Shown: positions 1 to 64,000 of the stretch, piece after piece
Position numbering within the stretch: the first letter of the stretch is position 1
How the letters are laid out: every line of letters begins with the position of its first letter
Made by a program: the position numbers and the translations under genes
The notes under the pieces: model-generated
Seen by the model: the letters and a program-made list of their open reading frames with translations, nothing else
Told to the model about the DNA's origin: nothing
Database searches by the model: none
Assembly (NCBI GenBank): GCA_017936765.1
Contig: JAGBEX010000014.1
Location: 248,001 to 312,000 of the forward strand
Direction: 5' to 3'
Length of the DNA stretch: 64,000 bases
Source: Clostridia bacterium
Lineage (GTDB): Bacteria; Bacillota; Clostridia; Christensenellales; Aristaeellaceae

Positions 1-208
1 GGGTGAAACGCTGGAAGGTTTGTCCGTCGCGCTCCACGGTTTCCAGCCACATGGAGGCAGGACGCACCCATGTGCCGCCTTCGCCATACAGGGCGCGATA
101 AACCACCATGGGTTCCAGGGTCTCAGAGTGCTTGGCCATGCACAGCACCTGGTAGCGGTTTCCCTTGAAATGCCGGTAGATACCGGGCTTGATCTCCTGC
201 ATATCCAT
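1..208 (-). CDS. DUF1653 family protein (C-terminus cut by window edge)
   Basis: The reverse strand from 208 reads MDMQEIKPGIYRHFKGN, then the motifs AKHSETLEPMVVYRALYGE and WVRP. This matches the short DUF1653 family, whose biochemical role is not established. About 69 codons are present and the 3' end lies beyond position 1, so the gene is partial. It begins one base after the stop codon of the ABC transporter ATPase gene. It is therefore probably translated as the last cistron seen of the amino-acid importer operon, although no functional link to transport can be read from the sequence. Confidence 0.75.
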   Translation of the reverse strand, partial: MDMQEIKPGIYRHFKGNRYQVLCMAKHSETLEPMVVYRALYGEGGTWVRPASMWLETVERDGQTFQRFT

Positions 209-209
209 A

Positions 210-953
210 TCACAGCACCTTGCGCAGGAAGTCCTGGGTGCGGGGATTCTGGGGATTCTGGAAGATCTGCTCGGGGGTGCCTTCCTCAATAATGCGGCCC
301 TCGTCCACAAACAGCACGCGGTCGGCCACCTCGCGGGCAAAGCCCATTTCATGGGTGACCACCACCATGGTCATGCCATCCTCGGCCAGCTGCTTCATCA
401 CGTCCAGCACTTCGCCGACCATTTCTGGGTCGAGGGCGGAGGTGGGTTCGTCGAAGAGCATCACCTGGGGTTCCATGCACAAGGCGCGGACGATGGCAAT
501 GCGCTGCTTCTGGCCGCCAGAGAGCTGGCTGGGGTAGGCATTGGCACGGTCGGCCAGTCCAACGCGCTGCAAAAGGCTCATGGCCTTGGCTTCCGCATCG
601 GCCTTGGACTTCTTCAAAAGCTTCATGGGTGCCAGGGTCATGTTCTTCAGGATGGTCATGTGGGGGAAGAGGTTGAAGTGCTGGAACACCATGCCCATCT
701 TCTCACGATGCTTGTTGATGTTGGTGCGGGGATCGGTGATGTCGGCGCCATCCACGGTGATGGTGCCAGCGCTGGGTTGCTCCAGCAGGTTCAGGCAGCG
801 CAGGAAGGTGGACTTACCGGAGCCGGAGGGGCCGATAACCACCACCACCTCGCCACGCTTGATGTCGCAGTCGATGCCTTGCAGCGCCTTGAGCTTGCCT
901 TCGTCAAAGTGCTTTTCCAAGCCCTTGACGGAAATGATGATATCAGTGGTCAC
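210..953 (-). CDS. Polar amino-acid ABC transporter ATP-binding protein (GlnQ/HisP type)
   Basis: This 247-residue cytoplasmic ATPase powers import of a polar amino acid. Walker [10 protein letters not shown] lies at residues 41-49, the ABC signature LSGGQKQR at 144-151, Walker B VMLFDEP at 164-170 and the switch histidine at 201 (VVTHEMG). Length and motif order match the GlnQ/HisP group. The start is a GTG at 953 with GGAGG about 10 bases upstream. It overlaps the end of the permease gene by 11 bases, which suggests translational coupling. The exact substrate (for example Gln, Glu, His, Arg or Cys) cannot be read from the ATPase. Confidence 0.95.
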
Positions 954-1761
954 TGTTACGCAGCCTCCTTTCCAGCTTGCCGATGAGCCAGGTCAGCGTC
1001 AGCACAACGGTCAGATAGAGCAGACCGGACACGATGTAGGGCGTGAACGCCGAGAAGGTACGGGAGCGGATGTAGTCGCCGGCCTTGGTCAGCTCGGTCA
1101 GGGCGATGTAGGAGAGGATGGAGGTCTCCTTGATCAGGGAGATGAACTCGTTACACATGGCGGGCAGGGCGGACTTGGCAGCCTGGGGCAGGATGATGTA
1201 CATCATCGTTCTGAATGAACTCAGGCCCAGGGAGCGTCCGGCCTCGGTCTGTCCCTTTTCCACGGACATGATGCCGCCGCGAACGATCTCGGCCACATAG
1301 GCAGCGGAGTTCAGGCCGCAGGCGATCACACCGATGATGATCTTGTCCATGCGGATGGAGCCGAAGATGCCGAAGTTGATAATCAACACCTGCAGCAGCA
1401 GGGGAGTGCCGCGCATAACGTTGATGTAAAGCCCGGCAAACTTGGACAGCGCCTTGACGCACACAGCGCCAAGATTCGCCCAGAAGCCCTTGCCCTTGCA
1501 GTTGATGTTCTGCACCTGGGGCAGGCGAAGAATGGCCAGGATGGTACCCAGCAGCAAACCAACAAGGATAGCAAAGAAGGATACCTCCAGCGTGACGCCC
1601 AGACCCTTCAGGTACTGGAGCCAGCGGTTTCCCTGGATAACGTTCAGGTAGATCTCTTTGTAGAGATATTCCCAGAAGGTGAGCGTGTTGGCCTGGACGG
1701 CGGGCTGAATGTTCAGCCACCACTGCTCAAAAATGGAGATGCTTTCGACTGCGGCGTTCAA
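943..1761 (-). CDS. Polar amino-acid ABC transporter permease (HisM/GlnP type)
   Basis: This is the membrane subunit of the importer, about 272 residues. It carries several hydrophobic helices and the permease EAA loop, seen as [16 protein letters not shown], which couples to the ATPase. [10 protein letters not shown] is typical of His/Glu/Gln-type permeases. I chose the TTG at 1761 because GGAGGGG lies about 7 bases upstream. The upstream in-frame GTG at 1779 would place that Shine-Dalgarno inside the coding sequence. A strong hairpin at 1800-1826 separates it from the binding-protein gene, and it overlaps the ATPase gene. One permease presumably forms a homodimer in this type of system. Confidence 0.93.
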
Positions 1762-1799
1762 CAGGATTCCCCTCCACACGTTTCATAAACTGTACAAAG

Positions 1800-1826
1800 G
1801 CCGTAGAGAGGGAAACTCTCTACGGC
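1800..1826 (-). terminator. Intercistronic hairpin between binding-protein and permease genes
   Basis: There are perfect 11-base arms (GCCGTAGAGAG and CTCTCTACGGC) around a 5-base loop. In the minus-strand transcript no long U tract follows. It is more likely a 3'-end-stabilising or partly terminating hairpin than a full terminator. Such elements commonly let the binding protein be made in excess over the membrane and ATPase subunits. Confidence 0.7.
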
Positions 1827-1850
1827 AGATGGATTTTTCAGCAATCGGAT

Positions 1851-2612
1851 TTACTCGGCAGCAACGGAGATGCCGGTAGCATTGAAGTACTTCATGTCCA
1901 GCTCGTCGAAGAAGCCTTCCTTCTGCAGTTCAGCAATAGCGGCGTTGATCTTCTCCAGCAGTTCGGTGTTGTTCTTGTTCACGGCGATGCCATAGTAGTC
2001 AGCAACGATCTCGATGTCCAGCATGGTCAGGGAAGGATCGTTCAGGTTGGCCAGAATTTCCACACCCACGGGGCGGTCAACAAACACAGCGTCGATCTTG
2101 TTGCCCTGCAGATCCAGCACAGCCTCCAGGAAGGTGTTGTACTGGGCAACGTTCTCGATGCCCACGAGCTTCTCAGCTTCGAAGTCGCTGGTGGTGCCCA
2201 GCTGCACGCCGATGACCTTGCCAGCCAGATCTTCGATGGTGGCGATGGTGCTGTCAGCCTTCACGATCACAGCAACGCCAGCGTTGATGTAGGGGGAAGA
2301 GAAGTTGACTTCCAGCTGACGGGCGGGGGTGATGGAGATGCCGGATAGGCCGATGGTGTCGGGGTTGGCCTGCACGCTGCTCACCACAGAGGCGAACTGC
2401 ATGGACTCGAACTTATACTCGATACCAGCCTTCTCGGCGATAGCATTCAGCAGATCCACTTCGTAGCCGATGATGGTCTCGCCGTCGTCAGCAACGGACT
2501 CGAAGGGCGGATACTCGGGGTTGGTAGCAACGTAAATGATGTCGTCGGCCATGGCGACGGTGCAGGACAGGGTCATCACCAGCGCAGCGACCAGAGCAAG
2601 GAACTTCTTCAT
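1851..2612 (-). CDS. Amino-acid ABC transporter substrate-binding protein (SBP_bac_3 family)
   Basis: This 253-residue extracellular solute receptor has a signal peptide (MKKFLALVAALVMTL...AMA) followed by a mature domain starting near DDIIYVATNPEYPPF. Family landmarks include GYEVDLLNAIAEKAG, GLSGISITPARQ and the lobe-2 segment VIGVQLGTTSDFEAEKL. The start at 2612 has GAGGAGG about 9 bases upstream. A cysteine at residue 17 lies in TLSC, which is a poor lipobox. Anchoring as a lipoprotein is therefore uncertain and AMA/DD looks like a signal peptidase I site. It is the first gene of the importer operon and has its own strong promoter. Confidence 0.94.
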   Translation of the reverse strand: MKKFLALVAALVMTLSCTVAMADDIIYVATNPEYPPFESVADDGETIIGYEVDLLNAIAEKAGIEYKFESMQFASVVSSVQANPDTIGLSGISITPARQLEVNFSSPYINAGVAVIVKADSTIATIEDLAGKVIGVQLGTTSDFEAEKLVGIENVAQYNTFLEAVLDLQGNKIDAVFVDRPVGVEILANLNDPSLTMLDIEIVADYYGIAVNKNNTELLEKINAAIAELQKEGFFDELDMKYFNATGISVAAE

Positions 2613-2625
2613 AGTGGTTAGCCTC

Positions 2626-2694
2626 CTCAAATTTGAGATTGAAGTGATTATACGCCCACCAGCAGGGAAAGTCAATAGAAATTTGCAAATTTCT
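2626..2694 (-). promoter_or_regulatory. Promoter and two perfect palindromes upstream of the amino-acid importer
   Basis: On the minus strand TTGACT (2675-2670), a 17-base spacer and TATAAT (2652-2647) form a sigma-A-type promoter. An 18-base perfect palindrome, AGAAATTTGCAAATTTCT, occupies 2677-2694 immediately upstream of the -35 box. A 12-base perfect palindrome, CTCAAATTTGAG, occupies 2626-2637 just after the expected transcription start and abuts the ribosome binding site. Their positions suggest regulator binding sites. The regulator is unknown. Confidence 0.75.
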
Positions 2695-2784
2695 TGCATA
2701 AAAATTCAATGCTGGTGTATATGGCTTGAATCCTGCCGAATGTGATAAACAACTGTTTTTTTCGACAAATAAATAAGAAATACT

Positions 2785-2813
2785 TTGACAAACGACATGG
2801 AATGCGATAGCAT
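2785..2813 (+). promoter_or_regulatory. Promoter of the lipid kinase gene
   Basis: TTGACA at 2785-2790, a 17-base spacer and TAGCAT at 2808-2813. The predicted start near 2820 excludes the upstream GTG at 2819 as the translation start and supports the ATG at 2849. Confidence 0.7.
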
Positions 2814-2848
2814 AGAACGTGAATGAACCAAAGAAAGCAGGTGTGTGG

Positions 2849-3715
2849 ATGTACACCTTTATCGTGAATCCTGCTGCAGGCAATGGTTATGCACTCAAAA
2901 TTGGGCAGCAGATCGTAAATGTGCTGCAGGAGCGGAATATTCCCTACGAAATACTGCATACGACCGCGCCTGAACACGCCGTGGAACTGGCAAAGGATGC
3001 ATCTGCCAAGGCGGGCTGCCAGGGCGTGATCGCCGTGGGCGGCGATGGCACAGCCTATGAGGTGGCTTGCGGGCTGCTGGATACAGGGGTTCCGCTGGGG
3101 ATCATTCCGGCAGGGACGGGGAATGACTTCATCAAAACGGTGAACATCCCCAAGAAACCCATGGAAGCGCTGGAACGTATTTTGCAGGGCGCTCCCCGGC
3201 CGGTGGACGTGGGGCGACTGAATAATCGTGTATTTCTGAATGTATGCGGCACCGGCTTTGATGAGCAGACGCTGGAATATACATTGGCGGCCAAGAAATA
3301 TGCAAGGGGCATTCTGCCTTACCTGATCGGTCTGATTCGCGCCATCTTTTCCTATAAGCCGGTTCATGTGGCTTTCACCGTGGATGGCGAGACCCAGGAG
3401 CGGGATGTGCTGCTCTGCTCGGTTGCCAATGGATGCTTCATTGGCGGCGGCATTCCTGTTTGCCCCGATGCGAAGGCGGATGATGGCCTGATGGATATGG
3501 TGATCGTAGAAACCAAGCCCCGCTGGAAGATTCCCTTCTATCTGCCCGGACTGCTGATGGGGAAGATCAACCAATTCAAGATCACCACCCACAAGCGCTG
3601 CAAGGACATGAGCATCGTCTCCAAGGGGATGCGCTTGAATGTGGATGGGGAGATCCTCGCCATGGATCGTGCTGACTTCTCCATCCTGCCCGGGAAGCTG
3701 CTGCTGTATTGGTAA
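2849..3715 (+). CDS. Diacylglycerol/lipid kinase family protein (YegS/BmrU-like)
   Basis: This 288-residue soluble or membrane-associated kinase belongs to the DAGK catalytic family, which phosphorylates diacylglycerol or related lipids with ATP. It shows the nucleotide-binding NPAAGNG near the N-terminus, the family core VGGDGTAYEVACGL and GIIPAGTGNDF. The C-terminal RLNVDGE and PGKLLLYW segments are also typical. The start at 2849 is chosen because the promoter places the transcript 5' end near 2820 and AGCAGG lies upstream. It could recycle diacylglycerol from envelope lipid turnover. The precise lipid substrate is inferred only from family membership. Confidence 0.9.
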   Translation: MYTFIVNPAAGNGYALKIGQQIVNVLQERNIPYEILHTTAPEHAVELAKDASAKAGCQGVIAVGGDGTAYEVACGLLDTGVPLGIIPAGTGNDFIKTVNIPKKPMEALERILQGAPRPVDVGRLNNRVFLNVCGTGFDEQTLEYTLAAKKYARGILPYLIGLIRAIFSYKPVHVAFTVDGETQERDVLLCSVANGCFIGGGIPVCPDAKADDGLMDMVIVETKPRWKIPFYLPGLLMGKINQFKITTHKRCKDMSIVSKGMRLNVDGEILAMDRADFSILPGKLLLYW

Positions 3716-3793
3716 TTTTTCATTTTTGCAGGAAATGGCGGGTATAACCGCGAAATACATTGCGTACCATGAATTGAAAAGGAGTGTGCTAAT

Positions 3794-4492
3794 ATGGCTG
3801 AGATCAGAAAGAGCCTGAAGGGCATTTGGCTGAAGAGCATGGAGGCTATCAGCAATACGGCGTCCAATATCGCCAGCAATACCAAGTATAAGGTGGACGA
3901 GATGAACATCGTCAACCGCCGCCGGGAGATCCTTTCCGACTTTGGCGCCCAGGCCTACGAACTGTGGCAGAAGGGCGAGAAGTTCCCGGAGCAGCTGGAT
4001 GCCCTGCTGAAGGAATTGAGCGAGCTGGATGAAGCGCTGAACGCTATCCGCATCGAAAAGCTGGCCGGTGTGAAAACCGAGCAAGAAGAGCAGGACGAGG
4101 ACGACAAGGAAGAGTCCGTCCTGGCTGCTACCGAGGAAATGGCCGAGGACGTGGCCGATGCCATTGAAGATACCGCCGAGGCTGCTGGCGAGATCGCCAA
4201 GAACACCGTGGCAGAGAAGTTCGACAACGCGGTGGACGTGGTGGGTGCGACTTTCAAGAAGCTGGGCAACAAGATCGAGGGCGGCCTTGAAGCGCTGACC
4301 AAGGCCATGAAGCCCAAGGTTGAGGAAACTCCCGCGGAAGAAGCTGCCGCTCCTGCCGAGGAAGCTGTGCCGGTGATCGAGGTTGAAGAACCCGCTGCAC
4401 AGGAAGAGACTGTCTCCTTTGAGGAAGATATGCCTGCCGAGCCTGTGGCTCCCGTGATCGAAGTGGAAGAACCCCAGAAGACAGAGGAATAA
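3794..4492 (+). CDS. Hypothetical protein with coiled-coil body and acidic repeat tail
   Basis: A 232-residue protein of unknown function. The first 110 residues are helical and charged (KSLKGIWLKSMEAISNT, then NRRREILSDFGAQAYELWQKGEKFPEQLDALLKEL) and look like a coiled coil. The middle is rich in Glu/Asp/Ala and includes an amphipathic stretch resembling apolipoprotein-like helices (VADAIEDTAEAAGEIAKNTVAEKFDNAV). The tail is an Ala/Pro/Glu segment containing PVIEVEEP twice. No signal peptide or membrane helix is seen. AAAAGGAG lies before the ATG at 3794. A strong terminator follows, so the gene may be monocistronic or the second gene after the lipid kinase. Confidence 0.8.
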   Translation: MAEIRKSLKGIWLKSMEAISNTASNIASNTKYKVDEMNIVNRRREILSDFGAQAYELWQKGEKFPEQLDALLKELSELDEALNAIRIEKLAGVKTEQEEQDEDDKEESVLAATEEMAEDVADAIEDTAEAAGEIAKNTVAEKFDNAVDVVGATFKKLGNKIEGGLEALTKAMKPKVEETPAEEAAAPAEEAVPVIEVEEPAAQEETVSFEEDMPAEPVAPVIEVEEPQKTEE

Positions 4493-4501
4493 TGGATATA
4501 C

Positions 4502-4544
4502 AAAAAACCGACCGTGCTGCGAAATGCAATGCGGTCGGTTTTTG
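4502..4544. terminator. Bidirectional terminator with AAAACCGACCG arms
   Basis: Arms AAAACCGACCG (4504-4514) and CGGTCGGTTTT (4532-4542) are flanked by A and T runs. The structure can terminate both the plus-strand acidic protein gene and the convergent minus-strand gene ending at 4550. The arm sequence recurs elsewhere in the window. Confidence 0.85.
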
Positions 4545-4549
4545 CTTGT

Positions 4550-5194
4550 TCAAATGCGATGCAGCAAATTGAAGTCCCGGGGCAAGCTGGCATCCACCCA
4601 GAAGGCCGCATATGCCGTGCTTTCACCCACGATCAGCCCGGCCTCGTTCTTCACCGCATAGGTGATCTCGCTGCCGGGAAGCACTTCGATCACGTGATCA
4701 CGCACCTTTTCCGAGGCGCTCTCGCTATAGCTGTCAATGGCCAGTACCTGCTTCACGCCATCCTTTTCGCGGGCCGCCACCAGGCTGACGATATGTCCCA
4801 CACGCAGATTGCATAAGGCCACGCCTTCGCCATTGAGCAGGAAAGAATACAGCGTGTCCAGATCGTTGCGCAGGCCATCCTCTTCATAGCGGAGGCCAAG
4901 CAGGCCATTGGTACCGGTGGCCATCAGGGCGTGGAGCAGCGCAGGACGGTCGGTACCATCGTCGCCGCGGCCACCATTGGCGCAGGAAAAATCAGCCCAC
5001 TTTTCAGGCGTCTGCACATGACCGGTGAGCCATTGGGCGCAATGGCACAGCGAGAAGATGCCGCAGCCGGCAGAAGAAAGCGTCTCCGTGTTGTGATAGG
5101 CATAGGGGTGGGACCAATCCCTGTTGCGCTGATTGAAAAAGGTGATTTTTCGGCCCTGCACTTTGATTTCCTTGCTGATGCCTGTGATGCTCAT
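4550..5194 (-). CDS. C39-like cysteine peptidase family protein
   Basis: A 214-residue protein without a signal peptide. SSAGCGIFSLCHCAQWLTG resembles the active-site cysteine segment of C39/papain-like peptidases. VGHIVSLVAA supplies a plausible catalytic histidine and LAIDSYSES a nearby acidic residue. These three elements occur in the order Cys, His, Asp expected of the fold. The substrate is unknown. GGAG lies upstream of the ATG (reverse strand AAAGGAGTTGATTTC before the start). It ends at the shared terminator at 4502-4544. It may be a degenerate or intracellular C39-like domain rather than a proven protease. Confidence 0.65.
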   Translation of the reverse strand: MSITGISKEIKVQGRKITFFNQRNRDWSHPYAYHNTETLSSAGCGIFSLCHCAQWLTGHVQTPEKWADFSCANGGRGDDGTDRPALLHALMATGTNGLLGLRYEEDGLRNDLDTLYSFLLNGEGVALCNLRVGHIVSLVAAREKDGVKQVLAIDSYSESASEKVRDHVIEVLPGSEITYAVKNEAGLIVGESTAYAAFWVDASLPRDFNLLHRI

Positions 5195-5267
5195 GAAATC
5201 AACTCCTTTGTGTCACGAAGCGATTGCCTCGCATAGGATGTGGTGATCAGAAAAGGGGGAATGGACG

Positions 5268-5564
5268 ATGAAGGAACCCGCGGCGATCTCGCCCTTTGCA
5301 GCTTTATCACCACAGGAACAACTGGAAAAGTGGATCTGCTGGCAAAGTCAGAAGCAGCCGGACGAAACGCCTGTTGCAAAACCGACAGGGACAGACTTGA
5401 AGTCGGAGTCGGTTTTGTATCTTCAAAAAACGACCGCAAGTCAGAAGACGTACGTGCCGCACCACAGTCAATACGATGCCGTGGTGCGCCGTATACAGAA
5501 AGCGCAGCGGCAGACGGCAGCTTACACCAGCTGTTCGTCGTCGGGGATCACCAAGCAAGATTGA
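5268..5564 (+). CDS. Small hypothetical protein overlapping the 3' end of a convergent gene
   Basis: A 98-residue reading frame preceded by AAAAGGGGG with about 7 bases to the ATG, a good ribosome binding site. The protein reads MKEPAAISPFAALSPQEQLEKW, a Lys/Thr/Ser-rich linker and then HHSQYDAVVRRIQKAQRQ. That composition looks like a real small cytosolic protein rather than a shadow frame. The linker contains an inverted repeat with arms AAAACCGAC and GTCGGTTTT. Its last 43 bases overlap antisense with the kinase gene ending at 5522. No family was recognised and no clear promoter was seen, so this is a tentative call. Confidence 0.5.
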   Translation: MKEPAAISPFAALSPQEQLEKWICWQSQKQPDETPVAKPTGTDLKSESVLYLQKTTASQKTYVPHHSQYDAVVRRIQKAQRQTAAYTSCSSSGITKQD

Positions 5565-6553
5565 TCCGGCAGTCCGTACGCTGTGTGATAGGCTTGTTCC
5601 AGAGGGATCCAGCGCTGGATGAACATTTGCAGCATCCCTTCGCCGTTGCGCTGGAGGATGCGTTGCTGCTGTGTTTCAGCATCCACCGCAAGGAATACCC
5701 GCAGATCAGCGTGCTGGCCGATGGCCGGAAGCAGGGAGTAGCTGCCCTCGATGATAGTGAACTGTCGCTCAGGCACGGAAACGGCGTTTCCAAGGGCATT
5801 GGCATGACAGTCGTAGGGATGATAGCAGACAGCCTCGCCCTTCAGCCAGGGGGTGAGGACTTCCTCCACCAGGCGCTCCCAATCTGCATTGCCGCCAGGC
5901 TGAGCAAGTCGCTCAGGGGTCTTTTGAGGATGCGGCAAAAAGAAATCATCCATGGGAACCAGGGCAGCATCCACCACGGTTTGCAGCAGGGCACCAAGCG
6001 TGGTTTTGCCGCTGGCACAGGGGCCGTCGATGCAGATCAGCGAACGCGGATTCTCTTGCAGCTTTGCAGCGGCTTGCAGTACGGGCAACGCCTTGGCACA
6101 GCGGCGGCTGATGACCCGATAGGACGGAGCATATGCAGCATGATAGGCCGGTGTGTGGCTGGGAAGCCGGTTGGGTTCGTCCAGCAGGCGCTGGGCAATG
6201 GCCGAGGCCGCCGGGTCGTCAAGGGCTGCAATGGCCTGCTGCACCTCCAGCCGGGTGTGGGCTTGCTCTGGTGTGGAGGCCTTCATCAGTCGGGCGATCC
6301 ACAGGGGCGGCAAGCCGTCAGCCTTGGCACGGCGCAAGTTCAGGCGAACATAGTCCCGGCCAAGGGTTTCTGTCAGCGGCTCGGCAGGGGATGGCACGAG
6401 GCCGTCCATCTCGGCTGCAATGCGCTGCGCAACGATGCTTTCATCACCCAGCAGGTGGCCGCAGCCCAGCATGGCCTGGAACACAAGTTTCACCACATCC
6501 TGCGGCTCCATCAGGGGATATTGCTGGCGATGCCAGTCGATCAATGTTTTCAA
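5522..6553 (-). CDS. Uridine kinase-like P-loop protein with an extra N-terminal domain
   Basis: A protein of about 343 residues. The C-terminal half has a Walker A motif (IDGPCASGKTTL), LVPMDDFFLP after it, a DCHANALG segment and IIEGSYSLLP, all typical of uridine kinase/phosphoribulokinase-like NTPases. The first 160 residues form a separate domain with YPLMEPQDVVKLVFQAMLG and GCGHLLGDES. I do not know its function. The TTG at 6553 is preferred because GGAGG sits 8 bases upstream. An ATG at 6601 lacks such a site. It follows argD by about 50 bases and is probably the last cistron of the arginine operon. The phosphate acceptor is unknown. Confidence 0.8.
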   Translation of the reverse strand: MKTLIDWHRQQYPLMEPQDVVKLVFQAMLGCGHLLGDESIVAQRIAAEMDGLVPSPAEPLTETLGRDYVRLNLRRAKADGLPPLWIARLMKASTPEQAHTRLEVQQAIAALDDPAASAIAQRLLDEPNRLPSHTPAYHAAYAPSYRVISRRCAKALPVLQAAAKLQENPRSLICIDGPCASGKTTLGALLQTVVDAALVPMDDFFLPHPQKTPERLAQPGGNADWERLVEEVLTPWLKGEAVCYHPYDCHANALGNAVSVPERQFTIIEGSYSLLPAIGQHADLRVFLAVDAETQQQRILQRNGEGMLQMFIQRWIPLEQAYHTAYGLPDQSCLVIPDDEQLV

Positions 6554-6604
6554 CGGGATTTCCTCCGAAAAATGCGCGCTGGCAACAGCGCGCATTGTCA
6601 TGTA

Positions 6605-7753
6605 TTATAGATTCTTTTTCAGGATCGCAATTCCCTGCTGCAATTCTTCAAAAGAAATATTCAGCGGAGGAAGCAGGCGAACCTTGTCCTTGGCAGTAAG
6701 CACCAGCAGGCCGTCCTTCAGGCAGTCTGCGGCCACCTGTGCATTGGATTTCTCGGTGGCGATGCCCAGCATCAGGCCAAGGCCTGTGATATTCTTCACA
6801 CCGGGGAATCCCTCAAGTTCCTTGCGAATGTACTCACTCTTGGTCGTCACATCATTGAGCAGGTCGTCTGTAAGGCGGGAGAGGACGTTCACCGCGCCTG
6901 CAGCGCAGATGGGGTTGCCGCCGAAGGTGGAGCCGTGGTCGCCCTTGCCCAGCACCGCTTCTGCCTTTTCGCCAATGATGCAGGCGCCCATGGGCAAGCC
7001 GCCAGCCAGACCCTTGGCGGTGGTGAACACATCGGGCTGAACGCCATAGTGCATATAGCCGTAGAGCTTGCCCGTGCGGCCATTGCCTGTCTGCACCTCG
7101 TCGATCATGAAGAGGACGTCGTTCTCCTGGCAAAGCTTGGCCGCCAGCTGCACATAGTCCTTGTCCAGCACGTTCACGCCGCCTTCGCCCTGGACGACCT
7201 CCATCAGGATGCCGCACACCTGGCCGGAGGTCAGCGCGGCGGTCAGTTCATCGGCATCGCCGGGAGTGACATAGCAGAAGCCCTGGGGGAAGGGACCAAA
7301 ATGCTCGTGGAACTTGTCCTGTCCCGTGGCCGCCAGGGTAGCGATGGTGCGGCCGTGGAAGCTGCTTTTCAGCGTCACGATGGTGCTGCGCCCGGTGGAT
7401 TCGCCGTATTTGCGGGCAATTTTCAGGGCGCACTCGTTAGCCTCAGCGCCGGAATTGCCGAAGAAGACCTTCTTCATGCCAGTCTTTTCGCACAGCATCT
7501 GCGCCAGCTTAGCCTGGGGTGCAGAATAATACAGGTTGGACACATGGCCCATCTGGTTCAGCTGGGCGGTCACGGCGGCCACCCATTCAGCATCGCAGGT
7601 GCCGAAGGTATTCACGGCAATGCCGCTGCCAAAGTCGATGTACTTCTTGCCGTCTTCATCCGTATAGGAGGCGCCGCAGCCCTGCTGGAGCGCCACATCA
7701 AAGCGGCCGTAGGTATTGGCAACGTAGATCAAGTCAGTCTGCTTGGTATTCAT
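6605..7753 (-). CDS. argD: Acetylornithine aminotransferase
   Basis: This PLP enzyme converts N-acetylglutamate semialdehyde and glutamate to N-acetylornithine and 2-oxoglutarate, the fourth step of ornithine synthesis. It is about 382 residues, usual for ArgD. Seen motifs are the FGNSGAEANE phosphate-binding region, DEVQTGNGRTGK with the PLP-contacting Asp, and TTAKGLAGGLPMG with the Schiff-base lysine. The start ATG at 7753 overlaps the argB stop region. A GTG at 7759 is an alternative. Gene order argC-argJ-argB-argD makes ArgD much more likely than a GABA or ornithine aminotransferase. Confidence 0.95.
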   Translation of the reverse strand: MNTKQTDLIYVANTYGRFDVALQQGCGASYTDEDGKKYIDFGSGIAVNTFGTCDAEWVAAVTAQLNQMGHVSNLYYSAPQAKLAQMLCEKTGMKKVFFGNSGAEANECALKIARKYGESTGRSTIVTLKSSFHGRTIATLAATGQDKFHEHFGPFPQGFCYVTPGDADELTAALTSGQVCGILMEVVQGEGGVNVLDKDYVQLAAKLCQENDVLFMIDEVQTGNGRTGKLYGYMHYGVQPDVFTTAKGLAGGLPMGACIIGEKAEAVLGKGDHGSTFGGNPICAAGAVNVLSRLTDDLLNDVTTKSEYIRKELEGFPGVKNITGLGLMLGIATEKSNAQVAADCLKDGLLVLTAKDKVRLLPPLNISFEELQQGIAILKKNL

Positions 7754-7755
7754 GC

Positions 7756-8625
7756 TCACACCAGCTCCTTCTTAAACATGGTGCCCAGGCCCTCATCGGT
7801 GAGGGTCTCCATCAGCAGGGCGTGGGGAATGCGGCCGTCGATGATGAACACCTTGCGCACACCGTCCTCAATGGCCTTGCAGCAGCAGTCCACCTTGGGG
7901 ATCATGCCGCCGGAAATGGTACCGTCAGCCTTCAGAGCTTCGATGCCCTTCAGGTCGATGCGGCGGATGAGGGAGGTAGGGTCGTTGGCATCCTTCAGCA
8001 GGCCGGGGGTGTCCGTCATGGAGATGAGGCTCTCGGCCTTCAGGCTGGAGGCGATGGCCGCAGCGGCGGTGTCCGCGTTGATGTTGTACACATGGCCGGA
8101 ATCGTCGCAGCCGATGGTGGACACCACGGGGATGTAGCCCTTCTCCAGCAGGTCCAGGATGGGCCGGGGATCCACCTTGGTGATCTCGCCCACATAGCCC
8201 AGGCGTTCATCGATCATACGAGCCTTGATCAGCCCGCCGTCCATGCCGCAGATGCCCATGGCACGGCCGCCCAGATTGTCCAACTGAGCCACAAGACTCT
8301 TGTTGATCTTGCCCGCCAGGATCATCTGCACGATCTCGCTGGTCTCTTCATCGGTGACGCGCAGGCCGTCCACAAATTCGGACTGCTTGCCCACACGCTT
8401 GAGCATGGCAGAGATCTCCGGGCCGCCGCCATGCACCAGCACCACCTTCACGCCGATAAGGTGCAGAAGCACCATATCGCGCATCACGTCGTGCTTGAGT
8501 TCCTCGTTGATCATGGCATTGCCGCCGTATTTCACCACAACGATCTTACCATTGTATTTCTGCACATAGGGCAGGGCTTCCACCAGCACCTGGGCGCGCT
8601 GGCTGTTGTTAAACTGGTTGGTCAT
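7756..8625 (-). CDS. argB: Acetylglutamate kinase
   Basis: Amino-acid kinase family enzyme of about 289 residues that phosphorylates N-acetylglutamate with ATP, the usual control point of the pathway. KYGGNAMI near the N-terminus, VHGGGPEIS for substrate binding, the NINADTAAAAIA stretch and LTDTPG-like SMTDTPGLL are characteristic. The N-terminal extension before the first strand (FNNSQRAQVLVEALPYVQKY) is the helix found in arginine-inhibited hexameric forms, so feedback inhibition is likely. The start ATG at 8625 has GGAGGG 7 bases upstream. The ATG at 8640 overlapping the argJ stop would contain the ribosome binding site. Confidence 0.95.
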   Translation of the reverse strand: MTNQFNNSQRAQVLVEALPYVQKYNGKIVVVKYGGNAMINEELKHDVMRDMVLLHLIGVKVVLVHGGGPEISAMLKRVGKQSEFVDGLRVTDEETSEIVQMILAGKINKSLVAQLDNLGGRAMGICGMDGGLIKARMIDERLGYVGEITKVDPRPILDLLEKGYIPVVSTIGCDDSGHVYNINADTAAAAIASSLKAESLISMTDTPGLLKDANDPTSLIRRIDLKGIEALKADGTISGGMIPKVDCCCKAIEDGVRKVFIIDGRIPHALLMETLTDEGLGTMFKKELV

Positions 8626-8639
8626 TGCGTATCCCTCCA

Positions 8640-9854
8640 TCAGGTGCGGTAGTCGCCGTTGATCTTCACATAGTCGTAGGTCAGGTCGCAGCCCCAGGCG
8701 GTGGCGGAAGCTTCGCCGTCCCGCAGGGTCACCAGCACCTCCACCTCGTCCTCCAGCAGGATCTCCTTGGCGATCTCCTCGGAGAAATCAACGCTGGAAC
8801 CCATTTCACACACGGAAATGCTGCCCTTGGCAGAGCGGAAGGACACGTCCACCTTCTTCACATCAATGTCGGCACCGCTGTAGCCCAGAGCGCACAGCAC
8901 GCGACCCCAGTTGGCATCAGCACCGAAGATGGCGGCCTTCAGCAGGCTGGAGCAGACCACAGACTTGGCAGCCAGCTTGGCATCCTTCACGGTCTTGCCA
9001 CCGTTGACGATGCAGGTCAGCAGGTGGGAGGCCCCTTCCCCGTCCTTGGCGATCATGCGGCACAGGGTGGTGGTGACTTCATTCAGCGCAGCGCAGAAGG
9101 CGGCGTAGTCATCACCCTCCGCTTCGATCAGCGCATTGCCTGCCTTGCCGTTGGCCATGATGCACACCATGTCGTTGGTGGAAGTATCGCCGTCCACGGA
9201 GACCATGTTGAAGGTGTCCTTCACGTCATCGGAGAGGGCCTTCTTCAGCATGGCAGGGGAGATGGCCGCATCGCAGGTGAGGAACACCAGCATGGTGGCC
9301 AGGTTGGGGTGGATCATGCCGCTGCCCTTGGCGATGCCGCCCAGCTTGCAGGTCACGCCGCCCGCGGTGAACTCCACGGCCACTTCCTTCAGGCGGGTGT
9401 CGGTGGTCATGATGCCCTCGGCTGCCTCGGTGGAGCCGTTCTCATTCAGCGCGGCGAAAAGGGGAGCCACGCCAGCAGCAATAGGCTCGATGGGCAGGGG
9501 CTGGCCAATGACGCCCGTGGAGGCCACGATGACGTTCTCCGGGGCAACCCCAGCGGCTGCGCCAGCCAGCTTGCACATTTCCCAGGCGATCTCCTCGCCG
9601 TTGGCATTGCAGGTGTTGGCGTTGCCGCTGTTGCAGATGGCCATCTGTGCCACACCATCGGCAATATTGCGCTGGGTCACATAAATGGGAGCGCCCTTCA
9701 CCAGGTTCTGGGTGTATACGGCAGCAGCAGAGGCAGGACCCTCGCTGAGGATCATGGCCAGGTCGCGCTTGGACTTATTCTTGCGTACACCGCAATGCAC
9801 GCCGCTTGCCTTGAAGCCCTGGGGTGCGCACACGCCGCCTTGGATATGTTTCAT
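8640..9854 (-). CDS. argJ: Bifunctional glutamate N-acetyltransferase / ornithine acetyltransferase
   Basis: ArgJ moves the acetyl group from N-acetylornithine back to glutamate. In bifunctional forms it can also use acetyl-CoA, so no argA or argE is needed. The protein is 404 residues. It is synthesised as a precursor that cleaves itself before the threonine in the ATML motif, here in NLATMLVFLTCDA, giving alpha and beta chains. The N-terminal GVCAPQGFKASGVHCGVR is typical. GGAGGAGATATCC precedes the start. It lies between argC and argB in the operon. Whether it is mono- or bifunctional cannot be decided from the sequence alone. Confidence 0.96.
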   Translation of the reverse strand: MKHIQGGVCAPQGFKASGVHCGVRKNKSKRDLAMILSEGPASAAAVYTQNLVKGAPIYVTQRNIADGVAQMAICNSGNANTCNANGEEIAWEMCKLAGAAAGVAPENVIVASTGVIGQPLPIEPIAAGVAPLFAALNENGSTEAAEGIMTTDTRLKEVAVEFTAGGVTCKLGGIAKGSGMIHPNLATMLVFLTCDAAISPAMLKKALSDDVKDTFNMVSVDGDTSTNDMVCIMANGKAGNALIEAEGDDYAAFCAALNEVTTTLCRMIAKDGEGASHLLTCIVNGGKTVKDAKLAAKSVVCSSLLKAAIFGADANWGRVLCALGYSGADIDVKKVDVSFRSAKGSISVCEMGSSVDFSEEIAKEILLEDEVEVLVTLRDGEASATAWGCDLTYDYVKINGDYRT

Positions 9855-9881
9855 GGATATCTCCTCCTGAATATGCTATGT

Positions 9882-10835
9882 TTATGCAAGATTGAGACCA
9901 AAGGTCTCGTCCAGGCCCATCATCAGGTTCAGGCATTGCAGCGCTGCACCGGAGGAACCCTTGCCCAGGTTATCGAAGCGGGAAACCAGCTGAATGCGCT
10001 CGTCGTTGCCCAGCACCATCAGCTCCATGCCATCGTGGCCGGAAAGGGCGTTGGAAGCCACGAAGCCCTTCATGTTGGCAACTTCCTCCTGGGAAAGCAC
10101 CTTCACGACGGGACTGCCGAAGTAATGTTCCTTCAGCGCGGCGGTGATTTCCTCAATAGGATGTTCGCCGCATCGCAGCTGACTGCGGAAAAGAGGGATG
10201 GTGACCTCCATGCCGCTGTAGAAATCAGCCACAATAGGAGCGAAGATGGGCGTGGCAGCCAGTCCTGGGACGTGCTGCATTTCGGGCAAATGCTTGTGTT
10301 GCTGGGTCAGCCCGTATTGCCGGGGACTGTCCAGGGCAATGTCGCGCTCGCATCTTTCATACTCGGCGATCATCTTCTTGCCGCCGCCGGAATAGCCGGT
10401 GAGGGAGAAGCAGGTCAGCAGCGCATCCTTGGAGATGATGCCCAGCTTCACCAGGGGAGCAGCCAGCGCCACAAAGCCGCTGGCGTGGCAGCCGGGAACA
10501 GCTACCTTATCGCCAATGGTGATGGCCTCACGCTGGTGCAAGGAAAGCTCCGGGAAGCCATACACCCAGCCCTGTTGGATGCGATGCGCCGTGGAGGTAT
10601 CCAGAATGCGCGCCTTGCTGCCCTCGGCCAGGGCAACGGATTCCTTAGCGGCTGCATCCGGCAGGCAGAGGATCGCAATGTCAGCCTCGTGCAGGCATTC
10701 CTTGCGGGCGGCAGGATCCTTGCGCTTGTCCTCGGTGAGGGTCAGCATCTCTATATCGGTTCGGCCAGCCAGCCTGTCGAAAATCCGCAGGCCTGTGGTG
10801 CCTTCTTTGCCATCGATAAATACCTTGATCGCCAT
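9882..10835 (-). CDS. argC: N-acetyl-gamma-glutamyl-phosphate reductase, short type
   Basis: NADPH-dependent reductase for the third step of ornithine synthesis. It has 317 residues and the IDGKEGTTGLRIF nucleotide-binding start, which is the shorter type-2 form. Many Firmicutes carry the roughly 345-residue form with GASGYTG instead. The catalytic cysteine is in VPGCHASGF, and a conserved histidine region follows in the LTQQHKHLPE segment. It is the first gene of the arginine operon and starts after AGGAGG. A sigma-A promoter and a possible ArgR-like palindromic leader lie just upstream. Confidence 0.95.
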   Translation of the reverse strand: MAIKVFIDGKEGTTGLRIFDRLAGRTDIEMLTLTEDKRKDPAARKECLHEADIAILCLPDAAAKESVALAEGSKARILDTSTAHRIQQGWVYGFPELSLHQREAITIGDKVAVPGCHASGFVALAAPLVKLGIISKDALLTCFSLTGYSGGGKKMIAEYERCERDIALDSPRQYGLTQQHKHLPEMQHVPGLAATPIFAPIVADFYSGMEVTIPLFRSQLRCGEHPIEEITAALKEHYFGSPVVKVLSQEEVANMKGFVASNALSGHDGMELMVLGNDERIQLVSRFDNLGKGSSGAALQCLNLMMGLDETFGLNLA

Positions 10836-10849
10836 GGTCTACCTCCTTT

Positions 10850-10907
10850 TATGCGTTCGATACGCATAAATATGCAGATATTATACACCGAATACACGTC
10901 TTGTCAA
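10850..10907 (-). promoter_or_regulatory. Arginine operon promoter with palindromic leader
   Basis: Minus-strand TTGACA (10907-10902), 16-base spacer and TATAAT (10885-10880). Downstream lie GCATAAATATGC (10864-10875) and an inverted repeat TATGCGT/ACGCATA (10850-10856 and 10862-10868), just before the AGGAGG of argC. AT-rich palindromes at this position resemble ArgR/AhrC operators, but the match to a known consensus is only approximate. It could instead act as an mRNA hairpin near the ribosome binding site. Confidence 0.65.
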
Positions 10908-10948
10908 GAGAAAAACGGGGGAAATACAAAGCAGCACAACATAATAAC

Positions 10949-10980
10949 AGCCTGACGGCGAAATGGATGCACGTCAGGCT
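10949..10980 (-). terminator. Terminator after the DUF4230 gene
   Basis: Arms AGCCTGAC (10949-10956) and GTCAGGCT (10973-10980) lie right after the minus-strand gene ending at 10989. The U tract is weak and interrupted. Confidence 0.65.
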
Positions 10981-10988
10981 GGATCAAG

Positions 10989-11600
10989 TCAGTTTGTGTC
11001 GGCTTGCTTATACCGGACAGTTACGCCGGAAGAGGAAGTAGTGAGCCAGCCGGAAATGGTGCTGCCCATGGCAGAGAGCGTATTCTTCCAGGCTTCATCG
11101 GAGTTGAGGTATTCATCCAGACAGCGCTGGCGGCACAGCGTCAATTCGTCGTTGAGGATCTTCTGGCGGCGGGATTCGGTGAGGGGATACCAGAAATCGT
11201 TCTTTTCCACCTGCTGGGGGGTGATGCTGTCGCTGAGGATCTCCGGCTGGGGCAGGGTCAGCGTGATGGTGTTGCCCCGGACATTCATCTTCACCTTGCT
11301 CAGGTCAATGCCAATGCTGGCGCGGTAGATATACTGGATGCTCACACTTTGCACCTGACCGATGAACATGGCGTTGGTGGTGGAGTTCAGGATGCCTTCA
11401 TCCTCGATAAAAGAGGTTTCCAGCCGGGCGCTGCTCTCCATTTTGTGAGACAGCAGGATGGAGGTGTTCAGCGCAGCGCCGCTCAGATCAGGCAGCACAG
11501 CGGAAGCCAGCTGGGACGCATAGGGGAGCAGCACGACGATCAGCACCACGCTGACCACGGTGGCAGCAACGCGCTTCATCCATTGCAGAAAGCCTTTCAT
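10989..11600 (-). CDS. DUF4230-like membrane-anchored protein
   Basis: A protein of about 203 residues with one N-terminal membrane helix (VVSVVLIVVLLPYA), so most of the chain is probably extracytoplasmic. IYRASIGIDLSKVKM followed by NTITLTLPQPEIL resembles DUF4230 proteins. Their function is unknown. The start at 11600 has GGGAGGTG 4 bases upstream, while the in-frame codon at 11618 would swallow that site. It overlaps the preceding small gene, so the two are co-translated. C-terminal residues VTVRYKQADTN are unremarkable. Confidence 0.72.
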   Translation of the reverse strand: MKGFLQWMKRVAATVVSVVLIVVLLPYASQLASAVLPDLSGAALNTSILLSHKMESSARLETSFIEDEGILNSTTNAMFIGQVQSVSIQYIYRASIGIDLSKVKMNVRGNTITLTLPQPEILSDSITPQQVEKNDFWYPLTESRRQKILNDELTLCRQRCLDEYLNSDEAWKNTLSAMGSTISGWLTTSSSGVTVRYKQADTN

Positions 11601-11818
11601 GCTACACCTCCCAGCCACTGGGGCAGCATCACCAGCAGGGGAACGATGGCATAGCGCATCAGCAGCACAAAAACAGTGACCGCGCCAATGATCATCAGAA
11701 CAGTAGCTAACAGGGAGCGTCGCCTGCGGGGCTTGGGAGTCTTGCGGCGGGGCGGTTCAGGCACAGCGGCGCTGCGATAGGTCTGCGAACGGAATTTTCG
11801 CTGATAGTTATTGTTCAT
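11597..11818 (-). CDS. Small basic single-helix membrane protein
   Basis: A 73-residue protein with an Arg/Lys/Pro-rich N-terminus (RRKTPKPRRRRS) followed by one long membrane helix (LLATVLMIIGAVTVFVLLM). Positive-inside topology puts the N-terminus in the cytoplasm. The ATG at 11818 has AAAGGAGG 11 bases upstream. A GTG immediately before it is possible. The stop overlaps the start of the DUF4230 gene, so the two products probably act together, perhaps as a membrane pair. No family was recognised. A minus-strand TATAAT lies near 11853-11858, but no good -35 box was found. Confidence 0.7.
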   Translation of the reverse strand: MNNNYQRKFRSQTYRSAAVPEPPRRKTPKPRRRRSLLATVLMIIGAVTVFVLLMRYAIVPLLVMLPQWLGGVA

Positions 11819-11965
11819 CACAGGCTCGGCCTCCTTTCACACGATACTTCATTATACGACACAGAACGCAAAAATTCCATGTCTTTTTCGGGTGATGATG
11901 CAAGGTTTTACAACATGAAACAGAAGGGGAGGGATATGTGAATATTTTATTGAAGAAAAATTCGC

Positions 11966-11994
11966 TTGGATTTTCAGGGAAACAATGGTATGAT
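11966..11994 (+). promoter_or_regulatory. Promoter of rbgA operon
   Basis: TTGGAT at 11966-11971, a 17-base spacer and TATGAT at 11989-11994. Translation starts 34 bases later at 12028 after GAGGTG. Confidence 0.65.
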
Positions 11995-12027
11995 ATTCTT
12001 GTATGATTATGACCATTGAGGTGTGAT

Positions 12028-12930
12028 ATGGACATCAACTGGTATCCTGGACATATGGCCAAAGCCAAGCGGCTTCTGGCGGATCAGCTGGGCAGAGTGG
12101 ACGTGGTGATCGAGCTGTGCGACGCCCGCCTGCCCCACGCCAGCCGCAATCCTGACCTGGACAAGCTGATCAGCGGGAAAAAGCGTGTGCTGCTGTTGAA
12201 TAAAGCCGACCTGGCCGATCCCCAGGCCACCTCTGCCTGGCTGAATGAATTCCGCAAGCAGGGTCTTGATGCGGTGAGCTACAACGCCAACGCAGGCAAG
12301 GCCAAGGACGCCATGACGGTGATCGAACGTGCCGCCCGCGAGACGGTGGAGCGCGCCGCCCAGCGTGGCATCAAGAAGACCGTGAAGGCCATGCTGGTGG
12401 GTGTGCCGAACGTGGGCAAAAGCACCTTTACCAACAAGCTCCATGGGGGCAGCATTGCCAAGACCGGCGATCGCCCCGGCGTGACCCGCTCCAACCAATG
12501 GGTTCGCATCAATCCTTATCTGGAGCTGATGGACTCGCCTGGTCTGCTCTGGCCCCGATTGGATGATCAGGTGGCTGCCCGCAGGCTGTGCTACATCGGC
12601 ACGGTAAAGGACGACGTGGTGGATCTGGCCATGCTGACCATCCACCTCCTGCAGGATATGCTGCAGGTGAAACCCGAAGCCGTGCTGGAGCGCTTCCGCT
12701 TCAGCGATGCCACCTTGAAGGGCGAAGAGCTGCTGGAGGCCGTGTGCAAAGGCCGTGGCTTTTTGATGAAGGGCGGCGTGTGCGACTACGACCGCTGCTG
12801 CTCTGTGGTGCTGGATGAATTCCGCGCTGGCAAGCTGGGGCGCATCACCCTGGAAATGCCCCGCAAAAATGAGAAGCAGCGCCTGACCATCCCCGGCGCC
12901 AAGCAGGAGGCTCCCCATGGCGAAGATTGA
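12028..12930 (+). CDS. rbgA: Ribosome biogenesis GTPase RbgA (YlqF)
   Basis: A circularly permuted GTPase needed for late assembly of the 50S subunit in Gram-positive bacteria. Motif order confirms the permutation: G4 NKAD at residues 58-61 precedes G1 GVPNVGKS at 125-132 and G3 DSPG at 169-172. The N-terminal INWYPGHMAKA is the family signature. It is about 300 residues, slightly longer than the Bacillus protein. The ATG at 12028 is chosen because GAGGTG lies just upstream. The gene overlaps rnhB by 14 bases, as in the conserved rbgA-rnhB pair of Firmicutes. Confidence 0.96.
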   Translation: MDINWYPGHMAKAKRLLADQLGRVDVVIELCDARLPHASRNPDLDKLISGKKRVLLLNKADLADPQATSAWLNEFRKQGLDAVSYNANAGKAKDAMTVIERAARETVERAAQRGIKKTVKAMLVGVPNVGKSTFTNKLHGGSIAKTGDRPGVTRSNQWVRINPYLELMDSPGLLWPRLDDQVAARRLCYIGTVKDDVVDLAMLTIHLLQDMLQVKPEAVLERFRFSDATLKGEELLEAVCKGRGFLMKGGVCDYDRCCSVVLDEFRAGKLGRITLEMPRKNEKQRLTIPGAKQEAPHGED

Positions 12931-13537
12931 CCGCGCTGAAAAGGTACGCCTGTTGGCAGCCACGGACGAACCCTTCTGGACGCAGGGTCTGGTGGTGGCT
13001 GGCATGGACGAGGTCGGCCGAGGCCCTTTGGCGGGGAATGTGGTGGTGGCCTGCGTTGCCATGCCCAAGGAGCCGCTGATCGAATGGGTGGACGACTCCA
13101 AGAAGCTCAGCGAGAGCCGCAGGGTGAAGGTCTACCAGCAGATCCTGGACACGGCGCTGTATATCGGTATTGGTCAGGCCACGCCGGAGGAAATTGACGA
13201 GATCAACATCCTCCAGGCCACCAAGAAGGCCATGCGACAGGCTGCCGAACAGGTGCCTGCGGATGTCTACCTCATCGATGCGGTGACCAACCTTGGCCTG
13301 AAGGGCGTGGAGATCCCCATCATCAAGGGAGACGCCACCAGCTATTCCATTGCGGCTGCCAGCATTGTGGCCAAGGTGGTGCGTGACCGCCAGATGATCC
13401 AGCTGGACGAGATCTACCCCCAATACGGCTTTGCCCGGAACAAGGGCTATGGCACGGCAGAGCATATCGCCGCGCTGAAGGAGATCGGCCCCTGTCCCTA
13501 TCACCGACGCAGCTTTATCAAGAATTTCTGCCTATGA
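12917..13537 (+). CDS. rnhB: Ribonuclease HII
   Basis: Cleaves RNA in RNA-DNA hybrids and removes misincorporated ribonucleotides. The protein has 206 residues. The motif DEVGRGPLAG at residues 31-40 supplies the first two catalytic acidic residues. DDSKKLSE, DAVTN and the central KGDATSYSIAAASIVAKV complete the family pattern. AAGCAGGAGG precedes the ATG inside the end of rbgA. A separate RNase HI gene occurs at 28022, so the genome encodes both H-type enzymes. Confidence 0.96.
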   Translation: MAKIDRAEKVRLLAATDEPFWTQGLVVAGMDEVGRGPLAGNVVVACVAMPKEPLIEWVDDSKKLSESRRVKVYQQILDTALYIGIGQATPEEIDEINILQATKKAMRQAAEQVPADVYLIDAVTNLGLKGVEIPIIKGDATSYSIAAASIVAKVVRDRQMIQLDEIYPQYGFARNKGYGTAEHIAALKEIGPCPYHRRSFIKNFCL

Positions 13538-13887
13538 AACAGTATGATACAGGCCTGAAGGGCGAAGCCCAGGCAGAAAGCTATTTGACGGGTTTGGGTA
13601 TGCTATGCCTGGAACGCCGCTATCGCGCCCAGGATGGGGAGATCGACCTGATCATGCAAGACGGTGAGACCATTGTGATGGTGGAGGTCAAGTATCGTCC
13701 CCGGGGCAGGGCTGGCGAAGGCCTTATGGCAGTCACCCCGGCCAAGCAGCGGAGAATGCTCCATGCGGCACAGGCTTTTTTGACGCAGCGGGAATGGATG
13801 GATCGTCCGGTTCGTTTTGATGTGGTGGAGATCACTGCCAGCGGGCTGCTCCACATTCCCAATGCCTTTATGCCCGGCGCTCTGTGA
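13534..13887 (+). CDS. YraN/UPF0102 family nuclease-like protein
   Basis: A 117-residue protein of the UPF0102 family, which has a restriction-endonuclease-like fold. GEIDLIMQDGETIVMVEVKYR gives the D...ExK metal-binding pattern (D38, E51, K53). The N-terminal GLKGEAQAESYL is also typical. Its cellular substrate is not known. Links to DNA processing and recombination are inferred from genomic neighbours such as rnhB and comM. It overlaps both rnhB and the following open frame by 4 bases. Confidence 0.9.
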   Translation: MKQYDTGLKGEAQAESYLTGLGMLCLERRYRAQDGEIDLIMQDGETIVMVEVKYRPRGRAGEGLMAVTPAKQRRMLHAAQAFLTQREWMDRPVRFDVVEITASGLLHIPNAFMPGAL

Positions 13888-13919
13888 GCCGGGAATCCCA
13901 AGTGAAACGAGGTGTCATG

Positions 13920-16900
13920 ATGCACAGGCGGATTTATGCGCTTCTTCTGGCGATCATGATGATGGTACTGGCCTTGCCCATATCTGCTATGGGTGAGGAG
14001 AACCTGCTGAACAACCCCAGCTTTGAAGAGCTGAATGATGACGGCTTGCCCAAGGGCTGGTATACCGATGCATATGTGACCCAGGCGGGCTATACCACCT
14101 ATGCGGTCAGCGAAGACGCTTTTGCTGGCGAGCGCAGCGCGGTAGTCAACAACATCGGCATGAACGATGCCCGCTTTGCGCAGAAGGTGGAGGTCATCCC
14201 CAGCACGCTGTACTGCCTGTCCGGGTGGATCAAAGTGGACAATATGCTGGACAGCGGCCGCGGCGCCAACCTGTCGGTGAAGGACCTCTATGTTTTCTCC
14301 GAAAGTGTTTTTGAAGCCGATGGCAAATGGCACTATGTGGAGCTGTATGGCGAGACAGGCGAGGATCAGTATGATGTCACCGTCTTTGCCCGCGTGGGTG
14401 GCTACAGCGGCGAAAGCCAGGGCAAGGCCATGTTTGACCATTTGTCCCTGCGTGAAGTGGATGCTGTGCCGGGGGATGGCGTGGCCTCTCTTTGGTTCAA
14501 GGACACCACACCGGTGTACCACGTTAACCCCCTTGATGAGGAGGGCGAAGAACCAGCAAAACCCTTTGCTCCCTGGCTGCTGGTGATTTCCGCTGTGTAT
14601 CTGGCGGCTGCGGCATGGATGTCCACCTATGTGATGCAGGACAAGCGTAATTTGCAGGAGAAGCACCTGCCCTCTGTTGGCTATGGCATTCTGCTGATCG
14701 CAGCGCTGGCCTATCGCCTGGCTGTTGCCTGTATTGTTGAAGGTTACCAGGTTGACGTGAACTGCTTCCGTGCCTGGGGACACACCATGTCCAGCGTGGG
14801 TGCGTCGCAGTTCTACCAAAGCACTTCCTTCTGCGATTATACGCCCGCCTATATCTATGTGATGGGCTTTGCCGACTGGCTGGCAGACCTGGGTGGAAAC
14901 CCGGTGATGGAGGCGTTCTATCACAAACTGGTACCCATCCTGTGCGATATCATTGGCGCGTATCTGATCTACTTCTTCGCCCGCAGCGAGAAATTCAGCC
15001 GCAAGCAGGCGGAAGTGCTGAGCCTGTTTGTCGCTTTCAATCCTGCCATGTTCCTCAATTCCGCCGCCTGGTGCCAGATCGACAGCGTGCTGTGTCTGGG
15101 ACTGCTGGTGGTGGCCATGCTGGCTGTGCGCCGCAAGTGGGCTGCGCTGCTGCCGGTGTATGTGCTGTGCATCCTGATCAAGCCCCAGGCGCTGATGCTG
15201 GGACCGCTGGGCCTGCTGGTGATCGTGCTGGACTGGATCAAGCACAAGGAAAACACCAAGCAGATGTTGATCGGCTTGGGCATTTCCGCTGCGGTGGCGG
15301 CGGTGATCATCATTCCCTTCAGCATTCATCAGCAACCCGGTTGGCTGATCGACAAGTACAAAAGCACCCTGGCTTCCTATCCCTACGCCACGGTGAACAC
15401 CGCAAACTTCTACTACCTGTTCAAGGCCAACTGGGTGGACATCAATGCTGCCTCCGGCTGGCTGCCTGCGGTGTGCCTGGCTGCTATGACGCTGGGGTGG
15501 GGCATTGTGCTGCTCCGCCGTCAGCGTGGCATGAAGCTGCGCTATGCCGAGCCCATGCTGATGTTCGCCTTCACCGCCGCCTATGTTGTGATGGCCATCG
15601 TGAACGTCAGCTGGGGCGTGCTGGGCGGCACCACCATGGGTCTGGCCTTCGCCATCATTCTGCCCATGTACATCCGCAGCGGCAATGTGCGCCATGTACC
15701 GCTGTTGGGCGCGGTGCTGTTCATCATCCTGTATGTGCTGGGCGTAAAGATGCACGAGCGCTATCTGTTTCCGGCGCTGTTCCTGCTGGCGGCGGCCTTT
15801 GTGCTGCACCGCGACAGGCGCACGCTGGTGCTGCTGGCGGTGCTTTCCTGCACGATGCTGATCAACGAGGGCATTGTGCTGGATAACTCCCTGCGCCTGG
15901 GTTCATCTATGGGACATCTGAATAATGACACGCTGGAACTGAACATGGCCGTTTCTGTGGTGAATGTGCTGTGTGTGCTGCTCTCTGTGTGGACGGCGCA
16001 CCGGATCTGCGTGGAGAGTCAGCCGGAAAAGCTGGACGAAAAGCCCCAGCCGATCTTCCCTGTGCAGCACTTCCACGAAAACCCTCGTCACGTACTGAAC
16101 TTCCATACCGATCATCGCCTGCATTGGAAGCCGCTGGACTGGGTGCTGATGCTGACGGTCACCGCCATCTATGCGGCGGTGTGCCTGTGCAACCTGGGCA
16201 GCACCAAGGCACCGCAGAATCCCTGGACATCCACGGCATACAATGAGTCGGTGATCATCGACCTGGGGGAGAAGCACGAGGATTTCTCCATGCTGTATTT
16301 CGCCCAGGTGAGCCATCGGGACTTCACCGTGGCCACCAGCGACGATATGGAAAACTGGTCGCCGGAATACTGGGCTGAAATGGCGCAGGGGCAATGCTTC
16401 CGCTGGAAGTACCTGGCGCCCAGCACCGAGAAGGACGACGGCACCCGCACCTATTCCTCTGTGAATGATGCGGACGATGTGCAGCGCCTGTCCGGCCGCT
16501 ATGTGCGCATCACCGCCCAGCAGATCAGCCTGATCCTGAACGAGGTCATCTTCCGGGATGTTAATGGCGAGCGCATTCCTGCCAAGGTGGTGGAAGCACG
16601 GAATGCCAATGCGGATTCTCCCTTGCTTTCCGATCCTGCCAACCTGCTGGACGAACAGGACACCCTGGAGGGTCACCCCAGCTGGTACAACAGTACCTAC
16701 TTTGATGAGATCTACCACGCCCGCACGGCCTTTGAGCATCTGAATGGCACCCAGCCCTATGAGACCAGCCACCCGCCGCTGGGTAAGGTGATCATGAGCT
16801 GGTTTGTGGGCATCTTCGGCATGACGCCCTTTGGCTGGCGCTTTGCCGGGGCGCTGGCTGGCATCCTGATGCTGCCTGCCATGTATGTGCTTGGCAAGCA

Positions 16901-18011
16901 GCTCACCAAGCGCACGGGGCTGGCCTTTGCTGCCATGCTGCTGATGGCGGTGGACTGTATGCACTTTACCCAGACCCGCATTGCCACCATCGACAGCTTC
17001 CCGGTGCTGTTCATCATCCTGAGCTACCTGTTCATGCTGCGGTTCATGCAGCGGGATATCGTGCTGCAGCCGCTGAAGAAGCTGCTGCCCGATCTGGCCT
17101 TCTGCGGCTTCTTCATGGGCTGCGGTGTGGCCAGCAAGTGGATCGGCGTGTATGCCGGCATTGGCCTGGCGGTGCTGTTTTTCTGGACCTGCCTGCGCCA
17201 CCTGAAGCTGGCCAATGAAGCCAGGGCGTTGGAAGACAACGACCCGGATGGCGAGCTGCACTACCGGAGCGCCAATGCATGGCGGCGGGTGATCACCCTG
17301 TGCCTGTGGTGCCTGCTGTTCTTCGTGCTGGTACCTGTGATCATCTATCTTGTGTCCTACATTCCTTATTTCGCCTATGCCCACAAAGAGAACCTGGCGG
17401 ATTACATTGCCATGGTATGGAAGGCACAGGAAGGAATGCTGAACTACCACTCCACGCCCGGCTTGGGCATGGATCACCCCTTCTATTCGCCCTGGTACGA
17501 GTGGCCGCTGATCCAGCGCCCCATGTACTACGCCATGGCCTCCTTTACGCCGGAGGGCTACAGCTTCTCCATCTTCTGCTTTGGTAATCCTGCTGTGTGG
17601 CTGGTGGGTCTGGCTGGTATGGCGGTTACGCTGACGGTTTGGTTCAAGCGTCATTGCTATGTGCTGGAAGGCAATAGCGCCGTGCTGCATTGGTACAGCA
17701 CCAAATGGAGTGTGGAACCCGCTTTTGTGCTGATCGGCCTGCTGGCGCAGTTCCTGCCCTGGGTGCTGGTACCCCGCGGCACGTACATCTACCACTACTT
17801 CGCCAGCATTCCGTTCCTGATCCTCGGCACGGTGCTGATGTTCTACTGGCTGTGCCAGAAGGCTCCGCGGGTGGGCCGCATTCTGCTGATCGCCTACCTG
17901 ATCCTCAGCGTGCTGTTCTTCGTGGCGTATTATCCCTATGCCAGCGGCGTGCTGACACCGGAGTGGTGGCTGGACTTCATGAAGCAGTTTATGAGAGTGT
18001 ATTACGCATAA
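13920..18011 (+). CDS. Giant tandem GT-C membrane glycosyltransferase with CBM-like and PMT modules
   Basis: About 1363 residues. Order of parts: signal peptide (1-24); a CBM4/9-like beta domain (ENLLNNPSFEEL, ~25-180); a first polytopic GT-C domain (~210-690) with YQVDVNCFRAW and CDYTPAYIYV; a discoidin-like extracytoplasmic insert (~750-910, RYVRITAQQISLILNEVIF); and a second GT-C domain of PMT type (~925-1363) with the catalytic acidic pair in FDEIYHARTA (D929, E930) and HPPLGK (H951). It ends in a PMT-C-terminal-like region. GT-C enzymes use polyprenyl-phosphate sugars outside the membrane. The ATG at 13920 follows GAGG by 7 bases, and ATG 13917 is an alternative. Glycan and acceptor are unknown. 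Confidence 0.88.
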   Translation: MHRRIYALLLAIMMMVLALPISAMGEENLLNNPSFEELNDDGLPKGWYTDAYVTQAGYTTYAVSEDAFAGERSAVVNNIGMNDARFAQKVEVIPSTLYCLSGWIKVDNMLDSGRGANLSVKDLYVFSESVFEADGKWHYVELYGETGEDQYDVTVFARVGGYSGESQGKAMFDHLSLREVDAVPGDGVASLWFKDTTPVYHVNPLDEEGEEPAKPFAPWLLVISAVYLAAAAWMSTYVMQDKRNLQEKHLPSVGYGILLIAALAYRLAVACIVEGYQVDVNCFRAWGHTMSSVGASQFYQSTSFCDYTPAYIYVMGFADWLADLGGNPVMEAFYHKLVPILCDIIGAYLIYFFARSEKFSRKQAEVLSLFVAFNPAMFLNSAAWCQIDSVLCLGLLVVAMLAVRRKWAALLPVYVLCILIKPQALMLGPLGLLVIVLDWIKHKENTKQMLIGLGISAAVAAVIIIPFSIHQQPGWLIDKYKSTLASYPYATVNTANFYYLFKANWVDINAASGWLPAVCLAAMTLGWGIVLLRRQRGMKLRYAEPMLMFAFTAAYVVMAIVNVSWGVLGGTTMGLAFAIILPMYIRSGNVRHVPLLGAVLFIILYVLGVKMHERYLFPALFLLAAAFVLHRDRRTLVLLAVLSCTMLINEGIVLDNSLRLGSSMGHLNNDTLELNMAVSVVNVLCVLLSVWTAHRICVESQPEKLDEKPQPIFPVQHFHENPRHVLNFHTDHRLHWKPLDWVLMLTVTAIYAAVCLCNLGSTKAPQNPWTSTAYNESVIIDLGEKHEDFSMLYFAQVSHRDFTVATSDDMENWSPEYWAEMAQGQCFRWKYLAPSTEKDDGTRTYSSVNDADDVQRLSGRYVRITAQQISLILNEVIFRDVNGERIPAKVVEARNANADSPLLSDPANLLDEQDTLEGHPSWYNSTYFDEIYHARTAFEHLNGTQPYETSHPPLGKVIMSWFVGIFGMTPFGWRFAGALAGILMLPAMYVLGKQLTKRTGLAFAAMLLMAVDCMHFTQTRIATIDSFPVLFIILSYLFMLRFMQRDIVLQPLKKLLPDLAFCGFFMGCGVASKWIGVYAGIGLAVLFFWTCLRHLKLANEARALEDNDPDGELHYRSANAWRRVITLCLWCLLFFVLVPVIIYLVSYIPYFAYAHKENLADYIAMVWKAQEGMLNYHSTPGLGMDHPFYSPWYEWPLIQRPMYYAMASFTPEGYSFSIFCFGNPAVWLVGLAGMAVTLTVWFKRHCYVLEGNSAVLHWYSTKWSVEPAFVLIGLLAQFLPWVLVPRGTYIYHYFASIPFLILGTVLMFYWLCQKAPRVGRILLIAYLILSVLFFVAYYPYASGVLTPEWWLDFMKQFMRVYYA

Positions 18012-18035
18012 GCAAAACGGAGGGGGAGTGTCCTC

Positions 18036-19568
18036 ATGCTGGCAAGAACGCTGGGCTATGGATTGAGCGGCGTGAACGGCTTTGCTGTTACGGTGGAGGT
18101 GTATGCTGCCAACGGCATACCGGCCTTGGAGATCATCGGCCTGCCGGATGCCTCGGTGAAGGAAAGCCGCGACCGTGTGAGCGCAGCCATCGTGAATTCC
18201 GGCTACGCCATGCCCATTGCAAGGCTGACGGTGAACCTGGCGCCTGCCGATACCAAAAAGGCTGGCCCCGCCTTTGACCTGCCCATTGCCGTGAGCGTGC
18301 TGATGGCCTCGCGGCAGCTGGAGTCCATGGACTTGACCAGGACGCTGCTGCTGGGTGAGCTGTCGCTGGACGGCTCCCTGCAGCCTGTGCGCGGTGCGCT
18401 GCCCATGGTGATCAGCGCCAGCGAGCAGGGCATCGAAGAAGTCATTCTCCCGGAAGCCAATGCAGAAGAAGTGGCCTGTATTCAGGGCATTCGCGTTTAT
18501 CCGGCAAGGAATCTGGCGCAGGTGGTTGATCACCTGAAAGGCAAGGCGCGCATTCCTGCCCAGATCCAGCGCTGCTATGAGGAGATCCTCAGCGAAGCCC
18601 ATTGCGCGGTGGATCTCTCTCAGGTGCAGGGACAGCTGGGCGCAAGGCGCGCGCTGGAGGTGGCCGCTGCCGGTGGACATAATATGCTGATGATCGGCGT
18701 ACCCGGCTCCGGCAAAACCATGCTTGCCCGGTGCCTGCCCGGTATTCTGCCGCCCCTGAACTTTGAAGAAGCGCTGGAGACCACCCGCATCCATTCCATT
18801 GCGGGCAAGCTCGGCGCTGGCAAGGGACTGATGGTCACGCGCCCCTTCTGTGCGCCGCACCATTCCGCTTCCGTGGCATCGTTGATCGGCGGCGGCACAC
18901 AGGCGCGTCCTGGTGAAGTCTCCATGGCCCACAATGGTGTGCTGTTCCTGGATGAGCTGCCTGAGTTCAGCCGCAATGCGCTGGAAGCCCTGCGCCAGCC
19001 CCTGGAGGATGGCGTGGTTTCCGTGACCCGTGTACAGAATCAGGCGCAGTATCAGTCCAACTTTATGCTGGTGGCCAGCATGAACCCCTGTCCCTGCGGC
19101 TATTATGGCAGTAAACAGCGAGCCTGCCGCTGCTCGCAGCATGAGATCAGGCGTTACCTGGATCGTGTTTCCGGGCCGCTGCTGGATCGCATCGATATCC
19201 AGATCGAAGTGGATGCGGTGCCGGTGAAGGAGATCAACCAGTCCAGGCCTGCTGAATCCTCCGCTGTGGTGGCAGAGCGTGTGCGCAAGGCTCGCGAGTT
19301 GCAGCAGGAGCGGTACGCGCAGGACGGCATTCATTGCAACGCGCAGCTGGATGCTCGGCTCAGCAAGCGCTACTGCGAGCTGACGCCGGAAGCCACCCAG
19401 GTGCTGCACATGGCCGTGGATCGCATGGGCATGAGTATGCGCGCCTATGGTCGCGTGCTAAAGGTGGCGCGCACCATCGCTGACCTTGCAGGCGAGGAGA
19501 AGATTGCTACGGCTCACGTTGCTGAAGCCATTCAGTATCGCGAGCTGGACGGAAAGTACTGGAAGTAA
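18036..19568 (+). CDS. YifB/ComM family magnesium-chelatase-like AAA+ ATPase
   Basis: A 510-residue protein with three parts. The first is an N-terminal Lon-like domain (GIPALEIIGLPDASVKESRDRV). The second is an AAA+ core with Walker A GVPGSGKT near residues 220-228 and Walker B VLFLDELPEF near 300. The third is a C-terminal Mg-chelatase subunit ChlI-like domain with a CPCGYYG...C cysteine cluster. In transformable bacteria ComM is a helicase that extends integration during natural transformation. Role here is by homology only. GGAGGGGGAG precedes the start. It sits directly upstream of the dprA transcription unit, which fits a DNA-uptake theme. Confidence 0.93.
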   Translation: MLARTLGYGLSGVNGFAVTVEVYAANGIPALEIIGLPDASVKESRDRVSAAIVNSGYAMPIARLTVNLAPADTKKAGPAFDLPIAVSVLMASRQLESMDLTRTLLLGELSLDGSLQPVRGALPMVISASEQGIEEVILPEANAEEVACIQGIRVYPARNLAQVVDHLKGKARIPAQIQRCYEEILSEAHCAVDLSQVQGQLGARRALEVAAAGGHNMLMIGVPGSGKTMLARCLPGILPPLNFEEALETTRIHSIAGKLGAGKGLMVTRPFCAPHHSASVASLIGGGTQARPGEVSMAHNGVLFLDELPEFSRNALEALRQPLEDGVVSVTRVQNQAQYQSNFMLVASMNPCPCGYYGSKQRACRCSQHEIRRYLDRVSGPLLDRIDIQIEVDAVPVKEINQSRPAESSAVVAERVRKARELQQERYAQDGIHCNAQLDARLSKRYCELTPEATQVLHMAVDRMGMSMRAYGRVLKVARTIADLAGEEKIATAHVAEAIQYRELDGKYWK

Positions 19569-19577
19569 ATAAATCAG

Positions 19578-19603
19578 GAGCTGCACGGGGTTGCAGCTCT
19601 TTT
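19578..19603 (+). terminator. Terminator after the ComM-like gene
   Basis: Arms GAGCTGCA (19578-19585) and TGCAGCTC (19592-19599) are followed by a short T run. Confidence 0.8.
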
Positions 19604-19633
19604 CATTCGACAGAATACGTCTTACATTAGAAG

Positions 19634-19662
19634 TTGATTTTTTTTGTAAGATATGTTAGCAT
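19634..19662 (+). promoter_or_regulatory. Promoter of dprA-topA unit
   Basis: TTGATT at 19634-19639, 17-base spacer and TAGCAT at 19657-19662, the same -10 sequence as the lipid kinase promoter. GGAGGTGAGCC lies just before the dprA ATG. Confidence 0.6.
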
Positions 19663-19751
19663 AGGTAGCGAATTGCATTTTCCTTAAGCAAGTTTGCAAA
19701 AGCGCATCGGTTGGTAATAAATACCATATCCAATATTTGAGGAGGTGAGCC

Positions 19752-20858
19752 ATGCGTTATACACGTGAAGACGGCTGTCGGGCATGGCTGACCTATGCCC
19801 AGGTACACTCGGACGTGGTGCAGAAAATCCTGAATGATTTCGGCAGCGCAGAGGCGGTGTATGACCGCTTTCTGCAGGACAAAGGCAAGTGTCTGAAACC
19901 CTACATGGCGCTGGCGCAGATCGAATTCCTGCGGGAACAGGCCACACCCGAGGCCATGCACCAGATGATGCTGTCCATGCAACGTGAGCAGATGGGCATT
20001 ATCGGCATGGATGATGCTCGCTACCCGGATATGCTCCGCTCCATTGCCGATCCACCGGAGCTGCTGTTTTACCGCGGCGACCTGGACTGCCTGATGGGGA
20101 AGTGCATTTCCATCGTCGGCACAAGGAAGGCAGCACCCAATACCATCGACGCGACCTACAAGATCGCCCGCGAGCTTAGTCAGGCTGGCGTCACCATCAT
20201 CAGCGGTCTGGCCATGGGCATTGACACGGCAGCGCACATGGGGTGCCTGGAGGGCGGCAGCCCCACGGTGGCGCTGATGGGCTGCGGACTGGATATTGAT
20301 TATCCCGTTTCCAACCACGACCTGAAGGAACGTATCGTGGCCAAGGGCGGCCTGCTGCTGAGTGAATATCCTCCCGGCAGTCCTGCCATGCCCTGGCATT
20401 TTCCTGTGCGCAACCGCATCATTTCCGGCTTGAGCAGGGCAGTGATCATGATGGAAGCGTTGATCCGTTCCGGCAGCATGACCACTGTGAACCATGCGCT
20501 GGACCAGGGCAGGGAAGTGTATGCCTACCCTGGCAATATCGGCTCGGAATGGGCGGAGGGTGCGCATCAACTGCTGCGGGACGGCGCAAGCTATTTTGCC
20601 AGCGCCAAGGATATTCTGGAAGATATGCATTGGGATGATGTTGCGCCTGCGCCAAGCACTCAGCAAAAGGCTGCATTGCCGCCGCTGAATGATGCGCAGC
20701 GCAAGATATTCGCATTGCTGAATCAGCGTGAGATGTCCTATGATGAGCTGGCGGACGCCACAGGCTTTGATGCACCTACGCTATCGGGTGAATTGACCAT
20801 GTTGAGCATTCTGGGGCTGGTGAAATCTCTCCCCGGCAAAACCTTTGGAAAAGTATAA
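19752..20858 (+). CDS. dprA: DNA-processing protein DprA
   Basis: Binds incoming single-stranded DNA and loads RecA during natural transformation, and is also found in many non-competent bacteria. The protein has 368 residues. The Rossmann-like core carries IVGTRKAAPN, ISGLAMGIDTAAH and a GLSRAVIMMEA segment with SGSMTTVNHAL. The C-terminal ~60 residues (AQRKIFALLNQREMSYDELADATG) form the DprA winged-helix domain. It begins the dprA-topA-trmFO-hslVU series, a layout conserved in Firmicutes, and is separated from topA by about 27 bases. Confidence 0.96.
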   Translation: MRYTREDGCRAWLTYAQVHSDVVQKILNDFGSAEAVYDRFLQDKGKCLKPYMALAQIEFLREQATPEAMHQMMLSMQREQMGIIGMDDARYPDMLRSIADPPELLFYRGDLDCLMGKCISIVGTRKAAPNTIDATYKIARELSQAGVTIISGLAMGIDTAAHMGCLEGGSPTVALMGCGLDIDYPVSNHDLKERIVAKGGLLLSEYPPGSPAMPWHFPVRNRIISGLSRAVIMMEALIRSGSMTTVNHALDQGREVYAYPGNIGSEWAEGAHQLLRDGASYFASAKDILEDMHWDDVAPAPSTQQKAALPPLNDAQRKIFALLNQREMSYDELADATGFDAPTLSGELTMLSILGLVKSLPGKTFGKV

Positions 20859-20885
20859 ATTATTTGTATTGGAGGCGTAGCTGAA

Positions 20886-23012
20886 ATGGCTGCAACCAAA
20901 CAGAAACTGATTATTGTGGAATCTCCTGCCAAGGCGCGTACCATCAGCAAATTCCTGGGGCGCGGGTATAAGGTCGAGGCCTCCCAAGGACACGTGTGCG
21001 ACCTGCCAAAGTCCCAGATCGGTGTGGATCCGGAAAATGACTTTGAGCTGAAATATATCACCATTCGCGGTCGTGGCGATATCCTGAGCCGCATCCGCAA
21101 GGAAGCCAAGAATGCCTCGCAGATTTATCTCGCAACTGACCCGGATCGCGAAGGTGAAGCGATTTCCTGGCATTTGTCCAAGGTGCTGGGCATGGATACC
21201 AGCAAACCCTGCCGCATCGAGTTCCACGAGGTCACCAAGAAGGCCATCCAGCAGGCCCTGAAATCCCCCCGTATGCTGGACATGGATCGCGTGGATGCCC
21301 AGCAGGCCCGCCGTGTGCTGGATCGCCTGGTGGGCTACAAGATCAGCCCGCTGCTGTGGGCCAAGGTGAAGAAGGGCTTGTCTGCTGGTCGTGTGCAATC
21401 TGTTGCTACCCGCATGGTGGTGATGCGCGAGCAGGACATCGAGGCCTTCATTCCCGAGGAATACTGGGATGTGACCGCCAAGGCACAGCTGCCCCAGAGC
21501 CGCGGCCGCAAGGCTTTCTTCAATGCCAAGCTGAACACGCTGGACGGCAAAAAGGCTTCCATTGCCAATGCGGAAGAAGCCGCCGAGGCTGTTCGCCGCA
21601 TCGAAACGGCTCATTTTGCTGTGACCAGCGTCAAGCTGGGTGAAAAGCGCAAGGTTCCCGCTGCGCCCTTCACCACCTCCAGCCTGCAGCAGGAAGCCAG
21701 CCGCAAGCTGGGATTTACCACCGCCAAGACCATGCAGGTAGTGCAGCAGCTCTACGAAGGCGTTGATCTGGAGGGTGAGGGGACCCAGGGTATCGTGAGC
21801 TATATCCGTACTGACTCCGTTCGCATCAGCGACGAGGCCATGGCTGCCCTGCGCGCCTATATTCCCGAGCGCTTTGGCGAGGACTATCTGCCCGAAAAGC
21901 CCATTGAATACAAGGGCAAGAAGAACGCCCAGGATGCCCACGAGGCCATCCGTCCCACGGATGTGCGCCGCACGCCCGAAGCCATCAAGGCGTCCCTGAC
22001 CAAGGAGCAGTATAACCTGTATCGGTTGATCTACAACCGCTTCCTGGCCAGCCAGATGATGCCTGCCCTGTATGAGACCATGACCGCTGAAATGAGCGGT
22101 GATGGCGTTGGGCTGCGCTTCTATGGCGAACACAAGAAGTTTGCCGGCTTCACCTCTGTTTATGAAGAGAGCGTGGACGATGCCGAGGTTTCCAGCGAGG
22201 TGAATCTGCCCGCGCTGAAGGAAGGGGACGCCGTGGCCGTGGGGCAGGTGGAAAGCGAGCAACATTTCACCCAGCCGCCGAGCCGCTACACCGAGGCTTC
22301 CCTTGTCCGTGCGCTGGACGAGAAGGGCATTGGCCGTCCGTCCACCTATGCGCCCACCATCACCACCATCATTTCCCGTGGCTATGTCAGCCGCGAAAAG
22401 AAACGGCTCTATCCCACCGAGCTGGGACGGATGATCACCGCCATGATGGAGGAATACTTTGCCGACATCGTGGACACGGAGTTCACCGCCGACCTGGAGG
22501 AGCGCCTGGACGCTGTGGAAGAGGGCGAAGTGAACTGGAAGCAGATCCTGCGGGACTTCTATCCTTCCTTTGCAGAGACCCTCAAAGTGGCCGAGCAGAA
22601 GATCGAAAAGGTGGAAGTGAAGGACGAACCCAGCGACATTCCCTGCGACAAGTGTGGCGCCATGATGGTCTACAAGATGGGCCGCTTTGGTCGCTTCCTG
22701 GCTTGCCCGAATTTCCCGGATTGCCGCAACACCAAGCCGATCTTGACCTACATTGACGCTCCCTGTCCCTCCTGCGGCGGCCGCCTGATGGAGAAGACCA
22801 GCCGCAAGAACCGCAAGTTCTATGGCTGCGAACACTATCCGGAGTGCGATTTTGTCAGCTGGGAGAAGCCTGTGGTGGACAAATGCCCCCAATGCGGCGG
22901 TATGATGGTGGAAAAGCGCGGCCGCAAGGGCGAGGTGTGGCACCTGTGCGCCAATGAAACCTGCCGCTGCCGTGTGGAGGTCAAGCAGGAAGAGGAGACG
23001 GAGGAAGAGTAA
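20886..23012 (+). CDS. topA: DNA topoisomerase I
   Basis: Type IA topoisomerase that relaxes negative supercoils. It has 708 residues. The TOPRIM domain starts at [16 protein letters not shown], with the acidic cluster [10 protein letters not shown]. The catalytic tyrosine is Y306 in [14 protein letters not shown]. Three C-terminal zinc-ribbon repeats carry CxxC pairs: CDKCG...CPNFPDC, CPSCGG...CEHYPEC and CPQCGG...CANETC. TTGGAGGCG lies upstream. The stop TAA shares its last base with the trmFO ATG, indicating coupling. Confidence 0.97.
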
Positions 23013-24334
23013 TGGCTGATTTGCACGCAACGGTGGTGGGCGCTGGCCTGGCAGGAAGCGAAGCCGCGTGGCAGCTGGCCAGGCAGGGCATTCACGTGAC
23101 GCTGATCGAAATGAAGCCCGAGAAGATGTCGCCTGCCCACCATTCGCCGCTGATGGCCGAGCTGGTCTGCTCCAACAGCCTTCGTTCTGACCGACTGACC
23201 AATGCCGTTGGCCTGCTGAAGGAGGAAATGCGGCTGCTGGATTCCCTGATCATGAAGGCTGCCGATGCAGCCCGTGTTCCCGCGGGCGGTGCGCTGGCGG
23301 TGGATCGGGATACCTTCTCCGGCTATATCACCAAGGCGCTGACGGAGCATCCGCTGGTAACGGTGGAGAGCCGGGAAGTGACGGAGATCCCCGATGGTCC
23401 TGTGATCATTGCCACCGGCCCTCTAACCTCCGATGCCATGAGCGAGGCCATTGCGGCGCTGCCTGGCCTGGGTACGCTGAATTTCTACGACGCGGCTGCG
23501 CCTATTGTGACCCTGGAATCTCTGAACATGGAGCGTATCTTCCGTCAGTCCAGGTACGACAGGGGAGACGACTATCTCAACTGTCCCATGACGGAAGAGG
23601 AATACAACGCCTTCGTGGATGCCCTGCTGGCAGCCGAAACGGCGGAGATCCATGGTTTTGAAGAAAAGAAGGTCTTTGAAGGCTGTATGCCCTTGGAATC
23701 CATGGCTCGCCGTGGCCGCATGGTACTGGCCTTTGGCCCCATGAAGCCCGTGGGCTTGAAGGATCCTCGCACAGGCAAGGAAGCCTATGCTGTGGTGCAG
23801 CTGCGCCAGGATAACGAGGCTGGTACGCTCTACAACCTGGTGGGCTTCCAGACACGTTTGAAGTTCCCGGAGCAGCGCCGTGTGTTCGGCATGATCCCCG
23901 GCCTGGAGAACGCCTCCTTTGCCCGCTATGGCGTGATGCACCGCAACACCTTCCTGAATTCTCCGGGATTCCTGAATGCCCATTTTGAGATGATCAGCCG
24001 TCCGCAATGCTATTTTGCCGGACAAATGACCGGCGTGGAAGGCTATGTGGAGAGCGCGGCCAGCGGCCTTTTGTGTGGCCTGTCTCTGGGCCGCGACCTG
24101 CGCGGATTGGGTACGGTGGAATTCCCCGGCATCACCGCTATGGGCGCCATGGGACGGTATATTTCCACGCCCAACAAGAACTTCCAGCCCATGAACTGCT
24201 CCTTCGGCTTGATCGACGGCCTTGTGGTAGACAAGCAGCACAAGAAGATCCGCAACAAGCAGCAGCGCTATGAGATCATTTCCCAGCGCTCGTTGGACTT
24301 TATGAAGGAATGGCTGGACAACACAGACCATTAA
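23012..24334 (+). CDS. trmFO: Folate/FAD-dependent tRNA uracil-54 C5-methyltransferase TrmFO
   Basis: Makes ribothymidine at position 54 in the T loop of tRNA, using methylenetetrahydrofolate and FADH2. The protein has 440 residues. The dinucleotide-binding start [16 protein letters not shown], the family segment [21 protein letters not shown] and the C-terminal [19 protein letters not shown] with [11 protein letters not shown] are diagnostic. The neighbours topA and hslVU match the conserved Firmicute order. The usual xerC/codV gene between trmFO and hslV is missing here. Confidence 0.97.
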
Positions 24335-24340
24335 CATTTG

Positions 24341-24380
24341 GTTCATGATGAGGTCATATGGATGCATTATCATCATGAAC
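24341..24380. promoter_or_regulatory. 11-base inverted repeat between trmFO and hslV
   Basis: GTTCATGATGA (24341-24351) and TCATCATGAAC (24370-24380) form perfect 11-base arms around an 18-base loop containing CATATG and ATGCAT. No T run follows, so simple termination is unlikely. It could be an operator or an intercistronic RNA hairpin. Confidence 0.6.
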
Positions 24381-24408
24381 GACACTTATTTCAGGAGGAA
24401 ACTGATCC

Positions 24409-24948
24409 ATGAGCAGTCCTTTCAGAGGAACCACCATCTGCGGCGTGAAGCGTAACGGCTCCATTGCCATTGCTGGCGATGGCCAGGTCACGATGGGGGA
24501 GAAAACCATATTCAAATGCCATGCCCACAAGGTGCGCCGCATTTATGGCGGCGAAGTGCTGGTAGGCTTTGCCGGAGGCACTTCCGATGCCTTTACCCTG
24601 TGCGAAATGTTTGAGGAAAAGCTGACCCAATGCGGCGGCAACCTGGAGCGTGCCGCTGTTGCCATGGCGCAGAACTGGCGCGGCAACCAGACCATGCGCC
24701 AGCTGGAGTCCCTGATGATCGTTGCCAACAAGGAGACCATGCTGATCCTCAGCGGCACCGGTGACGTGATCGAGCCGGACGACGGCGTGGCTGCCATTGG
24801 TTCCGGCGGCAACTATGCCCTGGCCGCCGCCCGTGCGCTGGTGGAGAACACCGATCTCTCCGCCAAAGAGATCGCAGAAAAGGCGCTGCACATTGCTGCG
24901 TCCATCTGTGTGTTTACCAACGACAATATCATCGTGGATGAAGCGTAA
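24409..24948 (+). CDS. hslV: ATP-dependent protease peptidase subunit HslV (ClpQ)
   Basis: Proteasome-like peptidase that forms a double hexameric ring and is activated by HslU. The protein has 179 residues. The chain begins [14 protein letters not shown]. Removal of the short propeptide exposes the catalytic N-terminal threonine of [15 protein letters not shown] and [14 protein letters not shown] are family motifs. CAGGAGGAAAC precedes the ATG. The slightly longer propeptide is like that of Bacillus ClpQ, where an N-terminal serine has been described, but here the first residue after the glycine is threonine. Confidence 0.95.
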
Positions 24949-24960
24949 GGAGGCAGCGTC

Positions 24961-26325
24961 ATGGCAGAATTAACGCCCCGACAAATCGTGCGGGAACTGG
25001 ATCGCTACATCATCGGCCAGGACGAAGCCAAGAAGTCCGTGGCCATTGCTCTTCGCAACCGCTACCGTCGCTCGATGGTGGATGAAAAAATGCGGGACGA
25101 GATCAGCCCCAAGAATATCCTGATGATCGGCCCCACGGGCGTGGGCAAGACCGAGATCGCCCGCCGCCTTGCCAAGCTGGTGGGTGCGCCCTTCATCAAG
25201 GTGGAAGCCACCAAGTTTACCGAGGTGGGCTATGTTGGCCGCGACGTGGAGAGCATTGTCCGCGACCTGGTAGAAAACGCCATCCGTATGGTGAAGGACG
25301 AGCATATCAAGCGCGTTCAACCCCGCGCCCAGGTGCTGGCCGAGGATCGCCTGGTGTCTTTGATGGTGCATCCGCCCAAGAAGCCTGCGGGCAATCCCCT
25401 GGACTTCCTGCTGGGCAAAAAGCAGGAGGAACAGCCCAACCCCGAGGAGCAGCAGAAGCTCACCGGCAAGCGGGAAGAATTGCGTCAGCAGCTGATGCGC
25501 GGCGAGCTGGAAGAGCATGAGCTGGAGATCGAGGTGGAAGAAGCCGCACCCTCGCTGGAGGTGGGCGGCAGCTCCATCAGCATTGGCGATATGATGGGCA
25601 ACATGATGCCCAAGAAGACCAAGCTGCGCCGAGTGAAGGTGAAGGATGCCCGCAAGATCCTGATGCAGGAGGAATCCGACAAACTGATCGACCAGGATGC
25701 GGTGCAGGAGGAAGCCATTCAGCGCGCCGAGCAGCACGGCATTGTGTTCATCGATGAGATCGACAAGATTGCCGGACACCGCGCCGGTAGCGGCCCCGAT
25801 GTGAGCCGCGAAGGCGTACAGCGGGACATTCTGCCCATCGTGGAAGGCAGCACCGTGAACACCAAGTATGGCCCTGTGAAGACGGACTATATGCTCTTTA
25901 TCGCCGCGGGCGCCTTCCATGTGGCCAAGGTCAGCGATCTGATCCCCGAGCTGCAGGGCCGATTCCCTGTGCATGTTCAACTCAAGAGCCTGACCCAGGA
26001 GGACTTCCAGCGCATCCTGACCCAGCCCGACAACGCCCTGACCCTGCAATACAAGGCTTTGCTGGCCGTGGACAAGGTGCTGCTGGACTTTGAGGACAGC
26101 GCCATCGAAGCCATTGCCGAGGCGGCTTTCACCGCCAACGAGACGGCGGAAGACATCGGCGCACGTCGTCTGCACGCTGTGTTTGAGCAGCTGCTGGAGG
26201 ATATCTCCTTTAATGCCGGGGATGAGGATATGCCCCCGGTGGAGCTGAAGATCAACGGCGACTATGTGCGCCAGCATCTGCACGGCGAGAACAAGCCGCA
26301 GGATTTGAAGCGGTATATCCTGTAA
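24961..26325 (+). CDS. hslU: ATP-dependent protease ATPase subunit HslU (ClpY)
   Basis: AAA+ unfoldase that feeds substrates to HslV. It has 454 residues. [22 protein letters not shown] is the family start. Walker [16 protein letters not shown], the pore loop region [13 protein letters not shown] and Walker [13 protein letters not shown] follow. An intermediate domain rich in Glu/Lys lies in between (~145-235). The C-terminus ends in RYIL, the tail that inserts into HslV. AAGGAGGCAGC precedes the ATG, 12 bases after hslV. The codY gene normally found next in Firmicutes is absent. Confidence 0.96.
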
Positions 26326-26336
26326 GGATCTTTTTT

Positions 26337-27098
26337 ATGAACGCTGCCGAGATCATCCGCCACATCAATGCTGGTGCCAACCATTATATTGCTTTGTTCG
26401 CTGAAGCAGAACACATGGAGCGATATGATGCACCATACTACTCCATCGTTCGACCGAAGGCTGGCGAAGAGGGGATTTATTTCATCTACAACATTCATGT
26501 AGACACACTTGAACCCGCCGAGCAGTATGCCGTTGCGCAGGAGATTCGTGCATCGGGTTTGCCGTTTTGGCTTGACCTGATGGCCTCGGATGATGTGTTT
26601 GCCCTTTTCTTCGGCAAAGCAAAAGTACATGGACAAACAGAATTCGCCTTTGATGATGAGCAATATTTGGCCATGTACCCACCGCAGTTCATCAACCAGC
26701 CCACGTCACAGCGTATCATTGAAGTTCGTACACCGGAAGAATTTGCCATCTGGGCAAAACTGGCCAACGATTTGCTTGCTGATGGCCGCAAGGATATGCA
26801 TCCGGTTCACCATTTTACGCTGGTAGAGCGTGGACTGATGCGCTGCTATGTCCTTTATGCCGATGAACAGCCTGTTTCTGTTGCAGCCACCATGGATAAT
26901 GGGGGCGTCGTATCCCTTGAATTGGTCGCGACGCAGCCGGAGTACCGCAGGCGTGGCTACGCGCAGGCAGTTTGTGCCAAGGCTATCCGTGATGCCATTG
27001 ATGCGCATTGTACGCTGCTGACAGTACGCGCTAATTCAGCGGCTTCTGCCAGCGTGTACCGTAAACTTGGCTTCCAAGTCTATAACCATGCACTTTAA
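26337..27098 (+). CDS. GNAT family N-acetyltransferase
   Basis: A 253-residue protein with an unassigned N-terminal half and a C-terminal GNAT domain. SVAATMDNGGVVSLELVATQPEYRRRGYAQAVC contains the beta4 strand and the acetyl-CoA-binding RRRGYA loop. ANSAASASVYRKLGFQVY is the usual GNAT C-terminus. The acyl acceptor is unknown. It starts 11 bases after hslU with only a weak AAGGAT site. Codon use looks less GC-biased than in hslU, which may indicate a later arrival. A terminator follows. Confidence 0.85.
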   Translation: MNAAEIIRHINAGANHYIALFAEAEHMERYDAPYYSIVRPKAGEEGIYFIYNIHVDTLEPAEQYAVAQEIRASGLPFWLDLMASDDVFALFFGKAKVHGQTEFAFDDEQYLAMYPPQFINQPTSQRIIEVRTPEEFAIWAKLANDLLADGRKDMHPVHHFTLVERGLMRCYVLYADEQPVSVAATMDNGGVVSLELVATQPEYRRRGYAQAVCAKAIRDAIDAHCTLLTVRANSAASASVYRKLGFQVYNHAL

Positions 27099-27112
27099 TT
27101 GTTTTTTGCAGA

Positions 27113-27157
27113 AACAGCCGTCTTGCAGCGGGAAAACCCTTTGCAGACGGCTGTTTT
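27113..27157 (+). terminator. Terminator after the GNAT gene
   Basis: AACAGCCGTCT-GCA (27113-27127) pairs with TGCAGACGGCTGTT (27142-27155), with one bulged T, followed by a T run. Its 3' arm overlaps the -35 region of the next promoter. Confidence 0.85.
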
Positions 27158-27168
27158 CATGCTATAAT
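27141..27168 (+). promoter_or_regulatory. Promoter of proC
   Basis: TTGCAG (27141-27146), 16-base spacer and TATAAT (27163-27168). It is embedded in the 3' side of the preceding terminator. Confidence 0.65.
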
Positions 27169-27199
27169 ATGAATCATCTATTCACCGGAGGGATGTTCA

Positions 27200-28006
27200 A
27201 TGAGAAGGCTTGGTTTGATCGGCGCGGGCAACATGGGCAGTGCTATCCTGCGTGGTATGCTGGATGCCAACTACATCAAGCCCAGCCAGGTGGTGGTGTG
27301 CGACAGCAGCCGCCGTCGCATAGAGGAGCTGGCTGACGAGATCCCCAGCGCCACCTATTGCGATTCCGCCATTGATCTGGTGGAGCAGAGCGATATGATC
27401 ATCCTGGCGGTGAAGCCGCATTTCATTCAAGGCGTGATCGACGAGGTGCGCGAGGTGCTGGACGGCAAGGCCATCATCAGCATTGCCGCTGGCTGGACGG
27501 TGTCCATGCTGGCCGAGGCGCTGGAAGGCACAACCGCCACCTATCTGCGTGTCATGCCCAACACGCCGGCCATGGTAGGCGAGGGAATGACCGCCCTGTG
27601 CGACGAATCCACCTTCTCCAAGGAGGATTTTGCCTTTGCCAAGGGCATTTTCGATGCAGTTGGCCGCACGGTGATCATGCCCGAACGCCTGTTTGATGGC
27701 GTGATCGCCATCAGCGGTTCCAGCCCGGCCTATGTGTTCATGATGATCGAAGCCATGGCCGATGCTGGCGTGAAGGAAGGCATTCCGCGGGCCTGCGCCT
27801 ACGAAATGGCTGCACAGTCCGTGCTGGGCAGCGCCCTGATGGTGCTTTCCTCCGGAACCCATCCCGCCAGCCTGAAGGATGCTGTGTGTTCGCCCAGCGG
27901 CACCACCATTGAGGCGGTGGAAGAACTGGAGCGCAAGGGCTTCCGCGCTGCCATTATGGACGCCATGGGTGCCTGCGCCGAAAAATCCCGGCAAATGTCC
28001 AAGTAA
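27200..28006 (+). CDS. proC: Pyrroline-5-carboxylate reductase
   Basis: Last step of proline synthesis: reduces 1-pyrroline-5-carboxylate to proline with NAD(P)H. It has 268 residues, as expected. The N-terminal LGLIGAGNMGSAILRGML is the nucleotide-binding fold. ILAVKPHF, VMPNTPAMVGEGMTAL and the C-terminal HPASLKDAVCSPSGTTIEAVEELE are family signatures. CGGAGGG lies before the ATG. It is followed at 15 bases by rnhA. No proA or proB is in the window. Confidence 0.97.
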   Translation: MRRLGLIGAGNMGSAILRGMLDANYIKPSQVVVCDSSRRRIEELADEIPSATYCDSAIDLVEQSDMIILAVKPHFIQGVIDEVREVLDGKAIISIAAGWTVSMLAEALEGTTATYLRVMPNTPAMVGEGMTALCDESTFSKEDFAFAKGIFDAVGRTVIMPERLFDGVIAISGSSPAYVFMMIEAMADAGVKEGIPRACAYEMAAQSVLGSALMVLSSGTHPASLKDAVCSPSGTTIEAVEELERKGFRAAIMDAMGACAEKSRQMSK

Positions 28007-28021
28007 AAGGGGAGTAACCGA

Positions 28022-28504
28022 ATGCAAACTGCACCTCGCAAGAAGGTGAATATCTATACCGACGGCGCCTGCTCTGGCAATCCTGGCCCTGGCGGCTGGG
28101 GTGCTATTCTGGAATTTGGCCCGCACCGCAAGGAGCTTAGCGGCTACATGGCCGGAACCACCAACAACCGCATGGAGCTGTTTGCCGCCATCAGCGCTCT
28201 GGGCGCTTTGAAGGAGCCCTGCGACGTGGATCTGTATTCCGATTCCAACTATATGGTGCAGGCCTTTAACGACCATTGGATCGATGGATGGAAGAAGAAG
28301 GGGTGGAAGACCTCCAACGGTACGACGGTGGAGAATCAGGATCTGTGGTTCATCCTGCTGGCGCAGACGAAGAAGCACAATGTGCGCTTTATCAAGGTGA
28401 AAGGCCACGCTGATCATCCGCAGAACAATCGCTGCGACGAGCTGGCCAGGGGAGCCATTGAGGAATACCGTCGCATCAACACACCCAAGGAAGACGAAGA
28501 TTGA
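28022..28504 (+). CDS. rnhA: Ribonuclease HI
   Basis: Degrades the RNA strand of RNA-DNA hybrids. The protein has 160 residues. Catalytic acidic residues are visible in IYTDGACSGNPGPGGWGA, NNRMELFAAI, LYSDSNYM and NRCDELAR, the D-E-D-D set. The basic handle region (WIDGWKKKGWKT) is present, so it is the long E. coli-like type. AAGGGGAG precedes the start. A weak hairpin without a U tract (around 28514-28541, GGGTG/CACCC) follows. Confidence 0.96.
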   Translation: MQTAPRKKVNIYTDGACSGNPGPGGWGAILEFGPHRKELSGYMAGTTNNRMELFAAISALGALKEPCDVDLYSDSNYMVQAFNDHWIDGWKKKGWKTSNGTTVENQDLWFILLAQTKKHNVRFIKVKGHADHPQNNRCDELARGAIEEYRRINTPKEDED

Positions 28505-28554
28505 CCCATCATCCGGGTGGGCGAGTGCCGCTCACCCGCTTATCCATGTTTCTG

Positions 28555-28590
28555 CAACTATTCGCTAAACCACAGTTTCACGAATAGTTG
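28555..28590. repeat. Perfect 10-base inverted repeat upstream of a tyrosine recombinase
   Basis: CAACTATTCG (28555-28564) and CGAATAGTTG (28581-28590) flank a 16-base centre that itself contains AAAC...GTTT. The element ends 30 bases before the recombinase start. It could be a recombinase or regulator binding site, or an mRNA hairpin. Confidence 0.7.
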
Positions 28591-28619
28591 GCGCTATGAA
28601 AATGCAAAGGAGGGCAATC

Positions 28620-29759
28620 ATGGCAGATTCAGCCTACCGTGAGCAGATCGATGCCAAGCGCATCATGCAGATTCGTTCCATCACTCGCGAGCTGCCCCAG
28701 GCTTGCTCTGACTTCCTGCGCAGCATCGCTGTGACCACCGGCACCTTTACGCGGCTTGCCTATGCCATCGACCTGCGTACCTTCTTTCATTTTCTACAAT
28801 CGGAACGTGTCGCGTTTTCAGACAAGAATTTGACCCTTTGGTCGGATGAAGACCTCTCCCGCGTGTCTCAGAGCGATCTGACGGCGTATGTCGAATACCT
28901 GACCTACTATTTCAAGTCTGATGACGATTCTGGCGAGCAGCCTGTCAAGGCGCTGGTCAACCATGACCTGGCCATCAAGCGCAAGCTGTGTTCCATCAGA
29001 TCGTTCTACGATTTTCTTTTCAAGAATCATCGTGTGCCGTCCAACGTAACGCTGCTTGTGCCGCTGCCGAAGATTCACGAGAAACCGATTCTTCGTTTGA
29101 ATCGTGATGAAATGATCAAGATGCTCAACCAGGCCGAAACTGGCGAAGGCATGACGGATGGTCAGAAACGCTATCAGAAGCTCACAGCCAAGCGTGATTA
29201 TGCCATGCTGTCCTTGTTTTTGGGAACAGGCATTCGCGTTTCTGAGTGTGTTGGGATCAATTTGTCTGACATCAATATGGAAGAAAACGCCTTTTTGGTC
29301 ACCAGAAAGGGCGGAAATCAGGTTGTTTTGTATTTTCCGGCCGAAGTTGCTACCGCTTTAGCCGAATATATCGAGGAACGCACAAAAATAGACACCCTTC
29401 CTGGTCATGAGGATGCCTTGTTTTTGTCCTTGCAGAAGCGCCGGATCACCCAGCGCGCTGTGCAGAATCTTGTGAAGAAATACGCGGCTGTGGCAGCTCC
29501 GCTGAAGCCGAAGATCAGCCCTCATAAGCTCCGCAGCACCTTTGCCACCAACCTCTATAACGCCACCGGAGATATTTACCTGGTGGCCGATGTGCTGGGC
29601 CATTCCTCGGTGGATACCACCCGCAAGCACTATGCCGACATGACCGACGCCCGACGCCGCATGGCTGCGGAATATGTTCGCTTGCCCGGCACAGAGGCCG
29701 ATACTGGCGACACTCCGGACATGAATTTTGCCAATCAGCCCGACAAGCCGGTCACCTGA
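28620..29759 (+). CDS. XerC/D-like tyrosine recombinase
   Basis: A 379-residue site-specific recombinase. An N-terminal SAM-like core-binding domain (~30-140) is followed by the catalytic domain. All catalytic residues are present: R206 (GTGIRVSE), K230, H302 and R305 (HKLR), H328 (GHSS) and nucleophile Y338 (KHYA). It is longer than standard XerC/XerD (about 300 residues) because of an N-terminal extension and a hydrophilic tail (ADTGDTPDMNF). AAAGGAGGG precedes the ATG at 28620. It may be the chromosome-dimer resolvase or a dedicated recombinase. No integrated element is visible beside it. Its stop codon directly abuts that of the convergent gene. Confidence 0.9.
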   Translation: MADSAYREQIDAKRIMQIRSITRELPQACSDFLRSIAVTTGTFTRLAYAIDLRTFFHFLQSERVAFSDKNLTLWSDEDLSRVSQSDLTAYVEYLTYYFKSDDDSGEQPVKALVNHDLAIKRKLCSIRSFYDFLFKNHRVPSNVTLLVPLPKIHEKPILRLNRDEMIKMLNQAETGEGMTDGQKRYQKLTAKRDYAMLSLFLGTGIRVSECVGINLSDINMEENAFLVTRKGGNQVVLYFPAEVATALAEYIEERTKIDTLPGHEDALFLSLQKRRITQRAVQNLVKKYAAVAAPLKPKISPHKLRSTFATNLYNATGDIYLVADVLGHSSVDTTRKHYADMTDARRRMAAEYVRLPGTEADTGDTPDMNFANQPDKPVT

Positions 29760-30011
29760 TCAATGATGATGGTGATGATCGTAATCGCAGCCGCAGTCAC
29801 AATCATGGTGATGGAACTCCCCTGCCTGTTTTGCTTCAAACTCGGCTTCAAGCTCAAAATCATCCACCATAATGGCACGGTATTCTGCATCGCTGTTGAT
29901 GCACTTCATGCAATTATCACAAATTTTGTTGGGATCCAGGTCGCATCGGTCGCACTCGCCGCAGCCGATGCACTCTTTTTCTTCAAGCACACACTGCTTC
30001 TTCAAAGCCAT
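29760..30011 (-). CDS. Cys/His-rich mini-protein divergent from lexA
   Basis: An 83-residue protein with two cysteine arrays. The first is C14-x2-C17-x2-C20-x2-C23 (ECIGCGECDRCDL). The second is C31-x2-C34-x2-C37 (CDNCMKC). The C-terminus is CDCGC followed by a terminal run of five histidines. The pattern suggests an Fe-S cluster or zinc site plus a metal-binding tail. The classical ferredoxin spacing CxxCxxCxxxCP is not met. The ATG at 30011 follows AGGAGA. It is transcribed divergently from lexA, and its promoter carries a LexA-like box, so it is probably an SOS gene. Function is unknown. Confidence 0.8.
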   Translation of the reverse strand: MALKKQCVLEEKECIGCGECDRCDLDPNKICDNCMKCINSDAEYRAIMVDDFELEAEFEAKQAGEFHHHDCDCGCDYDHHHHH

Positions 30012-30031
30012 TTCAATCATCTCCTGTAAGA

Positions 30032-30107
30032 ATTATAACATATGTTCCCTTTATTTGCAATCATTTGGGAACATATGTTTGATTTTTTTGTTCGCATATG
30101 TTATAAT
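30032..30107. promoter_or_regulatory. Divergent promoters with three LexA-like boxes
   Basis: Plus promoter for lexA: TTGATT (30079-30084), 17-base spacer, TATAAT (30102-30107). Minus promoter for the Cys/His mini-protein: TTGCAA (30060-30055), 17-base spacer, TATAAT (30037-30032). Three CATATGTT-cored sites overlap them: TAACATATGTTCCC (30036-30049), GGAACATATGTTTG (30068-30081) and CGCATATGTTA (around 30093-30103). The middle one is close to the Gram-positive SOS box GAAC-N4-GTTC. LexA would block both promoters. Confidence 0.85.
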
Positions 30108-30137
30108 GAAACAAATCTATGCAAAGGCGGCGATTCC

Positions 30138-30749
30138 ATGCAGCGTCCCCGTGGCGATAATCAGCAGCGTATTCTTGACTTTATCAAGTCCGAAATCCAG
30201 CAAAAGGGCTATCCCCCGTCCGTGCGGGAAATTGCCAATGCTGTTGGTCTGAAATCCACCTCAACGGTACACGGTCATTTGCAGCGCCTTGAAAAGCGCG
30301 GCCTGCTCCATCGCGACGCCATGAAGCCTCGCGCCATGGAGGTTGTTGGCGACCCCAATTTTGTGCGCAATAATTCTACTGCTGTGCCGCTGGTCGGGCG
30401 TGTCACCGCCGGTCAACCCATTCTGGCCGAAGAAAATCTCGAGGAATATGTTGTTATCCCCGAGGTTATGCTGGGTGATGGCGAACACTTTATTTTGCTT
30501 GTTCGCGGCGACAGCATGATCGAGGCCGGCATCCTTGATGGCGACTACATCGTAGTCAAGCGACAGGCAGAAGCCAACAACGGTGAGATCGTTGTGGCCA
30601 TGATCGACGATTCTGCGACCGTGAAGCGTTTCTTCAAGGAAAATGGCCATTTCCGCCTGCAGCCGGAAAACAGCACCATGGAACCCATTTATGCGGACGA
30701 GGTCACCATCCTGGGCAAGGTTATTTCCCTTTATCGCTTGGTGAAGTAA
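30138..30749 (+). CDS. lexA: LexA repressor, SOS regulator
   Basis: A 203-residue repressor of DNA-damage genes. The N-terminal winged helix (YPPSVREIANAVGLKSTSTVHGHLQRLE) binds SOS boxes. The C-terminal peptidase domain has the self-cleavage bond A91-G92 (VTAGQP), catalytic Ser126 (GDSMIEAG) and Lys141. RecA filaments would trigger self-cleavage. The ATG at 30138 begins MQRPRGDNQQRIL. Upstream in-frame codons lie in the promoter. Boxes at its own promoter indicate autorepression. Confidence 0.97.
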   Translation: MQRPRGDNQQRILDFIKSEIQQKGYPPSVREIANAVGLKSTSTVHGHLQRLEKRGLLHRDAMKPRAMEVVGDPNFVRNNSTAVPLVGRVTAGQPILAEENLEEYVVIPEVMLGDGEHFILLVRGDSMIEAGILDGDYIVVKRQAEANNGEIVVAMIDDSATVKRFFKENGHFRLQPENSTMEPIYADEVTILGKVISLYRLVK

Positions 30750-30773
30750 ACTTGTTTATTGGAGGCATCCATT

Positions 30774-31445
30774 ATGGTTCATCAGGGTGAACAGCCCAAG
30801 CATCGCATTTCTATTCCCAAGTATACCTTATGCGAGGAACTTATCAGTTCCATTTCCCACGGCGTTGGTGTCATTTCCGGCCTGGTGGCCATGATCCTCT
30901 GCATTGTGAAAAGCGCCCAGGTTGGCGATGCCTATCGCGTCGTTTCCAGCGTGATCTTTGGCGTGATGGTCATGATCCTTTATCTCATGTCCTGCCTGTA
31001 TCACGCGCTGAAGGTCAACAAAGCCAAGCGTGTGTTCCGCGTGATCGACCATTGCACCATCTTCTTGCTGATCGCAGGCACCTACACGCCATATACCCTT
31101 GTTTCCCTGCGGGACACCATCGGCTGGTGGGTCTTCGGCGTCATATGGGCAACCGCGATCCTGGGCATCACGCTGAACGCCATCAGTCTGAAGAAATTCG
31201 CCAAGCTCTCTGTTGCTCTGTATCTGATCATGGGTTGGATCATCATTTTTGCGTACGGATACATGGTCAGCGCAGTTCCCTCTGGTGGCATGACGCTGCT
31301 CATCTGGGGCGGTGTGGCCTACACGGTGGGCGCCATTCTGTATGGCATCGGTGCCAAGCGCAAGTATTTCCACTCTGTGTTCCACTTTTTCTGCCTCATT
31401 GGCACCTTCCTGCACTTTCTCTCCATCTATCTTTATGTTCTGTAA
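30774..31445 (+). CDS. Hemolysin III / PAQR family membrane protein
   Basis: A 223-residue polytopic membrane protein with about seven helices. Family features are EELISSISHGVGV near the N-terminus, the SCLYHAL histidine, DHCTIFLLIAGTYTP and the C-terminal HSVFHFFCLIGTFLHF with two metal-ligand-like histidines. Members are called hemolysin III, but the enzymatic activity suggested by the PAQR fold is a metal-dependent hydrolase. TTGGAGGCATCC precedes the ATG at 30774. It is 24 bases after lexA and likely read from the same promoter. Confidence 0.92.
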   Translation: MVHQGEQPKHRISIPKYTLCEELISSISHGVGVISGLVAMILCIVKSAQVGDAYRVVSSVIFGVMVMILYLMSCLYHALKVNKAKRVFRVIDHCTIFLLIAGTYTPYTLVSLRDTIGWWVFGVIWATAILGITLNAISLKKFAKLSVALYLIMGWIIIFAYGYMVSAVPSGGMTLLIWGGVAYTVGAILYGIGAKRKYFHSVFHFFCLIGTFLHFLSIYLYVL

Positions 31446-31457
31446 AGGAGCAACACA

Positions 31458-31919
31458 ATGTACAAGCTGATGCGCCAGCAAATGCAATCCCTGCTGGAGG
31501 GATGCTCTCTCCCCTTGCCCGCCCTGGCCAACTGCGCAGCGCTGCTTTGGGAGCATCTTGATCGGATCAACTGGGCAGGCTTCTACCTGGCCAAAGGAGA
31601 TACGCTGTATCTGGGGCCTTTCCAAGGCAAGGTTGCCTGCACGGTTATCCCCTTCAGCAAGGGCGTATGCGGCGCTGCTGCTTCTACCCGCAAGATTCAG
31701 TTGGTGCCAGATGTACACCAGTTTCCTGGCCACATCGCCTGCGATAGTGCCTCCAATTCCGAGATCGTTCTGCCCCTGGTGGTTCATGATCGCTTGATCG
31801 GCGTGATGGACATCGATAGCCCGGAGTTTGCGCGCTTCTCCGAGGAGGACGCCCACGGCCTGGCCGAGCTGTGCAGCATTCTTGTTGAAAAGGTCTGTTG
31901 GAAGGATGGGCTGCTGTGA
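31458..31919 (+). CDS. Free methionine-R-sulfoxide reductase (GAF domain)
   Basis: A 153-residue single-GAF-domain enzyme that reduces free methionine-R-sulfoxide, using a cysteine relay. NWAGFYLAKGDTLYLGPFQGKVAC, GVCGAAAS and VPDVHQFPGHIACD carry the three conserved cysteines, and SEIVLPLVVHDRLIGVMDIDS completes the fold. The pattern matches fRMsr/YtsP rather than a sensory GAF protein. AAAGGAG precedes the start. It overlaps the following GNAT gene by 4 bases (GTGA). Confidence 0.92.
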   Translation: MYKLMRQQMQSLLEGCSLPLPALANCAALLWEHLDRINWAGFYLAKGDTLYLGPFQGKVACTVIPFSKGVCGAAASTRKIQLVPDVHQFPGHIACDSASNSEIVLPLVVHDRLIGVMDIDSPEFARFSEEDAHGLAELCSILVEKVCWKDGLL

Positions 31920-32413
31920 CGCACATTGAACTTCGTCCCTTTACTCGCGAGGAATATCACGAGTTTTTTCGCGGCTATGTGCCTGATCCCATGATGGATC
32001 CCCACCCCTATCATTACCAGCGCACCCATGTGGATCGCTATTTCGACTACGATGAGTCTCGCCGCGACTGGTACCCAACCTTCGGCATATTTGCAGACGA
32101 CGCCATCGTCGGCACGCTGTCGCTCAAGCGCATTGACCGCGTTAACCACAAGTGCGAGATTGGCCTGATGATGATGAACGACGCCTGCAAGAATCACGGC
32201 TACGGTACCGCAGCTATGCAGCTTGCCATGGAAAAAGCGCAGGCCGAATATGGTGTGAAATCCATTTGGGCCGACACCATGGGCAGCAATACGCGTATGC
32301 AGCACATTTTGTCCAAGCTTGGTTTCCGGCTGGTGGAGCGCATCGAACGAATCTACGATATGCCCCATGGCAAGGAAGACCGACTGGTCTATTGCTGGGA
32401 AGCGGATGAGTGA
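31916..32413 (+). CDS. GNAT family N-acetyltransferase, RimJ-like
   Basis: About 165 residues. KCEIGLMMMNDACKNHGYGTAAMQLAM holds the acetyl-CoA-binding loop, and ADTMGSNTRMQHILSKLGFRLVERI the typical end of RimJ/RimL-like transferases. The acceptor could be a protein N-terminus or a small amine and is not known. I chose the GTG at 31916, whose GTGA overlaps the upstream stop. The ATG at 31898 has a Shine-Dalgarno with no spacing. It closes the lexA-side transcription unit and is followed by a bidirectional terminator. Confidence 0.85.
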   Translation: MTHIELRPFTREEYHEFFRGYVPDPMMDPHPYHYQRTHVDRYFDYDESRRDWYPTFGIFADDAIVGTLSLKRIDRVNHKCEIGLMMMNDACKNHGYGTAAMQLAMEKAQAEYGVKSIWADTMGSNTRMQHILSKLGFRLVERIERIYDMPHGKEDRLVYCWEADE

Positions 32414-32448
32414 AACCGCAGTTGACCGATTGATTTCCGCAATACAGA

Positions 32449-32493
32449 AAACAAGCGGACAGAGGATGAACTCCCCTGCCCGCTTGTTTTTTT
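32449..32493. terminator. Bidirectional terminator between GNAT and galT
   Basis: Arms AAACAAGCGG (32449-32458) and CCGCTTGTTT (32480-32489) with a seven-T run on the plus side and A's on the other. The minus-strand galT stop lies at 32492. Confidence 0.9.
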
Positions 32494-34024
32494 ATCGATA
32501 GCCAAGTGTAGCCATGAAACGCTTGAACCCAGCCAGACCGGCTTCGTCCTGCTTGTACACGCCAGCATCGGCCAATACCTGTGCGCAAACCTTGGCGACC
32601 TCAGCCCGCAGCAGAGCGTTTGCTTCGTCACGATCAGCACACAAGCCGTTCTTATTAACCAGCCGCTCCACCCAGTCGAAATGCTTGTAGCTTGCGTCCT
32701 GCTCATCAGGACGGATCAAAGGCTTCCTACCTGTCAGGTAGTCTTCCAGCTCGGCAAGCTCGGTCTTGAGGCGACCCGGCAGAATAAACAAGCCCATCAC
32801 TTCAATCAGACCGATATTCTCCTTCTTGATGTGGTGCAGATCGGCATGGGGATGGAAAATGCCCAGGGGATGCTCATCGCTGGTTCGGTTGTTGCGCAGC
32901 ACCAGATTCAGCCTGTACTGCCCATCCACCTTGCGCAGAATGGGCGTGATGGTGTTGTGGGGCGTATCGTTTGTGAAAGCATAGATCTCACAGGCAGGAT
33001 CGCTATAGCTGCGCCAAGCATGAAGGATGCGCTCGGCCTCGTTGATCAAGGCATCAGCGTCCGCGGAAGTGAGCTGAACGGCAGACATAGGCCAATCCAG
33101 AATGCAGGCATCCACACCCTGCACAGGCGAGGCAAGTTGCGCCTTGACGCCCGTTTTATCCATGGGGAATTCATAACGACCGCCCTGGAAATGATCGTGA
33201 TTGAGGATGGAACCGCCAACGATGGGCAGATCGGCGTTGCTGCCCAGGAAATAGTGGGGCAGCTGATCCGCAAAACTGAACAGACGCTCAAAGGTTCCGC
33301 GGTCGATCTTCATGGGAATATGCTGGCTGTTGAACACAATGCAATGCTCGGGATAATAGGCATAGGGCGAATACTGCATATACCAGCTTTGCCCGGCCAG
33401 CGTCAGGGGGACAATGCGATGGTTCTGCCTTGCGGGGAAATTGCTGCGCCCGGCATAGCCCGGATTCTCCACACAAAGCATACATTTGGGATAACCCACG
33501 CTGGGGGCGTTTTTCAGCTTGGCGATCTCCTTGGGATCCTTCTCCGGCTTGGACAGGTTAATGGTGATCTCCAGCTCACCGCAGGGGCTTTCAGCAAAAT
33601 AGCGGATATTCTGCGCGATGGAGTCTACCTTGATGTAGTCGCAGGCACGGCACATATCATAGAAATTCTGCGTGGCCTCGTCGGGCTTCCCCTCGTTAAC
33701 AGCCGTGAGGAACTTTTCGCGTACCTCCCTGGGCGAAGGCGTCAAAAGGCCCATCACCCGTGCAGAAAACAGATCACGGGCGTATTGCAAATCCTCCATC
33801 ATGCCCTTCTCAATGGCAAGATTGCACAGCTGCTGAAGATAAACGGTAGCAGTAGCAGGAATCTCGTTTTCAGCAGCAAACTCCCCTTCCGGTGCATCAA
33901 GCTGCATCACGTCCAGCAGCAGATTACGATAATAGGGGCGATCCACCTTTTCGATCAAACGATGATGCTCTGTAAAAGACAGCAGCTGTTCCAGGATAGT
34001 GGTTACTTGCTCAGCCCAATTCAT
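32492..34024 (-). CDS. galT: UDP-glucose--hexose-1-phosphate uridylyltransferase, Firmicute type
   Basis: Leloir-pathway enzyme that swaps UMP between UDP-glucose and galactose-1-phosphate. At 510 residues it is the long type-2 GalT of Firmicutes. DRPYYRNLLLDVM, SVGYPKCMLCVENPGYAG, the SILNHDHFQGG histidine motif and the DLHHIKKENIGLIEVMG segment are typical. The gene stands alone between a strong promoter and a terminator. No galK or galE is next to it, so galactose genes are presumably scattered. Confidence 0.96.
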   Translation of the reverse strand: MNWAEQVTTILEQLLSFTEHHRLIEKVDRPYYRNLLLDVMQLDAPEGEFAAENEIPATATVYLQQLCNLAIEKGMMEDLQYARDLFSARVMGLLTPSPREVREKFLTAVNEGKPDEATQNFYDMCRACDYIKVDSIAQNIRYFAESPCGELEITINLSKPEKDPKEIAKLKNAPSVGYPKCMLCVENPGYAGRSNFPARQNHRIVPLTLAGQSWYMQYSPYAYYPEHCIVFNSQHIPMKIDRGTFERLFSFADQLPHYFLGSNADLPIVGGSILNHDHFQGGRYEFPMDKTGVKAQLASPVQGVDACILDWPMSAVQLTSADADALINEAERILHAWRSYSDPACEIYAFTNDTPHNTITPILRKVDGQYRLNLVLRNNRTSDEHPLGIFHPHADLHHIKKENIGLIEVMGLFILPGRLKTELAELEDYLTGRKPLIRPDEQDASYKHFDWVERLVNKNGLCADRDEANALLRAEVAKVCAQVLADAGVYKQDEAGLAGFKRFMATLGYR

Positions 34025-34067
34025 TTCAAAAACGCCTCACTTGCATTTCATTCCGTAGGACAAATAC

Positions 34068-34096
34068 ATTATATCGAAAAGAAAAAAAGCTGTCAA
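34068..34096 (-). promoter_or_regulatory. Promoter of galT
   Basis: Minus-strand consensus TTGACA (34096-34091), 17-base spacer and TATAAT (34073-34068). The spacer is T-rich. Confidence 0.8.
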
Positions 34097-34110
34097 TTGA
34101 TATAAAAAAA

Positions 34111-34146
34111 CGCGCTCCGGTGGCGCTTGGCTCCCGGAACGCGCGA
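34111..34146 (-). terminator. Terminator of the small Cys-tail membrane protein gene
   Basis: Minus-strand arms CGCGTTCCGG and CCGGAGCGCG (34143-34134 and 34120-34111, one mismatch) are followed by a seven-U run. Confidence 0.85.
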
Positions 34147-34155
34147 TGCTTTGGT

Positions 34156-34347
34156 TTAGCAGCGGTTGCAGCCGCATCCGCTATTCTCTTTGAAATAATC
34201 GCCAGCCTGACTCAGGAAGCCCACGCCAGTCATAACAGCAACGATGGAGCCGGTCAGACCTGACCAACCGATGATGGCGCCATAGAGAAGGATAATGACT
34301 GCGGAAATGATACCAAACAGAATCAAAGCGTATCCAAGACCACGCAT
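34156..34347 (-). CDS. Small membrane protein with Cys-rich tail
   Basis: A 63-residue protein with two hydrophobic helices (LILFGIISAVIILLYGAII and a second TGSIVAVMTGVGFL) and the C-terminus SGCGCNRC, which could bind a metal or form disulfides. The ATG at 34347 has GGAGAG about 8 bases upstream. The GTG at 34356 is an alternative. It has its own terminator, so it is a deliberate short transcript. No family was recognised. Confidence 0.7.
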   Translation of the reverse strand: MRGLGYALILFGIISAVIILLYGAIIGWSGLTGSIVAVMTGVGFLSQAGDYFKENSGCGCNRC

Positions 34348-34421
34348 TGCTTTCACTCTCCTTATCGGTCGCAGCTAATGCTGCGACCTGCTTCAATTTA
34401 TGTTGCCAATTTAAAAATGTG

Positions 34422-34503
34422 TAAAACCGACCAGAACAAAGTAAAACCGACTCATGTCCAAATCGGACAAAAGTCGGTTTTGATAAGCGATGGTCGGTTT
34501 TTA
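34422..34503 (-). terminator. Nested terminator downstream of era
   Basis: Outer arms TAAAACCGACCA (34422-34433) and TGGTCGGTTTTTA (34491-34503), inner arms AAAACCGACT (34443-34452) and AGTCGGTTTT (34472-34481), and an innermost GTCC/GGAC. The outer right arm contains the era stop codon. Each arm is a copy of the motif also found at 4502-4544. Confidence 0.85.
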
Positions 34504-35403
34504 CTTTCTGCTGTCATAGCCCAGGTTGCGCAGATCGTCCATGCGATTGCGCCAATCAGGCCGTACCTTCACCCACAGCTTCAGGTTCACGTGCATACCC
34601 AGCAGCTGCTCGATATCCTTGCGTGCTTCGCTGCCGATCACCTGCAGCATGGAGCCACGCTTGCCAATGATGATCCCCTTGTGCGCCTCGCGTTCGCAAT
34701 AGATGGTGGCGTGAATCTCCATGAAGTCGTCGCTTTCCTTGGTCATGGCCATCATCTCAACGCCAATACCATGGGGAACCTCGTCCCGCAGGTGCAGAAG
34801 CGCCTTCTCGCGGATCATTTCAGCACAAATCAGGCGCTCAGGCTGGTCGGTCATCATATCATCCGGGAAATACTTGGGGCCTTCAGGCAGCTTGGCCGTC
34901 AGGGCAGCAACAAGCTCTTCCAGGCCATCGCCCGTCCTGGCGCTGATGGGGACAATGGCGTCGTAGCTTGCATCAGCAAAAGAGGCAATCAGCCCCAGTA
35001 GCTTATCCTTGGGCAGCATATCGATCTTGTTCAGCGCCAGAATCTTCGGCACCTTCTTTTCTGCCATGTCCTTCACAATGGCGCGGTCATGCTCACCAAC
35101 CTGGGTAGCGTCCACCAGCACCAGCACACCGTCCATGCCGTCCATGGCATCGCGCACGGATTGCATCATGTACTCACCAAGGCGCGTGCGGGGATTGTGA
35201 ATGCCGGGGGTGTCCAGGAATACCATCTGGCATTCCTGGCGGGTCATGACACCCATAATGCGGTTGCGGGTGGTCTGGGGGCGATTGGAAACAATGGCCA
35301 CCTTCTCGCCTACCAGGGCATTCATCAAGGTAGACTTGCCCACATTAGGACGGCCAACAATGGTGATGAAGCCGGAACGGAAGGACTGTTTTGCTTGTGT
35401 CAT
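34501..35403 (-). CDS. era: GTPase Era
   Basis: Essential GTPase that binds 16S rRNA and the 30S subunit during maturation. It has 300 residues. The GTPase domain shows GRPNVGKST, the switch region TRNRIMG, DTPG and NKID. The C-terminal KH domain (IIGKRGSMLQVIGSEARKDIEQLLG) binds RNA. The ATG at 35403 has AGGAGAAG 6 bases upstream. The longer frame overlaps the previous gene. It is the last gene of the yqfC operon, immediately after ybeY::cdd, as is typical. Confidence 0.97.
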   Translation of the reverse strand: MTQAKQSFRSGFITIVGRPNVGKSTLMNALVGEKVAIVSNRPQTTRNRIMGVMTRQECQMVFLDTPGIHNPRTRLGEYMMQSVRDAMDGMDGVLVLVDATQVGEHDRAIVKDMAEKKVPKILALNKIDMLPKDKLLGLIASFADASYDAIVPISARTGDGLEELVAALTAKLPEGPKYFPDDMMTDQPERLICAEMIREKALLHLRDEVPHGIGVEMMAMTKESDDFMEIHATIYCEREAHKGIIIGKRGSMLQVIGSEARKDIEQLLGMHVNLKLWVKVRPDWRNRMDDLRNLGYDSRK

Positions 35404-35428
35404 GATATTCTTCTCCTGTTCAATCCGA

Positions 35429-36319
35429 TTAAGCAAGGGATTTGGGGCCAAAACCGTGGGGCAGCAATGCGCTCAAAGGAGCTTCCTCCACATGGTCGCC
35501 CCAGGTGACCAGCACGCGGATATCGGGTGCAAACTCATTCAGTACTTGTCTGCAGGCGCCGCAAGGCCAGGGGGCAGAGCTTTCAGCAGATATGGCGATG
35601 GCAGTAAACTCCGTCGCGCCTTCGCTGAGGGCCTTGAACATGGCCGTGCGCTCGGCACAGTTGGTCAGACCAAAGGAGGCATTCTCAATATTGCAGCCCT
35701 GGAACACACGGCCGTCAGCCGAAAGCAGCGCAGCGCCTACCGCATAGCCGGAATAGGGCGAATAACTGCGTTCCCTGGCAGAAACAGCCAAGGCCAGCAG
35801 CGTTTCATCGCTGATCTGCTGCTGCTCGTCGCGACTCATGCCCACGGCATTCAGGATCTTCTCTTCCATGGCGCGCATTCTCCTTTGATCATCAGGATCA
35901 ATGTGGTCGTAGCCCATCAGGTGACAGATGCCGTGTACCAGCAAGTAGGCGGCTTCGCGCTCCGGCGAGTGGCCATACTCCTCAGCCTGTGCCAGCGCAT
36001 GAGGCACGGAAATGATCAGGTCGCCCAGCATACAGGCATTCAGTTCATCGTCCAGCGCTTGGCGCAGCAGCTTGTCGGCCTTGCCAGCGGTCACGCCCTG
36101 GGGATAGTTGATCATCGGAAAGGATAGCACGTCGGTGGCACGATCAATGCCGCGGAATTCCCGGTTGATCTCATGAATGGTATCATCATCGCACAACCGA
36201 ACGGACACCGCACACTTGCGGCGCACGCCTTCCATGTGCAAGGCGCAGTCGGCGGCGGTTTGCATCAGCGTCAGCAGAGCCGGATCAACCGCCGTGTCGA
36301 TCTCCCACAGCAGGATCAT
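35429..36319 (-). CDS. Fusion protein: rRNA maturation RNase YbeY + cytidine deaminase
   Basis: A single 296-residue frame. Residues 1-160 are YbeY, an endoribonuclease for 16S rRNA 3' maturation, with zinc ligands H129, H133 and H139 in HGICHLMGYDH. Residues ~168-296 are a complete cytidine deaminase with CNIENASFG, C221-A-E223 and C253/C256 (PCGAC), converting cytidine to uridine. Both active sites are intact. In many Firmicutes ybeY, dgkA and cdd are adjacent separate genes. Here dgkA is missing and the other two are joined. It overlaps pgpH by 4 bases. Confidence 0.93.
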   Translation of the reverse strand: MILLWEIDTAVDPALLTLMQTAADCALHMEGVRRKCAVSVRLCDDDTIHEINREFRGIDRATDVLSFPMINYPQGVTAGKADKLLRQALDDELNACMLGDLIISVPHALAQAEEYGHSPEREAAYLLVHGICHLMGYDHIDPDDQRRMRAMEEKILNAVGMSRDEQQQISDETLLALAVSARERSYSPYSGYAVGAALLSADGRVFQGCNIENASFGLTNCAERTAMFKALSEGATEFTAIAISAESSAPWPCGACRQVLNEFAPDIRVLVTWGDHVEEAPLSALLPHGFGPKSLA

Positions 36320-38655
36320 GCCTCTTCCTCCTTTGCGGGTTCAGCAGGCTGCACCGTTGTCTGTTCGGCTTCAACAGGAGGTTCCGCCAGAGCTTTCTCG
36401 GGCTGTTCCTGAACTGCTTCGGGCTTCTTTTCTTCCTTGACCTCGGCAGCCGCTGCAGGTGCAGCAGGCTCAGCCGGAGTTGCAGCAGGCTTCTCGCGGG
36501 TGGGAACGGCCACGTTGGGGTACTCAATGCGCTCGTGGAAAACACCGTTCAGCACCGTGCAGAAAGCCTCGCAGATGCCGTCGATATCCCGCAGCGTCAG
36601 CGGAGAATTGCTCAGCTGGCCGTCCTCCAGCTTGCCACGAACAAGCCGTTCGATGAAGCGTTCAATGGCCTGGGGCGTGGGATCGGGCATGGAACGGACC
36701 GCCGCCTCGATGGTATCGGCCAGCATAACGATGGCGCCTTCCTTGGTGGTGGGACGGCTGCCATCATAGCGGAAGTCGGCGATGTCCACCGTTTTGCCAT
36801 CAGCATTCTGCAACGCCTTGTGGTAGAAGTACATCACCGGAGTATCGCCGTGATGCTCCACAATGATGCGCTGGATCTCCGGAGGCAGGCGGTGCTTCTG
36901 CGCCAGCTGCAGACCATCTCTTGTGTGGGTGGTCACGATGGCCGCAGAAACGTAAGGATCGGTTCTGTCGTGGGGATTCTCCCCCATCTGGTTTTCCTTG
37001 AAATACAGAGGGCGCTTCAACTTGCCGATGTCGTGGAAGTACGCACCGGTACGAGCCAGAAGCGGATTGGCGCCAATGTTTTCAGCAGCCGCCTCGGAAA
37101 GATTCGCCACCACGATGGAGTGATGGTAGGTGCCGGGGGCTTCGATCAGCAGGCGGCGCAGCAGCGGCTGGTTGGGATTGGCCAGCTCCAGCAGCTTGCT
37201 GGGCGTGGCGAGGTTGAAGGTGGTCTCGATCACCGCCTGCAGGGCTGCCGCCAGCACACCGCTCAGCACAGCACCGCCGATGGACCATACCACATTGTTC
37301 ATCATGCCCTGGGTGTTGCTGGAGGTCATCAGATCGACGGCCAGCATCATCACCACATTGCTTGTGGCCACCAGCAGACCGCAAAGCACCATGCGAAGAC
37401 GCTGAGGCTTGCCCTTGAGGAAGCGCACGGAAATCACGCCGCCCACCAGACCGGTCAGCAGCAGGTGGATCATTTCAGCGGCAAAGGACGTGTTGCTGCC
37501 AGCCACAAGACCGCTGATCAGCAGCGAGAGGCTCATGGTTCCGGCAAGGCCGACCTGGGGTCCCAGCAAGCCGGTCAGCAGCATGGCGCCCAGGCTCATG
37601 GGAGCAAGATAAATATGGAATAGCTTCACCATCAGCACAGAAAGGCCAAGGCTCACCAGCATCACCAGCATAATTACGGAAATGCGGCGCACGTCATGGA
37701 GCATTTCCGGTGCCAACAGCACCAACGACAGCAGCAGAATGGTAATGGAAGCGCCCACCAGCAGCGCGGCACCGCCATAAATGGAGAAATCGTAGTTATT
37801 GTCTTCCAGCAGGCCAAGGTCTCGAAGCATAGCCAGCTGATAGGAGGTTACGCGTTCGCCCTCACGGATGATGTTCTGTCCCTGGAGATAGACCACCGGC
37901 TCCACGGCGTCCATGGCCTTCTGCCGGGCGGCCTCGGTGGCTTCCTGTTCGATCACCATGTTGGGCTTCACGCAGCTGCGAAGCACGCTTTGCACAATAT
38001 TCTGGAACAGGGAGATTTCTACCTTATAGCCTACGATCTGCAAAATGGTCTGGATGGACTGGTTCACCTGACCCTCGCGGATGGTGGTGTTCAGGGCATT
38101 GGACACAGCGGTGGTCACAGCGGAGACCATCTCGTCATAGTCCTCGGTATCCGTGCGCAGCAGGGTCGTAGCCTGGTAGCGGCTCAGATCCATGCCGGTA
38201 ACCAGATTCTGCGCATACTCGATGGCAGAATCCTCAAAGGTGTGGTAGCGCAGATCCTCTGCCGTCTGGCCTTCCTCGCGCAGGGTGAGGCCATATTGCT
38301 GCACGGTGCGCAGCTCGGTAAACAGGTCGTTCAGGTTGGCCATTACCGATTCGGTGGCGCCCTCCTGCAGGTGGTAGGTGGGTTCCACCGCATTGGCTGC
38401 CGCCTTGCGGCGCTCTTCGGTGGTCAGCTGATCCACCACATCCTTGGTGGCGGTAATGGTCTGGTGGGAAATGGTACCCACCTTCAGGCTATAGCGCTGG
38501 GGGGCGCTGGCAATGCTGAACAGGAAAAACAGCAACAGGCTGCCGATCACAACGATCAGCGTACACTTTGCTTCCACGCTGCGGAACCAGGTGCCAAGCC
38601 TGCGCATCACACCGGGTTTGTTTTTCCCTTTTTCGCTCCATTTCGGGCGCATCAT
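36316..38655 (-). CDS. pgpH: Membrane HD-domain phosphodiesterase PgpH (7TM-HD family)
   Basis: A 779-residue protein that in related Firmicutes hydrolyses cyclic di-AMP. It has an N-terminal helix, a large extracytoplasmic 7TMR-HDED domain (~50-290), seven membrane helices, and a cytosolic HD domain around residue 510 (YHHSIVV...ARTGAYFHDIGK, then IIVEHHGDTPVMYFY). The last 60 residues are an Ala/Pro/Glu/Lys-rich disordered tail not usual for the family. It overlaps phoH and ybeY::cdd by 4 bases each. Confidence 0.93.
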   Translation of the reverse strand: MMRPKWSEKGKNKPGVMRRLGTWFRSVEAKCTLIVVIGSLLLFFLFSIASAPQRYSLKVGTISHQTITATKDVVDQLTTEERRKAAANAVEPTYHLQEGATESVMANLNDLFTELRTVQQYGLTLREEGQTAEDLRYHTFEDSAIEYAQNLVTGMDLSRYQATTLLRTDTEDYDEMVSAVTTAVSNALNTTIREGQVNQSIQTILQIVGYKVEISLFQNIVQSVLRSCVKPNMVIEQEATEAARQKAMDAVEPVVYLQGQNIIREGERVTSYQLAMLRDLGLLEDNNYDFSIYGGAALLVGASITILLLSLVLLAPEMLHDVRRISVIMLVMLVSLGLSVLMVKLFHIYLAPMSLGAMLLTGLLGPQVGLAGTMSLSLLISGLVAGSNTSFAAEMIHLLLTGLVGGVISVRFLKGKPQRLRMVLCGLLVATSNVVMMLAVDLMTSSNTQGMMNNVVWSIGGAVLSGVLAAALQAVIETTFNLATPSKLLELANPNQPLLRRLLIEAPGTYHHSIVVANLSEAAAENIGANPLLARTGAYFHDIGKLKRPLYFKENQMGENPHDRTDPYVSAAIVTTHTRDGLQLAQKHRLPPEIQRIIVEHHGDTPVMYFYHKALQNADGKTVDIADFRYDGSRPTTKEGAIVMLADTIEAAVRSMPDPTPQAIERFIERLVRGKLEDGQLSNSPLTLRDIDGICEAFCTVLNGVFHERIEYPNVAVPTREKPAATPAEPAAPAAAAEVKEEKKPEAVQEQPEKALAEPPVEAEQTTVQPAEPAKEEEA

Positions 38656-39632
38656 TGGTCTTTCTCCTTTTCCTTGCCGTAGTAGGCGTCATAGGCCTGA
38701 ACGATCTGCTGTACCAGCTCGTGGCGTACCACGTCCTTGTGGGTCAGCTTCACCATGCCGATGGCCGGGATATCCTTCAGGATCTCAATGGCCTCGGCCA
38801 GGCCGGAACGCTTGCCATAGGGCAGGTCGGTCTGGGTAATATCGCCGGTGACCACCACCTTGGAGTTGAATCCAAGGCGGGTCAGAAACATCTTCATCTG
38901 CTCGGAGGTGGTGTTCTGTGCTTCATCCAGGATGATGAAGGAATCACTCAGTGTGCGGCCGCGCATATAAGCCAGCGGGGCCACCTCCACCACACCGCGC
39001 TCCACCATTTTCTGATAGGAGTCTACACCCATAAAGTCATACAGCGCATCGTAGAGAGGACGCAGATAGGGGTCGACCTTCTGGGTCAGGTCGCCAGGCA
39101 GAAAGCCCAGCTTTTCGCCAGCCTCCACCGCCGGACGGGTTAGCACAATGCGCTCGATCTCCTTGTTCTTCAGCGCCACCACAGCCAGCGCCATGGCCAG
39201 ATAGGTTTTGCCCGTGCCTGCGGGGCCAACGGCAAAGGTGAGATCGTGGTCACGGATGGCCTGCACGTATTCCTGCTGGCCAAGAGTCTTGCAGCGGATC
39301 TGCTTGCCGCGGTGGGTAATGGCCACCACGCTGCGGAGGATCTCGTCGATCATATCCACCTTACCTTCCCTGGCCAGGGCAATGGCATAGCGGATGCGGG
39401 TGCGATCCACCAGTTCGTGACGATGGATCATTTCCACCAGCTTTTCGATCACGCTGGCGGCCAGCTCGGTGTCCTTTTCTTCGCCGGTAATGGCCAGCTC
39501 AGCGCCGCGCAGGGCAATGGTCACGCCGCACTCCTGCTCGATGAGGGCCACATTCTGGTCGTTGAGGCCAAAGAGGGACATATATGCGTCCATGGAATCA
39601 ACCGAAAGCATCAGTTTCTTGACTTGTGTCAA
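38652..39632 (-). CDS. phoH: PhoH family ATPase (YbeZ/PhoH-like)
   Basis: A cytoplasmic P-loop protein of about 326 residues, thought to act in RNA metabolism with YbeY. Walker A is GPAGTGKTYLA, Walker B FIILDEAQN, and TRPAVEAGEKLGFLPGDL is the family hallmark. The N-terminal region (AYMSLFGLNDQNVALIE) resembles the usual PhoH start. The TTG at 39632 has AGGCAGGAA at good spacing and gives the normal length. The GTG at 39692 overlaps the yqfD stop and the ATG at 39677 has no ribosome binding site. The true start is therefore uncertain. Confidence 0.93.
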   Translation of the reverse strand: MTQVKKLMLSVDSMDAYMSLFGLNDQNVALIEQECGVTIALRGAELAITGEEKDTELAASVIEKLVEMIHRHELVDRTRIRYAIALAREGKVDMIDEILRSVVAITHRGKQIRCKTLGQQEYVQAIRDHDLTFAVGPAGTGKTYLAMALAVVALKNKEIERIVLTRPAVEAGEKLGFLPGDLTQKVDPYLRPLYDALYDFMGVDSYQKMVERGVVEVAPLAYMRGRTLSDSFIILDEAQNTTSEQMKMFLTRLGFNSKVVVTGDITQTDLPYGKRSGLAEAIEILKDIPAIGMVKLTHKDVVRHELVQQIVQAYDAYYGKEKEKDQ

Positions 39633-39688
39633 AAGGGGGTTCCTGCCTTTCTCGCTGCTTATCACCGGAGCAGCCATGCCGGGAGGTA

Positions 39689-40834
39689 TCACTCAGCGTT
39701 TCGCCTGGGCTGTGCCACATCCACAATGCGCTCGCCATAGGCAATTGCTTCTAATACCTCACCTTCTATCATACAATAATCTACCCATTTGTCAACTAAT
39801 TCATCATCAAATTCCGTTTTCTCCCGCAGCAACCGCAGCGCGGCAGCGCCTGCTTCGGCCTGAACAGCCTCCGCATCACGCTGTTTCTGCACAACTTCTG
39901 CTTCCATATGTTCTTCCAGGACCCATGTAAACGGCAGGAACAGCCCACCCAATGGCACCTGCTTTCTTCTGATGTCCTGATGTGCATATCCTGGCTCCCT
40001 CATCGTCCACAGATCAAACCATGGGCAGCAAACTGTCCATGTCTCCTGCCTATTGCCTGTATAAGTAGTTGCCGTCTCTGTCATTGGCATCTGCACAGCA
40101 GCCTGATCCCACACCCTGGCGTTCACGATGCCCCGTGCCATAACAGGGATTGTCGTCTCGTCCGCGCTTCTCTCTATCCCCTGGATCAGCACCTGTCCTG
40201 GCTGGATCACATCCCCCGGCGCTACCACGGGTGTGCCTGCGACCGTCACGATGCTCTCAACAATACCGCCTCGTGCGGCAACCACATCGCCCGAGCCGAT
40301 CTTGGAGAACGTCTCTCCCTGGGGTGTGCCTTCTACCAAGGTAATCCGCAATGTTGTGCCACGCCATCCGCAGTCTGCCCAGGCAATATCAGGATAACGC
40401 CATTCTATGCTATCCCGAAGCTCATCGAGGTCGATTCTGCTTTTCCAGCGAAACAATCGAATATCATTTTCTGTCAGAAAGCCTTCCAGGTCAGCCTGAT
40501 ATATTCCAGCCTCAATGATATCGATATTCCAGACAAGCTGGGTTGCAGTAAAAATCACAGCGAAAAGCAGAAGCCCACCTGCCCATAACGGCCAATGACG
40601 CTTCATTGCGTCCAACCCACGTCCGCTGCCCTGCCGGTTTCCTGCGCAGAATCGCCATCCACCCTTGCTGGCTATCTCTTCAATGCTGGCAAGTTCATCC
40701 TCGCCAGTCAACGCCCACAACCGTCTCCCCTGGCGTTTCAATTTGGTAAATCGAATACCAGCTTCAGCAGACAATGCGATAAAACGCTCAAGGTTTAATC
40801 CTTCTACGGTAAAGCTGCGCACAATGCCTTTCAT
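39689..40834 (-). CDS. yqfD: Sporulation protein YqfD
   Basis: About 381 residues. The cytosolic N-terminus (VRSFTVEGLNLERFIALSAEAGI) precedes one membrane helix (WPLWAGGLLLFAVIFTATQLV) and a large extracytoplasmic part with DLDELRDSIEWRYPDIAWADCGWRGTTLRITLVEG. The order and motifs match YqfD, a stage IV sporulation protein. The ATG at 40834 shares its base with the yqfC stop codon and follows GCGGAGG. Presence of yqfC-yqfD is good evidence for an endospore former. Confidence 0.92.
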   Translation of the reverse strand: MKGIVRSFTVEGLNLERFIALSAEAGIRFTKLKRQGRRLWALTGEDELASIEEIASKGGWRFCAGNRQGSGRGLDAMKRHWPLWAGGLLLFAVIFTATQLVWNIDIIEAGIYQADLEGFLTENDIRLFRWKSRIDLDELRDSIEWRYPDIAWADCGWRGTTLRITLVEGTPQGETFSKIGSGDVVAARGGIVESIVTVAGTPVVAPGDVIQPGQVLIQGIERSADETTIPVMARGIVNARVWDQAAVQMPMTETATTYTGNRQETWTVCCPWFDLWTMREPGYAHQDIRRKQVPLGGLFLPFTWVLEEHMEAEVVQKQRDAEAVQAEAGAAALRLLREKTEFDDELVDKWVDYCMIEGEVLEAIAYGERIVDVAQPRRNAE

Positions 40835-41088
40835 CAGTTCAAACCTCCGCACAGGCTGATAGCATCGATTTGCCCGGTGATCAGCGCTTCTCCTGCGGTG
40901 TACATCGCAAAAGACAGGTTCTTCCCGTGCAGCTTCAATAACCCTGCCGCTGTTTGCAGGGCAACTTCGTCCTCCTGATAAACCACCAGTCCCTTATGTT
41001 GCTCGATACGTACCTGCTGGCTGCCCAGCATTGTGATTTTCGGCAGATCGCTGGTAAGCTCCAGGGGGAAAAAGCCTTCTTCGTGCAC
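40834..41088 (-). CDS. yqfC: Sporulation protein YqfC
   Basis: An 84-residue protein containing LELTSDLPKITMLGSQQVRIEQHKGLVVYQEDEVALQTAAGLL, the YqfC family pattern. The family is expressed in sporulation. The start is taken as the GTG at 41088 because AGGAGGTG lies 6 bases upstream. The GTG at 41106 would include that site. It is the first gene of a six-cistron minus-strand operon and is divergent from the MreB-family gene. Confidence 0.88.
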   Translation of the reverse strand: MHEEGFFPLELTSDLPKITMLGSQQVRIEQHKGLVVYQEDEVALQTAAGLLKLHGKNLSFAMYTAGEALITGQIDAISLCGGLN

Positions 41089-41153
41089 AAAAATCACCTC
41101 CTGCACCAGCCTATGCTGGCAGAAAACGTAACATTATTACAAAGAAGAAGGAG

Positions 41154-41181
41154 TTTACAAATTTGCAAAGAATGTTATAAT
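41154..41181 (+). promoter_or_regulatory. Promoter of the MreB-family gene
   Basis: TTTACA (41154-41159), 16-base spacer and TATAAT (41176-41181). AGGTGG lies before the ATG at 41228. Confidence 0.6.
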
Positions 41182-41227
41182 GATTTTAGTTTTTACCATA
41201 AGTTTGTTAGATAGGTGGTTTGTTCGT

Positions 41228-42253
41228 ATGGCGCAAGTAAACGACATCGGCATTGACCTGGGTACATCCAATGTACTCATCTACATGAAAGGCAAGGGCA
41301 TTGTGCTGCGCGAGCCTGCCGTGGTCGCCATTGAGCGTGAGTCCAAAAAGGTACTGGCTGTGGGCAACGACGCCTACCGCATGATCGGCCGTACCCCCAA
41401 CAACGTGCTGGCGGTGCGTCCGCTGCGCCAGGGTACCGTGGCCGATTTTGAATTGACCAGCACCATGCTGCGCTATTTTGTGGGCAATGTGGTGGGACGC
41501 CGTATGTTCTCCCGCCCCCGCGCGGTGATCTCCGTTCCCTCCGGCGTGAACGAAGTGGAAAAGCGCTCCATCATCAGCATCATGTTCGATGCCGGTATGC
41601 GCCGCACCCAGCTGCTGGATCGTCCTGTGGCTGCTGCGCTGGGCGTTGGCCTCCCCTTCACGGAAGCCTACGGCACCATGATCGTGGACATGGGTGCTGG
41701 CGTGACGGACATCGCTGTGCTGTCCATGGGTGAAGTGGTGGTTTCCAGTTGCGTTCCCATCGGCGGCGATTATTTCGATGATGCCATCATCCGCTACCTG
41801 CGCAAAAAGCATAACCTGCTCATCGGCGAGCGTACTGCCGAGGAGATCAAGGTGAACATCGGCTGCGCCATTCCCATGGCCAGCGAGATCACCATGGATG
41901 TTACCGGACGCAACCTGATCTCCGGTATGCCCAAGACCCAGGCCGTTACCTCTGCCGATATCTTTGAAGCGCTGAAGGACCCCATCAGCGAGCTGATCGA
42001 GTCCATTCAGGCGGTCATCGAGCGTACGCCTCCCCAGCTGGCCTCCGACATCTTCGAGGACGGCATCGTGTTCAGCGGCGGCGCGGCTGCACTCAACGGC
42101 CTGTCCGAGGCCATTTACGGCGCGCTGAAGATCCCCTGTGGTGTGGCGGATGATCCCCAGACCAGCGTGGTGATGGGCTGCGGCCGGGCGCTGGAGGATC
42201 TGGCGGGCATGAAGCATCTGCTGGGCGATGGTCGCCGCGGCTGGAACCGATAA
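41228..42253 (+). CDS. MreB/Mbl family rod-shape actin homologue
   Basis: A 341-residue bacterial actin that organises peptidoglycan elongation. IGIDLGTSNVLIYMKGKGIVLREPAVVAI is the phosphate-1 region. VIVDMGAGVTDIAVLSMGEVV (here MIVDMGAG) is phosphate-2, and VFSGGAAALNGLSEAI is the adenosine region. Absence of adjacent mreC-mreD and the sporulation neighbourhood suggest a paralogue such as Mbl or MreBH rather than the main mreBCD copy. The ATG at 41228 is preferred over the frame start at 41180, which lies in the promoter. Confidence 0.93.
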   Translation: MAQVNDIGIDLGTSNVLIYMKGKGIVLREPAVVAIERESKKVLAVGNDAYRMIGRTPNNVLAVRPLRQGTVADFELTSTMLRYFVGNVVGRRMFSRPRAVISVPSGVNEVEKRSIISIMFDAGMRRTQLLDRPVAAALGVGLPFTEAYGTMIVDMGAGVTDIAVLSMGEVVVSSCVPIGGDYFDDAIIRYLRKKHNLLIGERTAEEIKVNIGCAIPMASEITMDVTGRNLISGMPKTQAVTSADIFEALKDPISELIESIQAVIERTPPQLASDIFEDGIVFSGGAAALNGLSEAIYGALKIPCGVADDPQTSVVMGCGRALEDLAGMKHLLGDGRRGWNR

Positions 42254-42270
42254 AGCAACAGAATATCCTG

Positions 42271-42302
42271 CAAGGCATTCCATGGTGGAATGCCTTGTTT
42301 TT
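42271..42302 (+). terminator. Terminator of the MreB-family gene
   Basis: Perfect 12-base arms CAAGGCATTCCA and TGGAATGCCTTG with a 3-base loop and a T5 run. Confidence 0.93.
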
Positions 42303-42337
42303 GTCTGTCATAGCCTATCGCATGGAGGTGGAGAGAT

Positions 42338-42766
42338 ATGTCTGAATTGGAGCTGTTTGCCCGGCTGATCCAATGCGAGGCTGGCGGCGAAGGCGATAAC
42401 GGCATGAGAGCCGTGGCTAGCGTGGTGATGAACCGGGTGCGCACACGCACCGGCGAATATGGCCGATACAACACCCTGCGGGAGGTGATCTATCAGACAG
42501 GTCAATTCAACTGCGCAAGAACGGAGCTGGGCGGCGAACCCAACTATCAGAACGTGTACAACATGAATCCTTCCCAGGAGCATTACGACATCGCTCAATG
42601 GGCCATCAACGGCGGCAGGCTGGCGAACCTCTGGCAGGCGCTGTGGTTCTACAATCCCTATTCCCCTACCTGCCGCAACAATTTTCCCTCGGCTGTAGGC
42701 TATTTTGTCATCCGCATCGGTGACCATTGCTTTTACAATCCGGCAGCCTCCTATGCAGAAACATAA
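42338..42766 (+). CDS. Cell wall hydrolase, CwlJ/SleB catalytic domain
   Basis: A 142-residue protein consisting only of the Hydrolase_2 domain: ELFARLIQCEAGGEGDNGMRAVASVVMNRV with the catalytic glutamate, then EVIYQTGQFNC and a C-terminal AVGYFVIRIGDHCFY. No signal peptide or peptidoglycan-binding repeat is present, which resembles CwlJ, the cortex-lytic enzyme deposited in the spore coat during sporulation. GGAGGTGGAGAG precedes the ATG. Its spore role is inferred from family and from other sporulation genes nearby. Confidence 0.88.
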   Translation: MSELELFARLIQCEAGGEGDNGMRAVASVVMNRVRTRTGEYGRYNTLREVIYQTGQFNCARTELGGEPNYQNVYNMNPSQEHYDIAQWAINGGRLANLWQALWFYNPYSPTCRNNFPSAVGYFVIRIGDHCFYNPAASYAET

Positions 42767-42829
42767 AGCATATCTGGCGCAAGCGAGCAAACTATGATAC
42801 AATATCCCCTGATAAAGGGGGATTTTTTC

Positions 42830-44638
42830 ATGGCTTGTGCCTTTCAATTGATGGATGTATCGCTGCACTACAGCGAAAAGCCTTTACTTGACCATGTGAA
42901 CCTGACCATTTCCGATGGTGACCGCATCGGCGTGGTGGGCAGAAACGGCGCGGGTAAGTCTACCCTGCTGCGGCTGCTGGCAGGACGTGAGGAGCCGGAC
43001 AAGGGCGAGCTGTCCATTCGCCGCAATCTGAGCGTAGCTTATCTGCCCCAAACGCCTGATTTGCGGGAGAATGACACCATCACCCAGGCTGCGCTGGCCT
43101 ATCTGCCCGCACGCCCCGGTGAGATCGCCGAGGCCGCTGCCTATGAGGCGCAGACCATTCTCACCCAGCTGGGTTTTACCGACCTGAATGCCAAGGTGGG
43201 TACCCTTTCCGGCGGGCAGAAGATGCGCGTGGCGCTGGCTGGCGTACTGTGCCGTGAAAGCGACGTGCTGCTCCTGGACGAACCCACCAACCACATCGAC
43301 CTGGACATGGCGCAATGGCTGGAGGATCGCCTGATGGCGCGGCGCGGTACGCTGATCGTGGTCACCCATGATCGATATCTGCTGGAACGCGCCTTCAACC
43401 GCATTCTGAACGTTGGTGGAGGCCGCGTAGACAGCTACCAGACCAGCTACAGCGGCTATCTGGAAGAACGCGCCCAGCGCGAGGAAATGGATGCCGCCAC
43501 CCTGCGCAAGAACAAGAGCCTCTATCGCAAGGAGCTGGCCTGGATCCGCCGCGGCGCTCAGGCACGCTCCACCAAGGCCAAGGGACGCATCGACCGCTTC
43601 GACGCCCTGACGGAGGCTATCCGCGAGGCTCCGCCGGAGGAAACCCTGGCCATGAAGAGCGTGGCAAGCCGCCTGGGCAAGAAGATCGTCTCCTGGGAGA
43701 ATCTCAGCGTGGCCATCGGCGGCAAAACCCTGGTGGAGGACTTCTCCTACACGCTTCTCAGAGCCGACAGAATGGGCATCATCGGCGGTAACGGCGCCGG
43801 CAAAACCACCCTGCTCCGCACCCTTTGCGGGGAGATCCCGCCGGAGAGCGGCACCATTGAGATTGGCGATACCGTCAAGATCGGCTACTTTGCCCAGCAT
43901 TGCCCCAAGCTTGACCCGGACACCCGCATCATCGATGCCGTGCGCGATGTAGCCGTTCACGTCTACACCCCGGATGGCGACCTGTCCGCCTCCCAGATGG
44001 CCGAGACCTTCCTGTTCCCCTCCCATATGCAATACCAGAAGGTCTCCAGCCTGTCCGGCGGTGAAATGCGTCGCCTGTACCTGCTGCGAATCCTGATGGC
44101 CGCCCCCAATGTGCTGATCCTGGACGAACCCACCAACGACCTGGATCTGGAAACGCTGAATGTGCTGGAAGACTACCTGGACAGCTTCCAGGGCGCTATC
44201 ATTGCTGTGAGCCACGACCGCTACTTCCTGGATCGTGTCACCCAGCACCTGTTTGCCTTTGAGAATGGGAAGATGGTACCCTACATCGGCGGATATCAGA
44301 GCTATCTGGATGCCCACCAGGAAGAAACGCCCGCCCGACCCAGGTCGGAAAAGACCGAGGAAAAACCGACGGTCGGTCGGTCTAAGTCGTCGTCAGCTTT
44401 GAAGTTCACCTTCAAGGAGCAGCGGGACTTTGACACCATCGACCAGACCATTGCTGATCTTGAAGAGAAGCTGGAAAGCCTGGCCAAAGAGCTGGAGGCC
44501 AACAGCAGCAACTACAGCCGCGTGACAGAGCTGATGCAGGAGCAGGAAGCAACCCAGCAGAAGCTGGATGAAGCCATGGAGCGCTGGATGTATTTGCAGG
44601 AGAAATACGAGCAGATGCAAGCTGCCAAAGAGAACTGA
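42830..44638 (+). CDS. ABC-F family ATPase, Uup-like
   Basis: A 602-residue soluble protein with two ABC cassettes and no membrane helices. The first cassette has Walker A GRNGAGKST, signature LSGGQKMRVAL and LLLDEPTNH. The second has GGNGAGKTT, LSGGEMRRLYL and LILDEPTND. The linker holds WIRRGAQARSTKAKGRI, typical of Uup/EttA-type proteins. A C-terminal coiled coil (DQTIADLEEKLESLAKELE) supports Uup. ABC-F proteins act on ribosomes or, for Uup, also bind branched DNA. The segment before the coiled coil contains EKPTVGRSKSSS encoded by a CCGAC/GTCGG repeat. An extended -10 (TGATACAAT) lies near 42795. Confidence 0.93.
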   Translation: MACAFQLMDVSLHYSEKPLLDHVNLTISDGDRIGVVGRNGAGKSTLLRLLAGREEPDKGELSIRRNLSVAYLPQTPDLRENDTITQAALAYLPARPGEIAEAAAYEAQTILTQLGFTDLNAKVGTLSGGQKMRVALAGVLCRESDVLLLDEPTNHIDLDMAQWLEDRLMARRGTLIVVTHDRYLLERAFNRILNVGGGRVDSYQTSYSGYLEERAQREEMDAATLRKNKSLYRKELAWIRRGAQARSTKAKGRIDRFDALTEAIREAPPEETLAMKSVASRLGKKIVSWENLSVAIGGKTLVEDFSYTLLRADRMGIIGGNGAGKTTLLRTLCGEIPPESGTIEIGDTVKIGYFAQHCPKLDPDTRIIDAVRDVAVHVYTPDGDLSASQMAETFLFPSHMQYQKVSSLSGGEMRRLYLLRILMAAPNVLILDEPTNDLDLETLNVLEDYLDSFQGAIIAVSHDRYFLDRVTQHLFAFENGKMVPYIGGYQSYLDAHQEETPARPRSEKTEEKPTVGRSKSSSALKFTFKEQRDFDTIDQTIADLEEKLESLAKELEANSSNYSRVTELMQEQEATQQKLDEAMERWMYLQEKYEQMQAAKEN

Positions 44639-44640
44639 AA

Positions 44641-44678
44641 AGGACTGCTGCACCAAGCAACGTGCAGCAGTCCTTTTC
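44641..44678. terminator. Terminator between ABC-F and the fusion enzyme gene
   Basis: Arms AGGACTGCTGCAC (44641-44653) and GTGCAGCAGTCCT (44662-44674) with a T run. It can also serve the convergent minus-strand gene ending at 44688. Confidence 0.9.
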
Positions 44679-44687
44679 TTTTGCTTG

Positions 44688-47219
44688 TTATGCCGTAACA
44701 ATGGCGTTGGCTTCGTGGAGCTTCAGGTATTCCACAGCCCATTCGCGCATCTTGTACTTCTGGATCTTGCCAGCGGCGTTCATGGGGAAATCCTCCACAA
44801 AGGCCACGTAGCGGGGCGTCTTGTGCTTGGCCATGTGGGTCATGACATATTCCTTCATCTCCGCCTCGCTGGAGGTCTCGCCCTCCTTCAGCACCACGCA
44901 GGCCATGATCTCCTCGCCGTACTGCTTGTCAGGCACGCCGATGACCTGCACATCCTTGATCTTGGGATGGGTGTAGAGGAAGTCCTCGATCTCCTTGGGG
45001 TAGATGTTCTCGCCGCCGCGGATGATCATGTCCTTGATGCGGCCGGTGATCTTGTAGTTGCCATTCTCGTCCCTGCGGGCCAGGTCGCCAGTGTGGAGCC
45101 AGCCTTCGCTGTCGATGGCCGCAGCGGTGGCCTCGGGCATCTTGTAATAGCCCTTCATAATGTTGTAGCCGCGAGCCACGAACTCGCCGTCCACGCCATC
45201 CGGCACGGGCTGGTTGGTCTCAGGATCCACAATGCGGCACTCCACGCCGAAGATGGCGCTGCCAACGGTGTTCACGCGAACGTCGATGCTGTCCGTGGTC
45301 TTGGACATGGTGGTGGCCGGGCTGGCTTCCGTCTGACCATAGGTGATGCAGATCTCGTCCATGTGCATCTTCTCGATCACTTCCTGCATCACCTTGATGG
45401 GACAGGGGCTACCTGCCATGATGCCGGTGCGCATATGGCTGAAGTCGGTCTTGTCGAAGTCCTCATGCCCCAGCATGGCAATGAACATGGTTGGAACGCC
45501 ATGGAAGCAGGTGATCTTCTCCTGATTGATGCAGGCCAGACCGCGCTTGGGCGAGAAGGCAGGAATGGGACTCATGGTCACACCGTGGGTCATGGAAGCG
45601 GTCATGGCCAGCACCATGCCGAAGCAATGGAACATGGGAACCTGGATCATCATGCGGTCAGCTGTGGAAAGATCCATGCAGTCGCCAATGGCCTTGCCGT
45701 TGTTCACCACATTGTAGTGGGTCAGCATAACGCCCTTGGGGAAACCGGTGGTGCCGGAGGTGTACTGCATATTGCACACGTCGTGCTTGTTGATGGCATT
45801 GGCGCGGCGGGTCACTTCGGAGGGATCCACGCGGGAAGCCATGGAAATAGCGTCATCCCAGGTCAGGCAGCCTTCCTGACGGCTGTCTATGGTGATGATG
45901 TTGCGCAGGAAGGGGAACTTGCGGGTGTGCAAGGGCTGGAACTGGTCGTGACCCTGCAATTCGGGGCAAAGCTCCTTGATGATGGCCACATAGTCGCTGT
46001 CCTTGTAGCCGTCCACCATCACCAGGGTGTGGGTGTCGCTCTGACGGAGCAGGTATTCCGCTTCGTGGATCTTATAGGCGGTGTTCACCGTCACCAGCAC
46101 GGCGCCGATTTTCACCGTTGCCCAGAAGGTGATGTACCACGCAGGCACATTGGTGGCCCAGATGGCCACATGGTCGCCAGCCTTGACGCCCATGGCAATG
46201 AGGCTGCGGGCAAATTCATCCACATCGTCCCGGAACTGGGCATAGGTGCGGGTATAGTCCAGGGTGGTGTAGCGGAAGACATACTGATCGGGGAACTCTT
46301 CCACCATGCGATCCAGCACCTGGGGGAAGGTCAGGTCGATGAGCTGGTTCTTGGGCCAGACGTATTTGCCGGTCTTGCGGGCATTGTCCTGCAGGCGATG
46401 GCTGGTGCGGTCGCTGCCCATGAACTGCTCCATGTAGTTGGCAAAGTGCGGGAACACGATGCCGGCGGACTGCAGTTCCGGCGCGGTGTTCTTGACCCAC
46501 TCCAGGCTGATGTAGCCCTCGTAGTTCACCGAGCGCAGGGCGCGGATCATGCTCTCGATGGGCATATCGCCCTCGCCCATGATCTTGTACTTCACCTTTC
46601 CATCCACCATCACGGAATCCTTGATGTGAATGTGCTTGATGTACACGCCCAGGTTCTGGATGGTGGTTTCGGGCTTTTCATTGGCAAAACGATAAGGATG
46701 GTGCATATCCCACAGGGCGGCCACATTGTCGCTCTCCACGCGGGCCAGCAGGTCGCGCAGGCGGGCGGTATCAGAATAAACGCCGTTGGTCTCCACCAGC
46801 AGGATCACGTCGCGCTCTTCGGCATAGGGTACGATGTCCTTCAGGGCGGCCAGCACCACTTCATCATCCACCTCGCCCTCGATATCCGCATTGCGGTCGC
46901 CCAGCAGACGGATATACTTGGCACCCAGCTTCTCCGCCAAGCGAATATACTCCTCGATCTCCGCCTTGGTCTGATGCCAGCAGTCTGCATCCTTCAGCAC
47001 GCAGCCGGTAGACAGGCAGGGGATCTCCAGGCGCATACGCTTCAGGTTGGCAATGGTCTTGTCGATCTGATCGGCACGGAAGGGCTGGGCGCGCACGGAG
47101 AAAATATCATTGCCCAGGCCACGCATCTCAATGCCGTCGAAGCCAAAGTCCTTGGCCATAGAATAAATATCAGACCAGGAGAAATCAGGGCAACCCAGGG
47201 TGGAAAATGCGAGTTTCAT
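44688..47219 (-). CDS. Fusion enzyme: sugar-phosphate isomerase-like TIM barrel + AMP-dependent acyl-CoA synthetase
   Basis: One 843-residue frame. Residues 1-265 form an AP-endonuclease-2/xylose isomerase-like TIM barrel (KLAFSTLGCPDFSWSDI), with metal-ligand-like VETNG, WDMHHPY, HIHIKDS and ISLEWVK. Residues ~290-835 are a complete acyl-CoA synthetase: P-loop TSGTTGFPKG (~485), YGQTEASP, TGDLARRDENG and the catalytic-lysine tail NAAGKIQKYKMRE (~816). The first activity would isomerise or epimerise a sugar-like compound. The second forms an acyl-adenylate and then acyl-CoA. The substrate is unknown. ATG 47219 follows AGGAGG by 8 bases. A T-box leader controls the gene. Confidence 0.9.
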   Translation of the reverse strand: MKLAFSTLGCPDFSWSDIYSMAKDFGFDGIEMRGLGNDIFSVRAQPFRADQIDKTIANLKRMRLEIPCLSTGCVLKDADCWHQTKAEIEEYIRLAEKLGAKYIRLLGDRNADIEGEVDDEVVLAALKDIVPYAEERDVILLVETNGVYSDTARLRDLLARVESDNVAALWDMHHPYRFANEKPETTIQNLGVYIKHIHIKDSVMVDGKVKYKIMGEGDMPIESMIRALRSVNYEGYISLEWVKNTAPELQSAGIVFPHFANYMEQFMGSDRTSHRLQDNARKTGKYVWPKNQLIDLTFPQVLDRMVEEFPDQYVFRYTTLDYTRTYAQFRDDVDEFARSLIAMGVKAGDHVAIWATNVPAWYITFWATVKIGAVLVTVNTAYKIHEAEYLLRQSDTHTLVMVDGYKDSDYVAIIKELCPELQGHDQFQPLHTRKFPFLRNIITIDSRQEGCLTWDDAISMASRVDPSEVTRRANAINKHDVCNMQYTSGTTGFPKGVMLTHYNVVNNGKAIGDCMDLSTADRMMIQVPMFHCFGMVLAMTASMTHGVTMSPIPAFSPKRGLACINQEKITCFHGVPTMFIAMLGHEDFDKTDFSHMRTGIMAGSPCPIKVMQEVIEKMHMDEICITYGQTEASPATTMSKTTDSIDVRVNTVGSAIFGVECRIVDPETNQPVPDGVDGEFVARGYNIMKGYYKMPEATAAAIDSEGWLHTGDLARRDENGNYKITGRIKDMIIRGGENIYPKEIEDFLYTHPKIKDVQVIGVPDKQYGEEIMACVVLKEGETSSEAEMKEYVMTHMAKHKTPRYVAFVEDFPMNAAGKIQKYKMREWAVEYLKLHEANAIVTA

Positions 47220-47572
47220 AACAGCAAGACCTCCTTGTGTTTGGGCGCCGGAATGAAAAAATGCTTTCATCTCCGGCAGGAAACTGCAAGAGACGAAAGC
47301 ATGTGTTCACATATCTTCCGCGGTACCACTCTTGTTGACGGCAATAGCCGCCCACTTCGGCATCTCATGAATGCCTCTCCCTTTCACGGTGGAATCCGTC
47401 TGACTTTACTGGGTGCATTGCACCGTTGAGCCAGCCGCTCAGGGGCCAGTACCGACCGACATCTCCATCTGCTTGCACCAACCGCAGACTCTCTAAAGGC
47501 AGATGCACGACCGTTTCTCCCCGTCGTGGCGTTTCTTGTAGGCATTTTACCAGCAACACATGGTGATGTCAA
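47220..47572 (-). promoter_or_regulatory. T-box riboswitch leader and promoter of the fusion enzyme gene
   Basis: Minus-strand promoter TTGACA (47572-47567), 17-base spacer, TAAAAT (47549-47544). The leader holds AGAGAG and GGTTGGTGCAA stem-I apical elements. The T-box AAGAGTGGTACCGCGGAA is at 47333-47316. A terminator with arms ATGCTTTCGTCTC and GAGATGAAAGCAT (47302-47261) and six U's follows. Uncharged tRNA would favour readthrough into the gene starting at 47219. The specifier triplet lies in GGTACTGG next to CCCC (47453-47446). ACT (Thr), CTG (Leu) and TGG (Trp) are all possible by hand alignment. Confidence 0.9.
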
Positions 47573-47599
47573 GCATCCGTGCTGTATTTTTGCTGTACT

Positions 47600-48868
47600 T
47601 CACCCATGCACCTCCATGCTGTCCAGATCGTCCATGGTCACATCCGCACCCAGCTCCCGCAGCATGGCAGGCAGGTTTTCATATCCCCTGGCGATATGCC
47701 CCTGGGGGTCCAGCAAAATCGTTTCTCCTTCGGCAGCAAGTCCGGCCAGCATCATGGCCGCACCGCCGCGCAGATCCGTACTGCTCACCGTGGACCCAGC
47801 CAGCAGATGGCCGCCGTTCACCAGGGCAATGCGATCCTCAATGCGGATGGATGCGCCCAGGCGGGCCATTTCTCTGGCGTGCATGAAACGATTCTCGAAG
47901 ATAGTCTCCAGAAACACCGATGTCCCCCGCAGCTTCAGCGCCAGGGCCATCATGGGTGCCTGCATATCTGTTGGAAAGCCAGGATAGGCCAGCGTCCGCA
48001 CCTGGATGGGCTGGCTTGCCCGCCCGGAAAGCCGCAAACCTGCCGAGGATTCCCGCAGCGTGACGCCTGTTTCCGCCAGCTTGAACAGCACCGCACGCAT
48101 ATGGTCCGCCCGAACGCCCCGCAGCAGCACGCTCCCCTCCGTCATGGCCGCTGCACAGAGGATGGTTCCTGCTTCAATGCGATCAGGGATCGGCTTATAG
48201 GTGCAGCCGTGGAGGCTATCCTGACCTTCGATAAAAATCGTACCTGTTCCACCGCCGGAGATCCTTGCCCCCATTTCTGTAAGGAAGGCACACAGGTCGA
48301 TGATCTCCGGCTCCTTGGCAGCATTTTCAATGCGGGTAGCGCCTTTGGCCAGCACCGCCGCCAGAATGATGTTCTCCGTCGCCCCCACGCTGGGAAAATC
48401 CAGATACACATTGCCGCCCCTCAGCTGACCCTGAAGCGTCACCGAGCCGGGCGTCAGCTGAGCTTCCGCACCCAGCGCCTGCATTCCTTTGATATGCAGA
48501 TCAATGGGGCGCTGCCCAATGGCACAGCCGCCCGGCAGCGCCACCCGGACATAACCTGTGCGCGCCAATAGCGGCCCCATCACCAGCACCGACGCCCGCA
48601 TCCGGCTCAGCAGATTTTCGGATGTGGGAGAATGGGGATCATCCGACCACAGGGTGAGTTCATCCCTGTTGCGGCTGATGTTCACATTGCATTCCGAGAG
48701 GATCTCCACCAGCGTATCCACATCCGTCAGCATTGGAACGCGCTCAATGGTGATGGGTTCCCGGGTCAACAGCCCTGCGCAGAGAATGGGCAGCACAGCA
48801 TTCTTGGCCGAGTGCAGGTTGACCTCGCCGCCAAGTTGCTCACAATGCCTGATGCGATACGTTGCCAT
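47600..48868 (-). CDS. murA: UDP-N-acetylglucosamine 1-carboxyvinyltransferase MurA
   Basis: First committed step of peptidoglycan synthesis: transfers enolpyruvyl from PEP to UDP-GlcNAc. It has 422 residues. The N-terminal region is slightly unusual (EQLGGEVNLHSAKNAVLPILCAGLL), with Ser in place of Gly in the HSAKN loop. The PEP-binding and fosfomycin-target residue is C115 in LPGGCAIGQRP. DLRGGAAMMLAGLAAEG and ERGYE-like HIARGYENLPAMLRELGADV close the fold. The ATG at 48868 follows GGGGAGG by 8 bases. Firmicutes often have two murA genes, and which paralogue this is cannot be decided. Confidence 0.95.
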   Translation of the reverse strand: MATYRIRHCEQLGGEVNLHSAKNAVLPILCAGLLTREPITIERVPMLTDVDTLVEILSECNVNISRNRDELTLWSDDPHSPTSENLLSRMRASVLVMGPLLARTGYVRVALPGGCAIGQRPIDLHIKGMQALGAEAQLTPGSVTLQGQLRGGNVYLDFPSVGATENIILAAVLAKGATRIENAAKEPEIIDLCAFLTEMGARISGGGTGTIFIEGQDSLHGCTYKPIPDRIEAGTILCAAAMTEGSVLLRGVRADHMRAVLFKLAETGVTLRESSAGLRLSGRASQPIQVRTLAYPGFPTDMQAPMMALALKLRGTSVFLETIFENRFMHAREMARLGASIRIEDRIALVNGGHLLAGSTVSSTDLRGGAAMMLAGLAAEGETILLDPQGHIARGYENLPAMLRELGADVTMDDLDSMEVHG

Positions 48869-48942
48869 GTTTGCATCCTCCCCTTTTGCAGGCATTTTGC
48901 CCACGCCAAGGCACATCCATGCTGGAAAAACACGATGTTTTC

Positions 48943-48971
48943 TTGACTTTTGGGCGAAATTTGCGCATAAT
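48943..48971 (+). promoter_or_regulatory. Promoter of the DUF512-der unit
   Basis: TTGACT (48943-48948), 17-base spacer, CATAAT (48966-48971). A small palindrome AAAACA-CGA-TGTTTT sits just upstream of the -35 box. Confidence 0.65.
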
Positions 48972-49024
48972 AGGCATTAGTGGGAGTTTGCGCAATTCTT
49001 GCCCACGGGAAGGAAGGCTGCGGA

Positions 49025-50329
49025 ATGTCAAGTGCGATCACGCACGTGCAAAAGGCTTCAATCGCTGCCAAGCTGGGACTTCAGGCTGGCGACGTGCTGG
49101 AAACCATCGCAGGCGAACCGGTGATCGATCAGATCGATTATCAGGCGCTGACCGCCCAGGAGGATTTCATCATCGAGATCACCCGCCAGGGCAAGCCCAT
49201 GTCCTTCCATGTCCGCAAGGAAGACTGGGAGCCTCTGGGCATTACACTGGATCAGTCCATCGTGTCCCATCCCCGCTCCTGCCATAACCATTGCATCTTC
49301 TGCTTTATCGATCAGATGCCCCGCGGTATGCGCGATACCCTCTATGTCAAGGATGATGACTGGCGCCTGTCCCTGATGATGGGCAATTTCATCACCATGA
49401 CCAATCTTTCCGACAGCGAGATGGATCGCATCATCCGCCGCAAGGTCAGCCCGCTCTACATTTCCGTGCAGGCTACCGATCCGGACGTGCGTGTAAAGCT
49501 TCTGCGCAATCCTCATGCAGGCGACATCATGGACAAGCTTCGCCTGCTGAAGGACAACGGCATTCGCTTCCATTGTCAGCTCGTCCTTTGCCCCGGCTGG
49601 AACGACGGCGAGGTGCTGCTCAAGTCCATTCGCGACCTGGCCAGCCTTGCCCCAGCCGCCTGTTCTGTGGCGCTGGTGCCTGTGGGACTGACCCGACACC
49701 GCGAAGGTCTGGCCCAGATCAAGCCCTACACCAGGGACATGGCAGCCGAGCTGCTCCGCACCATCCAACCCATGCAGAAGAAATTCCTGCAGGATCTTGG
49801 CACCCGCTTTGTTTTCCCGGCTGACGAGTTCTACTGCCTGGCGGGTATGCCCCTGCCCGAGGATGAGGAATACGAAGATTATCCGCAGATCGAGAACGGC
49901 ATCGGTATGCTGCGTATGTTTGAGACGGATCTCCGTTTTGCTGTTGAGGACTACCCTGTGGCCGAAACTGCCCCCCGCCGCCTGGTAATCGCCTGCGGTA
50001 CGTCCATCGCGGCGCAGATGCAGCGCTGGTGCGATCAGTATGCCCCCAAGGGTACCACCGTGCAGGTGATTCCCATCCTCAACCGCTTCTTTGGCGAATC
50101 CGTTACGGTGACTGGCCTGATTACCGGCGGCGACCTGGTTGATCAGCTGAAAGATGTGCAATGCGACGAAATACTGATTTGCCGCAACATGATCCGGAAC
50201 GAGGGCGACCTCTTCCTGGATGATATGCCCCTGAATGATGTCCGTCAGGCTCTCCCCGCCCCGCTCCGCATTGTGGAGAACACGGGCGAAGGCTTCTGGC
50301 GTGCGATAAGTGGATTGGAGGATATGTAA
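49025..50329 (+). CDS. DUF512 family radical SAM-like protein with N-terminal PDZ domain
   Basis: A 434-residue protein. Residues 5-60 resemble a PDZ domain (KASIAAKLGLQAGDVLETIAGEPV). It then shows a C-x3-C-x2-C cluster (CHNHCIFCFIDQMPRGMRDTLYVKDDD) for a [4Fe-4S] centre as in radical SAM enzymes. The C-terminal half is DUF512. The reaction is unknown, although the gene is widely conserved beside der in Firmicutes, as here (3 bases from the der start). The ATG at 49025 is preceded by GGAAGG. Confidence 0.9.
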   Translation: MSSAITHVQKASIAAKLGLQAGDVLETIAGEPVIDQIDYQALTAQEDFIIEITRQGKPMSFHVRKEDWEPLGITLDQSIVSHPRSCHNHCIFCFIDQMPRGMRDTLYVKDDDWRLSLMMGNFITMTNLSDSEMDRIIRRKVSPLYISVQATDPDVRVKLLRNPHAGDIMDKLRLLKDNGIRFHCQLVLCPGWNDGEVLLKSIRDLASLAPAACSVALVPVGLTRHREGLAQIKPYTRDMAAELLRTIQPMQKKFLQDLGTRFVFPADEFYCLAGMPLPEDEEYEDYPQIENGIGMLRMFETDLRFAVEDYPVAETAPRRLVIACGTSIAAQMQRWCDQYAPKGTTVQVIPILNRFFGESVTVTGLITGGDLVDQLKDVQCDEILICRNMIRNEGDLFLDDMPLNDVRQALPAPLRIVENTGEGFWRAISGLEDM

Positions 50330-50332
50330 ACC

Positions 50333-51667
50333 ATGGCAAGACCCCTGGTTGCGATCGTTGGACGCCCCAATGTGGGCAAGTCCACCTTCTTTAATAAAAT
50401 TGCCGGTAAGCGCATCAGCATTGTGGAGGACACCCCCGGTGTCACCCGCGACCGAGTGTATGCCGACGTGGAATGGATGAACCGCAAGTTCACCCTCATC
50501 GATACCGGCGGTATCGACCCCCGCAGCGACGATGTGCTGCTCTCCCAGATGCGCCGTCAGGCCGAGATCGCCATGGACACCGCAGACGTGATCTGCTTCT
50601 TTGCCGATGGCCGCGATGGCCTCACCGACGACGACCGTGAAGTAGCCAACCTGCTGCGCAAGACCCACAAGCCTCTCTTGCTGGTCATCAACAAGATGGA
50701 CTATGCTGGCCTGAACGATAACCTCTACGAGTTCTACGAGCTGGGTCTGGGCGATCCCATTGGCATCAGCAGCGTGAATATGCTGGGCCTGGGCGACCTG
50801 CTGGAGGAGATCTGCAAGAACCTTCCCCCACAGGAAGAGGGTGAGACCGATGAGGACGAACACGTGCTGCAGCTGGCCGTGGTTGGCCGTCCCAATGTGG
50901 GCAAAAGCTCTCTGGTGAACCGCCTACTGGGTCAGGAGCGCACCATGGTGTCCGATATCGCCGGTACCACCCGCGATGCCATCGACACCAAGTTCACCGC
51001 CCCCAACGGCACCGAGTATAACATCATCGATACTGCCGGTATCCGCCGCAAGCGTGTGGTGGAGGAAGAAACCCTGGAGCGCTACAGCGTGCTGCGCTCT
51101 ATCGCCGCCATCCGCCGCTGCGATGTGGCCCTGCTGCTCATCGATGCCAACGACGGCGTGACCGAGCAGGATACCAAGATCGCTGGCCTCATCCGTGATG
51201 AAGGCAAAGCCGTGATCATTGTGGTGAACAAGTGGGACGCCATCGAGAAGGACACCGGCACCCTGGAAAAGTTCCGCAAGCAGATCATGGACGATTTGAA
51301 GTTCATGGACTACGCCCCGGTGCTGTTCCTCTCCGCCCTCACCGGACAGCGCGTGCATACCGTGCTGGACATGGTAGATCAGGTGTGGGCCATGGCCTCC
51401 AAGCGCGTACCCACCGGCGTTTTGAACGACGTGCTGGCCGATGCCACCGCCGACCTTCAGCCCCCGGCTTCCAACGGCCGCCGCCTGAAGATCTACTACC
51501 TCACCCAGCAAAGCACCTGCCCGCCCACCTTTGTGCTTTTCGTCAACGACGAAAGCCTGATGCATTTCGCCTACGAGCGCTATCTGGAAAACTATTTCCG
51601 CAAGACCTTTGATTTCACCGGCACTCCCATCCGATTCATCCTGCGGGAAAAGAAAAAGGAGAAATAA
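50333..51667 (+). CDS. der: Ribosome biogenesis GTPase Der (EngA)
   Basis: A 444-residue protein with two tandem GTPase domains and a C-terminal KH-like domain, needed for 50S assembly. Domain one: GRPNVGKSTFFNKI, DTGG, NKMD. Domain two: GRPNVGKSSLVNRLLG, DTAGIRRK, NKWD. The KH-like end includes LKIYYLTQQSTCPPTFVLFVN. GGAGG lies inside the end of the DUF512 gene. It is followed by plsY at 6 bases. Confidence 0.97.
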   Translation: MARPLVAIVGRPNVGKSTFFNKIAGKRISIVEDTPGVTRDRVYADVEWMNRKFTLIDTGGIDPRSDDVLLSQMRRQAEIAMDTADVICFFADGRDGLTDDDREVANLLRKTHKPLLLVINKMDYAGLNDNLYEFYELGLGDPIGISSVNMLGLGDLLEEICKNLPPQEEGETDEDEHVLQLAVVGRPNVGKSSLVNRLLGQERTMVSDIAGTTRDAIDTKFTAPNGTEYNIIDTAGIRRKRVVEEETLERYSVLRSIAAIRRCDVALLLIDANDGVTEQDTKIAGLIRDEGKAVIIVVNKWDAIEKDTGTLEKFRKQIMDDLKFMDYAPVLFLSALTGQRVHTVLDMVDQVWAMASKRVPTGVLNDVLADATADLQPPASNGRRLKIYYLTQQSTCPPTFVLFVNDESLMHFAYERYLENYFRKTFDFTGTPIRFILREKKKEK

Positions 51668-51673
51668 TCGCCT

Positions 51674-52279
51674 ATGACGATCCTGACTTACATTCTGGTA
51701 GCCATCATCGCCTATCTGATGGGTTCTATTTCCACCGGTCTGCTGGTGGCAAAGTTTTTCAATGGCCCCAACCTGCGCGAGGTGGGCAGCAAGAACACCG
51801 GTGCCAGCAATGTGCTGCGTACCATGGGACTGAAAAGCGGCCTGATCACCTTTGTGGGCGACTGCCTCAAGTGCCTGCTGGCCTCCCTCATCGGCCGCTG
51901 GCTGCTGGGACAGTATGGCGCCATGTGGGCTGCCCTGTTCGTGATCCTGGGCCACAACTGGCCCATCTTCTTCCAGTTCAAGGGTGGCAAAGGTGTGGCC
52001 AGCTCCTGCGGCATGATGCTGGTGTGCTTCCCTATCCCTGCCCTGATCAGCTATGTGGTAGCCATCGCTGTGATCGCCACCACCAAGTTCATCTCCCTGG
52101 GCAGCATGGTGCTTTTGACGCTTTATGCCATCATCGTCTCTCTGTTCTACAGTGGCGGTGATCTGATCATCATCGGCTGGGCCGTGCTGATGGCCGCGCT
52201 GTGCATCATCCGCCACCGCACCAACATCACCCGCCTGCTGAACGGCACCGAGAGCAAGATCGGTCAGAAGGTCAAGTAA
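51674..52279 (+). CDS. plsY: Glycerol-3-phosphate acyltransferase PlsY
   Basis: A 201-residue polytopic membrane enzyme that acylates glycerol-3-phosphate with acyl-phosphate to start phospholipid synthesis. Three PlsY loops are seen: MGSISTGLLVAK, REVGSKNTGASNVLRTMG and HNWPIFFQFKGGKGVASSCG. Five membrane segments are evident. AAAAAGGAGAAATAATCGCCT precedes the ATG. The usual downstream partners gpsA and spoIVA are not present. lepA follows instead. Confidence 0.96.
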   Translation: MTILTYILVAIIAYLMGSISTGLLVAKFFNGPNLREVGSKNTGASNVLRTMGLKSGLITFVGDCLKCLLASLIGRWLLGQYGAMWAALFVILGHNWPIFFQFKGGKGVASSCGMMLVCFPIPALISYVVAIAVIATTKFISLGSMVLLTLYAIIVSLFYSGGDLIIIGWAVLMAALCIIRHRTNITRLLNGTESKIGQKVK

Positions 52280-52312
52280 TATTCGCCCACCCGGGCTTTG
52301 GAGGAAACAGCT

Positions 52313-54112
52313 GTGTCCGACAGACTTTCCAAGATTCGCAATTTCTGCATTATTGCCCACATCGACCACGGCAAGTCCACCCTGGCCGACCGCATTCTGG
52401 AAAAGACCGGCGTGTTCGAGCGCCGTGAGATGGTCGAACAGATCCTGGACAGCATGGAGCTGGAACGCGAGCGCGGCATCACCATCAAAAGCAAGGCCGT
52501 GCGCATGAACTATACCGGCAAGGATGGCGAGACCTACACCCTGAACCTCATCGACACCCCCGGCCACGTTGACTTCACCTATGAGGTCAGCCGTGCTTTG
52601 GCTGCCTGCGAGGGCGCGCTGCTGGTGGTGGACGCCACCCAGGGCATCGAGGCGCAGACCCTGGCCAATGTGTACATGGCCCTGGAGCATGACCTGGAAA
52701 CCATCCCCGTGATCAACAAGATCGACCTGCCCTCCGCCCAGCCTGAGGTGGTGCGCCAGGAGATCGAGGATGTGATCGGCCTGGATGCTTCCTTTGCCCC
52801 CTGCGTTTCCGCCAAGACTGGTCTGAATATCGAGGACGTGCTGGAAGCCATCGTGCAGCATATTCCCGCGCCCAAGGGCGACGCCGCCGCTCCCCTGCAG
52901 GCGCTGATTTTCGATGCCTTCTACGATAACTACCGCGGCGCCATCTGCTTTGTCCGCGTAAAGGAAGGCGAGCTTCGCGCCGGTATGCGGATGCGCCTGA
53001 TGGCCACCGGCGGTGAGTTTGACATTGTGGAGGTCGGCACCTTCAATCCCGGCTATCAGCCCTGCGACGCCCTGCGTCCCGGCGACGTAGGCTACGTGGC
53101 TGCTTCCATCAAGGATGTGCGTGAGACCCGCGTGGGCGATACCATCACCGACGCTGCCCGGCCCGCCGCCGCCCCCCTGCCCGGCTACCGTCAGGTGACC
53201 CCCATGGTGTTCTGCGGCATCTACCCTGCCGACGGTGCGGACTACCCCGCCCTGAAGGACGCCCTGGAAAAGCTTCGCATGAACGATGCTTCCCTGTCCT
53301 TCGACCCGGAGACCTCCGTCGCCCTGGGCTATGGCTTCCGGTGCGGCTTCCTGGGCCTGTTGCACATGGACATCATCACCACCCGCCTGGAGCGCGAGTG
53401 GGACCTGAACCTGGTCACCACCGCCCCCAGCGTTATCTACCGCGTCACCAAGACCGACGGCAGTGTGCTGATGATCGACAACCCCACCAACCTGCCCAAG
53501 GTGGATGAGATCAGCTGCATGGAGGAGCCCTTCGTCCATGCCACCATCTACACTCCCCAGGACAGCGTGGGTACCCTGATGGATCTGTGCAAGGACAAGC
53601 GCGGCATTTTCCTGGATATGCAGTACGAGGGCAACCGCGTGAAACTGAACTACGACATACCCCTGAACGAGATCATCTTCGATTTCTTCGACCAGATCAA
53701 GAGCCGCAGCCGTGGCTATGCCTCCTTCGATTACGAGTTGAAGGACTACCGCGAAAGCGACCTGGTAAAGATGGATATCCTGCTCAATGGCGATATCTGC
53801 GACGCCTTCTCCATCATCGTGCATCGCGACAAGGCCTATGGTCGTGGCCGCGGCATCTGCGAAAAGCTGAAGGATGTGATCCCGCGCCAGATGTTCGAGA
53901 TCCCCATCCAGGCGGCCATCGGCGGCAAGGTCATTGCCCGCGAGACCGTGAAGGCCATGCGCAAAGACGTGCTGGCCAAGTGCTATGGCGGCGATATTAC
54001 CCGAAAGAAGAAGCTCTTGGAAAAGCAGAAGGAAGGCAAGAAGCGTATGCGCCAGTTTGGTACCGTGCAGGTACCCAGCGAAGCCTTCCTGGCCGTACTC
54101 AAAATGGACTAA
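52313..54112 (+). CDS. lepA: Elongation factor 4 (LepA)
   Basis: A 599-residue ribosome-associated GTPase that can back-translocate ribosomes or act in initiation and assembly. G motifs: [30 protein letters not shown] and [31 protein letters not shown] and the C-terminal basic domain [25 protein letters not shown] are LepA-specific. The start is GTG at 52313 with GGAGGAAACAGCT upstream. Close to hemW, as in most Firmicutes. Confidence 0.97.
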
Positions 54113-54124
54113 GCGAGGTGCGTC

Positions 54125-54649
54125 ATGCCCCTTACCCCACAGGAGGAACGCCACATTCCCCATACGGTATGCTTCACAGGTCACAGGCAGCTTGATGAAA
54201 ACGAGCTGCCTGCGCTTGTATTGCGGCTGGATCGTGTGCTGGAAAAGCTGTATCAGCAGGGCTATCGGCGCTTTCTGTGCGGTGGGGCCATGGGGTTTGA
54301 TATGCTGGCTGCCGAGCGGGTCATTGCCCTGAAGCAGCAGCATGATGACGTTTCCCTCATCATGGCGCTCCCCTGCGCCACCCAGTCCAACGCCTGGCCG
54401 GTGGAGATCGGGCAGCGATACGAGCGCATCCTCTATGCCGCCGACGAGACCCATGTGCTTTCCCCTGCCTACTACAAGGGCTGCATGATGGTGCGCAACC
54501 GCTTCATGGTGGATCGCTCCGCCTGCGTGATCTGCTATCTCACCAATATAAAAGGCGGCACGGCTTCCACCGTGGCCTACGCGTCCAAACAGGAGCGAAC
54601 CCTGCTGAACATCGCCATGGAGGACGCCTGCACCGCCTTTTGCGAGTGA
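54125..54649 (+). CDS. DUF1273/YpsA-like SLOG family protein
   Basis: A 174-residue Rossmann-like protein. TVCFTGHRQL at the start, FLCGGAMGFDMLAAERVI, and CVICYLTNIKGGTASTVAYASKQE near the end match the SLOG superfamily, whose members bind nucleotides or their derivatives. The exact ligand is unknown. GCGAGGTGCGTC precedes the ATG and the gene begins 13 bases after lepA, so it is in the same unit. Confidence 0.85.
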   Translation: MPLTPQEERHIPHTVCFTGHRQLDENELPALVLRLDRVLEKLYQQGYRRFLCGGAMGFDMLAAERVIALKQQHDDVSLIMALPCATQSNAWPVEIGQRYERILYAADETHVLSPAYYKGCMMVRNRFMVDRSACVICYLTNIKGGTASTVAYASKQERTLLNIAMEDACTAFCE

Positions 54650-54655
54650 AGCAAT

Positions 54656-55018
54656 TTAGTTTTTGCCGCGGATCTGATGGATGGAGCCTTCCACGTACTG
54701 CTCTTCGGTCTTGATTTCCCAATGGAGCAGCACCGTCAGTGCAGCACGCAGGGCGATCACCGCGCCCAGGATGGCCAGTTCCGTCCAATCGCGGGCAATG
54801 ACGGTGCGCAGCACCTCGCCGCCCAGCTTGAATTCCAGCGCCAGCGCAATGCCCTGCGCCAGCTTCAGGCGAATGTGCGGATCCTTTTTGAAATAGCCGA
54901 TCAAGCCCTGTACCGCTGTGATCATCAGCACAAGGATACCTGCCAGCTCCACCAGACGAATGCCGATCTCCGCGGAATAGCGAACAACATCCTCCAGAAA
55001 CATAACGATCGCTTCCAT
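54656..55018 (-). CDS. DUF1622 family membrane protein
   Basis: A 120-residue protein with three hydrophobic stretches: IRLVELAGILVLMITAVQGLIGY, the LKLAQGIALALEFKLGGEVLRT region, and LAILGAVIALRAALTVLLHWEI. The last two resemble DUF1622. The role is unknown, although members are often annotated as integral membrane proteins. The ATG at 55018 follows GAGGAGG. It is the only minus-strand gene between the lepA and hemW units and converges on the DUF1273 gene. Confidence 0.8.
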   Translation of the reverse strand: MEAIVMFLEDVVRYSAEIGIRLVELAGILVLMITAVQGLIGYFKKDPHIRLKLAQGIALALEFKLGGEVLRTVIARDWTELAILGAVIALRAALTVLLHWEIKTEEQYVEGSIHQIRGKN

Positions 55019-55106
55019 ATGAACCTCCTCGTTTGTGCAAAATGTTCTGATACCATTGTACACGATTTTTCTGCAAAATGCACTACCCATTTGCAAAGGA
55101 GCCGCC

Positions 55107-56255
55107 ATGGAATTATACATTCACATTCCCTTTTGCGCCCGAAAGTGCCGCTATTGCGATTTCGCCTCCTATGCGGGCTGTGAATCGCAGATGGCCGACT
55201 ACGTGGACGCTGTGCTGAATGAAGCAAGCCTCCGTGCAAAACAGCTGGGGAATATTTCGTTTGAGACCGTGTTCATCGGCGGCGGCACCCCTTCGCTGCT
55301 TCCTGCTTCTTTGCTGGATAAATTGCTGAAGGGCATCCGTGAGCATTTCACCATTGCTTCCCATGCCGAGTTCACCTGCGAGGCCAATCCTGGCACCCTC
55401 ACAGAGGAATGGCTGCGCGTTGCTATTGTCCATGGCATGAATCGCCTCTCCATGGGTATGCAGGCCTACCAACCCGAACTGCTGAACACCCTTGGCCGCA
55501 TCCACACCTACGAGCAGGTGGAGCAATCCGTTACCATGGCCAAGGCGCAGGGCATCAGCAATATCAGCCTTGACCTGATGTTTGGCCTGCCTGGTCAAAC
55601 CCTTCCCCAATGGCAGGAAACCCTTCACGCGGCGCTGGCACTGCATCCCCAGCACCTGAGCTGCTATGGGCTGATCCCCGAGGAAGGCACTCCTCTGAAG
55701 CAGGATCTGGACACTGGCAAGCTTTCCCTGCCTGATGAGGACGCCGAGCGCGCCATGTATGACGAGACCCTGCACCTGCTGGCATCACAGGGTTATCAGC
55801 AATACGAAATCTCCAACTTTGCTCTGCCGGGATATGCCTGCCAGCACAATCTTGGTTATTGGCAGCAGGTGCCTTATCTTGGGCTTGGCGCAGCTGCCAG
55901 CTCCATGCTGACTGGCTCCATCACAGCCGCCTACACCAGGGAGACCAACCCCGCGTCCTTACAGGATTACATGGCTATGGTTTCCCAAAACGCCTGGGAA
56001 ATGCGCGAGGTGTTGCCCATCACCCGGCAGGAAGCCCGTTTTGAAACCATGATGCTTGGCTTGCGCACCACCCAGGGTGTAAGCGAAACAGCGTTCGCTG
56101 CCCATCATGGCTGCTCGCTGGAAGAATGCTACGGTGCGCAGCTGCGCAGTCTCGCCCAGCGCGGGCTTATGGAACATCAAGGCGACAGCTGGCGTCTGAC
56201 GCGCCGCGGCATGGATGTGCAGAATGCCATCCTTGTGGAACTCATGGACGACTAA
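55107..56255 (+). CDS. hemW: Radical SAM heme chaperone HemW
   Basis: A 382-residue radical SAM protein related to HemN. The [4Fe-4S] motif is CARKCRYCDF (C-x3-C-x2-C), preceded by LYIHIPFC. GGGTPSLLPASLL and MGMQAYQPELLNTLGRIHTY follow, then a C-terminal winged-helix HemN_C domain. Lack of the CxxxCxxCxC pattern argues for HemW rather than HemN. HemW binds haem and delivers it to acceptors. AAAGGAG lies before the ATG at 55107. In most Firmicutes it lies beside lepA. Confidence 0.95.
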   Translation: MELYIHIPFCARKCRYCDFASYAGCESQMADYVDAVLNEASLRAKQLGNISFETVFIGGGTPSLLPASLLDKLLKGIREHFTIASHAEFTCEANPGTLTEEWLRVAIVHGMNRLSMGMQAYQPELLNTLGRIHTYEQVEQSVTMAKAQGISNISLDLMFGLPGQTLPQWQETLHAALALHPQHLSCYGLIPEEGTPLKQDLDTGKLSLPDEDAERAMYDETLHLLASQGYQQYEISNFALPGYACQHNLGYWQQVPYLGLGAAASSMLTGSITAAYTRETNPASLQDYMAMVSQNAWEMREVLPITRQEARFETMMLGLRTTQGVSETAFAAHHGCSLEECYGAQLRSLAQRGLMEHQGDSWRLTRRGMDVQNAILVELMDD

Positions 56256-56257
56256 AG

Positions 56258-56297
56258 AACACCCCGGACAGATCGAATTCCGTCCGGGGTGTTTTCT
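56258..56297. terminator. Bidirectional terminator between hemW and ppk1
   Basis: Perfect 12-base arms AACACCCCGGAC (56258-56269) and GTCCGGGGTGTT (56282-56293), with a T run on the plus side. Confidence 0.9.
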
Positions 56298-58348
56298 TAT
56301 ACACGGCTCTCCGCAGCCTTGCGGTAGGCCTCGTCGTAGAGCCAGTTCTGGCTGGAAAGGGGCGTTTCACCGCCGGGATAGCGCCGTGCATAGGTGCCGT
56401 CCGGCTGCTGCTCCCGCGCCTGCACATTGTCCTGCCAGATCACGCGGAACACGTTCTCCAGCCGTGCTTTGGCGTTCTCATCAACAATGGGGCAGGCCAC
56501 CTCCACGCGGCGCAGGGTATTGCGGGTCATCCAGTCAGCGCTGGAGATGTAGTGCCGCGCTTGCGCACCATCGCCGAAAATATAGATGCGACTATGCTCC
56601 AGGAAGCGTCCAACCACGCTGATGATGCGGATATTCTCCGTCAGGCCCGGCACACCGGAGCGCAAGCAGCAAATGCCGCGCACGATCATATCGATCTTCA
56701 CACCGGCCTGACTGGCTTCCACCAGCTTCTTCATCAGCGTCTTGTCCGTCAGGCTGTTGAGCTTCAGGCGGATATGTCCCGTGCTGCCCTTGGCGATCTC
56801 CCCATCGATCATGTCGATCAGCTTGTTCTGTAGGCAATGGGGCGCCACCAGCAGATGCTGCATATGATCCACAGTCTCGCCCAGCATCAGCGCCTGGAAG
56901 ACCATCATGGCTTCCTCGCCAATCTCCTTGCGGGCGGTCATGTAGCTCAGGTCGGTGTAGAGGCGGCTGGTCTTTTCATTGTAGTTACCGGTGCCGATCT
57001 GGGTGATGTACTGGATGCCCTCGTCCGTCTTGCGGGTGATGAGGCACAGCTTGCTGTGTACCTTCATATGCTCAATGCCATAGATCACATGGCAGCCAGC
57101 GCGCTCCAGGCGGCGGCTCCACTCGATATTGTTCTCTTCATCAAAGCGGGCTTTCAGCTCCACCAGCACGTCCACCTGCTTGCCGTTTTCGGCGGCTTCC
57201 ACCAGGCTCTCCACCACCTTGCTGTCCCTGGCCAGGCGGTAGAGCGTCATGCGGATGGACACCACCTGCGGGTCATGGGCAGCCTGGGAAAGCATGGTGA
57301 GGAAGGGACGGATGCTCTGGTAGGGATAATGCAGCAGCACGTCCTTTTCCAACACCTGATCGATGATGGGCTTGCGCTCGTCCAGGTCAGGCGTTGCCTG
57401 GGGATGCCGGGGTGCATAGAACAATTCCGCATGGCTGCGCAGGTGATCCTGAATACCGAACAGGAAGGACATATCCAGCGGCGCATCGTACTCATACACA
57501 CGCTCCATGTCCAGCTTCAGATGGCCGCAGAGCTTCTCAATGATGGCCACATCGATCTGCCTGCTCAGCTCCAGCCGCACCGGGCAAAGCTTCTGGCGAA
57601 GCTTCACCACCTCGGCCATATGCTCGCGGTAGTTCAGATCCTCGTCGTAGATGCTGTCCGCATCGATATCCGCATTGCGGGTGATGCGCGCCAGCGTCTT
57701 GCTCACCACGCGATAGCCGGGGAACATCAGCGGCAGGAAGTGCAGGATCAGCTCTTCTGCCAGCATGAAGCAGCCCGTGCGCTCCGGAATGGCGATCAGC
57801 CGCGGGAACACATTGCCCCCGCAAGGCACAATGCCAATCTTCTGCTTGTCGCCCTTGGTTCCAAGCACCGCAACGGCATAGATGTCCTTGTTCTTCAGGA
57901 ACGGAAAGGACTGCTTCTTCCCCACAATGAAGGTGGAAAGCAGGGGCAGGAACTCCCTGCGGAACATATCCTCCAGATACTTGCTGGATTCGCTGCTGAT
58001 GGCGCGGAAATCCACAATGGAGATACCCTGCTCGCCCAGGCGCTCCATCAGCTCCACATAGGTTTTATCCCGCCGATGGCAAAGCGCACGGATCCGCGCC
58101 AGCGCAGCATCGATCTGCTCCCCCGGCGTCATGTAGGTCTTGTTCTCCCGGCTCTCTTTGTCCAGCAGCATCTGATCATGCAGGCTGCCGATGCGCACCA
58201 TGAAGAACTCATCCAGATTGCTCTGGAAAATCGAAAGGAAGGACAGCCTTTCGCACAGCGGAACACGGGTGTCCTCGGCCTCTTCCAGCACGCGCTCGTT
58301 AAAGCGCAGCCAGGAAAGTTCTCTGTTTTCAAAGCAGGTCGTATCCAT
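56297..58348 (-). CDS. ppk1: Polyphosphate kinase 1
   Basis: A 683-residue enzyme that polymerises ATP gamma-phosphate into inorganic polyphosphate. The start ENRELSWLRFNERVLEEA is diagnostic. The autophosphorylated histidine is in YGIEHMKVHSKLCLITRK. RLNSLTDKTLMKKLVEAS and GDGAQARHYISSADWMTRN complete the PLD-like core. GAAAGGAG precedes the ATG. It lies 18 bases after recG on the same strand, as the last gene of yloU-yloV-recG-ppk1. That placement is not the common one. Confidence 0.96.
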   Translation of the reverse strand: MDTTCFENRELSWLRFNERVLEEAEDTRVPLCERLSFLSIFQSNLDEFFMVRIGSLHDQMLLDKESRENKTYMTPGEQIDAALARIRALCHRRDKTYVELMERLGEQGISIVDFRAISSESSKYLEDMFRREFLPLLSTFIVGKKQSFPFLKNKDIYAVAVLGTKGDKQKIGIVPCGGNVFPRLIAIPERTGCFMLAEELILHFLPLMFPGYRVVSKTLARITRNADIDADSIYDEDLNYREHMAEVVKLRQKLCPVRLELSRQIDVAIIEKLCGHLKLDMERVYEYDAPLDMSFLFGIQDHLRSHAELFYAPRHPQATPDLDERKPIIDQVLEKDVLLHYPYQSIRPFLTMLSQAAHDPQVVSIRMTLYRLARDSKVVESLVEAAENGKQVDVLVELKARFDEENNIEWSRRLERAGCHVIYGIEHMKVHSKLCLITRKTDEGIQYITQIGTGNYNEKTSRLYTDLSYMTARKEIGEEAMMVFQALMLGETVDHMQHLLVAPHCLQNKLIDMIDGEIAKGSTGHIRLKLNSLTDKTLMKKLVEASQAGVKIDMIVRGICCLRSGVPGLTENIRIISVVGRFLEHSRIYIFGDGAQARHYISSADWMTRNTLRRVEVACPIVDENAKARLENVFRVIWQDNVQAREQQPDGTYARRYPGGETPLSSQNWLYDEAYRKAAESRV

Positions 58349-58366
58349 GGTTATCTCCTTTCGCGG

Positions 58367-60373
58367 TCAGTTCAAAGCCACCTGGCTCAACTTATCACGA
58401 TAATACAGCGCGGCTTCGCGCTCCACAGCCTCTCGTTCTTCCTGCAGCGCCGGGTCTTCCCGCAGCTGCTTCATACAGCGGGAGGCTTCCTCCAGCATAC
58501 GCACATCGCCATCCAGCAGGAAATCCGCTATCATCTCGCCGGACTGCCGCGTCCCCATCAGGTCACCGGGGCCGCGCAGTTCAAGATCCTTCTGCGCCAC
58601 CACAAAACCATCGTTGGTCTTGCACAGGATGCGCAGGCGCTCGTTCTCATCTGCCAGCAGGAAGCACCAGCTTTCCGCGTTTCCGCGCCCGACACGCCCA
58701 CGCAGCTGATGCAGCTGGGACAGGCCATAGCGCTCGGCATTTTCGATCACCATCACGCTGGCATTGGGGACGTTCACGCCCACCTCGATCACCGTGGTGG
58801 AAACAAGCACATCCGTCTCGCCAGCGGCAAAAGCCCGCAATACCTCGGCCTTCTCATCAGCCTTCTGTGCACCCCAGGTCAAGCCCACCCGGAGACCTGC
58901 CAGCTCATTGGCCGTCAACGCCTCATAGGTAGCCTTGGCCGAGCGAACGTTGTCGATGACCTCGCTGTCCTCCACAAGGGGGCAGACCACATAGGCCTGT
59001 CTGCCCTGCCGAACCTGCTCCCGCAGGAAGCCGTACATATCGCTGCGCTTGCTTTCCGGCACAAGGCGGGTTTGCACAGGCGTACGCCCCGGGGGCAGTT
59101 CATCCACCACGGACACATCCAGATCGCCATAGAGGATCAGCGCCAGGGTCCGCGGAATGGGTGTGGCGGACATCACCAGCACATGGGGCGCTCTGGCGTC
59201 CTGCACGCCTTTCTCCTGCAAGGTGGAGCGCTGCCGCACGCCAAAGCGGTGCTGCTCGTCGGTCACCACCAGGCCAAGGCGCTGGTAGATCACACCCTCG
59301 CTGATCAGCGCATGGGTGCCGAACACAGCCTGCCACTTGCCTTCTGACAGCGCAGCGTGTGCCGCCCGCTTGTCCTTTACCTTCATGGAGCCGATCAGCA
59401 GCCCGCAGGTAATGCCCAGCGGCTCCAGCAAAGCCTTGGCTGACTCGTAATGCTGCCGGGCAAGGATCTCCGTGGGGGCCATCATGGCTGCCTGATACCC
59501 AGCGCCGCAGGTCATGGCAATGGCGCCAAAGGCCAGCGCCGTCTTTCCGCAGCCCACATCGCCCTGCACCAGGCGGCTCATAGCACGCTCCCGGCGCAAG
59601 TCCTGGGCGATCTCCTCCAGCACGCGCTTCTGCGCACCCGTAGGCGTAAAGGGCATATGCTGCCAGAAGCCCTCGCAGGCATCCTCCTTCAGCGGAAGCG
59701 CAATGCCGTTCTCCTGATGGTTTCGCACCAGCCCAATGGCAGCCTGATACATCAGCATCTGCTCAAAAGCCAGCCGCCGACGCGCTATTCGTAGATTATC
59801 CAGATTATCCGGAAAATGTGCCTGCCGGATGGCAAAATTTCTCTCACACAGCTCATGGCGCAGTCGCAGCGAACGTGGCAGCGTCTCCGGGCAGCACTCG
59901 TCCACCTGGGTCAGCGCCTTCTGCATCATCTCACGGAAGATCTTCGCCGGGATGCCCTTCACCGCCCGGTATACCGGCTGAATGGACAGCTCCGTTACCC
60001 GCTGCGGATTCTGCAACGCCCGCCTGCCGTTCTTCTCCACAACGCGGCCGAAGAGCATCACCAGCTCCCCTATCGGCAGCTGCTGGCACACCCAGGGCTG
60101 GTTATACCACACCAGGGGCAGCTTGCCACTTTCGTCCTGGAGGGATGCGTTGACCTTCGTCAGCCCATTAAAGCGGCTCAGCTTCGGCTTGTCATGCACC
60201 ACGCCCATCACCAGCACCTCGCCGCCACGCGCCTCGGAACAAGGGATGATCTTCGTCCTGTCCTCGTAGCGCACAGGAAGGCAGCATAACAAATCGCGCA
60301 ATGAGACAATGCCCATTGCGCGAAGTGATTCCAATCGGGTCGGGCCAATGCCCTTGAGCGTGGAAAGCTCCAT
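58367..60373 (-). CDS. recG: ATP-dependent DNA helicase RecG
   Basis: A 668-residue helicase that remodels stalled forks and branched DNA. An N-terminal wedge/OB domain (IGPTRLESLRAMGIVSLRDLL, RALQNPQRVTE) precedes the helicase core with Walker A GDVGCGKTALAFGA, DEQHRFG (the DExH-like box) and VLVSTTVIEVGVNVPNASVMVIE. QLHQLRGRVGR is motif VI. The ATG at 60373 follows directly after the yloV stop codon, with GGAG inside the yloV end. Confidence 0.97.
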   Translation of the reverse strand: MELSTLKGIGPTRLESLRAMGIVSLRDLLCCLPVRYEDRTKIIPCSEARGGEVLVMGVVHDKPKLSRFNGLTKVNASLQDESGKLPLVWYNQPWVCQQLPIGELVMLFGRVVEKNGRRALQNPQRVTELSIQPVYRAVKGIPAKIFREMMQKALTQVDECCPETLPRSLRLRHELCERNFAIRQAHFPDNLDNLRIARRRLAFEQMLMYQAAIGLVRNHQENGIALPLKEDACEGFWQHMPFTPTGAQKRVLEEIAQDLRRERAMSRLVQGDVGCGKTALAFGAIAMTCGAGYQAAMMAPTEILARQHYESAKALLEPLGITCGLLIGSMKVKDKRAAHAALSEGKWQAVFGTHALISEGVIYQRLGLVVTDEQHRFGVRQRSTLQEKGVQDARAPHVLVMSATPIPRTLALILYGDLDVSVVDELPPGRTPVQTRLVPESKRSDMYGFLREQVRQGRQAYVVCPLVEDSEVIDNVRSAKATYEALTANELAGLRVGLTWGAQKADEKAEVLRAFAAGETDVLVSTTVIEVGVNVPNASVMVIENAERYGLSQLHQLRGRVGRGNAESWCFLLADENERLRILCKTNDGFVVAQKDLELRGPGDLMGTRQSGEMIADFLLDGDVRMLEEASRCMKQLREDPALQEEREAVEREAALYYRDKLSQVALN

Positions 60374-60375
60374 AA

Positions 60376-62034
60376 TTACTCCACAGAAATCAGGTAATAA
60401 TACAGCGGCTGGCCGCCCATGTGGCACTCCACATCGCAGTCGGGATAAGCAGCAGCGATTTCCTCGGTGATCTGCTGGGCATCAGCCTCAGTGGTCTCCT
60501 GGCCAAAGTACACGGTGATCAGCTCATCGTCCTCGGTCACAACGGCCTTCATCATTTCCATCACCACGTCATGGACGCTGGTACCAGAATACTCGATGGC
60601 GCCATTGTGCAGGCCAATGATGTCACCCTCGTTGATATGCACGCCATTGTATTCGCTGTCGCGCACGGCATAGGTAACAGTACCGGTCTTCACGCGCTGA
60701 GCAGCTTCCTCCATGCGGGCAGCGTTCTCTTCGCCGCTGACATCGGGCTGGAAGGCCACCGCAGCAGCAATGCCCATGGCCACGTTCTTGGTGGGGATCA
60801 CGTACACTTCCTTCTCAGAAAGCTCCGCAGCCTGCTGGGCAGCCATGGTGACGTTGCCGTTGTTGGGGAACACGAACACGCACTTGGCATTCACAGCATT
60901 GATGGCATCCAGAATGTCCTTGATAGAAGGATTCATGGTCTGGCCGCCCTCAACAATGTGATCCACCGTCAGGTCACGGAAGATCTGGCTGAAGCCCTCG
61001 CCCAGGGAAACTGCCACCATGCCGAAGTCCTTTTCAGGCTCCTTGGGTGCAGCCTGCTCCTTGGCGGCTTCTTCCTTACGCTCGTTCTCGCGGCGCTGCT
61101 CCACCATGTTTTCGATCTTCAGGTTCACCAGTTCGCCCAGCTCCAGGCCATACTCCAGGGCGCGGCCGGGGTTGTTGGTGTGAACATGAACCTTGATCAC
61201 GTCCATGTCGTTCACCACCACAACGCTGTCACCAATGCGGTTCAGGCGGCGGCGGAAGGAGTCCACGGCATGTTCATTGCAGTCCTCATTCAGGTACTGG
61301 ATGAGGAACTCGGTGCAATAGGCGAACTTGATCTCCTCAATGGTCTCGTGGTTGTCCTCAAACACAGCCACGCCGTCGCTCTCCATGTCGGGAGCGATGG
61401 TGGAGATATCCTCGCCGCGCATCACAGCGGCATAGCCGGTGTAGATCAGCAAAAGGCCACGTCCGCCGGAGTCCACCACGCCAGCCTGCTTCAGAGCGGG
61501 CAGCATTTCGGTGGTGCGCTTCAGGATGTCCTCGCCAGCCTTGAGGATCACATTCATCAGGCCTTCATAATCCTCAGGCTCCTTCTGTGCCTGCTTGATG
61601 GCCTCTTCAGCGATCACGCGAGCCACCGTGAGGATGGTACCCTCCTTGGGCTTCATCACAGCCTTGTAGGCCTGGTCAGAGCCAGCCTTCAGGGCATTGG
61701 CGAACTGCACAGGGGTCACCTTATCCAGGCCGCTGAGGGCCTTGGCAAAGCCGCGCAGCAGCTGGGAGGTGATCACGCCGGAGTTGCCGCGGGCGCCGCG
61801 CAGCGCACCCTTGGCCACAGCATTGGCAGCCTCGTCGGCGCGCAGGAACTCCTTGCTGTTCACCTCGCGGGTGGCGCTCTGCATGGTCAGGGACATATTG
61901 GTGCCGGTATCACCGTCAGGTACGGGGAACACGTTCAGCGCGTCCACGGCCTCGCGGTTCTTTTCAAGCAGGGCTGCACCGGCAACCACCATGTCGCGCA
62001 GCAGCAGACCATCAATCGTCTTAAACTGAATCAA
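60376..62034 (-). CDS. DAK2 / fatty-acid-kinase FakA-like protein YloV
   Basis: A 552-residue cytoplasmic protein. The N-terminal Dak phosphatase (DhaL-like) domain has the nucleotide/Mg motif NVFPVPDGDTGTNMSLTM, and LRGARGNSGVITSQLLRGF follows. The C-terminal half contains DegV-like and fatty-acid-binding-associated segments (VFPNNGNVTMAAQQAAEL). In staphylococci FakA phosphorylates fatty acids carried by FakB. That role here is by homology. The order yloU-yloV-recG is conserved in Firmicutes. Confidence 0.94.
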   Translation of the reverse strand: MIQFKTIDGLLLRDMVVAGAALLEKNREAVDALNVFPVPDGDTGTNMSLTMQSATREVNSKEFLRADEAANAVAKGALRGARGNSGVITSQLLRGFAKALSGLDKVTPVQFANALKAGSDQAYKAVMKPKEGTILTVARVIAEEAIKQAQKEPEDYEGLMNVILKAGEDILKRTTEMLPALKQAGVVDSGGRGLLLIYTGYAAVMRGEDISTIAPDMESDGVAVFEDNHETIEEIKFAYCTEFLIQYLNEDCNEHAVDSFRRRLNRIGDSVVVVNDMDVIKVHVHTNNPGRALEYGLELGELVNLKIENMVEQRRENERKEEAAKEQAAPKEPEKDFGMVAVSLGEGFSQIFRDLTVDHIVEGGQTMNPSIKDILDAINAVNAKCVFVFPNNGNVTMAAQQAAELSEKEVYVIPTKNVAMGIAAAVAFQPDVSGEENAARMEEAAQRVKTGTVTYAVRDSEYNGVHINEGDIIGLHNGAIEYSGTSVHDVVMEMMKAVVTEDDELITVYFGQETTEADAQQITEEIAAAYPDCDVECHMGGQPLYYYLISVE

Positions 62035-62070
62035 AGGTTTTTCCTCCGTTCACGAGCGTTGGTATCGCTT

Positions 62071-62421
62071 TTAGATGCGGATTCCTTCCACCGAGATATT
62101 CACCTTGCGCACCTTGATGCCGGTCATGCTTTCCAGCTTGTAGCGCACGGTTTCCACAATGGTCTTGCACACCTCGGCAATGGAGATGCCATATTCCACG
62201 ATGATGAAGAGATCCACGTCCAGCATATCGCCCGCAGTGCGGATCTGCACACCCTTGGAAAGATTCTCGCGGCCCAGCCACTCCACAAAGCCATCCTTAG
62301 CCCGGCGGGAAGACATGGCCACAATGCCATAGCACTCCAGCGCGGCATAACCAACGACCTTGAGCATCACATCCTCGGTGATGAAGATGGTGCCGATATC
62401 ATTCTTGATCTTGCATTCCAT
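62071..62421 (-). CDS. Asp23/Gls24 family protein YloU
   Basis: A 116-residue protein: GTIFITEDVMLKVVGYAALECYGIVAMSS, VDLFIIVEYGISIAEVCKTI and YKLESMTGIKVRKVNISVEGIRI, the Asp23 fold. Family members are associated with envelope stress and membranes. AAGGAGGTAGG precedes the ATG at 62421. Minus-strand promoter TTGCTA-17-TATACT lies upstream. The rpmB gene often found beside it is absent. Confidence 0.92.
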   Translation of the reverse strand: MECKIKNDIGTIFITEDVMLKVVGYAALECYGIVAMSSRRAKDGFVEWLGRENLSKGVQIRTAGDMLDVDLFIIVEYGISIAEVCKTIVETVRYKLESMTGIKVRKVNISVEGIRI

Positions 62422-62517
62422 GGTTGATCCTACCTCCTTGTGCGGGATTGCCTCTGAGGCGGAACTCTGGCCTGGGATAACCCATGCCAAAGACACCCAT
62501 AGTCAGGGTCATTATGT

Positions 62518-62546
62518 AGTATACAGGATTTTGCCACGTTTAGCAA
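62518..62546 (-). promoter_or_regulatory. Promoter of yloU-yloV-recG-ppk1
   Basis: Minus-strand TTGCTA (62546-62541), 17-base spacer and TATACT (62523-62518). Confidence 0.75.
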
Positions 62547-62648
62547 GTGTTTTTCATGATTCTTTCATGAAAATCGGCGGTCCATGTTGATTAGTCAACC
62601 TATCCACCATTTTGCACATTTTCCTGTGTGGCAATGTTTACTTTTTTC

Positions 62649-62966
62649 TTGACAATGTTTGCATCCGTGTCGTATAATTCCATTTATCAGGGCAATGAGG
62701 AGACGAGTATCTGCCCCATGTCAGCTTTCAGAGAGCTTCCGTCTGGTGCAAGGAAGCAGCTGCCTGGCAGTGAAGTACAGCTCCGAGCCATCCGCTGAAC
62801 GCAAGGTCAAGTAGGCGGTATCCGGTGCGCCGGTTACAGCGCAGGAGGATTGATGGATCCTCGCTGAGGGCTGCTTGCAGCCGAAAACGGAAGTGGTACC
62901 GTGACAATGTCACCTTCCTGAGCAATATGCTCCGGGGGTTTTTATTTTTATAAGGAGGAATGACAA
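62649..62966 (+). promoter_or_regulatory. T-box riboswitch leader (Tyr specifier) and promoter of the aminotransferase gene
   Basis: TTGACA (62649-62654), 18-base spacer, TATAAT (62673-62678). The leader has AGTA in GACGAGTATCTGCC, the AGAGAG apical bulge (62730 region), CTGGTGCAA loop, and a stem CTGCC/GGCAG (62711-62715 with 62766-62770). TGAAG follows this stem and then TAC at 62776-62778, giving a Tyr specifier by analogy with other T-box leaders. The T-box GGAAGTGGTACCGTGACA is at 62889-62906. A terminator hairpin (GAGC...GCTC, GGGGG) and T run end at about 62949. Confidence 0.9.
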
Positions 62967-64000
62967 GTGAACCTTGATTCGATCCAATTCGCTTCCCGCT
63001 TTGACGGTGTCAGCGGCAGCGCGATCCGCGAGATCTTCAAGATGATCGCCAAGCCCGGCATGATCTCTTTCGCTGGCGGCAACCCTGCCCTGTCCGCCCT
63101 GCCGGATGAAACCGTGGCAGAGCTGGCCCAGAAGGTATTGAAGGAGAATGGCAAGGCCATCCTGCAATATGGCGCTACCGAGGGCTACCCTGCCCTGCTG
63201 GAAAGCCTGAAGGCCTATGCTGAAAAGCAGCTGGGCTGCGAGGTAAAGGGCATCCTGCCCACCACCGGCTCCACCCAGGGCATGGATCTGCTGTGCAAGG
63301 CGCTGATCAACCCCGGCGATGTGATCCTGGTGGAGAATCCCTCTTTCCTGGGCAACCTGCAGTGCATGAATCTGTATCAGGCCAAGCTGATTCCCGTGGA
63401 GAGCGACGAGAATGGCATCCTGCTGGATAAGCTGGAGGAAGCCATCATCAAGCACCATCCCAAGATGCTCTACACCATCCCCACCTTCCAGAACCCCACC
63501 GGCAAGACCCTGGCCGCCGAGCGCCGCCAGCCCATTGCCGAACTGGCCGCTAAATATGGCATGGTGGTGGCGGAGGACGATCCCTACCGCGACCTGCGCT
63601 ATGCAGGCTCCCCCATCCCCTCCATCAAGTCCTACGACAAAGAGGGCTGGGTGGTGTTCCTGGGTTCCTTCTCCAAGATCATCTCCCCCGGCCTGCGCGT
63701 GGGCTTCATGGTGGGCGACCCGATGATCCTGCGCAAATGCACCATCGGCAAGCAGTCCTCCGACGTCCACACAGGCAACCTGAACCAGGCCATTGTGGAT
63801 CAGTACCTGCGGCAGGATCTGCTGCCCGCCCACATCGCCTCCATCTGCAGCAGCTACAAGGCTCAGATGAACGCCATGCTGGACGAGCTTGCCACCTTCC
63901 CGGAGGGAACCCGATATACCAGGCCCGAGGGCGGCCTGTTTATCTGGGTGGAGCTGCCCGCGGGCATCGAGGCCAAGGCCATGCTGGAGAAGGCTGTGGA
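62967..64000 (+). CDS. Class I/II PLP aminotransferase, probably aromatic-acting (3' end cut by window)
   Basis: 344 codons are present and the frame is open at the window end. It has an aspartate-aminotransferase fold: ISFAGGNPALSALPD, GSTQGMDLL, PTFQNPTGKTL and the PLP lysine K237 in SFSKIISPGLRVGF. No N-terminal GntR domain is present, so it is not MocR. The GTG at 62967 follows AAGGAGG by 8 bases. A Tyr-specifying T-box leader directly upstream suggests use of tyrosine or another aromatic amino acid. Sequence type also fits 2-aminoadipate-like enzymes, so the substrate remains an inference. Confidence 0.9.
   Translation, partial: MNLDSIQFASRFDGVSGSAIREIFKMIAKPGMISFAGGNPALSALPDETVAELAQKVLKENGKAILQYGATEGYPALLESLKAYAEKQLGCEVKGILPTTGSTQGMDLLCKALINPGDVILVENPSFLGNLQCMNLYQAKLIPVESDENGILLDKLEEAIIKHHPKMLYTIPTFQNPTGKTLAAERRQPIAELAAKYGMVVAEDDPYRDLRYAGSPIPSIKSYDKEGWVVFLGSFSKIISPGLRVGFMVGDPMILRKCTIGKQSSDVHTGNLNQAIVDQYLRQDLLPAHIASICSSYKAQMNAMLDELATFPEGTRYTRPEGGLFIWVELPAGIEAKAMLEKAV

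Follow-up and report, generated by a model that had tools for sequence, protein, structure and literature searches.

The window, by which we mean the whole 64,000-nucleotide stretch of DNA analysed, carries next to lexA a gene that we read as encoding a LexA-repressed protein of 83 amino acids with two four-cysteine modules, probably a two-site Zn or [4Fe-4S] protein with a general metal- or redox-linked activity; we give this reading a probability of roughly 0.62. It builds on the gene itself, its conservation, the duplication of its module, the LexA boxes and the synteny, all of them readable at the level of sequence. Comparison of the small protein with Pfam, NCBIfam, PHROGs and PDB sequences gave no significant match, bearing out the sequence-only reading of this DNA, which had not recognised the family. 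Phage records contained no match to the protein either, and the literature on the SOS response and small Cys-rich or Fe-S proteins in Firmicutes yielded nothing on this family. AlphaFold models of the whole protein (49 sequences; pLDDT 64, pTM 0.24) and of its 57-residue core (46 sequences; pLDDT 67, pTM 0.31) showed no confident fold, so that neither the metal type nor the fold draws support from these poor models.

The small gene and its immediate surroundings in the window comprise the following features:

29760..30011, minus strand: coding sequence of the twin tetra-cysteine protein, 83 aa, ATG at 30011, with orthologues and pN/pS of 0-0.08
30021..30025, minus strand: ribosome-binding site (RBS) of the small gene, AGGAG, 9 nt before the ATG
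30032..30060, minus strand: sigma-70-type promoter of the small gene, TTGCAA-17-TATAAT
30079..30107, plus strand: sigma-70-type promoter of lexA, TTGATT-17-TATAAT
30138..30749, plus strand: lexA, 203 aa (PF01726, 2e-24)
28620..29759, plus strand: Xer-type tyrosine recombinase gene, convergent, its stop abutting that of the small gene

An in-frame ATG further upstream, at 30020, touches the RBS and is thus an unlikely start for the small gene. The gene diverges from lexA across a gap of 126 bp, given before as 127 bases and corrected here with the lexA start at 30138. Beyond lexA the gene order is lexA-hlyIII-gaf, followed by a GNAT gene; yneA is absent from the window, as from its lineage, and the small gene sits directly under the LexA boxes. 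The small frame might have been a chance frame opposite a real gene, as the plus strand has open frames too (29763-30029). This idea, to which we give practically no credence, is refuted by the conservation data: orthologues occur across the phylum, promoter and RBS are in place, and four close relatives differ over 37 core codons by 0-4 nonsynonymous versus 8-16 synonymous changes (pN/pS 0-0.08), indicating purifying selection in the frame of the small gene. Elsewhere in the window (34156-34356, minus strand), a 66-aa membrane-like protein that has no Pfam match ends in NSGCGCNRC.

Of the genomes sampled, 12 of 18 in the genus, 152 of 300 in the family, 87 of 391 in the class and 48 of 398 in the phylum carry an orthologue, with rare exceptions as a single copy; at class level, orthologues are present in 52 of the 223 genera sampled. 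Where the 80 loci examined have named records, the hosts are almost without exception uncultured Clostridia or Clostridiales, many of them from ruminant guts.

The core of the protein contains eight cysteines (C7, 14, 17, 20, 23, 31, 34 and 37), which fall into two modules of the pattern C-x(6-7)-C-x2-C-x2-C:

29952..29993, minus strand: module 1, residues 7-20, C-VLEEKE-C-IG-C-GE-C
29901..29945, minus strand: module 2, residues 23-37, C-DLDPNKI-C-DN-C-MK-C, a repeat of module 1

The two arrays had been noticed from the letters, with seven cysteines instead of eight since C7 was missed. Their conservation, put forward then as a point to check, is nearly complete: 173 of the 175 distinct core sequences retain the full set of eight, and the positions L9, G18, D24, L25, P27, K29, D32 and N33 are strongly conserved as well. 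The modules share the fuller unit C-x-L-[DE]-x-x-K-x-C-[DN]-x-C-x-x-C, the first copy often being one residue shorter. For the 63 distinct members with modules of equal length, non-Cys identity between modules 1 and 2 of the same protein reaches a median of 36% and a maximum of 64%, and the mean BLOSUM62 score is 16.4, as opposed to -5.6 for shuffles (p<0.05 in 81%). The core therefore reads as a tandem duplication of one module, a feature that the present analysis adds. Two Clostridium-like relatives (L158 and L159) have lost module 1 and possess only module 2, intact. As the module both repeats and is lost singly, it is likely an independent four-ligand metal site, and each module would probably hold one metal centre, either Zn or [4Fe-4S]. 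Metal binding, already suggested by the sequence-only reading, thus gains its support from conservation, with eight cysteines in 173 of 175 sequences arranged in two repeated four-cysteine modules, from which we infer it for the family. Members from family f45 (L157:4862-5341, L158:4871-5254, L159:4710-5144 and L168:5017-5400) bear an acidic extension with a conserved terminal E-E-F/V/Y-P-G-L/V-x-R motif, perhaps a peptide that binds a partner.

By contrast with the core, the end of the protein is lineage-specific:

29763..29813, minus strand: His/Cys tail HHHDCDCGCDYDHHHHH, residues 67-83

This tail, with three further cysteines plus His3 and His5, is confined to the closest relatives of the window. 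At least four histidines after the core occur in 16 of 153 distinct members, and similar His/Cys ends appear separately in the genus of the window, in the class family f21 and in L082, pointing to about three origins. The His5/CDCGC end, previously taken as a defining feature, is consequently ruled out as such, since only about 10% of the members have a tail of this kind. Its repeated gain is in keeping with metal handling, and the tail is accessory.

Regulation by LexA was examined by scoring boxes as matches out of eight to GAACN4GTTC, the operator given for B. subtilis (PMC4234289). Three sites in the gap are relevant, none of them assigned to a strand:

30036..30047: LexA box A, TAACATATGTTC, in the spacer and -10 of the small-gene promoter, 7/8 to GAACN4GTTC
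30069..30080: LexA box B, GAACATATGTTT, over the lexA -35, 7/8 to GAACN4GTTC, conserved across the genus
30092..30103: degenerate third CATATGTT site, at the lexA -10, 4/8, not kept in relatives

Each promoter thus has one box of 7/8, in line with the LexA-like sites that had been seen on both of them; the third CATATGTT site listed at the same time falls away, with its score of 4/8 and its lack of conservation in relatives. Box B reads CAAACA-NN-TGTTC or nearly so across the genus, and box A, over the -10 of the small gene, is shared by the window and the four relatives nearest to it. The exact sequence AACATATGTT occurs twice in the whole 64 kb, as boxes A and B. Across the window, sites that fit GAACN4GTTC with a single mismatch are no rarer than expected by chance, so that the case for the boxes rests on position and conservation. 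In this respect, boxes of at least 7/8 lie in 42 of the 43 lexA-side gaps of lexA-adjacent loci versus 2 of 35 upstream of the gene elsewhere (Fisher p about 2e-18). We infer from these sites that LexA binds the boxes and that the small gene is inducible, and DNA damage very likely turns the gene on where lexA is its neighbour. The SOS control suggested earlier accordingly finds support, both in these 42 gaps and in the frequent position of the gene behind a YneA-like SOS gene.

The genome to which the window belongs (2.8 Mb, 44 contigs) showed no overall enrichment of AACANNTGTTC, with 17 matches versus 17 for the reversed control. Two standard SOS genes, dinB (Pfam IMS) and uvrA, have box matches close to their starts, in support of LexA control, and no clear box was found upstream of recA. 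LexA-type boxes also separate dinB from a divergent 97-aa protein that has no Pfam match (L246:240-1998), a candidate for a further SOS gene.

The lexA/yneA locus is the standard SOS locus in Gram-positive bacteria. We surveyed 78 loci of the small gene, about one per genus, and found lexA upstream and divergent in 43 of them and in no other orientation, an adjacency for which chance is negligible by a rough binomial estimate in which the genera are not independent. A YneA-like LysM gene stands between lexA and the small gene, on the same strand as the latter, in 32 of the 78 loci. The gap between yneA and the small gene is below 250 nt in 19 of these 32, and it exceeds 250 nt, up to 2.5 kb, in the other 13, for which co-transcription of the two genes cannot be taken as given. 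The miaA-hfq-ynbB cluster is often nearby too, as is a convergent Xer gene. The recurrence of the lexA/yneA synteny and of the boxes across genera indicates that the small gene belongs to the clostridial lexA/yneA SOS locus, of which the window appears to be a reduced form that lacks yneA. A co-directional Xer gene occurs in 5 of the 78 loci; in L081, L092 and L094 it follows the small gene, itself divergent from lexA, making it a possible SOS-controlled recombinase. COG4974 (the CodV/Xer group) is listed as a new candidate in a published human-gut SOS meta-regulon (PMC3998124), a signal that could be explained by a small gene and a co-directional Xer gene behind lexA.

Nevertheless, the gene is also kept without LexA. 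It is not near lexA in 35 of the 78 loci, and boxes are found in 2 of these 35. Twelve of the 35 genomes have no match to the LexA DNA-binding domain, although one of them (G428) does have a LexA-like protein according to a full-length search; in G745, G846 and G894, the distance to lexA is about 4.5 kb, slightly beyond the part that was read. Canonical LexA is absent from most f21 and f22 genomes, which keep the small gene without boxes, and seven genomes of genus g26, from the window's own family, keep it with short wHTH matches only. Since lineages devoid of canonical LexA retain the gene, the activity of the protein does not seem to depend on the SOS response, and the idea of a protein dedicated to it finds no support. 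Several related loci have the GNAT gene adjoining the small gene, as if the lexA-hlyIII-gaf segment had been cut out, and no box is left; relocation of the small gene away from lexA in part of the window's family was rejected, deletion of this segment being simpler where GNAT now adjoins. Genus g26 has a two-gene cassette near a carbamoyltransferase-like gene (L261:1638-2713, L262:1323-2521 and L263:1658-2778), in which an XRE-HTH plus S24-like protein of 274-310 aa overlaps by 4 bases with an 84-89-aa protein that consists of a LexA-type winged-helix domain only; the cassette looks like a split or substitute LexA. In relatives of this kind (L022:4275-5882, L025:4275-5891 and L264:2086-3720), the gene after the small one, on the same strand, encodes a metallo-beta-lactamase-like protein with a length of about 540 aa (MKITFIGA.HQVTGSCTLVEW).

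These lineages also bear on whether LexA control has any meaning for function. The protein might be a housekeeping metalloprotein that merely lies beside lexA, its control being a by-product of the shared gap. The absence of boxes where canonical LexA is missing (most f21 and f22, and g26) and the loci where GNAT adjoins the gene around an apparently deleted lexA segment speak for this view, which we nonetheless consider unlikely. Passive linkage explains less well why adjacency and boxes come back in 43 loci, in most of which the gene stands behind yneA and does not share lexA's own gap, and the -10 of the small gene itself lies under a second box in the window and four near relatives. A more elaborate proposal is that a two-centre metal or Fe-S sensor or adaptor acts with YneA or LexA in the clostridial damage checkpoint and serves another regulator where canonical LexA has been lost; we judge this rather improbable, and if true, metal or redox state would feed into the SOS response.

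As to the chemistry of the protein, a two-site zinc adaptor that binds proteins or nucleic acids is a possibility that we hold tentatively. The zinc site of RecQ has the spacing C-x16-C-x2-C-x2-C and the local sequence CGNCDIC, with which the ligand spacing is comparable and which CGECDRC and CDNCMKC resemble. Members with a single module exist, and L158, L159 and L163 gave sub-threshold recQ_fam matches (E 0.07-0.38); these matches are, however, at chance level, no fold supports them, and the abundance of Asp and Glu speaks against direct contact with DNA. A ferredoxin-like electron carrier with two [4Fe-4S] clusters, which we regard as doubtful, would account for the two C-x2-C-x2-C triads, each with a cysteine before it, and would suit clostridial hosts that are presumably anaerobes. 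Sub-threshold matches of the CIxCGxC stretch were obtained with clostridial ferredoxins (E at least 0.98) and with Fer4 models (E at least 0.25), but no match was significant and no model passed its cut-off. Moreover, the small protein lacks the C-x3-C-P with which the ferredoxin motif ends, its fourth cysteine precedes the triad instead of following it, and ferredoxin ligand sets interleave, whereas the modules of the small protein repeat and can be lost as units. High cysteine content and the separate gain of His/Cys tails in the genus of the window, f21 and L082 could also suggest a metallothionein-like metal store or buffer. We find this very improbable because the fixed cysteine spacing and the strongly conserved non-Cys positions are unlike a loose metallothionein, and most members have no tail.

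Under our preferred reading, a LexA-repressed protein with two metal sites, LexA on box A would cover the promoter of the small gene and LexA on box B that of lexA. DNA damage would activate RecA and thereby LexA self-cleavage, so that the small gene and lexA would be derepressed together, the former occupying the place of the gene behind yneA in the clostridial lexA-yneA SOS locus. The survival of the gene after the loss of canonical LexA suggests that the protein by itself probably has a general activity, linked to metal or redox chemistry. Its biochemical role is open to conjecture: the protein could be a small metallo-adaptor, an electron or metal carrier, or a sensor, placed under damage control in many clostridia. 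In many clostridial genera, the lexA/yneA locus thus carries a family for which the libraries searched offer neither name nor domain model nor structure. This family may tie metal or redox chemistry to the damage response of bacteria that are presumably anaerobic, a small connection that can be tested. Lineages with the gene and no canonical LexA would be a natural control for a role outside the SOS response.

Several known systems invite comparison. The bacterial 2[4Fe-4S] ferredoxins likewise have eight cysteines, C-x2-C-x2-C triads and an internal duplication; the small protein differs in lacking C-x3-C-P, in its reversed ligand order, in the CDLDPxKxCDN of its second half and in the absence of a significant match. 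With the RecQ zinc site it shares four cysteines ending in C-x2-C-x2-C and similar local letters, but that site is part of a large helicase, its spacing is 16 versus 6-7 in a protein of 83 aa, and no match is significant (E 0.07 and above). At the level of the locus, B. subtilis also has lexA divergent from a damage-induced operon, yneA-yneB-ynzC; the gap between them contains several GAACN4GTTC boxes, small genes come after yneA and a recombinase gene is nearby. YneB and YneA come from one operon in this species (PMC6051672). The clostridial gene after yneA is Cys-rich, in contrast to the resolvase YneB and the DUF896 protein YnzC, the clostridial recombinase is an Xer-type tyrosine recombinase and usually convergent, and the window lacks yneA. 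By DAP-seq, C. thermocellum LexA binds at three sites upstream of lexA, which has a divergent YneA-like gene (PMC8457756), and Clo1313_1449 (LexA) and the divergent YneA-like Clo1313_1450 display the same arrangement of lexA, boxes and SOS gene.
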